The position numbers were made by a program, and so were the translations under genes. Positions 1 through 37,774 of a stretch of 37,774 nt of DNA are shown here, one piece after another. The notes under the pieces were generated by a model. That model was not told the origin of the DNA. It did no database searches and was given only the letters and a program-made list of their open reading frames with translations. The stretch is from a virus: IMG/VR virus record IMGVR_UViG_3300036820_000050, positions 1-37,774 of that record, one strand, 5' to 3'. The first letter of the stretch is position 1; every line of letters starts with the position of its first letter.

Positions 1-127
1 TCAAGAAATCCTCCTTGACCCCGAATATCATCTCTCCAAGAACCTCTCGATGGCGGACCATTATCATAGGGGATAAAAGGATTGCCAATGGTTGACCATC
101 GGATTCTATTTGAAAAGTTTTGTGCAC
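1..127. repeat. 127-bp terminal direct repeat, left copy
   Basis: The first 127 bases are identical to the last 127 (37648-37774). A perfect repeat whose length equals a common maximal assembler k-mer (127) is the usual mark of a circular contig. The coding frame running minus-ward off base 1 continues in phase at 37647, so the molecule is circular or circularly permuted and this is not a biological terminal repeat. That fits a headful-packaging terminase. Confidence 0.95.
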
Positions 128-1523
128 TTCCTGCTGTTGTTCCTTCCCATGTATTGAAAGTCACGAGCCTTCCACGAAATGGAAGCATAGATAAGAAATT
201 GGTCAAATATGTTGGTGTCGCATCTATTTGTGCCCAAGGGGAAAAGTTTGCAGGTGCTGTATCATCATAGAAGTCTACCCAAGTCGCACCATCTGTAATT
301 CTTGGTGGATCTTGATTAGTTCCGAACTGTCCTGTGTTATTTGTTTCCCAGAACAATTTAACATTGCTTGTCGTAAAAAGAGGAGTTGTGCTTCCAGGAA
401 TTAGTAGTTGACTAACCCAATAATTTGTTGACCAAAAAAAACTGGTTCCATCTATACCTTCTCCTGATTTATTCCATGTAGTGCCAGGAATAAATTCTTG
501 AAATTGATTCGTGCCCGAATTAAAAATATAAGCGTAAACCTGATCAAAAAACACAGTCTGATCGTTTATGCTATTCTGCAATTCCCTTGTTCGAATTCCC
601 ATAACAGGAAGACCAGGAAAGTAGGAAAAAGACACTGTTGAGACACCAGCTCCTGCTGTTGTAATCAGGGTAATATTTCCAGTAACGTAGTTTATGATTC
701 CTGCATTAATTGCAGGAGTCATTCTCCATGAACCTCCGCTTATATAAGCTGAAAATCCTGTTGCATCTATACCATTTAAGCTAAAATGCGTTGGATCAAT
801 AACTGTAATTGTATAAGTATTTCCGTTTAATTGAGTCATTCCTACGACTCCAGAAATAATTAACTGATCACCATTGGACAATTCACTGGTTGTTGCTTCT
901 ATTACGCATGGATTAGTTTGTGTGGCACCTGTAATATTACCACCAACATTGAAAGTGCCGTTTCCTTGATCGGTAAAAACTATTCCACCAGGCATAGTGA
1001 TAACCACAGTGCCAGGCACAATGGTCTTGAATGTCTCACCTGAAAGGTCATTGGTTTCCCATGTTCCCCCCGAGGTATACATTCCATAGGGTGTAGTATC
1101 AACTCCAATAGTGAAAGTGTTTGTGCCTGTGACTATGATTTGATAGGTTTTTCCGTTGACTTGAGTCATACCCAACACGCCATTGATCGTCACAAATTGA
1201 TTGGTTTGCAATAAATGAGGCGCGGAGGTAGTTACCTCTCCAGGATTTGCCTGAGTAATTCCCGTAATCGTTCCACTTAGATTGATCTGTGTGAAAAGAT
1301 TAAATTGCACTCCTGTCGTAATCGTATTCCCTAAAGACTGAGTAACTAAGTTACGTTGTAGGCGACCTAGTAAAAGACACCCTTTCTTCCTTTTGATCTT
1401 TTCTCGCCATACATAAGCATTGCTTAATCTTGGATAGGCATCATCGGGAAGCAAGAATTCTTCGCGCTGCTGCACCAAACCGACCGTGTTGCCTGTGATT
1501 TTCAAAGGAGAATATCCAGCCAT
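1..1523 (-). CDS. Large virion (tail) protein with FCCH-like repeats, N-terminal part of a 967-aa protein
   Basis: ATG at 1523 opens a frame that stays open to base 1 and resumes in phase in the right-hand copy, stopping at 36267: 2904 nt, 967 aa in the circle. The N-terminus (MAGYSPLKITGNTVGLVQQR) precedes a basic stretch at about residues 35-60. Two repeats at about residues 84-155 and 195-267 share the pattern GMTQ-NG--Y-I-V followed by TFTI or HFSL and an aromatic YTSGG-W ending. Phage annotation usually labels this repeat E1-FCCH-like. The gene follows the 466-aa adaptor-like gene with no gap and lies among tail genes, so a structural tail or tail-needle role is inferred. The exact role is unknown. 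It is the longest gene of the phage. Confidence 0.88.
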   Translation of the reverse strand, partial: MAGYSPLKITGNTVGLVQQREEFLLPDDAYPRLSNAYVWREKIKRKKGCLLLGRLQRNLVTQSLGNTITTGVQFNLFTQINLSGTITGITQANPGEVTTSAPHLLQTNQFVTINGVLGMTQVNGKTYQIIVTGTNTFTIGVDTTPYGMYTSGGTWETNDLSGETFKTIVPGTVVITMPGGIVFTDQGNGTFNVGGNITGATQTNPCVIEATTSELSNGDQLIISGVVGMTQLNGNTYTITVIDPTHFSLNGIDATGFSAYISGGSWRMTPAINAGIINYVTGNITLITTAGAGVSTVSFSYFPGLPVMGIRTRELQNSINDQTVFFDQVYAYIFNSGTNQFQEFIPGTTWNKSGEGIDGTSFFWSTNYWVSQLLIPGSTTPLFTTSNVKLFWETNNTGQFGTNQDPPRITDGATWVDFYDDTAPANFSPWAQIDATPTYLTNFLSMLPFRGRLVTFNTWEGTTAGSAQNFSNRIRWSTIGNPFIPYDNGPPSRGSWRDDIRGQGGFL

Positions 1524-2924
1524 TTAGAATCCCTGTCCAATACCCCATCCAGTTCCGTATCCGTAACCTGTCTGAGTAGTGTTAAATAGAGTGATATTTG
1601 GTTGCCCGATCTCTTCGACAGCTTGTCTTTCCAAAACAAGGGCTTCTTGACGTTCAAATCCCTCTGATAGATTAGCCACCCCTTCCATGTCTTGGCGGTC
1701 CCGTAGGATTTCCATTGCGGCTCCATAGGCGATATATTGCGCCCATTGGTTAAGGATGGGGTGGTTAGTAGTATTCATGAACTGAGCAGGCGTCTGGTAA
1801 ACTTCCACCTCGCATAGATAGACATTGTCGGGAACGGGTCGGATAGTTAATTCGTTATTCCAGAATAATAAATTGTAGGGACGGCCTACTTGATAAGTTG
1901 CTGCCCAAATATTTAATTGACTTCCAGGAGCAAGAGGATAGGGAAGTGTTAAAGTAATTTGAGTGGTGACATAGTTCACTGTTCCGCAATATTGGGGAGT
2001 TAAAGGCACAGGAGGATAGGCTGTGTTTGGAACGTTAGCGTTTTGCTGGCCACCTATTGGAGAAAGATTAGGGATGGCAGCTTGCTGCTGATCAGCTAAA
2101 TCAATATAGATGTTATTTCCAACGGCATTCTGTTGAACGAATAAGAGCTGTCCAATTGTCGTGTTGCTCCCCACTCCTAGGGAATTAACGACTCCGCCAC
2201 CATCATCAATAATTCGAATAGGATTACCATTAATATCTATTCCTCCTATGACTAATTGAGTACTTAAAATACCGAAGTTAGGCTGAGGGAAAGGATTTAC
2301 ATTGTTTCCAAACAGTGTAAAAGACACCTGAGTGGTTGTAGACGTCCAGGTTCCTCCGCCTGTATATGCTCCAAATGAAGTATCATCTACATCAATGGTA
2401 AATGTATTGTTATCGACTACTGTGATCTGGTAATAATTGCCATTCAATTCAACCATTCCCTGTACGTTTTCGATCAAAATGAAGTCGCCACTGCTAAGAC
2501 CATGAAGAGGGCTTGTGATTTGAGTTGGATTCGATGGTTGAAGGATAGCGGTGATTATCCCTGTAGTTGAGGGAACTCCTTGTTGAAATTGAGTAGGATA
2601 GCGAGGATAAAGATTGTAAAGTTGGTCTCTATTCTTAAAGAAATTTCCCTGAATCCCTTCAAAATAGACAGGTGCACGAAAACCCTGTAAATTATTTACA
2701 TCCACAGGGTAACGATCTACGTTTGGAATGGTAAGGAATTTATAAACTGTCCTCTGCTGATCAATCTTGATTGCATAGGGGAAGTCCGTAGAATAAAATG
2801 TATTGACTGCCATTTGAATGTCGGCACAACTTAATGCGGATTCGCTCGCAGAGGCTGTGAGCCTCCTAACCTTTTTATCTATGAAGGTATATGTCGAATC
2901 TGCTTGCGCTACGGACGTTGACAT
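1524..2924 (-). CDS. Putative head-tail adaptor/connector-type structural protein with FCCH-like insert (466 aa)
   Basis: An acidic N-terminal part (about residues 15-75, with VRRLTASASESALSCAD) is followed by one E1-FCCH-like repeat at about residues 120-195 (GMVELNGNYYQITVVD, then a GGGTW end). The C-terminal part is helix-rich with ALVLERQAVEEIGQP and then a Gly/Tyr tail. Two blocks of an adaptor-like protein split by a repeat domain is what I see; the adaptor role rests on position, between capsid-side genes and the giant tail gene, and on general resemblance to phage adaptor proteins. Translation starts at ATG 2924 with a GAGG site just upstream. I cannot exclude a tail-fibre attachment role. 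Confidence 0.8.
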   Translation of the reverse strand: MSTSVAQADSTYTFIDKKVRRLTASASESALSCADIQMAVNTFYSTDFPYAIKIDQQRTVYKFLTIPNVDRYPVDVNNLQGFRAPVYFEGIQGNFFKNRDQLYNLYPRYPTQFQQGVPSTTGIITAILQPSNPTQITSPLHGLSSGDFILIENVQGMVELNGNYYQITVVDNNTFTIDVDDTSFGAYTGGGTWTSTTTQVSFTLFGNNVNPFPQPNFGILSTQLVIGGIDINGNPIRIIDDGGGVVNSLGVGSNTTIGQLLFVQQNAVGNNIYIDLADQQQAAIPNLSPIGGQQNANVPNTAYPPVPLTPQYCGTVNYVTTQITLTLPYPLAPGSQLNIWAATYQVGRPYNLLFWNNELTIRPVPDNVYLCEVEVYQTPAQFMNTTNHPILNQWAQYIAYGAAMEILRDRQDMEGVANLSEGFERQEALVLERQAVEEIGQPNITLFNTTQTGYGYGTGWGIGQGF

Positions 2925-2936
2925 ATTTCCTCTCGT

Positions 2937-3368
2937 TTAGAATCCAACTGGAATAAATTTATGAAGAAAATCTCCATCCTGATCTTGATCCAATGGAGCT
3001 TCGCTTGCCTGAACGGGAGCGCCATCCAAACTCACAAGACCTGCACGTCTTTTTAAAATCTTATTTTTGTCATTGACTTCGTTTACCAATCCGAGCGGTA
3101 CTTCGTATGTTTTGCCAGGAATGAAATGCCAGATTTGAATAGGGTCCCCAGCATATTTGCAATATGGTTTCGTAAGCCTTTCATGTCTGCCTCTTGAGTT
3201 CATGTACTCTGCTTTGACTAGACGGGAGTCTTCTTTTTTCTGTTTTTCTAATTCCTTCTTCTGATCAGGCTTAAAATTTTTAAAGTCATCGAAAGGAACA
3301 CTATTAGTTAGTGTATTGATTAATCCGTGGGATTCTCCAGTTGCTGTTGCCATCATTAGTTGGGTCAT
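2937..3368 (-). CDS. Conserved phage structural-region protein (143 aa)
   Basis: The N-terminal half is very charged (runs of KK, EK, KKE at about residues 35-55). A compact C-terminal block contains KPYCKYAGDPIQIWHFIPGK and EVPLGLVNEVND, ending HKFIPVGF. This block looks like a conserved short beta-rich domain, and from memory similar proteins sit downstream of capsid genes in other podovirus-like phages. The gene lies 12 nt from the 466-aa gene and 1 nt from the 131-aa gene, in one late operon. No catalytic motif is visible. A virion or assembly role is inferred from place only. Confidence 0.78.
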   Translation of the reverse strand: MTQLMMATATGESHGLINTLTNSVPFDDFKNFKPDQKKELEKQKKEDSRLVKAEYMNSRGRHERLTKPYCKYAGDPIQIWHFIPGKTYEVPLGLVNEVNDKNKILKRRAGLVSLDGAPVQASEAPLDQDQDGDFLHKFIPVGF

Positions 3369-3369
3369 A

Positions 3370-3765
3370 TTAGTTACCTATATTGTTTAGTGATTGAAAC
3401 GGGACAAGATCCGTTGTGTTGTCATACTGCAAGTTTTTAGAACCATAAGGAGATAGACTTGCTGGTGATTCAACTTGAGTACCTGGTATTGAAAAGGTGT
3501 CAAAAAAAGTGGAATCCAAATTAAGTGTGAAAACATTTCCGCTAATTCCTAAAATAGTTCCGATTAGACCATTTGCTTGGTACATGCCGTAAGTTTGAGG
3601 AACAAATAGTTTTACATTCATCCCAACTAGATAAGTATTTACTCTAGGATTAGGCGCAGTATTAACTAAAGTCGTCGTTACAACCATAGGAGCTGACTGA
3701 GCGATCGCTGTAATCACTAGAGAGTTTGGTATGGTGTTGACAGCTGGTAAATACTGATTTGGCAT
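3370..3765 (-). CDS. Small structural protein with one degenerate FCCH-like repeat (131 aa)
   Basis: The protein is rich in Thr, Asn and Val with no charged domain. Residues about 50-100 hold one copy of the repeat seen in its neighbours (PQTYGMYQANGLIGTILGIS, then VFTLNLDSTFF and FSIPGT). It looks like a single repeat unit set free as its own protein. Low charge and beta character suggest a capsid-decorating or tail-bound protein. It lies in the late operon between the 58-aa basic protein and the 143-aa protein. Family not recognised. Confidence 0.75.
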   Translation of the reverse strand: MPNQYLPAVNTIPNSLVITAIAQSAPMVVTTTLVNTAPNPRVNTYLVGMNVKLFVPQTYGMYQANGLIGTILGISGNVFTLNLDSTFFDTFSIPGTQVESPASLSPYGSKNLQYDNTTDLVPFQSLNNIGN

Positions 3766-3776
3766 TATTTTTTACC

Positions 3777-3953
3777 TTATTTATGCAACTTTTTTAGAGT
3801 TTCAGCTAAATGCGCTCTTTTGCCTTCTTTTCCGCCTTTTTTTTCAGCTGCTTTTAATTTCTTTTCAGGGATTTTTTCTCCCTTTTTGACATGAAGTTCT
3901 TTTCTTAAAGATCCTGGTTTTTTTATTGCGGATTGAATCCATTTTTCAGCCAT
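3777..3953 (-). CDS. Small highly basic phage protein (58 aa)
   Basis: ATG at 3953 has the purine-rich site GGAAGAAGAAA upstream; the stop is TAA at 3777. The protein begins MAEKWIQSAIKKPGSLRKEL and continues with HVKKGEKIPEKKLKAAEKK, ending AHLAETLKKLHK. The KPG-LRKEL-VKKGEKIP-KKL pattern recurs in short basic proteins of many tailed phages, from memory, and has no known function. It lies just past the terminator at 3984-4003 within the late region. The pattern is distinctive enough to call it real despite its size. Confidence 0.85.
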   Translation of the reverse strand: MAEKWIQSAIKKPGSLRKELHVKKGEKIPEKKLKAAEKKGGKEGKRAHLAETLKKLHK

Positions 3954-3983
3954 GTTTTCTTCTTCCTTTTCTCTTTTTATAAA

Positions 3984-4003
3984 AGGGAGGATTTCCCCTC
4001 CCT
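3984..4003 (-). terminator. Rho-independent terminator after the capsid / 343-aa gene pair
   Basis: A perfect 7-bp stem (AGGGAGG at 3984-3990 with CCTCCCT at 3997-4003) has a 6-nt loop. Reading minus-ward it is followed by TTTTATAAAA. It lies 55 nt past the stop of the 343-aa gene. It would lower expression of the genes further left relative to capsid and its partner. Confidence 0.75.
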
Positions 4004-4057
4004 AATTATTAAACTGGTTTTTTTAGAGATATTTCTTTCAAAAAACCAATTTACATT

Positions 4058-5089
4058 CTAGCTCGGCACAGGAGCGTTGATCGTTCCTGTTTCCATTTTA
4101 TAGGCCTGCCATACAATTACTTCATTCGCTTGACCAGCGGGAGAACCAACCCCTGCAGGAAGATACATATAGGGTATGAATACTCCTGTGTGGAAAGGGA
4201 TCTGGTTGAAGTTGTATCCTGTTTGGACCCCAGTAATTGGATTATACTGAGTAGATTGTCCAGCAGGAGCTATAGTTGCATACAACGTAGTTGTCGGCGA
4301 TCCAGAGCTTGCAGGAAGTGCAAAGGCGGTGAAGCCTGTTGTATTTACGTTAATTGTAAAGTTATAGGCATCGACAATAGATGTGACGACGACAGGTAAA
4401 TTCTGAGGCAGATAGAAGTTGTTAAGTTGAACCATCCCATAAGAGCCTGGGATTGTAAATTCTAACTTCTGTCCCAAGTAAACACTGTTTGCTTGAGAAA
4501 CAGTAACCTTACCTTGAGCTGCTTGTGTGATTGCTGTCACATATAAGAAGCTTGGTTCAACAGGAGTAAACCCGCTGACTCTTCGCACTTTGAAAGCAGT
4601 GGCTGCTGATCCTGGAGTATTTAGCCCTAAAAGTGTAAATCCAGAACCAGAAACAGAAGAAATGGTAAATGTCATTCCTGAAATCTGTTCCAAGCCAACC
4701 GCGTTATAAATCACAACGGTATCCCCTTCTGAATAGGTATTAGTAACCGTAGCGACGGCAGGAGTTGCATTGGTGATGGTTGTTCCTGTTAAGGCTGCTT
4801 CTGGTTGAGGAAACTTGTTAACATATGTAAAACCATTAACACCTGCATTGGCAAACGATTCTATTGATATCGCATCACCTGTTGATTTAGACCATTGTAG
4901 ACCATCATTGACAGCTGTAAGCCCACCCCCAAACCATTCACCTCTCACGCATCCAGTTGTAGAAGCTAGTGCCATTTTGGTTAAGTTTGTAGTCACAAAA
5001 TAATCGACACTGCTTGGCAGCGGAATTATTTGACTCACTGCTATTGCAGGCTGTGTAAAAGTACCTTGAGTAACGATTGTAAAAGGCAT
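4058..5089 (-). CDS. Abundant-type virion protein with two FCCH-like repeats, next to capsid (343 aa)
   Basis: The gene starts 13 nt after the capsid gene stop, with AAGGAG upstream of ATG 5089, and is followed by a terminator, so it is co-expressed with capsid. The protein is low in charge and Thr/Val/Asn rich. Degenerate repeats occur at about residues 105-170 (GLEQISGMTFTISSVSGSGF) and 195-265 (GSYGMVQLNNFY, then NFTINVNTTGFTAF). Position and composition suggest a capsid decoration or head-fibre protein, a common partner gene directly after the major capsid gene. No enzymatic motif is seen. Confidence 0.8.
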   Translation of the reverse strand: MPFTIVTQGTFTQPAIAVSQIIPLPSSVDYFVTTNLTKMALASTTGCVRGEWFGGGLTAVNDGLQWSKSTGDAISIESFANAGVNGFTYVNKFPQPEAALTGTTITNATPAVATVTNTYSEGDTVVIYNAVGLEQISGMTFTISSVSGSGFTLLGLNTPGSAATAFKVRRVSGFTPVEPSFLYVTAITQAAQGKVTVSQANSVYLGQKLEFTIPGSYGMVQLNNFYLPQNLPVVVTSIVDAYNFTINVNTTGFTAFALPASSGSPTTTLYATIAPAGQSTQYNPITGVQTGYNFNQIPFHTGVFIPYMYLPAGVGSPAGQANEVIVWQAYKMETGTINAPVPS

Positions 5090-5102
5090 AATCTTTATCT
5101 CC

Positions 5103-6071
5103 TTATGATGGTTGGAATGTTGTTACGTTCAAACCAGAGATCCAGTTTTGGTTTGTGATTGCGCGAGCAATTGCAAACTTGGCGTACAACTGGCTATTCT
5201 GTGCAACAGAGGACACAACCCAAGGTGGACGATATCCAATGACTGCGGTGTAGTTGTTCTGCTCGATTTTAGCGGCAGCTTCTAGACCAAACATTGGGAT
5301 CGTATAGACTGTATTACCTTTTAATGAGATACCTGGTGTCTTCGCAGCTTTAGAAGAAACGAAGAAACGGAATCTGCTAATAGAGCAATATTCCTCTGGG
5401 CGAATACCTTCTTGTGTTGGGTATGCTGATTTCAGCAACACACCTTGAACTTTCTGAAGGTCTGCGGCCAAGTTTGTGTTTGCGAGCGCTATAAAGGCGT
5501 CTCGAACACCACCTGTCGCGAATTTCAGGGTCGCTTCTAGGCTTGTAAGCATGCTATGAGCGTCATTACCTAATAATATGTTTTCGATGTTGTTTACATC
5601 GTTCAAAGAAATGTTACTAGGTTGGTCGCCGTTTAAGCCCCCAGTGGCGTTTATATAACTGACGCTCGAGCTGAATAGGTCACGCATCAGGAGATCTTCC
5701 TTCTCTCTCAACCATTGTCCTAGCAATGCTGTGAACTTGGTTAGGGTCTTAGAATTCTCCCAAAGAACGAGCTGCTCGTTAGTAACGATAGACTTGGCGT
5801 AAATTTCCATAGTCGCATCGATATCTGTACGAACTGGTACTTCTGATGCTGGATCAATACCCGAACCGTCAAGCTGACCGCCGTCTGTTGACAAACGTTC
5901 AAAGCGAGACATACGAGTGGTTTTACCCACGTAACTTTCTGCATGATGTAAATCAACGCCGAAAGAGTGGATCAAGTTAAACATTGGAGTGGATAATAGG
6001 TCTTCGGATGCCTGAACTGGTAGCTCAGGAGCCATATTCTGAATGCCTGTAATCCCTGTCGAGAATGACAT
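5103..6071 (-). CDS. Major capsid protein, N4-gp56-like (322 aa)
   Basis: The protein has the layout of the N4-gp56 major capsid family: a long acidic N-arm, a central alpha-rich block at about residues 85-135 (TMEIYAKSIVTNEQLVLWEN, then LLGQWLREKEDLLMRD), and a C-terminal beta block (GNTVYTIPMFGLEAAAKIEQ) ending in KFAIARAITNQNW. Length is in the usual range for HK97-fold capsids. Its own promoter and a roughly 120-nt leader precede it, and RBS AGAGG lies 5 nt before the ATG. The scaffold gene is a few small genes upstream. The family name is from memory; the capsid role is firm from context. Confidence 0.85.
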   Translation of the reverse strand: MSFSTGITGIQNMAPELPVQASEDLLSTPMFNLIHSFGVDLHHAESYVGKTTRMSRFERLSTDGGQLDGSGIDPASEVPVRTDIDATMEIYAKSIVTNEQLVLWENSKTLTKFTALLGQWLREKEDLLMRDLFSSSVSYINATGGLNGDQPSNISLNDVNNIENILLGNDAHSMLTSLEATLKFATGGVRDAFIALANTNLAADLQKVQGVLLKSAYPTQEGIRPEEYCSISRFRFFVSSKAAKTPGISLKGNTVYTIPMFGLEAAAKIEQNNYTAVIGYRPPWVVSSVAQNSQLYAKFAIARAITNQNWISGLNVTTFQPS

Positions 6072-6236
6072 AATTGCCTCTTTGTAAGTTGAATGTTTAC
6101 GTGATTGACGAAACCACTAATTCAGTCTTACGTTGGCGAGGCGTATTATGCGGCCAGGGATGGCGAGACTTGCGAAGTCCCAATATGTTCTGCTAAGCCC
6201 AATCTATCAAATAATTATTTTAATAACAAACGAATT
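6072..6236 (-). promoter_or_regulatory. Capsid mRNA leader with GC-rich hairpin
   Basis: This 165-nt gap has no convincing gene. Past the promoter, the minus-strand leader contains a GC-rich block (about 6130-6182) that stands out from its AT-rich surroundings. It includes a perfect 5-bp hairpin (GACTT-GCG-AAGTC on the plus strand, 6167-6179) that can extend to GGGA/TCCC around an 8-nt bulge. A 60-codon plus-strand open frame covers this block but begins with TTG and I see no ribosome site. The leader probably stabilises or regulates capsid mRNA. Confidence 0.5.
6201..6229 (-). promoter_or_regulatory. Predicted late promoter of the capsid unit
   Basis: On the minus strand, TTGTTA (6224-6229), a 17-nt spacer, then TAGATT (6201-6206) fits a sigma-70-type promoter. 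The surrounding 24 bp (6200-6223) recur almost exactly at 31724-31747, in front of the tail-fibre unit, which raises confidence that the block is regulatory. Confidence 0.6.
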
Positions 6237-6479
6237 TCATGCGTAAGGGTGTTCATTACGCATATGGCCTCTCAATTGATCCTTTAATTTTTGAATTTCT
6301 TCACACATAGATAAGAAGGCCTGAGCTGCATTAAAATAGTTTTCCATATGCGGCGGTAATTCTTTATCGGGATATTGTTCTAAAAATGACCTATTAACAA
6401 ATTTTTGATGTTCTTCATTTATTTTAGCATGCTCTGCAAATGTAGATATCAGCGCTTCTATTTCGTAATCTTGTTTCAT
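6237..6479 (-). CDS. Small alpha-helical protein of the late operon (80 aa)
   Basis: The start is taken at ATG 6479 (MKQDYEIEALISTFAEHAKI) because AAGGAA lies 4-5 nt upstream; an in-frame TTG 21 nt earlier has no better site. The protein is helical and charged with no recognised domain, ending MRNEHPYA. It lies between scaffold-side small genes and the capsid promoter. Function unknown. Confidence 0.72.
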   Translation of the reverse strand: MKQDYEIEALISTFAEHAKINEEHQKFVNRSFLEQYPDKELPPHMENYFNAAQAFLSMCEEIQKLKDQLRGHMRNEHPYA

Positions 6480-6486
6480 AATTTCC

Positions 6487-6804
6487 TTACCAATTGTCAA
6501 AAAATGTTAATTGTTGGCAGACCGCGCCTTCCATTTTATGGCGTATTTCCCACTTTTCTCCTCTGAGTTTCTCATGCTTTTCTTGAAGCTTACGTCTTAC
6601 TCTTGTAACCGTTTCAGGATTACTAAGATGTCCGTCTAAGAACTCTGTGAAGAAATCATTTATGTTGCCTTCTTTATCCCCAAGTTCTCTCATCCATATA
6701 GTATATAAGAGAACTTTGTCATCATCTCGAGACGCGGGGAAGTCAGTAAGAGCAGAATAAACCTTGCAAGCAACAGCTTGTAGATCAAACGGCTGATTGC
6801 TCAT
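6487..6804 (-). CDS. Conserved phage protein of unknown function (105 aa)
   Basis: The protein ends with NPETVTRVRRKLQEKHEKLR and then HKMEGAVCQQLTFFDNW. From memory, similar short proteins with a helical N-terminus and this NPETI-RARRK-QE block occur in phages of many hosts without a known role; the basic helix could bind nucleic acid. It overlaps the upstream 78-aa gene by 20 nt, so translation is probably coupled. No enzymatic residues are visible. Confidence 0.78.
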   Translation of the reverse strand: MSNQPFDLQAVACKVYSALTDFPASRDDDKVLLYTIWMRELGDKEGNINDFFTEFLDGHLSNPETVTRVRRKLQEKHEKLRGEKWEIRHKMEGAVCQQLTFFDNW

Positions 6805-7021
6805 TCTTTGATTCCTCTTTTGGAGCTACAGGAGGTGCTTGTTCAAATCTAGATTGCACTAATTGACCAATACCCACTGCATGGTTATGGCAAATAGAGT
6901 GAAGGCAACCGATCAAAAATGATGCTTCTAAATGCTCATTTTTGATTACCAATCCTGCTATTTCTCTTAACTTTTCACGTAAAAAGACGAATTCATTTGC
7001 TAACTTTTCAAAATCTAACAT
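6785..7021 (-). CDS. Hypothetical small late-operon protein (78 aa)
   Basis: A helical protein (FVFLREKLREIAGLVIKNEH) with a His/Cys cluster at about residues 43-50 (CLHSICHNH) and a Pro/Glu-rich tail. The Cys/His spacing is not a known zinc motif. It lies 2 nt from the 62-aa gene and overlaps the 105-aa gene. I do not recognise a family. Confidence 0.7.
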   Translation of the reverse strand: MLDFEKLANEFVFLREKLREIAGLVIKNEHLEASFLIGCLHSICHNHAVGIGQLVQSRFEQAPPVAPKEESKNEQSAV

Positions 7022-7023
7022 TT

Positions 7024-7212
7024 TTAACTCTCTTTGTTGAATGGTTCATTATTCTTTTCATTTATGATGGGATCCATCACGAACAAGGCTAAGGCTTTTA
7101 TCAAATTGTTCTGATGAAATTGATATTGATCAGGAGAACCGAATGACACTAAACTAGCTTTTTTATAAGCATCGTAAAGTTGGTCAAACAATTTGTTTTT
7201 TTCTTCATCCAT
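7024..7212 (-). CDS. Hypothetical small late-operon protein (62 aa)
   Basis: A short, mostly helical protein (MDEEKNKLFDQLYDAYKKAS) with a polar tail (NNEPFNKES). It starts 5 nt after the scaffold stop and ends 2 nt before the next start, which supports it as a real member of the operon. No domain recognised. Confidence 0.65.
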   Translation of the reverse strand: MDEEKNKLFDQLYDAYKKASLVSFGSPDQYQFHQNNLIKALALFVMDPIINEKNNEPFNKES

Positions 7213-7217
7213 TAAAC

Positions 7218-8033
7218 TTAAACTCCTTTCATGGTTCTTTGCATTCTTGCCCAGTTTTCTGCTCTACGAGCTTCGGTGTCCTGCCATCCTTCTTTTACTT
7301 TTTCTCCTGTAGGAGATGGACCTGAACTTGACATGGAACGGGGCTTCATATTATTTACTTCAGCTTTTGCTGCTTCTTTTTTAGCGTTAGAGTGATTAGG
7401 GATAAACTTTTTGACAGCGTGATAAGTATCGTGCCATTTGTCATATCCTTCTCCTAAACGCTGTAATGGTCTTGATATTTCGGGATAATGAAAGTCCAAG
7501 TAATCCAGGTTTTCTTGACTGCATACTTGGCCAAAGTCGGGGAAATCTTTCATTAGTCGTTTGGGATAACTTCTTTGTTCTTCTTCTGCTTGCTGCTTTA
7601 TGTATTGCTCTTCTTTTTTAGCCAGTAGCTCATTCACCTTACGCTCAATCTTTTGCTCTTCGTTCTCTTCAGATTGATCATATCCTTGATTCATTCCATA
7701 GTATTGCTGGTATGCTGCTGGTGAGGGAGCTGATTTTGCTGAGAAAGCTGCATCCATCGCTGCTTTAAGAGCTGCAACCTCTTGATCTTTTTCCGCTGCT
7801 CTTCTTTCGGCAGCTTCTTTTTCTGCTCGGTCTTTCTTTCTGGCTTCACGGAAAGCTCTCCAATTTGGATCTTCTGCATTCTCTGCGTCTTTATTCTGTT
7901 GGTTGATTTGATCTGGATTTTCAATTTTTTTTTGTGATAGATTTGGGTCTGTATTTGGGGGTGACACCTTTCCTTCACTAGTATTTTGAACTTGTGATTC
8001 GGGTGGTTTTGCTTCAGGATTTAACAATGTCAT
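7218..8033 (-). CDS. Putative capsid scaffolding protein (271 aa)
   Basis: The sequence is strongly polar and helical. A Pro/Gln/Asn-rich N-terminus (1-50) is followed by a coiled coil with alternating Arg/Glu/Ala (about 55-95: EARKKDRAEKEAAERRAAEK), a Gln/Tyr linker (about 100-120), a second charged coil (about 122-155) and a basic C-terminus. This is the classic build of a phage scaffold, whose C-terminal helices bind capsid protein. It lies between portal and capsid, the usual place. The GGAG site upstream of ATG 8033 is good. There is no protease next door, so a P22-like reusable scaffold is likely. Confidence 0.8.
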   Translation of the reverse strand: MTLLNPEAKPPESQVQNTSEGKVSPPNTDPNLSQKKIENPDQINQQNKDAENAEDPNWRAFREARKKDRAEKEAAERRAAEKDQEVAALKAAMDAAFSAKSAPSPAAYQQYYGMNQGYDQSEENEEQKIERKVNELLAKKEEQYIKQQAEEEQRSYPKRLMKDFPDFGQVCSQENLDYLDFHYPEISRPLQRLGEGYDKWHDTYHAVKKFIPNHSNAKKEAAKAEVNNMKPRSMSSSGPSPTGEKVKEGWQDTEARRAENWARMQRTMKGV

Positions 8034-8047
8034 AGTGGGGTCTCCTT

Positions 8048-8377
8048 ATGGATGAAATCAACAATGTAAAAGAAAATTTTGAAAATGTAAAAGAAAATGT
8101 AGAAACAAAATTTGAAAGTGAATTGGACATGGCCAAGCTCAAGGAAGAGTTAAGGAAGAAATTTTCTGATTATCAAACGACTATGAAGTTTATGTTGGCG
8201 GATGCGCCTATTGAGATACTCTGTTTAAATCCCACTATTGAGAAGATTCTTTTAGACCAAGGCTTCTTGCGTATCTACGATCTTTTCAATGTTGATCTTG
8301 TCGAAATCAAAGGGATTGGTGTAGTCCGAGTCAAACAGCTTACAGCCAGCCTGGATAAGTTCTTCTCGATGTTGTGA
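8048..8377 (+). CDS. Helix-hairpin-helix protein, RNA-polymerase alpha-CTD-like (109 aa)
   Basis: A plus-strand gene inside a minus-strand operon. Residues 1-50 form a charged coil. Residues about 52-108 look like the double helix-hairpin-helix fold of the RNA polymerase alpha C-terminal domain: APIEILCLNPTIEKILLDQG, then IYDLFNVDLVEIKGIG and VRVKQLTASLDKFF. The motif is specific enough to favour a real gene. It fills a 218-nt gap between minus genes that would otherwise be empty, starts 14 nt from the divergent scaffold start, and overlaps the 3' end of the minus 213-aa gene by 126 nt. GTGGGG upstream is only a weak ribosome site. DNA binding or interaction with host polymerase is inferred. 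Confidence 0.62.
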   Translation: MDEINNVKENFENVKENVETKFESELDMAKLKEELRKKFSDYQTTMKFMLADAPIEILCLNPTIEKILLDQGFLRIYDLFNVDLVEIKGIGVVRVKQLTASLDKFFSML

Positions 8378-8893
8378 CATATATTCTTTCTGGGATACCA
8401 TTGACGTGCCACTTTCATAGCGGATGTACTCCCAGAATTTACCCTCAAAGAAGGCTACAGACCATGCTTGCATTGTTTTATATCGCTTGTCTACTACTGC
8501 AAGCGACGCTAATTCTGCCATTACCATATCACTCGGTAAAACCCATAGCCGTTTTACTATTCGTCCTGCTGACTTTGTATATAAGAACACAGCTTGGTTG
8601 GGGCGTGGGCTAGGTAGGAAGGGAGCGCAATAGAATTTTCGTCTAATGACATTCTTTATGAGATTGTCTTTAGCAATGACCATTACAACGGCGAATTCAT
8701 CGAGCATTCTAAATGGATGATTCCCCTCTTGATCGACGTAGTTAAGATGCTTTTCAAGACATTCAGCTAGATGCTTATCAATATCATCGGCCATTGCATG
8801 ACCCACCTCAAGCGCATTATACTTGGTGGTGTCTGCCATTGCTTTTCTTGAAAGCTCGCCTGCAGTAACTCTATTCTTTTTCATAAGGCTCAT
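8252..8893 (-). CDS. Hypothetical late-operon protein (213 aa)
   Basis: A soluble mixed alpha/beta protein with the hydrophobic block DEFAVVMVIAKDNLIKNVI and an aromatic block WSVAFFEGKFWEYIRYESGT. The start is ATG 8893; it overlaps the upstream 65-aa gene by 23 nt. The last 42 codons lie opposite the plus-strand helix-hairpin-helix gene with codons exactly aligned. No family recognised; its position before the scaffold gene suggests an assembly or head role. Confidence 0.75.
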   Translation of the reverse strand: MSLMKKNRVTAGELSRKAMADTTKYNALEVGHAMADDIDKHLAECLEKHLNYVDQEGNHPFRMLDEFAVVMVIAKDNLIKNVIRRKFYCAPFLPSPRPNQAVFLYTKSAGRIVKRLWVLPSDMVMAELASLAVVDKRYKTMQAWSVAFFEGKFWEYIRYESGTSMVSQKEYMSQHREELIQAGCKLFDSDYTNPFDFDKINIEKIVDTQEALV

Positions 8894-9068
8894 CCGATAT
8901 TTTCTTAATTTTCCAATTGGTGTCTATAGAAGCTTCGTAAATCCCATCTTCACATTCAAATTGAACACCATTATCCATGATTTCGACCGCAGATATTTCA
9001 CTAAGAAGAGTAAAGTGTCCGTGATGACATAATATTTGTTTTCCTAAGGGTAAAATTTTGGATGTCAT
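8871..9068 (-). CDS. Hypothetical small protein (65 aa)
   Basis: The start is placed at ATG 9068 (MTSKILPLGKQILCHHGHFT) since the longer frame begins at a TTG inside the ribosome-site region, which carries a tandem AAAGGTTGG repeat. The protein reads as a small beta domain (AVEIMDNGVQFECEDGIYEA). It overlaps the 213-aa gene by 23 nt. Function unknown. Confidence 0.7.
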   Translation of the reverse strand: MTSKILPLGKQILCHHGHFTLLSEISAVEIMDNGVQFECEDGIYEASIDTNWKIKKISDEPYEKE

Positions 9069-9089
9069 ACCCAACCTTTCCAACCTTTC

Positions 9090-9389
9090 TTATAATTTCT
9101 TTTCCAAACTCGCCATTGCTGGTTTGTTGGATTTGGAATTATTTTTTTTAGTTTTGCTTTTAGGACTTTTACTCTTACTTTTCGCATTCTTTTTCCCTTC
9201 TTTGATGGCTTTCTCTAATATTGGCATTTCCAAATTCAGTGCAATTGGGGGAGATTCATTAATGATTGTATTTGGTCTAAGTCTTTGTAAATGCTCTTGA
9301 TCTGAAAGCTCAATGGAATAGTCTCTTTCTCGAGGACCATCAGCCTCTCTTGAGTTATCTATTACATAGATTTTTTCAAACTTATTCAT
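9090..9389 (-). CDS. Small protein with a lysine-rich basic tail (99 aa)
   Basis: The N-terminal half is acidic and extended (MNKFEKIYVIDNSREADGPR). Residues about 62-90 are a run of Lys/Ser (KKNAKSKSKSPKSKTKKNNS) that resembles histone-like or nucleic-acid-binding tails. Its ATG abuts the stop of the upstream gene. Could be a DNA-condensing or virion protein; this is inference from composition only. Confidence 0.7.
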   Translation of the reverse strand: MNKFEKIYVIDNSREADGPRERDYSIELSDQEHLQRLRPNTIINESPPIALNLEMPILEKAIKEGKKNAKSKSKSPKSKTKKNNSKSNKPAMASLEKKL

Positions 9390-9605
9390 TTAATGATCTG
9401 TTTCATTAGTTTTTGTATGTGGAGTTGGCCTATCTTTTCCAGCTCTTGGAAGGAAAGCGCCCCATGAGTTATCTGCTCCCTTCGGAGTAAGATCTTTATT
9501 CATTTCCCATTGTTCATTAGGGACAGCTCTACCGCTTCCGTGTTTAATAACATCAGCGGTTTTATCTTTTATGTAATCGGGATTATGCTTTGTTTTCTTA
9601 GCCAT
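9390..9605 (-). CDS. Small polar conserved-type phage protein (71 aa)
   Basis: ATG 9605 (MAKKTKHNPDYIKDKTADVI) is preferred over a further upstream in-frame ATG because GAGG lies just before it. The protein is polar, Gly/Pro rich, ending TPHTKTNETDH, with no hydrophobic core. Its 5' flank holds the branched inverted-repeat element at 9659-9709. Function unknown. Confidence 0.7.
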   Translation of the reverse strand: MAKKTKHNPDYIKDKTADVIKHGSGRAVPNEQWEMNKDLTPKGADNSWGAFLPRAGKDRPTPHTKTNETDH

Positions 9606-9658
9606 TTTAACCTCAATGGTTTGCAATATAACGCGATGTAATAAAATGCCCTGCACGT

Positions 9659-9709
9659 GTTGGCTGATTTACTTAGTAAATTTCCCCGTTGCTTAACGGT
9701 CGGGCCAAC
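9659..9709. other. 51-nt perfect three-way-junction element
   Basis: A 6-bp outer stem (GTTGGC at 9659-9664 with GCCAAC at 9704-9709) closes two perfect inner hairpins: ATTTAC-TTA-GTAAAT (9667-9681) and CCGTT-GCTT-AACGG (9686-9699). All 17 pairs are Watson-Crick, so both DNA strands and either RNA could fold. It lies in the 110-nt gap between two small genes of the late operon. It resembles a tRNA without its T-arm but has no T-loop and no canonical anticodon loop. Candidate roles are an mRNA processing or stability element, or a protein-binding site. Confidence 0.7.
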
Positions 9710-9715
9710 CATCTA

Positions 9716-9919
9716 TTAATGTTTCTCTTTATGTTTCTTGACGTAATTAGCTAATCCATCGACGTCTGATTTATATTCTTCCATAGTATTCATCTCGGAA
9801 GCATAACGGCTGCCACCTACTAGTGTATCCGCTGGTTTTTTTTCCCAGTGAGCTTCGTTAAATTGAGGCATAGCCGCAACTTTGTCATGTGGGTGACTTT
9901 TATGTTTTTTATGTTCCAT
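9716..9919 (-). CDS. Small His/Lys-rich protein (67 aa)
   Basis: The start is ATG 9919, with GGAGAG 5 nt upstream; a longer reading would run into the 3' end of the HNH gene. It begins MEHKKHKSHPHDKVAAMPQF and ends NYVKKHKEKH. The His/Lys ends could bind metal or nucleic acid. It is the gene that the HNH gene separates from the portal. Unknown function. Confidence 0.7.
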   Translation of the reverse strand: MEHKKHKSHPHDKVAAMPQFNEAHWEKKPADTLVGGSRYASEMNTMEEYKSDVDGLANYVKKHKEKH

Positions 9920-9936
9920 ATTCTCTCCTAAACAGC

Positions 9937-10473
9937 TTATGCTGTTAATTGTTGTGTGTTTAAAACGGTTTGCATGTGTTCTATCCATTCTTTGAATGAT
10001 AAAGACCATTTCATGTGATTGCAAAGCTTGCAACAAGAAACACTATTTTCGATGGTATAGCCTTTTTCATTTTCAATTCGGTCTATTCCATTATGGTAAA
10101 AAACATCTTCTTCGTTGGGCTTTTTATAAGCATATGTTCTATTTGTTCCTATTTTTCCACAGTAAAAACATGGATGTTCTATCAATCGAGCTAAAGTTTT
10201 TCTATCCAAATCAAAGGTCAATCCTCTTTTTTTTGCATGTTTCCTGTAGGCATACAAAGTAAGCGAGATGGCATTATGCCTAACGTTTAATCTTCTTCCA
10301 CATCCACAAGATTTAGCCCTTCCATAAGGTAAATAAGATCCGCCCAATTCTTTTTGTTTTCCACAATCGCATAAACATAAAAATCTAGACTTAGTTTTCG
10401 CTTTTCCAAATATTTGTGCTATAACAACTAATTTTCCAAATCTTTTTCCAATTAAATCTTTACCATCTATCAT
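9937..10473 (-). CDS. Free-standing HNH (homing-type) endonuclease (178 aa)
   Basis: The N-terminal 60 residues form a zinc-binding type module (GKRFGKLVVIA, then CLCDCGKQKELGG and KSCGCG). The C-terminal half is an HNH nuclease: HPCFYCGKIG, then NGIDRIENEKGYTIENSV and CCKLCNHMKWSLSFKEW. This layout is common in free-standing phage endonucleases that cut phage DNA and spread their own gene. It sits between portal and a small structural-region gene, an insertion not needed for virion building. It has its own AGGAGG-type site upstream of ATG 10473. Confidence 0.88.
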   Translation of the reverse strand: MIDGKDLIGKRFGKLVVIAQIFGKAKTKSRFLCLCDCGKQKELGGSYLPYGRAKSCGCGRRLNVRHNAISLTLYAYRKHAKKRGLTFDLDRKTLARLIEHPCFYCGKIGTNRTYAYKKPNEEDVFYHNGIDRIENEKGYTIENSVSCCKLCNHMKWSLSFKEWIEHMQTVLNTQQLTA

Positions 10474-10514
10474 AATAACCTCCTAATTACGAGGATATTA
10501 TGCCTTAAAATTGA

Positions 10515-12551
10515 TTAAACTGACATCTCCTGTTTTTGATTTGACTCATAGTTTCCACTTTTAATAGCCATAGCAATTTCATAAGATCTATGAATCATTT
10601 CTAAATCCATTGTTTCTAACTCAAGCATGCTCTTTACCATTTCAAGGTCAGCTTTGCTTGATTTATATATGGAGTCTGCGTTTAGATCTTGGATTTTAGC
10701 CATGCGTTCTGCACTCGAAGCCATAAGATCTTGCTCTCTAGCCATATCAGTTTTAGCTTTAGCAAACATACCCATGATTTTAGCGTTATCCATTTTCTCG
10801 GCTTGTTGAGCTTCAGCTTGAGCCTGCTGCATTTGCTGCTCTGTTGCTTCTTCCATTTCTTGAATAACTTGTTGCTTATTCGTGATAAACGCTGCTCGTA
10901 ATATAGACTTATCTGGTATGGCCATCCCCAGCTGTTTAAAGTGTAGGAGTTGTTGAAGCTCCATCTGTCTCTGGGAAGTTGAATAATTACCCTCTTCGAC
11001 AGCGATTGCATACTTCTGTGAGTGGGAAGACCAGAACCTAGGATCGGCATCCTTCCCAAGGATATTACGTATTTTACCTTTACTGAAGTTTTTTCTAATG
11101 GCTTGCAAGCGTATCTTACCATAGAGTCTTTGAGTATAGTCGAGCTTATCGAAGATTGTCTGTAAAGTAGTAAGACCCGCGCCTTGTCTAAGCATGGATA
11201 AGATTCCAGATTTATCATCGGTCGCTGCGCCCAATAGTTCTTCATTTACACCCGAGATTTTTGTGATATCTTCTGCAAGACTATTTGATAGCTCAAGTAA
11301 AGATTGAGGAATAGCCACAGGTTCAATTCTTTGAATTTCATTAGGTAATCTGCCTGCTTTTAATGGGATTAAGAATCCATCGCCTCCACTAGATTGGCGG
11401 AAACACTTAGGATCTGGAACCACATCGACTGGGTAAATCCAACCTGCATTCAAACTTGATTGAAGTAGCTGAAGCTCGATTACCTTGCGCATGTTGTAAA
11501 GGAACTGCGAATCTCTGAGGTTCCTGATGATGCCCTGCTTTTTCCATGAATATGCCTGAATGTCTTGCTCTATATAACACTGTGTTGGGATGAACGGGTA
11601 GGCGTCCGTTGAAAGGAGGGTCTTTCCATGATAGACCATATTTCCAGAAAGACATATGACTAATTTAACAGTAGGAATTTCAACTTTTTTAACCTGAAGC
11701 CATGGTTGTTCGTTAAGAACACGCTCCATCATTCCTTCATCTTCTGCTTCATCATCTTCCCATTCGGATGATTCGCCAGTATAAGGATCTAGAATGATCT
11801 TTCCTTCTCGTGTTGTGCGATAATAGAACTCATCGTAGGTGAAAAGATTGCTAATAGCGACATTTTGGAGTTCTGCCTGCATAGGGAATCTTCCGTCCTT
11901 CATTCCTCCTGGCTTCATCTTATCTATTTCTTTTGCGTAGCCTGGAAGCAGAGTCTTAGCCATTTGCTTGGATGTCCAGCGTCTGCGCCAAATCCCATTG
12001 CAGTCGCTAAGGTCTTGCTTCCTAGTGTATTGATCAATTAAATAATTGTTATATGCTACAGAATCCGTAAAAAGATCACCTGAAATAGGATCGAAAGTGT
12101 AATCAGGGTAAAGATGAAGAAGAGTTTCGCCAGTATCACATGCGCCTTCGAAAGATTGAGATAAATATTCTTGAAAGCCATCACGATCATCGCACCAACG
12201 CATAACTTTATTATAATCGTCTGCTAGCTGATCGCCATTAGGAAGGTTGGGGATTGTAATTGTGGACTTTCTGTTTTTACGCTGAAATCCGCATATCATG
12301 TTGATATGACGTCTTATCAAATTGAAGAAGAACTTTTGAACGTTCTGAGAGTTTTGGCCGTATACTTGATTGTATAGTTGCTGATCCCCAACCTTAAATC
12401 TCTTGTCTATAGCCCCTTGCAACCAATAGGTAGAATTTGTGGTGTAATTGCTATTATAGAACCAATCCATCATCTGTTTAAGATCTTTTGATTGAACATC
12501 CGAGGGATCAATATACCCTAGAGAATATTGGCCTGATTCGTATGATCCCAT
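10515..12551 (-). CDS. Portal protein, P22-like (678 aa)
   Basis: Size and features match P22-type portals: a helical N-terminus (LKQMMDWFYNSNYTT), a conserved block NLIRRHINMICGFQRKNRKS, acidic and aromatic clip/wing segments, and GVNEELLGAATDDKSGI with GLTTLQTIFDKLDYTQRL in the core helix region. A long Gln/Ala/Met-rich helical barrel follows from about residue 565 to the end, as in P22 gp1. The portal is the dodecameric DNA gate of the capsid vertex and binds terminase. It is downstream of terS and terL and upstream of the scaffold, the normal head-gene order. Confidence 0.92.
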   Translation of the reverse strand: MGSYESGQYSLGYIDPSDVQSKDLKQMMDWFYNSNYTTNSTYWLQGAIDKRFKVGDQQLYNQVYGQNSQNVQKFFFNLIRRHINMICGFQRKNRKSTITIPNLPNGDQLADDYNKVMRWCDDRDGFQEYLSQSFEGACDTGETLLHLYPDYTFDPISGDLFTDSVAYNNYLIDQYTRKQDLSDCNGIWRRRWTSKQMAKTLLPGYAKEIDKMKPGGMKDGRFPMQAELQNVAISNLFTYDEFYYRTTREGKIILDPYTGESSEWEDDEAEDEGMMERVLNEQPWLQVKKVEIPTVKLVICLSGNMVYHGKTLLSTDAYPFIPTQCYIEQDIQAYSWKKQGIIRNLRDSQFLYNMRKVIELQLLQSSLNAGWIYPVDVVPDPKCFRQSSGGDGFLIPLKAGRLPNEIQRIEPVAIPQSLLELSNSLAEDITKISGVNEELLGAATDDKSGILSMLRQGAGLTTLQTIFDKLDYTQRLYGKIRLQAIRKNFSKGKIRNILGKDADPRFWSSHSQKYAIAVEEGNYSTSQRQMELQQLLHFKQLGMAIPDKSILRAAFITNKQQVIQEMEEATEQQMQQAQAEAQQAEKMDNAKIMGMFAKAKTDMAREQDLMASSAERMAKIQDLNADSIYKSSKADLEMVKSMLELETMDLEMIHRSYEIAMAIKSGNYESNQKQEMSV

Positions 12552-12648
12552 CTAGAAATTCCTTGGCTTTTAAAATTTTTTATATCATATCTTACTCCTT
12601 TTCGCAATTGTTATTGTCAAATAATTTCTTTAATTTTAAACGTTCGAT
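12552..12648 (-). promoter_or_regulatory. AT-rich gap upstream of portal
   Basis: This 97-nt gap has no gene. It contains TCAAATAATT, two bases, then TTTAA (12617-12633), partly matching the element shared by the capsid and tail-fibre promoters, so it may hold a weak internal promoter. AAAAGGAG at 12596-12603 is too far from the portal ATG to be its ribosome site. Confidence 0.3.
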
Positions 12649-13005
12649 TTATTTTTTCTCAGTGAGCTTAACAAAATCTAAGAACTCTTTTTGCAAAATC
12701 AATCGAGCTTCTTCGTTTTTAAAATCACATTTATCATAAGGACCACATATTGGGCCTAGACAAGACAGTTCAAATTCCCATTCTTTTCTTTTTCCATGGG
12801 GAGGACGAGCAACGAAACATATTCTATGGCAGCTTCTTAAATATTCTAATGCTGTTTCTGTTCCATGCTTTTCATCATATTTATCATAGATGTCATAAAC
12901 TTCATGATCTGCCCATCTATCACAAACACATCCTGTTGCTTTACATATATCCATCACTCTTTCGTCGTAGTGAGCTTGCATCACTTCGTCTGGTGGCATG
13001 CACAT
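12649..13005 (-). CDS. Hypothetical cysteine-rich protein (118 aa)
   Basis: The protein begins MCMPPDEVMQAHYDERVMDI and contains nine Cys in about 95 residues (CKATGCVCDRW, later SCHRICF, then CLGPICGPYDKC). The spacing suggests zinc binding or an intracellular metal site; there is no signal peptide. It overlaps the 79-aa gene by 65 nt. Family not recognised. Confidence 0.7.
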   Translation of the reverse strand: MCMPPDEVMQAHYDERVMDICKATGCVCDRWADHEVYDIYDKYDEKHGTETALEYLRSCHRICFVARPPHGKRKEWEFELSCLGPICGPYDKCDFKNEEARLILQKEFLDFVKLTEKK

Positions 13006-13180
13006 CTTTATTCTCCTTATTTAAACTAATATCTATCTCTGCCGTATTCCATATTTTTGACATGTGATGATAAGCTTCCGCATAATCTCCTTCGATGGTA
13101 TCGAGATCAATTCCTAATGCTGCTGCCATTTCCTTTTCATCTTCAAATTGATAAGTATTTTCGTCTATCCAATATCCCAT
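12941..13180 (-). CDS. Hypothetical small protein coupled to TerL (79 aa)
   Basis: The start is chosen at ATG 13180 (MGYWIDENTYQFEDEKEMAA), which forms a TAATG stop-start overlap with terL; a longer version would overlap terL by 40 nt. The N-terminal half is acidic, the tail basic (RRSDASSLRRKSDGYM). Coupled translation suggests a packaging-related helper, but no domain is recognised. Confidence 0.68.
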   Translation of the reverse strand: MGYWIDENTYQFEDEKEMAAALGIDLDTIEGDYAEAYHHMSKIWNTAEIDISLNKENKDVHATRRSDASSLRRKSDGYM

Positions 13181-14457
13181 TAATATCCTGCAATTCCTCC
13201 ATGTAACATTGAACCCCATCCATCATCTGTACCAAATACTTGTCTACGCAATTGATCATAGGTGATGTTTTCGTCTGGGTGACTAAACTCTGCTTGAGGG
13301 AAAGCTGAGCAAACGGCATATCTCAAGGCATCACAAATGTGATCATTTTTCTTGACTGGTTTATCTTCGCCTCTATCTGCTGCTTTAGAATCCCAAGCGT
13401 AAGATTGAATACATTCTCTTAGAATGGTACATCCTTTTTGAATGACTATATTTTTTCCGCCAATAAACTTTGAGCAGATTTTAATGCCAAGTAATACGTC
13501 GTTATTCGCATCATATACTGGGAGGTCTTTGTGTCTAAGGGCGATTTTGAGAGAGGCAGCTGCAGGGTCCACGTAGATAGCAGATATGTTTTTATAGCCG
13601 ATGAAGTCCTTGATATCTCGAACAAGCTCTTCATCCGTCTTAGACCTACCTTTTTTAGCCGAATCATAATAATATTCTGCTTCCACGCGTATTTGTGGCC
13701 ATTTGTTAGGAGTAACTGCACATAATACTGCTGCTGTTGCATTAGTAGTACCATAGTCAACGCCGATGATATAATACGATGGGGAAGGAAAAGGATTTTC
13801 ATATTCATTATGGTGATCATAGCAATCGTAGATAGCTCCGTGGGCAAGCGCCCATTGACCAAGAATATATCGATTGTACCACATACCCGAATACGATGCT
13901 TTAAGCTGTTGTTTGTATGCTTCATCAAGTGTTGGGTTATCCTCTAAGTTAAAGTTCCAATGAGCAAGATCAAGTCCTGGTTTATCAATGTAATCTTTCT
14001 TTAACCAATGGGCTGGCCCTTCAGGGTTGCACGTCGCTAGGAGTTTCGCACCTGGCACACGCAACCTGGACTCTAACATCTTCCAAAAAGGCTCGGGAAG
14101 GTTTGTTGCTTCATCAACGTAAGCTAGAGCTAGAGTCGACCCTTGTATGGTCGAAACCGCTGAAACATCTGGCGCACCTACGAACCAAACATCTCGTCCA
14201 TAAAGTCTACTCATCTGTGCTTTTTCTGTTGGACATGGGAAACCTAATTGCCTATATAAATGTGTTAAAATGTTACGTTGAATAGATGTTCGGTTGACGC
14301 CTATAATCATAACATCGCCTTTCGGGCCGTGCTTTAGATCATATATCAATCTTTCAAGGCTAGAATAGGTTTTTCCAGAGCTTACAGCTCCTACCCAAAT
14401 ATTGAAACGATGAGTCGCTTCAGCAAAGCTCTTATTCTGCTTCGGACTTGTCGGCAT
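13180..14457 (-). CDS. terL: Terminase large subunit (425 aa)
   Basis: DNA-packaging motor ATPase and nuclease. Walker A is GAVSSGKT at residues 23-30, Walker B LALAYVDE at 109-116, and the coupling-type motif LLATCNPEG at about 139-147. The C-terminal RNase-H-fold nuclease shows IGVDYG (Asp 234), AIYVDP (Asp 297) and HICDALRY (Asp 376), the three acidic positions expected. Size and motifs suit the PBSX/Terminase_3 type. It overlaps terS by 26 nt. Circular permutation of the assembly suits headful cutting. Confidence 0.95.
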   Translation of the reverse strand: MPTSPKQNKSFAEATHRFNIWVGAVSSGKTYSSLERLIYDLKHGPKGDVMIIGVNRTSIQRNILTHLYRQLGFPCPTEKAQMSRLYGRDVWFVGAPDVSAVSTIQGSTLALAYVDEATNLPEPFWKMLESRLRVPGAKLLATCNPEGPAHWLKKDYIDKPGLDLAHWNFNLEDNPTLDEAYKQQLKASYSGMWYNRYILGQWALAHGAIYDCYDHHNEYENPFPSPSYYIIGVDYGTTNATAAVLCAVTPNKWPQIRVEAEYYYDSAKKGRSKTDEELVRDIKDFIGYKNISAIYVDPAAASLKIALRHKDLPVYDANNDVLLGIKICSKFIGGKNIVIQKGCTILRECIQSYAWDSKAADRGEDKPVKKNDHICDALRYAVCSAFPQAEFSHPDENITYDQLRRQVFGTDDGWGSMLHGGIAGY

Positions 14458-14830
14458 CCTTGTCTCCCTTCAATTTTTCGATTTCAGCTCTAAGGATCAT
14501 GTTCTCATGGCGCAATTCTAATTGGTCTTCGAAAGGAGAAGTCTTTTCTTGTTCTTTACCTTGATTTAACCTTTCACGCCCTAAAAGGGTTAGCATGTTG
14601 ATATTACCTCCTAAAGCCTTCATGTATTGCATAAACTTTAAATTTGAATCTCCGCCCGAGTAGAAGTAATCCGAAGAATCCACAAATCGTTTTCCATAAT
14701 GTTGTTGGAATCTTCTATAGAAAGTATCGGGATCAATGCGAAGTGCTGCTGCAATTTCTATGCCATTGCAACCAGCTTCCATTCTTTTTTCTACGATATC
14801 CCAATTTATTTCCTTCTGCTTGCGTGACAT
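14432..14830 (-). CDS. terS: Terminase small subunit (132 aa)
   Basis: The N-terminal helix-turn-helix (INWDIVEKRMEAGCNGIEIA, then ALRIDPDTFYRRFQQHYG) matches the DNA-recognition domain of small terminases. The C-terminal part is a coiled coil (ELRHENMILRAEIEKLKGDK) for oligomerisation. It recognises phage DNA and delivers it to TerL. It directly precedes terL with overlap. A perfect inverted repeat lies 18-48 nt before the start. Confidence 0.85.
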   Translation of the reverse strand: MSRKQKEINWDIVEKRMEAGCNGIEIAAALRIDPDTFYRRFQQHYGKRFVDSSDYFYSGGDSNLKFMQYMKALGGNINMLTLLGRERLNQGKEQEKTSPFEDQLELRHENMILRAEIEKLKGDKDADKSEAE

Positions 14831-14847
14831 TAAAAACTCTTAAAATG

Positions 14848-14878
14848 CATGTAGTTTTAAAAAAATATATACTACATG
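14848..14878. promoter_or_regulatory. Inverted repeat (operator candidate) before terS
   Basis: CATGTAGT (14848-14855) and ACTACATG (14871-14878) are a perfect 8-bp inverted repeat around a 15-nt AT tract. Half-sites about two helical turns apart suit a dimeric regulator, and the position fits control of the late operon start. As RNA it would be a weak hairpin with a large loop, so a DNA site is preferred. Confidence 0.55.
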
Positions 14879-14914
14879 ACCGCGAGTAATTCAAGTATTT
14901 ATGTTACAGTTGAG

Positions 14915-14937
14915 ACTTCAGAATGACATTTTGAAGT
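14915..14937 (+). terminator. Hairpin between the accessory and late operons
   Basis: On the plus strand, ACTTCAGAAT pairs with ATTTTGAAGT (10 bp, one G-U) around GAC, followed by TTTATT. It lies just past the stop of the 28-aa gene. The U-rich side faces plus-ward, where I see no gene; on the minus strand it is an imperfect hairpin without a U tract. It may partly insulate the two leftward units. Confidence 0.35.
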
Positions 14938-14941
14938 TTTA

Positions 14942-15028
14942 TTAGTCTTTAATTTTGAATAAAAGATAAACCATTGCTGTCATACATAACAATGCTGCAG
15001 AACAACAAATGGATTCGGGCCAACTCAT
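14942..15028 (-). CDS. Tiny single-pass membrane peptide (28 aa)
   Basis: ATG 15028 overlaps the phosphoesterase TGA as ATGA, a sign of coupled translation. The peptide (MSWPESICCSAALLCMTAMV, then YLLFKIKD) is one hydrophobic helix with a short basic end. A holin-, spanin- or inhibitor-type membrane role is possible; nothing in the sequence decides it. It is the last gene of the accessory operon. Confidence 0.55.
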   Translation of the reverse strand: MSWPESICCSAALLCMTAMVYLLFKIKD

Positions 15029-15705
15029 AAAATAATCCTAATGGGTTTATTTACTGGTTCATAGCGTTCGTTAACGTGGGAAGCATTGACCATTATGCAA
15101 GGATTTCCTCTCACTGGTAAATCTTTTCCATAAGCTTCATGAATATGGCCCCATACCCAAAGCTTAGGAGGAGTTTCCGTATGACCAATTTTGTGTGCTA
15201 AAGATTTACTTCCTACATGCTCACCTTTTTTAGCTCGTGACGATCTAGAAGCAACTTTATCTAAAATTCCATATGGTGGGTTATGAGTTATCAAAATATC
15301 AATATCAATAGGAAAAGTCAACCACTTCTCTGCTAACTCTTTTTCAGTATCTACAGTGAAAGCTTTGCAATGTGGATTCATGCCTTCGAATGTTCTTGTC
15401 CAAGGAGAACCCCAGATTTTCAAACCTTCGAATTCAGTACCTGAATCGCAGAGATAAGTAACACATGGAATTTTATCCCAATATTTCCACATACGATGTT
15501 CATCCATGGTTTGAAGAAAATTATCATGATTACCAGCAATTATAATCTTTTCTCTATAATGCTGATTAAAAATCCAATTTTCAAATTCTATCCATCCTTT
15601 CTCGTCATCTCTAGCCGTCAAATCCCCTGCAACAATCAAAAGATCGCCACCTTCAAGTTCGGGATAGTAGCCATGTAAATCGGAGATTAGATCAATTGCT
15701 ACCAC
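15025..15705 (-). CDS. Calcineurin-like metallophosphoesterase (226 aa)
   Basis: All metallophosphoesterase motifs are visible: SDLHG at about residues 8-12, GDLT at 27-30, GNHD at 58-61, THNPP at 140-144 and GHIH at 186-189, which together bind two metal ions. The overall form (GSPWTRTF, WVWGHIHEAYG) resembles the small UPF0046/MPPED-type branch, which acts on nucleotide-type phosphodiesters. In a phage it might clear a host signalling nucleotide or help nucleotide turnover; the substrate is unknown. The start is GTG at 15705, inside the end of the 42-aa gene. Confidence 0.9.
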   Translation of the reverse strand: MVAIDLISDLHGYYPELEGGDLLIVAGDLTARDDEKGWIEFENWIFNQHYREKIIIAGNHDNFLQTMDEHRMWKYWDKIPCVTYLCDSGTEFEGLKIWGSPWTRTFEGMNPHCKAFTVDTEKELAEKWLTFPIDIDILITHNPPYGILDKVASRSSRAKKGEHVGSKSLAHKIGHTETPPKLWVWGHIHEAYGKDLPVRGNPCIMVNASHVNERYEPVNKPIRIIL

Positions 15706-15827
15706 TTGCCTTTTCTCATATAGGCATCAAAAGAAGTTCCACTACAATTAGTAATTTTCATCTGATCACAAATTCTACATTTAACAAAAATCCACATAGT
15801 AGAATTGAAAATAAAATCTCTAATCAT
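15699..15827 (-). CDS. Hypothetical 42-aa protein
   Basis: ATG 15827 lies within the last codons of the 59-aa membrane gene (8-nt overlap) and the TAG lies 7 nt into the phosphoesterase gene, so it fills the gap exactly. The sequence (MIRDFIFNSTMWIFVKCRIC, then NCSGTSFDAYMRKGKW) has a CxxC pair and a later Cys. Supported mainly by packing; function unknown. Confidence 0.5.
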   Translation of the reverse strand: MIRDFIFNSTMWIFVKCRICDQMKITNCSGTSFDAYMRKGKW

Positions 15828-15999
15828 TTTTTTTATCCATATAAATCATTCTCAAATAATCCATAATACCTATAAGAATAATTATGATTAATGCACCTAA
15901 ACAATAGAAAGCCTGATGAGTGCAACCACATAACAATAAAATCCAACCTGCTAGTATTGCCAACAATACTGAAATTTCAAATTTGTTCGGTCGTATCAC
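15820..15999 (-). CDS. Small two-helix membrane protein (59 aa)
   Basis: The start is put at GTG 15999 because AAGGAG sits 7 nt upstream; ATG choices further up lie deep in the preceding gene. Two hydrophobic segments (ISVLLAILAGWILLLCGC and FYCLGALIIIILIGIMDYL) are joined by a short Cys/His turn, with a basic N-terminus and KKND end. Hairpin topology makes it a holin candidate, but no lysin neighbours it. Family not recognised. Confidence 0.65.
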   Translation of the reverse strand: MIRPNKFEISVLLAILAGWILLLCGCTHQAFYCLGALIIIILIGIMDYLRMIYMDKKND

Positions 16000-16546
16000 T
16001 TTCAATCTCCTTGGCTGATTTTTTATCATTGTTGAGAGCTGCAATAAGCTGATATATTATTTCAATACAGCATTGAATACAATATTCCATGTTTCTATAG
16101 ACAGGATTGAATAATCCGAATTTCTCAAAACCTTCTTTCAATGGAAACATTTCATTGATCTTTTTTAATTCAGGATTTGTCTTTCTCATATGTTCCACTG
16201 TTGGTATGTAATCCCCAGTATGACCACAGTCAAAACCTATCCAATGCTCTTCATGCGCTTCATTGAAAGTAATACCATGATGGCCATCAATGTCTAATTC
16301 TTTTTTTCTAAAATAAGGATGAGTTTCTGGAATTCCTACGTATCCACAAAGATGGCCACCAAAATAACCCGCATGGGGACAATAAAGTTCTCGCTTCATA
16401 ACTCTCATAACTAAGGCCTGATAGCCGAGATATTCAAATTCGGTAACATCGCATTCTTCGATCCATTCCCCATATCCAAGCCATTTGATCTTCTCATCAC
16501 TTGTCCAATGGTGTTCTTCTTTTATGATTTTAACTTTATCGTTCAT
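15977..16546 (-). CDS. Uncharacterised phage protein with His/Cys-rich domain (189 aa)
   Basis: The core reads FEYLGYQALVMRV, HLCGYVGIPETHPYF, DIDGHHGITF and HWIGFDCGHTGDYIP. From memory this GHL-GYVG ... HGG-T ... GFDC-H-GD pattern defines an uncharacterised family frequent in phage early regions; conserved His, Cys and Asp suggest metal binding and maybe an enzyme. The C-terminus adds a hydrophobic helix (CIQCCIEIIYQLIAAL). It overlaps both neighbours slightly. Confidence 0.82.
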   Translation of the reverse strand: MNDKVKIIKEEHHWTSDEKIKWLGYGEWIEECDVTEFEYLGYQALVMRVMKRELYCPHAGYFGGHLCGYVGIPETHPYFRKKELDIDGHHGITFNEAHEEHWIGFDCGHTGDYIPTVEHMRKTNPELKKINEMFPLKEGFEKFGLFNPVYRNMEYCIQCCIEIIYQLIAALNNDKKSAKEIESDTTEQI

Positions 16547-16877
16547 TTTTAAGAGCTGCCTCCATCAACATTCCTACTAAATCTGAATGTGTTTTTTTAT
16601 CAATCCGTTCTAGTTCTTCAATTGTAATTTCTTCTTTGTCATCAATAGAAACTCTTATATATCCTGTATATCCTTCTGGAAGATCTAGTGGCATCCAATA
16701 TTCAGGAGTATCCGTACATATACCACCTAAGTTTCCACCATATGGAATTTCCAAATAATAATCTTTTTCCTTAAATCTCAATCTTCTTGCTATCCATACA
16801 TCCCCCTTCCGAAAACAAACAATTTTGCATCCTTGAGGAGGAAGATTTAAATGACTAAATTTAATAAATTGCATCAT
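16536..16877 (-). CDS. DUF551-like small protein (113 aa)
   Basis: Residues 15-65 have the layout of DUF551-type phage proteins: a strand VCFRKGDVWIARRLRFKE and the closing motif EYWMPLDLPEG, here in an extended form. The C-terminus is helical. ATG 16877 overlaps the recombinase TGA. The family has no known function; the match is from the YWMPL motif and strand pattern only. Confidence 0.65.
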   Translation of the reverse strand: MMQFIKFSHLNLPPQGCKIVCFRKGDVWIARRLRFKEKDYYLEIPYGGNLGGICTDTPEYWMPLDLPEGYTGYIRVSIDDKEEITIEELERIDKKTHSDLVGMLMEAALKNER

Positions 16878-17455
16878 TGATTCTTCACATCTTCTTCTTT
16901 AAGTTGGTCAATATATCTATAGAGAGTAAATCTCGAGATCCCTAAATCGGCAGCAATTTGACTTTTACTCTTACGAATAAGTAATTCCCTTTTCAGAGTT
17001 TCGATCTTTTCTGCATTGAGTTTCTTGGTTGTTCCCTTGAATTTACCTTTTTTCTTGGCAATTTCTATACCTTCTCGCTGTCTTTCCCTAATAAATGCAT
17101 ACTCAAACTCAGCGAAAGCTCCCATTAAATGAAGTACTAGATTTGATGTTGCTGAGTTTTCTCCTGAGAACTGAAGGTTTTCTTTTAGGAAATGGACTTG
17201 GATTTTTCTATTAACCAGTCCATCGACTAGCTCTTTCAAATCCTTTAAATTGCGAGCCAGTCTATCCATGCTGTGCACAATGATGATGTCATCCTCTCGA
17301 ACAAACTCAAGCATAGAATTTAGCTGAGGACGATTAGTTGACTTGGCCGAAGCATAGTCAATAAACTTTTTGTCTAATTGGATATTTTCAAGTTGCCGAT
17401 CAGGATTTTGATCTGTCGTACTTACACGGATATATCCTATACGTTTACCTGTCAT
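16874..17455 (-). CDS. Serine recombinase, resolvase/invertase type (193 aa)
   Basis: The catalytic domain starts RIGYIRVSTTDQNPDRQ with Ser 12 as nucleophile and Arg 20; MDRLARNL supplies Arg 65 and Arg 68. The long E-helix (LVLHLMGAFAEFEYAFIRER, then REGIEIAKKKGKFKG) leads to a C-terminal helix-turn-helix (IRKSKSQIAADLGISRFTLY). At 193 aa it is a small resolvase/invertase, not a large integrase. It could invert a segment, resolve dimers, or be a recent guest. I found no obvious long inverted pair flanking a fibre gene. Confidence 0.92.
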   Translation of the reverse strand: MTGKRIGYIRVSTTDQNPDRQLENIQLDKKFIDYASAKSTNRPQLNSMLEFVREDDIIIVHSMDRLARNLKDLKELVDGLVNRKIQVHFLKENLQFSGENSATSNLVLHLMGAFAEFEYAFIRERQREGIEIAKKKGKFKGTTKKLNAEKIETLKRELLIRKSKSQIAADLGISRFTLYRYIDQLKEEDVKNQ

Positions 17456-17550
17456 TTAACATCCTTCAAAGAAGGGGATTTTTCGTAATAATTTATAAAG
17501 CTTCATTTTTTTAGGTGATTGAAGTATTATGACTCATTTTCTATTCCATT

Positions 17551-17769
17551 TTATTTCTCAATTATTTTTATTCTTTTCTCTTCAATATTACACAATCTTC
17601 CATGAAAATCTTTATTTTCATCGTACATTTCTTTTCTAAGAAAAGCCATATCGGATCTTATTGCGTCAATTTTTGATCCAAGATAAAACATGGGTCCAAG
17701 AAATAAAGCTAATATAGTGGCAGTACCCCCAATAACCCCTAAAACTTCTAATGTGATTTTTAAATCCAT
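17551..17769 (-). CDS. Membrane-anchored coiled-coil protein (72 aa)
   Basis: One membrane helix (LEVLGVIGGTATILALFLGP) is followed by a coiled coil (IDAIRSDMAFLRKEMYDENK). This N-terminal-anchor plus coil design occurs in XhlA-like and other phage membrane proteins. A lysis role is possible but unsupported by neighbours. AGGAAG lies 4 nt before ATG 17769. Confidence 0.68.
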   Translation of the reverse strand: MDLKITLEVLGVIGGTATILALFLGPMFYLGSKIDAIRSDMAFLRKEMYDENKDFHGRLCNIEEKRIKIIEK

Positions 17770-17776
17770 AAACTTC

Positions 17777-17956
17777 CTATTTTCTTACCTTTTCAAGTTT
17801 TTTGGTTAACTCATCAATTTGTTGCTGTTTTTCTGCTTCATTCTTTTTCTTGAGATCCATTAGCATGTGGTCTAACATTTCTTGATCTTCTTGATCTTTT
17901 TGTTTTCGCATTTGATTTCGAATGTAAACTTCAAATGCTGACAATTCTTTTTTCAT
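17777..17956 (-). CDS. Small coiled-coil protein (59 aa)
   Basis: ATG 17956 to TAG 17777. The protein (MKKELSAFEVYIRNQMRKQK onward, ending LTKKLEKVRK) is a single long charged helix. It is the first gene behind the promoter at 17979-18007, 7 nt before the membrane coiled-coil gene, so the two may act as a pair. Family unknown. Confidence 0.65.
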   Translation of the reverse strand: MKKELSAFEVYIRNQMRKQKDQEDQEMLDHMLMDLKKKNEAEKQQQIDELTKKLEKVRK

Positions 17957-17978
17957 AATTCTCGCATAGTTGTATCTT

Positions 17979-18007
17979 TTATAACACTATGCCTTACATT
18001 ATGTCAA
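17979..18007 (-). promoter_or_regulatory. Near-consensus sigma-70 promoter
   Basis: On the minus strand: TTGACA (18002-18007), 17-nt spacer, TTATAA (17979-17984). It lies 23 nt upstream of the 59-aa gene start and would drive the leftward operon with the membrane coil, recombinase and phosphoesterase genes. A perfect -35 with ideal spacing makes it the best promoter in the window. Confidence 0.75.
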
Positions 18008-18083
18008 CCTAGTAAATTGTAAGTCTATAGGAATGATTTTTTGATAATAATTTTTTGTAAATAGATTGTCACTAGGGAGTACT

Positions 18084-18344
18084 CTATTGTGACATGTCTT
18101 TTTGTATTTGGGAATCTAACTCTTCCCACCAGTTAGACATTCTGCATAGAAATTGAGCTTTTCCTACTTTTGCTTCATGAACCATCTCAATAGTACTAAG
18201 ACATAAAGCGGCGAGAGCATCAGCCGTTGAAACATTAGATTTATCCAAAGCTTCATTTATAATTTCTCTAGCTCTATCAATTTCTTGCCATGAAGGAATA
18301 ACTACAAAACCATTTTCTGTTTCTTCAATTTTATTTTTTTTCAA
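18084..18344 (-). CDS. Hypothetical helical protein (86 aa)
   Basis: The start is TTG 18344 with AGGA 6-7 nt upstream. All-helical, acidic (IPSWQEIDRAREIINEALDK, then CRMSNWWEELDSQIQK). It follows the GroES-like gene by 8 nt. No family recognised. Confidence 0.65.
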   Translation of the reverse strand: MKKNKIEETENGFVVIPSWQEIDRAREIINEALDKSNVSTADALAALCLSTIEMVHEAKVGKAQFLCRMSNWWEELDSQIQKDMSQ

Positions 18345-18352
18345 TTTCTATC

Positions 18353-18601
18353 CTATAGGGTAAAGCTTGCGATTATATCTTCTTCAGCTATCAAAAATAC
18401 ATTCTCTTCAATTTGCATCTTCGATTTGAAAGGATGAGCGAAGATGCAATCACCTATCTTATACAATTCTCCATTGCTTTCCACTCTTAGATATGTTTTC
18501 TTCTTTTCCTCTGTAGGAATGATAAGTGTTCCTATTTTTTTCTCTTCAACGATATCTTGATTCGATACTAGAACGAATCCTTTTCTAGGTGTTATTTTCA
18601 T
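18353..18601 (-). CDS. GroES-like co-chaperonin (82 aa)
   Basis: The sequence follows the Cpn10 fold: an opening strand MKITPRKGFVLVSNQD, a loop EEKKIGTLIIPTEEKKKT in place of the GroEL-binding mobile loop, YKIGDCIFAHPF for the conserved VGD-V block, and the closing NVFLIAEEDIIASFTL matching GroES endings. At 82 aa it is slightly shorter than GroES, having lost the roof segment. Phage versions (T4 gp31 is the model) cap host GroEL to fold capsid protein. It is placed in the early block, not the head block. Confidence 0.75.
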   Translation of the reverse strand: MKITPRKGFVLVSNQDIVEEKKIGTLIIPTEEKKKTYLRVESNGELYKIGDCIFAHPFKSKMQIEENVFLIAEEDIIASFTL

Positions 18602-18647
18602 TAGGTGTCCTTTTTACTTTTTTTAGTTATGGTGTTAGTGGATTACC

Positions 18648-18815
18648 TCAGTCTACTTCTTTGGGAAAAATAGGCGAATTTTCGTTCATTCTGCGCAAAA
18701 TTTCGCTTAAATATCCTGACACGGTATAGAGATCGACGTTTTCGTTATCATTAATAATTTCGATCAGTTCTTCATTCGTATAATCTCTTAGCCTCTTCCG
18801 TGGAATATTTCTCAT
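18648..18815 (-). CDS. Hypothetical 55-aa protein
   Basis: ATG 18815 to TGA 18648. Helical acidic protein (MRNIPRKRLRDYTNEELIEI, ending SPIFPKEVD). It begins 6 nt after the end of the broken HNH gene and lies 46 nt upstream of the GroES-like start. A normal use of TGA as stop here matters for reading the TGA inside the adjacent HNH gene. Confidence 0.6.
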   Translation of the reverse strand: MRNIPRKRLRDYTNEELIEIINDNENVDLYTVSGYLSEILRRMNENSPIFPKEVD

Positions 18816-18821
18816 TAGAAT

Positions 18822-19217
18822 TCATGTCCTTTTTTTGTTGTATCTTCTCTTCCCTGATCCATCGATATAAAATGAAGGGATTTCTGGATCTTCCAAAGTA
18901 ATTGTCCCCTCATCCAAAAAATTATGATGTGTCTTACAAACCGCAACAAGATTTTTGATACTATTGTTACATGGATTACCATCTATATGATGAATCTCTA
19001 TCCTTCCTTTACATGCTATAGGATGTTCTAAATAACATTTTTCTCTAGATATCATCTTTTTCGCTCGCCATCTTCCCGTGTGCTCATTTGTAGATTCTGG
19101 TTTTTTACTCCATTCATTTTTATGATTGCGAGAGTTGTGTCCTCAAATGTATTTCTTAAACTCACCATTCTTATTTTTAGAAGTTATTTTTTTACCACAG
19201 CCACAGCCACATTCCAT
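18822..19217 (-). pseudogene. HNH endonuclease gene interrupted by an in-frame TGA
   Basis: ATG 19217 (RBS AAGGAT) encodes MECGCGCGKKITSKNKNGEF then KKYI and a TGA at 19143-19145. The same frame continues GHNSRNHKNEWSKKPE to the HNH core IEIHHIDGNPCNNSIKNLVA and VCKTHHNFLDEG, ending at 18822. The CGCG start and the (F/Y)I-x-GHNSR motif belong to one HNH family in which the x is often Arg, so a CGA-to-TGA change explains the break. The downstream 77 codons from ATG 19055 could still be made as a truncated HNH. Readthrough is the alternative. Confidence 0.75.
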
Positions 19218-19275
19218 GTGTTATCCTTTTAAAATTCATGTCCATTAAGGAGGCAAATATATGTAAACTCATGAT

Positions 19276-19755
19276 TTAAAACAAATGTCCACAATTAGGG
19301 CAGCTTTTCTTTTTGCTGCTGGTTTTTTCTTGTTCTTTTTCCAGGATTTCTTCTGATTTTTTGCAGGTTCCTAGCAATTTCTCTTCTGAAAATCCATATT
19401 TAAGCAAATCTAGCGGCTCCCATTGATTCGCTAGGCATTCAAAATCAAAATTTCCAGTATTTAAATTGCTTCTAATCAAATATTCTTCAAATTCTTGATC
19501 TGTCAATTTTCTAGAGGGTACTCTCACTTCAATCATTTCTGAGTTTCTCTTTAATTTTTTCATTGCCTTGATTCTCATATGTCCTGCAATGATTGTATTG
19601 TCTAAGTCGATCGCCACTAGTTCTACATAATCAAATTTTTCTATTGAGTTTAGAAGTTGTTGAAACTGTTCCTTACTGATTTTTCTAGGATTTTTTGAAT
19701 ATTCTTTGAGCTGGGAAACTTTTCTTTTTTCTGTTGACCAAATTAGCTTTTCCAT
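19276..19755 (-). CDS. ParB-like N-terminal domain protein with zinc knuckle (159 aa)
   Basis: Residues about 10-90 match the ParB/Spo0J N-terminal domain: KEYSKNPRKISKEQF, ELVAIDLDNTIIAGHMRIKA, with the GH-R-KA motif of this NTP-binding/nuclease fold. There is no partner ParA and no HTH domain, so it is not a partition protein. The C-terminus carries a half zinc ribbon (CPNCGHLF). Phage versions often accompany DNA methylases, but none is seen here. Confidence 0.82.
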   Translation of the reverse strand: MEKLIWSTEKRKVSQLKEYSKNPRKISKEQFQQLLNSIEKFDYVELVAIDLDNTIIAGHMRIKAMKKLKRNSEMIEVRVPSRKLTDQEFEEYLIRSNLNTGNFDFECLANQWEPLDLLKYGFSEEKLLGTCKKSEEILEKEQEKTSSKKKSCPNCGHLF

Positions 19756-19808
19756 TGAAATTTTTAACCGTTTATTCTATATTTACGATAGTACACTTAT
19801 GAGTTTTT

Positions 19809-20309
19809 ATGGCTAAACCTGCTGTATTTATCAACTGCAAAATATGTAAAAAAATATTTAAAAGGAAGAGAGTAAAACAATTTTTTTGTTCTTTTACTTG
19901 TGGCGCAAAAGGTAAAAAGTATGTCCAATGCCGTTTCTCTAAAAAAATAAAAGTCATATGTGATTTTTGCGAAAAGGAATTTGAGAAATGGCCATGTCTT
20001 GTGAAAAAAACTATTAATGAAAAGCATTATTGCAATCCTGTATGCAGAAAATTAGCTATGTCAGCAAATAAAACATTATATGGTTTTAAGAAAACCACTG
20101 GATCTCCTTTAAATCCTTATAAGAGATGTATGAAAGAAGGAAAATTTGTCTATGAACACCGTTGGATAATGGAACAAAAGATTGGAAGAAAATTGAAAAG
20201 AAATGAGCATGTTCATCACATTAATGGAAATCCAAAAGACAATAGAATAGAAAACCTTGAGATATTATCGAATGCGGATCACGCAAAAATTCATTCAAAA
20301 AAACTATAA
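19809..20309 (+). CDS. HNH endonuclease with N-terminal zinc fingers (166 aa)
   Basis: Two Cys4-like modules in the N-terminal half (INCKICKKIFKRKRVKQFFC, then CDFCEKEFEKW with CNPVC) precede the nuclease: YEHRWIMEQKIGRKLKRNEH, VHHINGNPKDNRIENLEIL and DHAKIHSKK, with the HH pair and N-x-N of the HNH active site. It is a typical selfish free-standing phage HNH gene. It opens the short plus-strand group, divergent from the ParB-like gene 53 nt away. Confidence 0.9.
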   Translation: MAKPAVFINCKICKKIFKRKRVKQFFCSFTCGAKGKKYVQCRFSKKIKVICDFCEKEFEKWPCLVKKTINEKHYCNPVCRKLAMSANKTLYGFKKTTGSPLNPYKRCMKEGKFVYEHRWIMEQKIGRKLKRNEHVHHINGNPKDNRIENLEILSNADHAKIHSKKL

Positions 20310-20407
20310 CATACCTCTTGTTTAAAAATAATTTTTACCATAAATGTAAATTATTTCTTTAGTTGAATTTTATGGACTTCACCATGACACTATTTCGATG
20401 GTGTTTT

Positions 20408-20710
20408 ATGAATACAGAAGTGCAACTAGAATTAAATATAGAGAATAAAACCTCTGAGGAGATGCAACTTGCTATCATGCAAAAGCAAATCGATCAGATG
20501 TGCGAAAGCATGGGTAAAGTAAGGAGAAAACTTTTTTCTGAATTAGGTGAGATGAAGAAAGTATGCTCGGAACTTCAAAAAGAGAATGAGGAACTCAAAT
20601 CTGTATTGAAGGAGTTGAAGAATGAAAAAACAAAAACGGAGTGGATATATGGACAAAATGGTTGTCTCTTTGATGTGCGAGAATATCCAAAAGCAGTCGG
20701 TGGATGTTGA
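20408..20710 (+). CDS. Small coiled-coil protein (about 100 aa)
   Basis: The start is uncertain; ATG 20408 (MNTEVQLELNIENKTSEEMQ) is the first that gives a soluble protein, while ATGs at 20372 and 20384 add a hydrophobic segment. The body is a long coiled coil (CSELQKENEELKSVLKELKN). An AT-rich inverted repeat (AAATAATTT / AAATTATTT) lies at about 20325-20356 and may mark its promoter. It overlaps the next gene by 89 nt in another frame. No family recognised. Confidence 0.6.
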   Translation: MNTEVQLELNIENKTSEEMQLAIMQKQIDQMCESMGKVRRKLFSELGEMKKVCSELQKENEELKSVLKELKNEKTKTEWIYGQNGCLFDVREYPKAVGGC

Positions 20711-20822
20711 TGAGATGGTAAAATTTGATCGTGAAAAAGCGATACGTTTTATCCATGGTCAATATGAGGAAGCTCAACGTCAATTAAATCGCACTCTTCC
20801 AAAGACCGAATCTCAATCCTAA
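20622..20822 (+). CDS. Hypothetical 66-aa protein
   Basis: ATG 20622 has GGAG 7 nt upstream. The protein (MKKQKRSGYMDKMVVSLMCE, later FDREKAIRFIHGQYEEAQRQ) is helical and polar. It overlaps the preceding gene by 89 nt and, on the opposite strand, the 3' end of the RusA-like gene by 74 nt. The good ribosome site supports it; function unknown. Confidence 0.55.
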   Translation: MKKQKRSGYMDKMVVSLMCENIQKQSVDVDEMVKFDREKAIRFIHGQYEEAQRQLNRTLPKTESQS

Positions 20823-21192
20823 TGCCTGCTATCTTTCCCTTTTCCTGAGAATATTTCCATTTTACTCTTGGATCCGAATCCGCATGTCCTTTGTTTTTCA
20901 CAATTTTACCATTCTTTTTGTGAAAAGTGACCAACTTTTCGGGAAAAAAACACGCTCCTATCTCATCTTTTATCCATTTGAAGGCGATTGGGAGATTGTC
21001 CTCAGAGTCAAGGAATCTAGGTGATATCCGAGTAAGTGTAACCTCGCATGGAAATGGAATGACCATCACATTCTTTCGGAATAGGCACTTAACAAAGAAT
21101 TGCTGCTGCCTATGCCTTTTACTAGACTTCGTCCAATGCTCGGAGCTATTTGATTCACTGATTGTTTTTAAGGGAAGTTCCCAACGAATCAT
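20749..21192 (-). CDS. RusA-like Holliday-junction resolvase family protein (147 aa)
   Basis: The protein reads like small RusA-type phage endonucleases: an N-terminal strand (WELPLKTISESN) then basic helix (KSSKRHRQQQFFVKCLF), a strand block VTLTRISPRFLDSEDNLPIA with the aspartates that bind metal, then FKWIKDEIG, and a late DSDPRVKWKYSQEKGKIAG block followed by IRIEI. In RusA such aspartates cut four-way junctions made in replication and recombination. It sits directly after the replication initiator and opposite the annealing-protein operon, which suits the role. The assignment is by motif pattern only. Confidence 0.7.
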   Translation of the reverse strand: MIRWELPLKTISESNSSEHWTKSSKRHRQQQFFVKCLFRKNVMVIPFPCEVTLTRISPRFLDSEDNLPIAFKWIKDEIGACFFPEKLVTFHKKNGKIVKNKGHADSDPRVKWKYSQEKGKIAGIRIEIRSLEECDLIDVELPHIDHG

Positions 21193-22130
21193 TATCCCTC
21201 CAATATTTTAAAATTGTATTTTCGCAAAGCATTAGTGAATTGATCATAGAAGCCTTTCATATCATAATTGAAACAATTTGTATTTCCTTGTCCACCTGTA
21301 ACAATTTCAACATACTTATTACAAGCTACAATGTGAATAGAGCCATTCTTCATTTTATCGTATTTCATGGCATAGTTTTTATTTACTAACTCTTTGTCTA
21401 CTTTTGCTTCAGGGATAGCAGGTTTATTTTTGCAAGCCCATTTGATTGCTTGGACTAAACCTTTGTTTAGTTTTGTCTCAGGATGAAGTGCCCATTTCAC
21501 TGCATGAGTTACATCTTCAATTGAATATTTCTGAGTGATTTCTTCCTTATCAGTCTTCAATATGTTGACTATGTCAAGGATTGGATAAATACTTGGTTTT
21601 TCTTTATTTAAAGATTTAGAAGGAACAGCAGCAGTAACAGGCTTTGCCTGTTGTTGTTTCTTTTGTATAGTTTCTTTTGTATTAGTTTCTTTTGTGGGTG
21701 TCTTTAGGTCACTGGGGTAGTGTCTTTCAGTCACTGGGGTAGTGTCTTTGGGACACTGGTATAAACTTTTTGAAATTATCTCCATTTCCTCTTCAGATTC
21801 ATATCCATCATCCTCTTCTAAAGTTTGGGATTGGCAGGATTCAACAACCAATGAATAATAGCATTTTTCTTTTCCTGGAGGCCCGAATTTTTTCTTACAT
21901 ACTAATCCTTTTTCTATCAAAGAAACTAAAGATCGGCAAGCAGATCTCCTTTGCATACCACTTTTTTCGGCAAGTTGAGCAAGGCTTATTCGATCGTATG
22001 CTTTATGCCATCCAAAAGTTTGACGAATGACTACTAAAATTATTCTAAGCTCTCCTTCAGTTAGAGTTTTAAAAATTTCATCGAAAAAAACATTGGGACT
22101 TTGAGTGTGATTAGGGGCTGGAATTTTCAT
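21192..22130 (-). CDS. O-like replication initiator (312 aa)
   Basis: The N-terminal 90 residues are a winged helix of the phage replication protein O type: FFDEIFKTLTEGELRIILVV, RQTFGWHKAYDRISLAQLAE and RRSACRSLVSLIEKGLV. The middle (about 105-170) is low-complexity and holds the iterons at DNA level. The C-terminal domain (KYSIEDVTHAVKWALHPETK, later YKCNKY-like strands) probably recruits host helicase. In lambda, O binds iterons inside its own gene and brings in DnaB; the same layout is seen here. No P-type loader or helicase gene was found, so host DnaB is likely used. Its ATG forms TAATG with the upstream gene. Confidence 0.82.
   Translation of the reverse strand: MKIPAPNHTQSPNVFFDEIFKTLTEGELRIILVVIRQTFGWHKAYDRISLAQLAEKSGMQRRSACRSLVSLIEKGLVCKKKFGPPGKEKCYYSLVVESCQSQTLEEDDGYESEEEMEIISKSLYQCPKDTTPVTERHYPSDLKTPTKETNTKETIQKKQQQAKPVTAAVPSKSLNKEKPSIYPILDIVNILKTDKEEITQKYSIEDVTHAVKWALHPETKLNKGLVQAIKWACKNKPAIPEAKVDKELVNKNYAMKYDKMKNGSIHIVACNKYVEIVTGGQGNTNCFNYDMKGFYDQFTNALRKYNFKILEG
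21656..21763. other. Probable replication origin: three 22-bp iterons plus AT-rich repeats
   Basis: Three head-to-tail 22-bp units start at 21698, 21720 and 21742, each GTGTCTTT, then 2-3 variable bases, then a GTCACTGG or GACACTGG core. Each unit has an internal dyad (AGTG/CACT or GTGTC/GACAC). Next to them lie three AT-rich units GTTTCTTTTGT at 21656, 21670 and 21685. Since 22 is not a multiple of 3, the units are read in three frames, so selection is on DNA, not protein. The arrangement copies lambda ori inside gene O. Confidence 0.82.
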
Positions 22131-22366
22131 TATACCACCTCGACTAAGTAACCAAATTTAATCAATTCATTGATAACATGTGGAGACAATTCTATATCGT
22201 CTTCCAAAAATGCTATGTGACATAGACAACCTTTTGCTTCCCAAGATATGTTTTCATCCTTAAGTATAGAAAGTGGGTTTGAAAAAATTAATTCGTATTC
22301 TTTGTCATTGTAGGTCAATTTTGCATAACAATGACTATATTTTGAAAGCATCCGATTGATGATCAT
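22130..22366 (-). CDS. Winged-helix-like protein coupled to the initiator (78 aa)
   Basis: The start is taken at ATG 22366 (MIINRMLSKYSHCYAKLTYN) with an AGGAATAGGAAAG site; a longer upstream frame is unlikely. The C-terminal half (LKDENISWEAKGCLCHIAFL, then SPHVINELIKFGYLVEV) resembles the N-terminal winged helix of phage replisome organisers. A TAATG junction couples it to the O-like gene. It could be a helper initiator or a control protein of replication. Confidence 0.7.
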   Translation of the reverse strand: MIINRMLSKYSHCYAKLTYNDKEYELIFSNPLSILKDENISWEAKGCLCHIAFLEDDIELSPHVINELIKFGYLVEVV

Positions 22367-22536
22367 CTTTCCTATTCCTTGTAAAATGTTTTTTTGATAC
22401 ACAAAGAATATAGAAGAAAAATAACTGACGTGATAAACTGGCTTGCAGAATATTAAGTTATTAGTCTTTCTTCTTATTCCTGATGTGTAATTTAGATATA
22501 AGAACGGGTAATTCATATATCTATTGCGTTTGTTTA

Positions 22537-22560
22537 TGCTGCGCTTTAAATAGCGCAGCA
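22537..22560. terminator. Perfect 9-bp hairpin between two winged-helix genes
   Basis: TGCTGCGCT (22537-22545) pairs fully with AGCGCAGCA (22552-22560) around TTAAAT. It is GC-rich in an AT-rich gap just past the stop of the 95-aa gene. Neither side has a proper U tract, so it may be a pause, attenuation or antitermination site, or a palindromic protein site, and not a full terminator. Confidence 0.45.
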
Positions 22561-22569
22561 GATTTCCCT

Positions 22570-22857
22570 TTAAATTTCGGGATCAGTATCATCCCAACCG
22601 ATTAACTCGATTGTTATGCCGTATTCATCTTCCTTGTAGCTTAATAAGCCTTGATTATTCAGCTTACGAAGACTAGTTCTGAAAGTGTTCTTGCTATAGT
22701 AAACTAAAATCTCTTTCCAAGCCATTTTAAAAACGTTCTGTTCATTTTTATGGTCCCATAGAAAGCAATAAATCTGACTTAGACTGTCCATGATTTGTTC
22801 CATGTACAGACGAGGTGGTAATTGTGGTTGTGAGTTAAAGTCTTGGCGGATCAACAT
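22570..22857 (-). CDS. Winged-helix regulator candidate (95 aa)
   Basis: The start is ATG 22857 (MLIRQDFNSQPQLPPRLYME) with AGAGGA 6-7 nt upstream; the longer frame would translate an AT-rich regulatory region as a Phe/Lys/Tyr-rich string. The core (VFKMAWKEILVYYSKNTFRT, then LRKLNNQGLLSYKEDEYGIT) is a winged helix with a recognition helix. It lies downstream of the XRE gene and an 11-bp inverted repeat. A transcription factor role is likely. Confidence 0.7.
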   Translation of the reverse strand: MLIRQDFNSQPQLPPRLYMEQIMDSLSQIYCFLWDHKNEQNVFKMAWKEILVYYSKNTFRTSLRKLNNQGLLSYKEDEYGITIELIGWDDTDPEI

Positions 22858-22902
22858 AGCATTTCCTCTTTTAGTTGCACTCTTTTGTTTACGATATTTC
22901 AA

Positions 22903-22966
22903 AAAATATTTGCAAGATTTTAAAAAAATATATTTCACATAGAATAATATGTATAGCAAATATTTT
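22903..22966. promoter_or_regulatory. 11-bp perfect inverted repeat in the regulatory gap
   Basis: AAAATATTTGC (22903-22913) and GCAAATATTTT (22956-22966) are exact inverted copies 42 nt apart, flanking a very AT-rich core. This lies upstream of the 95-aa winged-helix gene in a 227-nt gap. Two identical half-operators spaced about five helical turns between centres suit looping or paired repressor binding. No promoter hexamers inside are clear enough to call. Confidence 0.5.
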
Positions 22967-23084
22967 AAAAACCTTTTATCAAGGAGAAAAGAGGGCAAAT
23001 GGAATGTTTCAAGAAGTTTCTGAAGATCCCCCAGTCGTTAAACAATCAACTGGTTCATTTGGCCGACCACCAAAAATACCTAAC

Positions 23085-23327
23085 TTAAACGGAGCATGTT
23101 TGTTGTTGGTTTTGCTCCTTTTCTTGATCTTTTTTTCTTACTCTTGTTTTTAATGTAATCACACCCGCCGTCGCTTCTCTTACATCCTTAGCTAAACGAT
23201 GACCTGCATTTCTGTGGCCATTCATAATCTTTGACAAATACTTCTCATCACAATCGATAATTTCACAAAAATCTTTAAGGGTCATTCCAATGTTAGCCAG
23301 CCAAGCTTTTAAATTTTCCACTTGCAT
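23085..23327 (-). CDS. XRE-type HTH regulator (80 aa)
   Basis: Residues 5-58 form a lambda-repressor-like helix-turn-helix (LKAWLANIGMTLKDFCEIID, then KYLSKIMNGHRNAGHRLAKD), followed by a basic/Gln tail. At 80 aa it is Cro/YdaS-sized. It is divergent from the recombination operon across a 199-nt region, so it probably controls that region and itself. GAGG precedes ATG 23327. I see no integrase or CI-size partner, so lysogeny is not established. Confidence 0.8.
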   Translation of the reverse strand: MQVENLKAWLANIGMTLKDFCEIIDCDEKYLSKIMNGHRNAGHRLAKDVREATAGVITLKTRVRKKDQEKEQNQQQTCSV

Positions 23328-23441
23328 CGATATCCTCTTGAAGTTTTGGCGCTTCTGTTATTCCATAAAGATTATTTATTTTCAATAATGTTGTTAAAGG
23401 TGTCTTTTTTTCTTTTGTTAAATGAATGACAGGGTTACAAT

Positions 23442-23471
23442 TTGTCACATAACGAAAGCGAAACGTTATAA
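23442..23471 (+). promoter_or_regulatory. Predicted promoter of the recombination operon
   Basis: TTGTCA (23442-23447), 18-nt spacer, TTATAA (23466-23471), the same -10 hexamer as the strong promoter at 17979. It is followed by GTTAACCAAAAC (23472-23483), a 12-mer repeated at 25691-25702. A second AT-rich -10-like TATAAT lies at 23506-23511 without a good -35. Confidence 0.45.
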
Positions 23472-23515
23472 GTTAACCAAAACAGAATGACATTTAAATT
23501 ATTTATATAATATAT

Positions 23516-23685
23516 AAGGAGTAACGGTGAATACAATAAAAGAAAAAGCAGCGTCAGGAAATCATGTTGATAGTCCGCCAAGACTAGGTTCGAGCCGCTG
23601 CGGCAATTATCATACTGTCGCAAACGTTTCCAATCAATCTTCTTCTGGCGTCTTAACACAAAATTTAAAAAATCCAGGAGACAAA
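23516..23685 (+). other. Structured leader with in-frame GTG start, upstream of the annealing protein
   Basis: AAGGAG (23516-23521) stands 5 nt before GTG 23527, which opens 53 codons in frame with the annealing protein. Within them GCAGCG (23548-23553) pairs with CGCTGC (23596-23601), enclosing a 5-bp hairpin TAGTC-CGCCAA-GACTA (23571-23586). This block is more GC-rich than its surroundings and its peptide (NHVDSPPRLGSSRCGNYHTV) is unlike the family. Either an N-terminal extension, a leader peptide, or a regulatory RNA fold. Confidence 0.5.
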
Positions 23686-24522
23686 ATGAATCAGGAGTTA
23701 ATTGCCAAAAAAGAGCAAGATTTTTCGATCATTGAACAAGTTGTAATGCAAGGAGATTTATCCAAATTAAATCCCGAGCAACGAGTTACCTATTATAGAA
23801 AAGTTTGTGAAAGCTCTGGACTAAATCCTTTTACAAATCCTTTTGCTTACATTCTATTAAATGGAAAGCTAACTCTTTACGCAAAGAAAGACTGTACCGA
23901 ACAGCTAAGAAAAATCAATGGCGTTTCTATTGAGGAATTAGACGATAAGCTCATTGATGATATTTACGTCGTTACCGCCAAGGCTAAAGATAAGCACGGT
24001 CGAATAGATCAAGCCAAAGGCGCTGTAGCCATCGGAAATCTAAAAGGCGAGGCAAAGGCCAATGCGATCATGAAAGCGGAAACAAAGGCCAAAAGAAGGG
24101 TTACATTAAGCATCTGCGGAATGGGATGGACTGATGAATCGGAAATTGATTCTATACCAAATGCTAGACCTATCGATGTTGACTTTGGAACGGGTGAGAT
24201 TAAGGATATTTCGCCAGTCACTGTAACTCCCATTGTTTCTCCAATACCTCAAACTGCTCCTTCTGCGCCAGTGAATACTAACCCTAAAATTAACAACGAT
24301 CAAGTTGCAGAATTGGCAATGATTTTAGATGAATGCGATGCAGGTTATAAAAAATGGGTGTACGAAAGAGTTAAAAGTCAATTTAAGACCGATGACTTAA
24401 CTGGATTAACGGTGGATATGTATGAACGTACAAAATCTGCTGCTTTAAAGAATATGCAACAATACCATGAAAAACAAAGAGCCGAAGCACAACCTGAATT
24501 ATTAGCGGCGGAGGTCCAATGA
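23686..24522 (+). CDS. Single-strand annealing recombinase, RecT/Bet-like (278 aa)
   Basis: Residues from ATG 23686 (site GGAGA, 4 nt upstream) fit a phage annealing-protein pattern: LNPEQRVTYYRKVCESSGLN, PFTNPFAYILLNGKLTLYAK, KDCTEQLRKINGVSIEEL, then AETKAKRRVTLSICGMGW and a Pro-rich linker to a helical C-terminus. Its partner is the YqaJ nuclease, with ATGA overlap, as in Red and RecET pairs. It would coat and anneal single strands made by the nuclease. An in-frame GTG at 23527 with a strong ribosome site could add 53 residues; I prefer 23686 because the family usually starts near here. Which annealing superfamily it falls in needs profile comparison. Confidence 0.78.
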   Translation: MNQELIAKKEQDFSIIEQVVMQGDLSKLNPEQRVTYYRKVCESSGLNPFTNPFAYILLNGKLTLYAKKDCTEQLRKINGVSIEELDDKLIDDIYVVTAKAKDKHGRIDQAKGAVAIGNLKGEAKANAIMKAETKAKRRVTLSICGMGWTDESEIDSIPNARPIDVDFGTGEIKDISPVTVTPIVSPIPQTAPSAPVNTNPKINNDQVAELAMILDECDAGYKKWVYERVKSQFKTDDLTGLTVDMYERTKSAALKNMQQYHEKQRAEAQPELLAAEVQ

Positions 24523-25421
24523 CTAATACAGCCACTATTGAAGAAGTTCAAGAAAACTCCCCAAAATTAGAGATTCTTGACATGGAACAAGGCAGCCCTG
24601 AATGGCATGCTTTAAGAAAGACAAAGATAACTGCGACTGATGCCTCAGTCATAATGAGAGCATCCCATTGGAAGACACGCATTCAACTTTATCATGAAAA
24701 GCTGTCTAATGACCCACCTTTCCCACCAAATGAAAGGATGCAAAGAGGAATTGATCTAGAACCTATTGCCAGAGAATTGTTTAACTTAAAGACAACATGG
24801 TACATGGAGCCTACTGTTTTAGTTAAAGACTGGATGATGGCTTCTCTAGACGGAAGAGATGCGCTATCTGGTGCGATTTTAGAAATAAAGTGTCCTGCAG
24901 AAAAAGATCACGTCATAGCCTTATATGATAATAAAGTTCCCGATCATTATTACCCTCAACTTCAGCATCAAATTTATGTTTCTGGTGTAATGATGGCTTA
25001 TTACTTTAGTTTTGACGGCATGGATGGAGTAATTGTTGAAGTCAAAAGAGACAATGATTACATAGAAAAAATGCTAATTGAGGAAAAAAAATTCTATGAA
25101 TGCCTGATAAATAAAACACCTCCTGAACCTGATGAATCTGATTATATAGAAAGAGAGGACGATCTATGGAGACAATGCGCTATGAAGTGGAAATTAGTGA
25201 CGACCTCTATAAAAGAATTAGAAAAAGAAGAGGAAGACTTAAGAAAGCAACTCGTATTTTTAAGTGGAGAATCAAACTCAAAGGGGGCAGGTATATCGCT
25301 ATGCCAGGTTATCAGGAAGGGAATAATAAATTACTCAAAAATTGAATGTCTTAAAAATATGGATTTAGAAATTTATCGAAATCCTTCTTCAAGTTCATGG
25401 AGAATAACACATGGAAAATAA
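24519..25421 (+). CDS. YqaJ/lambda-Exo-type recombination exonuclease (300 aa)
   Basis: The PD-(D/E)XK nuclease core is clear: GSPEWHALRK at 25-34, ITATDASVIM at 37-46, RGIDLEP at 76-82, SLDGRD at 109-114, LEIKCP at 121-126 (Glu 122, Lys 124) and HYYPQLQHQIYVSG at 143-156. This family digests one strand from duplex ends to feed the annealing protein. The C-terminus (about 190-300) is an added coil and small domain. ATG overlaps the partner stop, with GGAGG upstream. Confidence 0.93.
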   Translation: MTNTATIEEVQENSPKLEILDMEQGSPEWHALRKTKITATDASVIMRASHWKTRIQLYHEKLSNDPPFPPNERMQRGIDLEPIARELFNLKTTWYMEPTVLVKDWMMASLDGRDALSGAILEIKCPAEKDHVIALYDNKVPDHYYPQLQHQIYVSGVMMAYYFSFDGMDGVIVEVKRDNDYIEKMLIEEKKFYECLINKTPPEPDESDYIEREDDLWRQCAMKWKLVTTSIKELEKEEEDLRKQLVFLSGESNSKGAGISLCQVIRKGIINYSKIECLKNMDLEIYRNPSSSSWRITHGK

Positions 25422-25470
25422 TTCACATTTAATCAAGTTTTGCAAGCATGTTTAACAATTGGAGGATCAC

Positions 25471-25635
25471 ATGCACATAAAAGAATTTATCATTAAGGTA
25501 TCTTTTGTGACTTTTTGTTTAGGAGTCCTTCTTTATCTATTCTATCCCTGTTATGAGTTTATAGATGAAACTCATAGAGTAAACACTATTACAGGAAGAG
25601 TAGATTATTATGAAAGTCAATATTATTATAAATGA
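25471..25635 (+). CDS. Small single-pass membrane protein (54 aa)
   Basis: ATG 25471 has GGAGG 5 nt upstream, one of the best ribosome sites here. One membrane helix (VSFVTFCLGVLLYLFYPCYE) is followed by a polar, Tyr-rich tail (RVDYYESQYYYK). It ends 18 nt before the U tract of the leftward terminator. It is the last gene of the recombination operon. Function unknown; membrane exclusion or inhibitor roles are possible. Confidence 0.72.
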   Translation: MHIKEFIIKVSFVTFCLGVLLYLFYPCYEFIDETHRVNTITGRVDYYESQYYYK

Positions 25636-25653
25636 TAGAACCTACAGGTCCTG

Positions 25654-25683
25654 AAAAAAAGGGTAAGATGATAGTTCTTACCC
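25654..25683 (-). terminator. Strong leftward rho-independent terminator ending the late half
   Basis: GGGTAAGA (25661-25668) pairs with TCTTACCC (25676-25683), 8 bp, 7-nt loop; on the minus strand seven T follow (25654-25660). It stops late transcription before it collides with the plus-strand recombination operon. The hairpin may also weakly stop plus transcripts. Confidence 0.88.
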
Positions 25684-25715
25684 CCCTCCCGTTAACCAAA
25701 ACTAAGGAGTAAACG

Positions 25716-25790
25716 ATGAAAAAACTCTTTCAAATATTTTTTACACTATTTACTATTTTTCTTCATCATCTTTTTTGCTTTCTCACCTAA
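25716..25790 (+). CDS. Possible 24-aa hydrophobic peptide
   Basis: ATG 25716 follows AAGGAG with 6-nt spacing, and the stretch before it copies the start region of the recombination operon (GTTAACCAAAAC, then TAAGGAGTAA and ACG). The peptide (MKKLFQIFFTLFTIFLHHLF, then CFLT) is like a bare signal/membrane helix. Its 3' half is antisense to the end of the 51-aa minus gene. It resembles the small hydrophobic peptides of type I toxin systems in form only. Confidence 0.4.
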   Translation: MKKLFQIFFTLFTIFLHHLFCFLT

Positions 25791-25901
25791 CTCGCAAGTT
25801 TTATCTCGGGCTTTATCAGCTGTCTCTAGATGTTTGAGATCTTTTTTTGCTTTGCTTTTCTTAGGGACTTCCTTTTCTATCTTTCTAATTAGCTTATCCA
25901 T
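25746..25901 (-). CDS. Small Lys-rich phage protein (51 aa)
   Basis: ATG 25901 with AAGGAA 5 nt upstream, TAG 25746. The sequence (MDKLIRKIEKEVPKKSKAKK, later ADKARDKTCELGEKAKKMMK) has the (A/L)DK-RDK-C-xGEKA pattern that, from memory, recurs in small proteins of podovirus-like phages. Last gene before the terminator. Role unknown, perhaps virion or DNA associated. Confidence 0.72.
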   Translation of the reverse strand: MDKLIRKIEKEVPKKSKAKKDLKHLETADKARDKTCELGEKAKKMMKKNSK

Positions 25902-25910
25902 ATTATTTCC

Positions 25911-26369
25911 TTAATTTTTTGATACTTGATTAGCGTATTGTTGAAGCATAGCTATCAACAAATTAAATTCTTGAATATTTATCATAACAGAATTTCTTGC
26001 CGAAAATGCTGCCGAGGTGGCAATTGGAAGATAATTTATAGTATAAACAAGAGAAGATAAAGAAGTCTGAATATAAGTTATCTTTACAACACCTACGTTT
26101 GTCTCAGTAATTTGAAAATTACATAATGGCAAAGATTCAGTTAGATAGGATTTTAATGTAGGAAAATTATTAAATAGTAATGTATTAAATGTTTGTAAAT
26201 ACTTTATATAAAGTAATAGATCAGATTGGGCAAGATTAAATTCACTCGTAGTTTGAAAAGTGATTTGATTATTTGCAAAAGAAATATTATCTATCAAAGA
26301 GGGGTTATTAAAATTAATGCATTGAGTTCCACCAATTATATCAAAAATTGTTGTTGCTGTCCGTGCCAT
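25911..26369 (-). CDS. Hypothetical late protein (152 aa)
   Basis: Rich in Asn, Thr, Leu and Phe, low in charge, with strand-like repeats (QITFQTTSEFNLAQSDLLLY, later LVYTINYLPIATSAAFSARN). It starts in a TAATG overlap with the 50-aa basic gene. The composition is like that of virion beta proteins, but no domain is recognised. Confidence 0.68.
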   Translation of the reverse strand: MARTATTIFDIIGGTQCINFNNPSLIDNISFANNQITFQTTSEFNLAQSDLLLYIKYLQTFNTLLFNNFPTLKSYLTESLPLCNFQITETNVGVVKITYIQTSLSSLVYTINYLPIATSAAFSARNSVMINIQEFNLLIAMLQQYANQVSKN

Positions 26370-26521
26370 TATTTCTTACCTTTCTTGGGTATTTTAGCCC
26401 CTGACTCTCTTGCTTTTGATAGACCTATTGCAATTGCTTGCTTCCTTGGCTTCGCTGCATTTATTTCGGTAGCTATATTACTTGATATGGTCTTCTTACT
26501 TTTTCCACTTTTTAAAGGCAT
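26369..26521 (-). CDS. Small basic protein, DUF6496-like (50 aa)
   Basis: ATG 26521 to TAA 26369. The sequence begins MPLKSGKSKKTISSNIATEI and holds KPRKQAIAIGLSKARESG, the hallmark of short phage proteins grouped as DUF6496-type. The ending is KIPKKGKK. Function unknown; often found in podovirus-like late regions. The stop overlaps the next ATG (TAATG). AAGGAGAATGAG lies upstream. Confidence 0.82.
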   Translation of the reverse strand: MPLKSGKSKKTISSNIATEINAAKPRKQAIAIGLSKARESGAKIPKKGKK

Positions 26522-26548
26522 CTCATTCTCCTTACCTCCTCAAAAAGT

Positions 26549-27445
26549 TTACCACTTATAAATTGCGCTTACTTCCGCGGTCTTTGTAGTGGCTATTTTT
26601 CCTTGGAGAAAAAAATTGTTAGTAAAAGCATACGCAAGTTTAGCTTGAAATCCTTTGCCAATCCCCGATTGGTCGTAGCAAGGAACTGCGTTACTTTCTA
26701 AGTATTGATAGTTAAAATCCATTAAATAGTCACTAGCTTTATTCAAAGATCCACAAGAAACTCCGAGATAAAACCCATTTCCATTTTCGCTTTGCCGATG
26801 ATTGATTAGATAAGCGGCGTAAACATTGAGATAAGGCACAAACTCATATTTTACTAAAGCCTGGGAGATTAAATAATTACAATATAGATCGTGACAATTA
26901 CAAGCCGACCAATCAGCAATTGAATATTTCACTGTAAGCGGAATGTTAAAAAGTTCCGAAACTGCACCTTCTATAATATAACCAAATTGGTTAAGAGAAG
27001 AATTAATAACATGTGGACCACCTTGAATCGAAAGGTTTTTGTAATGGTATGAAAGCAGAACACCATTGAAATGGTTATCAAATTGGAGCTTAGATTCAAA
27101 TAAAGCATCCAATTTATTACGACCAAATTCTACATCTAAATAAGAATCTTCATCTTGATATACATTGCATCCAATAAGTAACTTGTGTAATTCAAGTGCG
27201 ACATTTGATTTTTGAGTAGTCTCAAAGGGATTAGATATTTTAACTTTCGTCTGCATCCATGCTTCAGGAAATTCGTAATCTAACCCGAAGATAGCTTCAC
27301 ATTTGAGGGTATGATCATATTTATTTTGCCAATTCGAGCACGATTTTATTCTTACATCACCCGTTAGAGTATATGGCTTACCTTCTGCAAAAAGCACATT
27401 GACGGAAAGCAAGAAAAAAAATATAACCGCAAAGAGTTTCTTCAT
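26549..27445 (-). CDS. Phage-encoded outer-membrane beta-barrel (298 aa)
   Basis: A clear signal peptide (MKKLFAVIFFFLLSVNVLFA, cut near residue 20) is followed by alternating polar/aromatic strands through the whole length (LDVEFGRNKLDALFESKLQF, GVLLSYHYKNLSIQGGP) and a C-terminal strand ending in aromatic W (KTAEVSAIYKW), the mark recognised by the BAM machinery. The mature protein has eight Cys, unusual for a proteobacterial porin but normal for chlamydial outer-membrane proteins. From memory the FGR--LD-LF-SK--FD--F-GVLL pattern recalls a barrel family of environmental Chlamydiota. It probably alters the host surface, for example superinfection exclusion. Confidence 0.82.
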   Translation of the reverse strand: MKKLFAVIFFFLLSVNVLFAEGKPYTLTGDVRIKSCSNWQNKYDHTLKCEAIFGLDYEFPEAWMQTKVKISNPFETTQKSNVALELHKLLIGCNVYQDEDSYLDVEFGRNKLDALFESKLQFDNHFNGVLLSYHYKNLSIQGGPHVINSSLNQFGYIIEGAVSELFNIPLTVKYSIADWSACNCHDLYCNYLISQALVKYEFVPYLNVYAAYLINHRQSENGNGFYLGVSCGSLNKASDYLMDFNYQYLESNAVPCYDQSGIGKGFQAKLAYAFTNNFFLQGKIATTKTAEVSAIYKW

Positions 27446-27463
27446 TTATCACCATATGTTAAT

Positions 27464-27487
27464 GGCGTTTGACACTTGACAAACGCC
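27464..27487. other. Perfect 8-bp hairpin between the two exported-protein genes
   Basis: GGCGTTTG (27464-27471) pairs with CAAACGCC (27480-27487) around an 8-nt loop, in the 49-nt gap between the cysteine-rich gene stop and the barrel start. On the minus strand no U tract follows, so attenuation, mRNA protection or start-site masking for the barrel is more likely than termination. On the plus strand TATTTTATT follows. Confidence 0.5.
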
Positions 27488-27494
27488 TATTTTA

Positions 27495-27797
27495 TTATCG
27501 GTCTGGCGGACCATTTCGACCGCTATTATTACAGCTTTGATTTTCACATCGTCCATTTGGTCCGAACCGTGATCCACAGTTATCGCATTGACCAGCAGCC
27601 ATTGGTTTTTGAATAGCAATGTATTGGCCCGCACAATAAGTTATTGTGTCTACAGCACATATATTGCCAGCAATTTCACAATAGATACCTTCATTTGTCA
27701 ATAGAATCTGATTTTTTGTCAGACAATTTTGCGATTGAGCATAAAGCCCAGATAAAGACAAAAAAAGGGTTACGATAATAAAAAATAAAGTGCGCAT
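27495..27797 (-). CDS. Secreted cysteine-rich protein (100 aa)
   Basis: The start is ATG 27797 with GGGAGG 4 nt upstream. A signal peptide (MRTLFFIIVTLFLSLSGLYA) is followed by about 80 mature residues with eight Cys: NC, GIYC, GNIC, TYC, then GQCDNC and GRC with QSC in a Gly/Asn/Arg tail. Even number and spacing suggest disulfides in the periplasm or envelope. It directly precedes the barrel gene, which is also Cys-rich, so the two may form one cross-linked envelope complex. No family recognised. Confidence 0.72.
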   Translation of the reverse strand: MRTLFFIIVTLFLSLSGLYAQSQNCLTKNQILLTNEGIYCEIAGNICAVDTITYCAGQYIAIQKPMAAGQCDNCGSRFGPNGRCENQSCNNSGRNGPPDR

Positions 27798-27861
27798 GAT
27801 ACCTCCCATAAAAAAAGAATGGTAGAGTAAGAAAGAAAAGATTTTATTAAAAGAAAAATTT

Positions 27862-28914
27862 TTAGGCGATTAAAGCACCACCGAAGAAGTTATTAGCTGC
27901 CACAGCGTTTATACTTACGGTTTTAGTGCTTCCTGAGACAGTCACTTGTATTTGTGCAGTATCTCCCGCAGCCATATTAGCAAAAGCATTAACTTGTAGA
28001 GATACTTGACCTGCTGTGACCACTATGGGAGCAGGGTTAAAGAAACTTCCAGGATAATTCCCTCCTGTAGTTATTAAATAAATAAAAGCAGATGTTTGAG
28101 CGACGACCCCTACAATAAATACATTTGAACTAAAATGATATCTTCCTGCTACGGGAGCGGTAAAGACTCCTGTTGTGGAATTATAATTAGAATTTTGATC
28201 ATATGAAGGCACATCAAATATTACTGTGTAAGTGGTGCCATCGCCAGTGACATTAGTCTTATTTGTCCCCGTGACTGCATTAAATGCTGAGGTTAAAGGT
28301 TTGTTAACATTCCCAGTAGTTGTCATTGTCAAAATATTTGGTAAAGCAGGGAAAGCTCCCGAATTCCCATATTGAAAACGGAAAATATTGCTTGAGCTTG
28401 TTTTGTCTACTCCATGCCACCAATTATTTCCCAGAGATGAATAGTTCACAAAAGCAGGACCTCCGCCAGTAGTGGAAGTCTGAATTAATAAACTTGAACT
28501 GCTGCCTGCTGTAGTTGAAGTATTAGAAATATTTAGATTGACTGGTGATCCTGGATTGGATAATCCACCTACCGCTACCTGTGGAACCCAAAAAGTAAAT
28601 GTAGAAAGAAATGATGTTGCACCAGGAATTGCAGAAAAAATATAGTTTCCACCACCAGGGACAACTGCCCCCGAAGCAGAATTACTTAAGGTTAATCGTT
28701 GAGAGGCCGCGTTTTCAATACCCAATGCCCAAGCTTGTGTGGTTCCAACTATCCATGAAGTATAAGGATTTGCAGAAGTAGTGCCTCCAACAGAAATTAA
28801 ACAAGCTGCGGCAGAGGAGGCAGTATTGCTTGGGTTTTGAATCAAAAGATTATTCGTTATGCCAGAATTGCTTGCGCCGACTGTATTATTGATTGAATTT
28901 GTGACTGTGACCAT
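27862..28914 (-). CDS. Tail-fibre tip protein with C1q-like domain (350 aa)
   Basis: Residues 1-210 are low-complexity beta repeats. The last 140 residues follow the C1q/TNF jelly-roll: SAFNAVTGTNKTNVTGDGTT, YTVIFDVPSYDQNSNYNSTT, GVFTAPVAGRYHFSSNVFI, then AGQVSLQVNAFANMAAGDTA and a final NNFFGGALIA strand. This trimeric fold binds surface ligands in animals and occurs at phage fibre tips. It is the probable receptor-binding protein, last of the fibre cluster and next to the exported cargo genes. Confidence 0.82.
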   Translation of the reverse strand: MVTVTNSINNTVGASNSGITNNLLIQNPSNTASSAAACLISVGGTTSANPYTSWIVGTTQAWALGIENAASQRLTLSNSASGAVVPGGGNYIFSAIPGATSFLSTFTFWVPQVAVGGLSNPGSPVNLNISNTSTTAGSSSSLLIQTSTTGGGPAFVNYSSLGNNWWHGVDKTSSSNIFRFQYGNSGAFPALPNILTMTTTGNVNKPLTSAFNAVTGTNKTNVTGDGTTYTVIFDVPSYDQNSNYNSTTGVFTAPVAGRYHFSSNVFIVGVVAQTSAFIYLITTGGNYPGSFFNPAPIVVTAGQVSLQVNAFANMAAGDTAQIQVTVSGSTKTVSINAVAANNFFGGALIA

Positions 28915-28915
28915 A

Positions 28916-29731
28916 TTATGTTACCACCCAGTTTCCTGTAGAATTTAATGCAATCCATTGTGTGGTAGCTGCTCGATAAATTAGTTCTAGGGCATCTCCA
29001 CGCTGTGTGCTCATAGCGTTGCCTGCCGTTGCTGAAACGGTATTACCTAGACGGATTGTTTGGCCTGTATTGGCTGTGACTACGACTGCACCTGTTGTAT
29101 CACAAATTATTTTAACTACATCACCTTGAGAGGGAGCAGCAGGTAGAGTTTGTGTAGTTGACGTTGTGACAAAATATCCGCGATTAATAGCAAGAGTTAT
29201 CCCCGTTGCTTGATCAATCCAGACAAATCCATCCCCTAAAGATGAAACAAAACCGTTAGCATCGACTGTGAATTGCGCTGAATTAAAAGCAGCTAATCCA
29301 ATATTTGTAGCATTCGTGGAAGCAATCGCTTGTGAAATTTGCACTTCGACAGCCATCGTATTTACGCCAGTACCGTCGGTTCGTACAGGATTTGTCCCAG
29401 CGGCTACGGTTGCCCCATTTATGGTGACTAAGCCACCAGCTGTTGGCACTATTGGGCTTGTACCTGTTTGCACGGCTATTGAGTCTATAGCTAACCCACC
29501 GCCTGCTAAATCAATTGTTATGTTTGGGGAAGAATATCCAACAGTTAGGGTGCCAAGAGGAGAAGTTATGGTTCCTACATTGATGTGAGTACCTCCCACA
29601 TTTAATGCGGTCGATCCAATCCAAAATTGCCCATTGGTAAGTAGTCCATTTGCTGCTTGACCTTTAGTAGATCCTGCAATGCTGAAATCGCCATTATTTG
29701 CATAGACTATATCGTTTGCAAAACCTGCCAT
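28916..29731 (-). CDS. Tail-fibre protein (271 aa)
   Basis: Beta-repeat sequence rich in Gly/Ala/Thr (GTITSPLGTLTVGYSSPNIT) with a terminal block DVVKIICDTTGAVVVTANTG, then MSTQRGDALELIYRAATTQW and IALNSTGNW. That closing block is common in phage fibre proteins. The C-terminus abuts the C1q-like gene (1-nt gap), so the two probably build one fibre. ATG 29731 overlaps the upstream stop by 1 nt. Confidence 0.8.
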   Translation of the reverse strand: MAGFANDIVYANNGDFSIAGSTKGQAANGLLTNGQFWIGSTALNVGGTHINVGTITSPLGTLTVGYSSPNITIDLAGGGLAIDSIAVQTGTSPIVPTAGGLVTINGATVAAGTNPVRTDGTGVNTMAVEVQISQAIASTNATNIGLAAFNSAQFTVDANGFVSSLGDGFVWIDQATGITLAINRGYFVTTSTTQTLPAAPSQGDVVKIICDTTGAVVVTANTGQTIRLGNTVSATAGNAMSTQRGDALELIYRAATTQWIALNSTGNWVVT

Positions 29732-30300
29732 TATACCACCCTCACATAGGTTGCCACTGTCCTCCAGTCATGCGTTGTTGCTGCAATCCCAGTTGCTTGA
29801 ATAACGGCATTATTGCCACTCACTACTAGATTGGCATCGGCTGTATCTGAAACTTCTTCATTAATAATTTTATCGGGAGTGCCGCATAATGTAGCTGTGG
29901 CTCCATCGGTTCTTATCGACCCAGAGATAAAGTACCCATCTCCATTTACGCTAGTGACGTTTAAGCAGGCAATTTGAATGTCGAATGTATAAACTGCAGG
30001 AGTTGCCCCTAATGCAAAAGTAGCAATCGCCGTAGGTGTTGCATTGGTTGTGGTTAAAGATCCCGTTATGCGATTTGTCAATTCGGTAAAGACGCTATTT
30101 CCATTATTAGGATTGGCATCCGTTTGAATACCATTTGCATTATCTTGGCTAGTCGATCCTCCCAGAAGTTGCAAGACATTGGCCGCAGGAATCGCCGTCC
30201 CTGGTGATGCTGTCGAATTATCTCTTACATCCGTGGTAAATGAAGTTGGGACTGCTGGAGGAACAGGTCCCGAAAGTAGACTTTTATAAATTTGACTCAT
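29731..30300 (-). CDS. Tail-associated structural protein (189 aa)
   Basis: An N-terminal stretch (MSQIYKSLLSGPVPPAVPTS) looks like a virion attachment tail. The rest is beta-rich (YTFDIQIACLNVTSVNGDGY, later VVSGNNAVIQATGIAATTHD then WRTVATYVRVV). Fibre-base or head-fibre role inferred from place. From memory, the MSQIYKS-----PPAVPTSF start recurs in phage tail clusters. Confidence 0.78.
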   Translation of the reverse strand: MSQIYKSLLSGPVPPAVPTSFTTDVRDNSTASPGTAIPAANVLQLLGGSTSQDNANGIQTDANPNNGNSVFTELTNRITGSLTTTNATPTAIATFALGATPAVYTFDIQIACLNVTSVNGDGYFISGSIRTDGATATLCGTPDKIINEEVSDTADANLVVSGNNAVIQATGIAATTHDWRTVATYVRVV

Positions 30301-30307
30301 CTAATAC

Positions 30308-30643
30308 CTATGGATAATTAACAACGGTAGTTGGATAATTAATGTATGTATAAGAGATAGAGAAACTTCCTGAAGCTGCCCCATTTCCTGTGAATATTGT
30401 CCCTCTAGGAAATGTATAGAGATCGTCATCCAAAACTATACATTCGCCAGCACTAAATGTTTTCCATTGAATGGGGCCTCCGCCCACATTTACGGATAAA
30501 ACAACGGGTGCTGTGCTTTGATTATCAAAAATCAATTTTACAGGACTGAATAAGAGGGTGCCGATTGCAACTGGACTTCCTGTCATAGCTGCAATCAGTT
30601 CTGGGGCTGGAAGCATCTGTTGATATAAAATAAAGTCAGCCAT
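30308..30643 (-). CDS. Small tail-cluster beta protein (111 aa)
   Basis: Reads as a single beta-sandwich (PVKLIFDNQSTAPVVLSVNV, then GECIVLDDDLYTFPRGTIFT). No catalytic motif. It lies between two fibre genes with short gaps, so it is probably a fibre connector or chaperone-like virion part. Confidence 0.75.
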   Translation of the reverse strand: MADFILYQQMLPAPELIAAMTGSPVAIGTLLFSPVKLIFDNQSTAPVVLSVNVGGGPIQWKTFSAGECIVLDDDLYTFPRGTIFTGNGAASGSFSISYTYINYPTTVVNYP

Positions 30644-30656
30644 GTCTTCCTACCTA

Positions 30657-31607
30657 TTAGTTAAGGACTAAGAAATTAAGTGTCAATGAAGCGGTATTAG
30701 TAGTTGCTCCAGTTCCATTCTGAATAGTGACCACCGATTGGTTTGCTGTATTAGCATAGGATTGGATGGTCAATGCTGCTCCAGTTGTGCCTCCAGTAAG
30801 CCAATATCCTACTTGAGTTCCTGATCCAGTGATAGAGGTATTAGAAATTGTCATTGCAAAAGTCGCTCCTGCAGCAATGCTTGGGGTTGTAATTGTGACC
30901 TGACCAACGCGACCATTAAGAGTTGCTGTATTCGTTCCAGAAGTGGCTGCTGCATTCAAAGTGATGCCAGCCCCTGCTGTTGTAGCCACAAATCCAGTAG
31001 CTGCTGTCATATTACCTGTGACAGAAGGAGATGCTGTATAGGCAGGTATTACACCCACACCACCGCTTGCAAGCAATTGACCTACGGCAACATCTGCTAT
31101 TTGCCCTACAACGTTTGTCGCGGTAGCAGCAAGAAGAGATCCTGCAGTAACTGTGGCAGGGAAAGTGGATGTCGTCCACGTAGGATCCGCAGAAGCTCCT
31201 CCCGAGGTGAGTACTTGGCCAGCTGTTCCTGCCGTGGTTGCCACAATAGATGAAGTTCCTTCACCAATTAAGACGCCATGAGCTGTGTATGTGGCAGGAG
31301 TATACGGTCCAATTAATGATAAAACTACGTTTCCTACTGTAGGAGTAGCAAGAATCTGATTTGCTGTACCTGTGACAGAAGAAACTCCGAAAGTTGAATT
31401 AGGTAACTGATACCAAATTCCTGATCCAATTGTATAATATTGAACGGCAGGATTTACACTATTATCTTGCCAACGAGTGCCTGGATTATAAATATCTTGA
31501 GTAGTTGGGGCGCGAAGAGCATACCCAATCATTTGAGGATAAACAAATGCGTCTACACCTGTTGCAAATGGGGTACCCCCTGCTGTATTGCCTAAAGAAG
31601 CCGTCAT
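30657..31607 (-). CDS. Tail-fibre protein with Ala/Gly/Thr repeats (316 aa)
   Basis: After a folded N-terminus (residues 1-75, MIGYALRAPTTQDIYNPGTR) comes repeat-rich shaft sequence: GQVLTSGGASADPTW, SLLAATATNVVGQIADVAVG and VTITTPSIAAGATFAMTISN. First gene behind the second copy of the shared late promoter. It may be the proximal fibre or an Ig-like shaft. GGAG lies 7 nt before ATG 31607, inside an ATGA overlap with an open frame upstream. Confidence 0.8.
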   Translation of the reverse strand: MTASLGNTAGGTPFATGVDAFVYPQMIGYALRAPTTQDIYNPGTRWQDNSVNPAVQYYTIGSGIWYQLPNSTFGVSSVTGTANQILATPTVGNVVLSLIGPYTPATYTAHGVLIGEGTSSIVATTAGTAGQVLTSGGASADPTWTTSTFPATVTAGSLLAATATNVVGQIADVAVGQLLASGGVGVIPAYTASPSVTGNMTAATGFVATTAGAGITLNAAATSGTNTATLNGRVGQVTITTPSIAAGATFAMTISNTSITGSGTQVGYWLTGGTTGAALTIQSYANTANQSVVTIQNGTGATTNTASLTLNFLVLN

Positions 31608-31761
31608 GATAAGTCTCCATAGAGTGTGGTAAATATTTCGTCTATTTCTAGATCCAAAACTACTACGGCGGCGATCTCGTAAAACAGCCTGGGAGAAGCG
31701 ACCTCACCTTTATGCGCTCACCTCAATCTATCAAGAAATTATTTTAAACACTAGCAAAATA
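31608..31761 (-). promoter_or_regulatory. Leader of the tail-fibre unit with shared late promoter element
   Basis: The 24-bp block at 31724-31747 (plus strand CAATCTATCAA, 2 nt, AATTATTTTAA) matches the capsid promoter block at 6200-6223 in 22 of 24 positions. About 110 nt of relatively GC-rich leader follow, with a possible GAGCG/CGCTT stem. A 37-codon frame without ATG (31717-31604, e.g. PRLFYEIAAVVVLDLEIDEI) ends in ATGA with the fibre gene. Confidence 0.55.
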
Positions 31762-32250
31762 TTAGGACATTCTTTGATAGGGGAATCCACCATTTCTTAT
31801 AAGAGCATATAGACTCGCCCCTAGTGAAGGAGTGATCCCACGAATCCAACGATGATATTGATTTTGTCCCGAAGTTTTTGGAGCCACCCTTCCTTTACTA
31901 AAAACATCATATATGTTTCTAGGTACACCATCGTATTTATAAACAGGTCCTGAATCTGCTGAATCCTTACCATGAAATTTTACAAATAGAGTTCCATTTC
32001 TAGGATCATATTTAAATGCATTAACATTACTAGAAGGATATGGCCCAGGTTCTAAAGGAGGAGTTATAGGAGCTTGAGCTCCAGTATTTGTTTGTTGATT
32101 CCTCAATTCATCAATTCTAGTGACGAGGTTATTGAGTGTTTCAGCTAAAAGTCCTTGGAATTCATCAGACAACTCCTCACCCGACTGCATAACTTGCGTT
32201 ACAGCTTGGACAAGTTCAGCGAGAAGTTCTTCCAATTCCTCAGGATTCAT
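31762..32250 (-). CDS. KTSC-domain virion-associated protein (162 aa)
   Basis: Residues 1-50 are an acidic coil (MNPEELEELLAELVQAVTQV). Residues about 72-162 match the KTSC domain: SSNVNAFKYDPRNGTLFVKF, VYKYDGVPRNIYDVF, SKGR and a C-terminal RNGGFPYQRM strand. KTSC domains are small beta domains common in phages, possibly nucleic-acid binding. It overlaps the 75-aa gene by 11 nt, among ejection-type genes. Confidence 0.82.
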   Translation of the reverse strand: MNPEELEELLAELVQAVTQVMQSGEELSDEFQGLLAETLNNLVTRIDELRNQQTNTGAQAPITPPLEPGPYPSSNVNAFKYDPRNGTLFVKFHGKDSADSGPVYKYDGVPRNIYDVFSKGRVAPKTSGQNQYHRWIRGITPSLGASLYALIRNGGFPYQRMS

Positions 32251-32467
32251 AATTATTCACTAAATTTATAAATTCATTCCAAGTAATGAGACCACATTGT
32301 CTCCATGAAAGAAACTGTTGTTTTGTTATTTTTCTAGCTTCTTCAATGGTCTTTATTTCAAATGCATGTATTATATTTAATAATCTTCCACTACATGATC
32401 TTTCTTTTAAAAAAGGAAAATCTTCATATATTTCTTTACTCCAAATTCGCATTCTTCTTTTTTTCAT
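32240..32467 (-). CDS. Second alpha-CTD-like helix-hairpin-helix protein (75 aa)
   Basis: Residues about 17-75 resemble the RNA polymerase alpha C-terminal domain: FPFLKERSCSGRLLNIIHAF, EIKTIEEARKITKQQFLSW, then RQCGLITWNEFINLV in place of N-LG-KSL-EI. The N-terminus is basic. A DNA or polymerase contact is inferred. It overlaps its neighbours by 11 nt and 1 nt. Confidence 0.6.
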   Translation of the reverse strand: MKKRRMRIWSKEIYEDFPFLKERSCSGRLLNIIHAFEIKTIEEARKITKQQFLSWRQCGLITWNEFINLVNNYES

Positions 32468-33192
32468 TACTGTCCTAATTTCTGATTGATCTTATTGAGT
32501 ATAGCCATCAATGCTTGCTGCCCAGGTCCTGGTTGTCCACCTTGAGGTTGTTGACCTTGTTGCTGTTCCATTTGATTTCCATATCCCTGTTCAAATCTTT
32601 GTCTTTCTTCTTCTAAGAATGATTGTTTCTTCTGTCTTTCATTCCATTTATTAAGAGCTTCTTGTTTTGGATTAGAAGCAGCGGCACGTTCTCCCATTCC
32701 ATACACAGAATCTATAATGGAAGACCAAGGAGTTTTATGATCTTTAGAAAGTTTTTTAATGATGTCTGAAAATCTTTTATCATTTTGAGCTATTGCTGCT
32801 GCCTCTATCGGTTTTCGTCCTCCTCTTATTTGTTGATCAATGAATTGATGCAATTCAGGAGAATATTGTTCGATGATATTTCTATTATCTTTGGGGGGTT
32901 CAGATTTTTTAATCTTTTCACTTAGAAAATCTTTAATTTCACTGGATTCAGCTCCATCATCTTCAGAATTTTTTATAAATGAACCTATCCTAGGATCTAT
33001 TTTATTTAATGCTTTTTTAGCAAATGACCAAGGAACAAATGAATTAAGTAGAGGCGCAATTTTAGAAATCGCATTTTTTGCGATCATTGATCCACCTGTA
33101 CCAATTGCCAATCCTGCTCCATATTTTATAGCATTCAATGGTACAGTCCCAGATCTTCTGGTAGCTTCGGCAGCTTCTTGATAAGGTTCCAT
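32467..33192 (-). CDS. Ejection-type internal virion protein (241 aa)
   Basis: A Gly/Ala-rich membrane-active segment (about 22-45: IKYGAGLAIGTGGSMIAKNA) precedes APLLNSFVPWSFAKKALNKI and DPRIGSFI, a block I have seen in internal proteins of podovirus-like phages. The C-terminal part is Gln/Gly-rich (QQQGQQPQGGQPGPGQQALM). Probably injected with DNA to help form the channel through the envelope. Confidence 0.72.
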   Translation of the reverse strand: MEPYQEAAEATRRSGTVPLNAIKYGAGLAIGTGGSMIAKNAISKIAPLLNSFVPWSFAKKALNKIDPRIGSFIKNSEDDGAESSEIKDFLSEKIKKSEPPKDNRNIIEQYSPELHQFIDQQIRGGRKPIEAAAIAQNDKRFSDIIKKLSKDHKTPWSSIIDSVYGMGERAAASNPKQEALNKWNERQKKQSFLEEERQRFEQGYGNQMEQQQGQQPQGGQPGPGQQALMAILNKINQKLGQ

Positions 33193-34463
33193 TATTTACC
33201 TCCAAATGCTTTAAGCCATAGATCATTCAAGAAACCTTGGCCAATTTTATCGATTTTTTCTAGTTCTCTTAATTGTCTTTTTGAAAGATTCAATTCATCT
33301 TGATTTTCAATCAAATAATCACGCCACATACCAGAATCATATCCCTTCTCTCCTAATTCATATCCAATGGCAAGCGGACTATCATCTTTGTTTAGATTCT
33401 TTGCTAAATCTTCAATAACCTTTCTAGATTTTTCAGCTCGTTCCTCTTTTTTTATCCCTTTAAATCCAATTAATCCTCCACTTCCTGGCGTTACTTGAGG
33501 ATGTGGTTTTATGGAAGGAAGGGATTTTAGTGTTTGTTGAATTGAACCTGTAGGAGGTATGGCTAAATAATGTGCAAATTCATTTGATAACCCATTCCTA
33601 CCGACAAATGCATCAGCTAAGTTTTCTTCGTCACCGTTCTCTTTAAATTTTTTTCTTAATGCATTAATTGAACTTCTTACTTCTTTAGGATTGGAAGCTA
33701 ATAAAGTCATATTTCCATATGAATCTATTTTTGAATAATCCCTTGAAATTGAATCCAATTCATCTCTAGCATCTTTAGCTGCTGTTAATTCATCTTTTTC
33801 TCCCTTTGCAATTGCATCTAAAGCTTTATTTTCAACTTTTTGATATACATTATCGGGAACTTTTGCATTTGCCGCACTTTCCAATGCTCGCAGTTCTCTC
33901 CTAATGTCTGTTTCAACACCTTTTTGAGATTGTCTTGCTGTTTGTTGTGCTGCATTTTGTGCAAGTCTTTGTTGATCTTCAATCGTTGCCCCCTGAATGG
34001 CTGATTGATAATCTGGATATAATCCAGGACTTTCCTCATGTAATTGAACGGCTCTATCTTGTAATTCAGAAAGACTTTTTGGAATTGCAGGCTGTAATGC
34101 TGATTGTGTATTTTTTATATCAACTAATCCTTTAGTTGGAGAATCAGGATTATTATTTCTATTATCCTTTATGGAATTAAAAGCTTCGGCATCAGGATTT
34201 TTTCTATCTTGTGCCCCTTTCAACATTCCTTGCTGTCTTAATATCTCTGAACCACTTTGTATTGCTTGTGGAGTAATTCCAGGTTGAGAAATCAAACCAG
34301 AAAACTGTTGAAATGGAGTAAGATCTTTTTGCTCTCCTAATTTCTTAAGCCCAGCTGATAACCTTCCTCTTTGAATTTCTTCAGGCAATTGATCGGCAAG
34401 TCCTTTACCCAATGCAGTTCCTATCCTTCCCCAAAGATTCCCCTGCTTTATGTACTGTACCAT
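33192..34463 (-). CDS. Ejection-type or tail-associated helical protein (423 aa)
   Basis: Long helical charged protein with few hydrophobic stretches: an N-terminal block (LWGRIGTALGKGLADQLPEE), a coiled region at about residues 170-300, and a C-terminal part (KSRKVIEDLAKNLNKDDSPL). Such helical proteins next to Gly-rich ones are usual for the P22 gp16/gp20/gp7-like ejection set. It shares 1-nt overlaps with both neighbours. No lytic transglycosylase motif is seen. Confidence 0.7.
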   Translation of the reverse strand: MVQYIKQGNLWGRIGTALGKGLADQLPEEIQRGRLSAGLKKLGEQKDLTPFQQFSGLISQPGITPQAIQSGSEILRQQGMLKGAQDRKNPDAEAFNSIKDNRNNNPDSPTKGLVDIKNTQSALQPAIPKSLSELQDRAVQLHEESPGLYPDYQSAIQGATIEDQQRLAQNAAQQTARQSQKGVETDIRRELRALESAANAKVPDNVYQKVENKALDAIAKGEKDELTAAKDARDELDSISRDYSKIDSYGNMTLLASNPKEVRSSINALRKKFKENGDEENLADAFVGRNGLSNEFAHYLAIPPTGSIQQTLKSLPSIKPHPQVTPGSGGLIGFKGIKKEERAEKSRKVIEDLAKNLNKDDSPLAIGYELGEKGYDSGMWRDYLIENQDELNLSKRQLRELEKIDKIGQGFLNDLWLKAFGGK

Positions 34464-35140
34464 TAATACCCCCTTACTCCTTGATTTTGTAGGAAACTAG
34501 GTGGATTCCAACCTCTTGGACTTCCAGTGGGTTGCGCACTTGCTGGGCCTTTCCAATCAGGTGTTGTATTTGCAGCCACTTTATTTCCTTTACCCCCGAA
34601 CCAATTTGTGATTCCTGATCCTATTGCTCCTCCTATAGCCCCTCCTATAGGACCTGAAGCAGCACCTCCAATACCTTGAAATAAAGAAGGCAAGAAACCT
34701 TCCGTTCCTGGATGCGTTTCCATATTCTGGCTATAACTCTGCAATCCTTGAGATCCGATATTGGCAAGACCTTGAGCCGAGGCTTGCCTAAGATTTGCTC
34801 TGAGAGCCCCCAATCTTTCCGAAAGATCAGTGGCACCTTGAATTTGAGCATTTCTAAATCCTGAGCTAGAAAGTCCTCCTGCTCCCATTTGTGCAAATTG
34901 CTCGGAGATACCAGGCACAATATCTTGATTATATTGTCTCAGAGCAGGAGCTGCGAAAGCAGCAAAATCTGCAGGGTTATCACTTAAATTATTTCTGTAA
35001 TAGTCGGCAGCATCTCCAAATGCTCCTCCTGCCCCACGTCCTTTACCTGCGTTGACAAGTTGGTTGTACAGACCTTCTTGCTCAGGCCGCAGATTAGAAA
35101 CGTTCTCTCTTTTTGCAGGTGTACCTGTCCAAAATCCCAT
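34463..35140 (-). CDS. Gly-rich ejection-type virion protein (225 aa)
   Basis: Residues 45-130 are helical (FAAFAAPALRQYNQDIVPGI, later QGATDLSERLGALRANLRQA). About residues 155-180 form a glycine-zipper membrane segment (GGAASGPIGGAIGGAIGSGI then TNWFGG). The MG(F)W-GTPAK start and glycine zipper are typical of DNA-transfer proteins. It is the first of three ejection-like genes. Confidence 0.74.
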   Translation of the reverse strand: MGFWTGTPAKRENVSNLRPEQEGLYNQLVNAGKGRGAGGAFGDAADYYRNNLSDNPADFAAFAAPALRQYNQDIVPGISEQFAQMGAGGLSSSGFRNAQIQGATDLSERLGALRANLRQASAQGLANIGSQGLQSYSQNMETHPGTEGFLPSLFQGIGGAASGPIGGAIGGAIGSGITNWFGGKGNKVAANTTPDWKGPASAQPTGSPRGWNPPSFLQNQGVRGY

Positions 35141-35141
35141 A

Positions 35142-35633
35142 TTATTGCTCCTGTATATATTCTAAATATGCTTTGCATCTATCGTAAGTTCCATCAGAAG
35201 TAATTATAACGTCAGGCCCAATAACTCTTATTGTATCGGAATTTCCGAAAACTGTACTCGTTAACGTGGTCGAATTTGTAGCGCAGGCCCATAAAGCAAT
35301 CTGTTCATAATTCGCATCATTTGTGATTCCATGAGCTATAATATTAGCCCCTGCCACTAATCCAGGAAAAACGATTACTTTGCGTAATACTTGTCTAAAA
35401 ACCTGAGAGGTGCTCAAATTATCTATATTTGCCGATCCTGGAATAAAAGCTTTACCGCTCAAAAGTTCTTCATCTAAGAACCAGCCAATCTCTCGAATAT
35501 TCACTGCATTAGAGATTTTTTTTAATTGCTCAACGATGAAAGGCCGTGCATCTTCCCATTTATCGGGCACGGCGTCATATACAGGAACGAAACTCTCTAA
35601 CTGTTGCGCATCTGAGAAATCTGGCGATGACAT
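35142..35633 (-). CDS. Conserved tail-region protein (163 aa)
   Basis: Contains AVPDKWEDARPFIVEQLKKI, NIREIGWFLDEELLSGKAFI and VFRQVLRKVIVFPG then AHGI, ending AYLEYIQEQ. From memory, this VPD-WE-AR ... IG-F-DEE-LSGK-FIP pattern is recurrent in tail clusters of podovirus-like phages, often annotated structural. It may be a tail-tip or fibre-attachment protein. Confidence 0.78.
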   Translation of the reverse strand: MSSPDFSDAQQLESFVPVYDAVPDKWEDARPFIVEQLKKISNAVNIREIGWFLDEELLSGKAFIPGSANIDNLSTSQVFRQVLRKVIVFPGLVAGANIIAHGITNDANYEQIALWACATNSTTLTSTVFGNSDTIRVIGPDVIITSDGTYDRCKAYLEYIQEQ

Positions 35634-36247
35634 TATTCAATCCTTATAAAAGTTAAAGTCCAATAAACAGCCCCTGCTGTGGTTGCTGTATTATTTTTAA
35701 TTCCTAAGACCGTTCCATTCATCACAGCAGACATAGCACCTAGAGAGCCTCCTGTACCAAGCTGGGAAGTTCCTTGGCTAAATGCTACAAATGCATTCAA
35801 TGGCTTTTTATCGGCAGAAAGAGGTGCATCGTTGAAAGCCGATATCATCAGCATTACTCGAGTCATCCCTGCTAAATCTATAATAGGAACTGTTGCTCCT
35901 GATGCAATACTTATAGGTCCACCATGCAAACTAGTAAGTGGTGTAGGTATTGCATTGCTTTGACCTCTCGACCATTGCAACGGACCAAAAGCTTCATATT
36001 GCTGAAAAGCATAAAACTTTAGAATCCCTGCAGCAGTCATTGGTGGCAATCCATCGGGTGGATTATTAACAACAGGGGGTGTCGTAACCAAGTTATGGAA
36101 CCCTTGATTAGGAGTCGCATTGTCAAAAGGATAGTGGTCTGTCCCATAGACAATATTTGCCTGTTGAAAGTTCCCTTGTACATTCAGATAATCTACGTCT
36201 AAGTTGACAATTCCTGTCGGGATTCCTTTTTGATAAACAAAAGACAT
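35633..36247 (-). CDS. Tail-region structural protein (204 aa)
   Basis: An N-terminal motif (IVYGTDHYPFDNATPNQGFH) resembles the D-NHVPF-----GKH segment of phage fibre N-terminal adaptors. The C-terminal half is beta-rich (SIASGATVPIIDLAGMTRVM, later AVYWTLTFIRIE). It lies directly after the 967-aa gene and may attach a fibre to it. Confidence 0.76.
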   Translation of the reverse strand: MSFVYQKGIPTGIVNLDVDYLNVQGNFQQANIVYGTDHYPFDNATPNQGFHNLVTTPPVVNNPPDGLPPMTAAGILKFYAFQQYEAFGPLQWSRGQSNAIPTPLTSLHGGPISIASGATVPIIDLAGMTRVMLMISAFNDAPLSADKKPLNAFVAFSQGTSQLGTGGSLGAMSAVMNGTVLGIKNNTATTAGAVYWTLTFIRIE

Positions 36248-36266
36248 TATATCTCCTAAATTTGTG

Positions 36267-37774
36267 TTAGATCTGCGTCATTCTTCCTGCACGTCGTATC
36301 CATAAGACTTGGGCATCAATCTGGACGTCCTTTGTCTGTTCTTCCCCTGCCATTTGAGCATTAGAAAAGGTATATTCAAGTGTTAAAAAGTTGGCTCTTG
36401 TTGGGCACATCACCCGTTGCCAAAACTTAGTTCCTCCCATCTTGTTCAATGTAGAAGGGGTAGTAGGAATGATCGAATTGAAAAAGGTATCGGGAATACC
36501 AGGAGGCCCAGAGTTCGCTATCCTATTATTTGGCAAAGTATTAGATGGATCATCTTCGGTGTAATCTTGGTAATCCAAATAAACGAATAGCGATATAGCT
36601 CCTGGCTCGCCAAGTTCAGTTGCGTTCATCAAGATGTCCAAATACCCTAATTGGATACTTTGACCTTCATCAAGGAAATTGAATCTCTTGCTAACGATAG
36701 AAAAGTTATCTCGAATATTGATCTGGCCGCCACCAATATAATCACCATCTGGAACATCTAATTGAGGCTTGGTAAAATCTTCTGTGACAGGATTAAATAG
36801 ATAGATTCTAAAATTATCAGCAGGATCTGCATTTGAATTGTCACCTAAGACAATCCCAAATATTCCCCCATTTAAATTGTCATAAGGAGTTCCGCTTGGA
36901 ATGTTTTGAATACCGATCACATCGCCTGTTTTTAAATTATGATTTGGCGATGTGATGACGGTAGGTAAATTAGTATTAGCTTGAATGCCTGTGATCGAAA
37001 GGCTCACATCATCCACTGTTTGCTCATCGAGATATTCAACATATCCTTGCTGATTTCCACCTAAAATATCAGGTTGACCTCTTGCTTGTGTTCCAATCCA
37101 TGAGAAGTTACACTGAATCCAAGGAATAGGAGTAGTAAGCCACGTTCTACTTGATTGAGGCTGAAAGGTTCCTAATGCGGTATATGTGTCATTAAAGGTT
37201 GCCCATGAATCATTTTCATAGTTGTAGATCAAACGAATATTTGGAAATATTCTATCAGCATCAGGGACCATGGGATCATATGCTGAAGAAAGAGGCACTG
37301 TCCAATAAGCAAGACGGTTGATGAAGTCTCTAATTCCTTGAATCCTTACTGGACCATTATTTTCAAACTGTATTTCAAAAACAAAATCTAAAATCTTAAT
37401 ATCAATTCTTTCGGACCTGTAACTATCGCACTCAACAATCCCTTTATCTCCTATTCCTACAAGAGAAGTATCAAATTGAATGACTGAAAATGGTCCAGAT
37501 CCCCCCAATTCGCTATTCACTCTCTCTATTTGAAAAGGAGCAATAGATCGTCCTGTATATCTCAATTGCCAGGTTGATCGTTCGCAATAAATGACCAGGT
37601 TATCACGAACAAACCCGACCGAGACTATATCCTCGCTTGTTGGGATGTCAAGAAATCCTCCTTGACCCCGAATATCATCTCTCCAAGAACCTCTCGATGG
37701 CGGACCATTATCATAGGGGATAAAAGGATTGCCAATGGTTGACCATCGGATTCTATTTGAAAAGTTTTGTGCAC
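36267..37774 (-). CDS. Large virion (tail) protein, C-terminal part of the 967-aa protein
   Basis: This is the continuation of the gene that starts at 1523; the linear window cuts it inside the terminal repeat. Across the joint it reads GQGGFLDIPTSEDIVSVGFV, then YCERSTWQLRYTGRSIAPFQ. A third, more diverged FCCH-like unit lies at 36780-37005 (SLSITGIQANTNLPTVITSP, then DNFRIYLFNP). Apparent internal start ATG 37565 is not the real one. The last 60 residues are beta-like and end RRAGRMTQI. Confidence 0.88.
   Translation of the reverse strand, partial: AQNFSNRIRWSTIGNPFIPYDNGPPSRGSWRDDIRGQGGFLDIPTSEDIVSVGFVRDNLVIYCERSTWQLRYTGRSIAPFQIERVNSELGGSGPFSVIQFDTSLVGIGDKGIVECDSYRSERIDIKILDFVFEIQFENNGPVRIQGIRDFINRLAYWTVPLSSAYDPMVPDADRIFPNIRLIYNYENDSWATFNDTYTALGTFQPQSSRTWLTTPIPWIQCNFSWIGTQARGQPDILGGNQQGYVEYLDEQTVDDVSLSITGIQANTNLPTVITSPNHNLKTGDVIGIQNIPSGTPYDNLNGGIFGIVLGDNSNADPADNFRIYLFNPVTEDFTKPQLDVPDGDYIGGGQINIRDNFSIVSKRFNFLDEGQSIQLGYLDILMNATELGEPGAISLFVYLDYQDYTEDDPSNTLPNNRIANSGPPGIPDTFFNSIIPTTPSTLNKMGGTKFWQRVMCPTRANFLTLEYTFSNAQMAGEEQTKDVQIDAQVLWIRRAGRMTQI
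37648..37774. repeat. 127-bp terminal direct repeat, right copy
   Basis: Identical to bases 1-127. See the left copy: it marks circular closure of the assembly. Confidence 0.95.

Follow-up and report, generated by a model that had tools for sequence, protein, structure and literature searches.

Outer-membrane proteins carried by enterobacterial phages are known. The porin encoded by coliphage PA-2, a phage of enterobacteria, is of the Lc/NmpC type and excludes other phages. In lambda, the outer-membrane protein gene lom lies between the fibre genes J and orf-401 (NC_001416). Among the porins of intracellular bacteria, the Pom porins of Protochlamydia amoebophila have masses of 34-39 kDa (PMC3561449), and the major outer-membrane protein (MOMP) of Chlamydia has been modelled as 16-stranded and has cysteines that are conserved in position (PMC3723809).

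The window analysed here, a stretch of 37,774 nucleotides (IMG/VR virus record IMGVR_UViG_3300036820_000050), carries, at the end of its tail-fibre genes, a gene for a predicted outer-membrane barrel next to one that encodes a small exported protein. No match to the PA-2-type porin was obtained in the phage collection. Lambda Lom (Ail/Lom family) is like the window barrel in that its gene sits among tail-fibre genes, but it is a far smaller barrel (206 aa) without homology to the phage barrel family (hhalign 13%). Porins annotated in uncultured phages, found by structure search (for example 'Phosphate-selective porin O and P' of Siphoviridae sp. ctBLh2 and 'OmpC' of an uncultured Caudovirales), are likewise phage-borne porin folds, but with only 10-11% identity to the window barrel they are different proteins. 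As for Pom and MOMP, the conserved cysteine pattern of the latter is absent from the phage barrels, none of which matched the Pfam family Chlam_OMP (PF01308).

Organisation of the locus

A direct terminal repeat of 127 bp (positions 1-127 and 37648-37774) makes it very probable that the window represents an entire phage genome, about 37.6 kb long. It encodes a P22-like portal, a terminase and a YqaJ exonuclease, and a long tail gene spans the join of its two ends. The pair and its surroundings comprise the following features:

26549..27445, minus strand: exported protein of 298 aa, predicted 16-stranded porin-type outer-membrane barrel (ORF, AlphaFold2 on a five-sequence alignment, PDB fold search, homologues)
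Within this protein: predicted barrel strands from residues 26-38 to 289-297, L3 eyelet loop at residues 112-124 (LDALFESKLQFDN)
27495..27797, minus strand: exported protein of 100 aa with a C-terminal CxxC-x9-CxNxxC zinc-ribbon-like motif (ORF, homologues, alignment, motif scan)
27862..28914, minus strand: C1q-type fibre protein of 350 aa, directly upstream of the pair (Pfam C1q, E 5.5e-6)
28916..31607, minus strand: additional presumed tail-fibre genes in this operon, with products of 271, 189, 111 and 316 aa (ORFs; homologues in relatives)
26369..26521, minus strand: basic protein of 50 aa (DUF6496), next gene downstream of the barrel (Pfam DUF6496, 4.7e-9; phrog_2423)
25911..26369, minus strand: protein of 152 aa, 37% identical to L126:3352-3819, which lies among the fibre genes of phage G043
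24519..25421, plus strand: YqaJ-type exonuclease, convergent, at the far border of the cargo slot (Pfam YqaJ, 6.3e-25)

The two adjacent genes for exported proteins announced by the sequence-only reading were thus found at 26549-27445 and 27495-27797, both on the minus strand, and by a home-made rule each product carries a Sec-type signal peptide at its N-terminus, including the small, 100-aa neighbour. On the basis of its ribosome-binding site, the start of the small-protein gene was set at 27797 and not at 27809: the ATG at 27797 has GGGAGGT in front of it, and that of the barrel gene at 27445 has GGTGA. The small-protein gene starts 64 bases after the C1q-type fibre gene, and a further 49 bases separate its end from the start of the barrel gene. 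The barrel ends in ...SAIYKW, an aromatic terminus like that of outer-membrane barrels, and all five members of its family end in KW. The presumed tail fibres upstream are so named from their composition and position. The 152-aa protein also resembles, by eye, L176:3151-3612 among the fibre genes of another phage, G044. Searches of Pfam, PHROGs, NCBIfam, PADLOC and PDB sequences returned nothing convincing for the barrel or the small protein, scanning viral and genome contigs with patterns from each window protein by itself turned up no match, and a defence-system search was likewise negative.

Predicted fold of the larger protein

With the sequence of the window barrel alone, AlphaFold2 gave a useless model (pLDDT 33). 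With the alignment of five sequences, it returned the barrel that had been proposed from the letters, in the form of 16 strands with a mean pLDDT of 79 and a pTM of 0.70, short periplasmic turns and a conserved L3 loop, as in the 16-stranded general porin fold. The best Foldseek match in the PDB was the porin OmpM1 of Veillonella parvula (TM 0.74-0.76, E 1e-12), followed by porins of the OmpF/OmpC type; OmpM1 shares just 14% identity with the window barrel and, unlike it, has been described as a porin for outer-membrane attachment. Polar and apolar residues alternate along the strands beyond shuffles (p = 0.003), conservation peaks in L3 (0.75), and within the strands it is higher on the pore side (0.64) than on the lipid side (0.52), the pattern of a functional channel, although the strand limits come from a model built on the same alignment, so that these conservation and alternation counts are not independent of it. 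In known 16-stranded porins, L3 folds into the pore (PMC3723809).

Profile comparisons pointed the same way at a distance. Single family members weakly matched the OMP_b-brl, Porin_4 and TDE1717 barrel models, and by hhalign the last barrel strands matched PF16930 Porin_5 proteins over 84 columns (94.9%); no phage barrel reached the curated Pfam cut-off for that family. The likeness to Porin_5 lies in the signal peptide and the C-terminal strand motifs, but those proteins are cellular and have about 380-400 aa. When the barrel profile was run against 395 and 198 genomes of the Bacteroidetes and Nitrospiraceae phyla, it gave five weak matches in the set of 395, four of them Porin_5-type proteins, and none in the set of 198. 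An ORF on a Waddlia plasmid (E 0.02) was considered as a relative and dropped, its match being essentially the signal peptide. Taken with the model, these results leave us with little doubt that the larger protein is a porin-type outer-membrane barrel; its membrane insertion and pore activity would follow from the signal peptide, the predicted fold, the C-terminus and established knowledge of porins.

Inheritance with fibre genes and possible roles

IMG/VR contains 256 relatives of the presumed capsid gene of the window phage, a gene that was named by position and conservation and matches no Pfam family. Both the barrel and the small protein were absent from all 40 records searched among these, many of which are fragments. 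A wider search found barrel homologues in four other uncultured phages, G043 (contig L126), G044 (L176), G045 and L204, and pairwise identities among the five barrels range from 28 to 41%. These homologues are signal-peptide proteins and not known virion proteins. The G043 barrel is 39% identical to that of the window (E 4e-64); a bait sequence modelled on a chlamydial barrel family and aligned with P0001 served solely to choose the search patterns, so its likeness is not evidence, but the match it led to is real, and the same match was recovered by a bait-free alignment which, however, already included it.

G043 repeats the window order of C1q fibre, small protein, barrel, short ORF and convergent YqaJ, and its fibre gene (L126:4538-5275), directly upstream of the pair, encodes a protein 39% identical to the window fibre at 27862..28914. 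In G045 and L204 a different fibre gene precedes the barrel, and short ORFs and YqaJ come after it, while in G044 the barrel comes after fibre genes and precedes a U-box gene, no YqaJ being found. The barrel thus directly follows fibre genes in all five phages, with YqaJ nearby in four, and the sequence-only reading of the genes as phage cargo is supported. The claim that barrel and small protein form a paired set held in part: they are adjacent in the window and G043, but in three phages the barrel occurs by itself, and in one (G054) the small protein does so, at a different place. Comparison of the window with G043 gave identities of 31% for the capsid and 33% for the portal, whereas fibres, small protein, barrel and YqaJ reach 39-61%; we therefore conclude that the module moves. 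Moreover, barrel clusters match the clusters of the adjacent fibres, the window grouping with G043 (C1q fibre) and G045 with L204 (fibre 59%).

Among the relatives, signal-peptide ORFs are over-represented in the slot that separates YqaJ from the last fibre gene (19 of 127, versus 43 of 1,375), in a test that was run after the pattern had been noticed, used the home-made signal-peptide rule, counted three barrel phages while omitting the window's own pair, and relied on a slot mis-sized in at least two records (G008 and G022). Other genes were noted in these regions. A family of about 64 aa, lipoprotein-like, occupies the same slot in G004 (14440-14634), G022 (29820-30014) and G025 (4923-5108), with similar ORFs in G001 and G008; a lipobox-like cysteine is followed by LYQAAEDIADDxAI, and a spanin or an exclusion lipoprotein may be considered. 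Beside the tail-fibre genes in related phages lie a glycosyltransferase of family 92 (7.7e-21; L087 9318-10109, phage G008) and a Vut_1 uptake transporter (1.4e-27; L200 14835-15551, phage G054).

We favour, with a probability of roughly 0.6, the reading that the locus is tailed-phage cargo that alters the cell surface and that its larger gene encodes a porin; the absence of the barrel from most of the window phage's relatives counts against it. The 16-stranded porin would be exported through Sec, and the host's barrel machinery would then insert it into the outer membrane of the infected cell or of a lysogen; there it would form a channel with the conserved L3 eyelet. Its gene is inherited together with the neighbouring fibre genes. 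The changed cell surface could then stop adsorption of phages that use the host's own porin, while the new channel would keep nutrients flowing. That exclusion of other phages is the porin's main role we put forward tentatively, at slightly below even odds: it draws on the link with fibres and on the analogy to PA-2 and lambda. By analogy, then, the mention in the sequence-only reading of phage porins that block superinfection is supported. A small serine recombinase was recognised in the window phage, but no integrase or repressor; exclusion would therefore operate either at a late stage of lytic infection or in a lysogen that went unrecognised.

The main rival is a transport role. The pore face and the eyelet are conserved, a pattern that fits transport at least as well as exclusion. 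The porin would then be a host-fitness gene, providing the infected cell or lysogen with a channel for phosphate or other anions, for example, without any part in exclusion. The remote likeness to Porin_5 is in keeping with this, two such proteins (L207, L209) lying by eye beside PstS-like phosphate-binding genes, as is the presence of the Vut_1 transporter in another phage of the group. However, the barrel is inherited with fibres and not with metabolic genes, and the Porin_5 match spans only about 84 columns, so we regard a purely nutritional role as unlikely. Still less probable is that the barrel serves as a decoy or neutraliser of the phage's own fibres, keeping progeny off debris or already infected cells: its co-inheritance with the adjacent fibre type and a place comparable to that of lambda lom would suit such a role, but the element most conserved is L3, hidden in the pore, and not the exposed loops.

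Cysteines, the small protein and the host

Two related phages carry genes that bear on the host. In G044, a U-box protein (Pfam 2.3e-6; L176 458-1366) with a hydrophobic Gly-rich stretch is encoded convergently with the barrel gene, so that this phage carries a ubiquitin domain of eukaryotic type, and G033, a relative of the window phage, encodes an F-box-like protein (L114 16147-16644) with a Pfam value of 5.9e-4, just under the cut-off. In bacteria, F-box proteins occur almost exclusively in groups that associate with amoebae, for example Chlamydiae, Legionellales, Rickettsiales and Amoebophilus (PMC4209131). The F-box-like and U-box genes suggest that the host is a bacterium living in protists. 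A host name was also sought in metagenome-assembled contigs with the capsid gene, but the two assignments (one Bacteroidetes, one Nitrospiraceae) contradict each other, are probably binning errors and were set aside. By eye, a coiled-coil protein of another phage (G056 25328-25825), with a C-terminal hydrophobic stretch, resembles an inclusion-membrane or SNARE-like protein.

The count of eight cysteines in each mature protein was correct. For the small protein this is a marked richness (8 of 80 mature residues, P = 3e-5), whereas the window barrel, with 8 in 278 residues against 4.1 expected, does not clearly exceed the phage's own background (P = 0.06). Members of the barrel family have 5-8 mature cysteines, a small excess (P 0.04), and no cysteine column is conserved across the five barrels, any one column having a cysteine in at most two of them. 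Among seven likely relatives of the small protein, C71, C74, C84 and C89 are conserved, with an Asn between the last two, and the four N-terminal cysteines are not. The spacing of the CxxC and CxNxxC pairs is kept, giving two Cys-pair knuckles of zinc-ribbon type. All seven ORFs with the motif among 6,252 distinct phage ORFs have a signal peptide, compared with 2.2% overall; the window, G043 and G054 proteins are homologous beyond doubt, the other four being assigned by motif and signal peptide without a significant E-value. These four possible relatives (L085 15284-15631, L101 11120-11455, L071 876-1187 and L110 17737-18039) are small exported proteins ending in WxCPYC...CxNxxCPS and lie elsewhere in their phage genomes. 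The small protein therefore looks like a member of a small exported zinc-ribbon-like family, in which zinc binding would be expected from the motif.

The likeness to the chlamydial outer-membrane complex that had been read from the paired cysteines did not survive this comparison: cysteines conserved throughout a disulfide-linked protein would mark the OmcA/OmcB type of Cys-rich envelope protein, but the window small protein keeps only its four zinc-ribbon-like ones. We consider it very improbable that disulfides join the two proteins into a cross-linked set that stiffens the envelope, even though both have eight mature cysteines, every barrel of the family has several, cysteines are usually absent from porins but number 8-10 in MOMP (PMC3723809), Waddlia OmpA-family proteins have 13-19 (PMC2878342) and the host is likely to be protist-associated, given that no cysteine column is conserved among the barrels and their excess is weak, that the two genes occur apart in four phages and that Protochlamydia PomS functions as a porin with two cysteines only (PMC3561449). 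The small protein would be an accessory exported zinc-ribbon-like protein rather than a building block of a disulfide lattice.

More speculatively, with odds we judge low, the barrel may be a captured host-type porin matched to the receptor-binding fibres and exchanged along with them as a single cassette, in phages of protist-dwelling, perhaps chlamydial, bacteria; the infected cell would gain a channel useless to competitors, and the exported zinc-ribbon proteins would belong to the same surface-changing set.

The barrels described here are a new phage-borne porin family tied to fibre genes, with an exported zinc-ribbon-like companion in two phages. No other conserved family of porins is known to us that is linked with fibre genes in a widespread group of uncultured phages, and the link between fibre and barrel gives a direct prediction on receptor exclusion. 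To our knowledge, there is almost no phage genetics for intracellular bacteria of protists; if the host is such a bacterium, these genomes would offer a rare view of tailed phages reshaping such surfaces.
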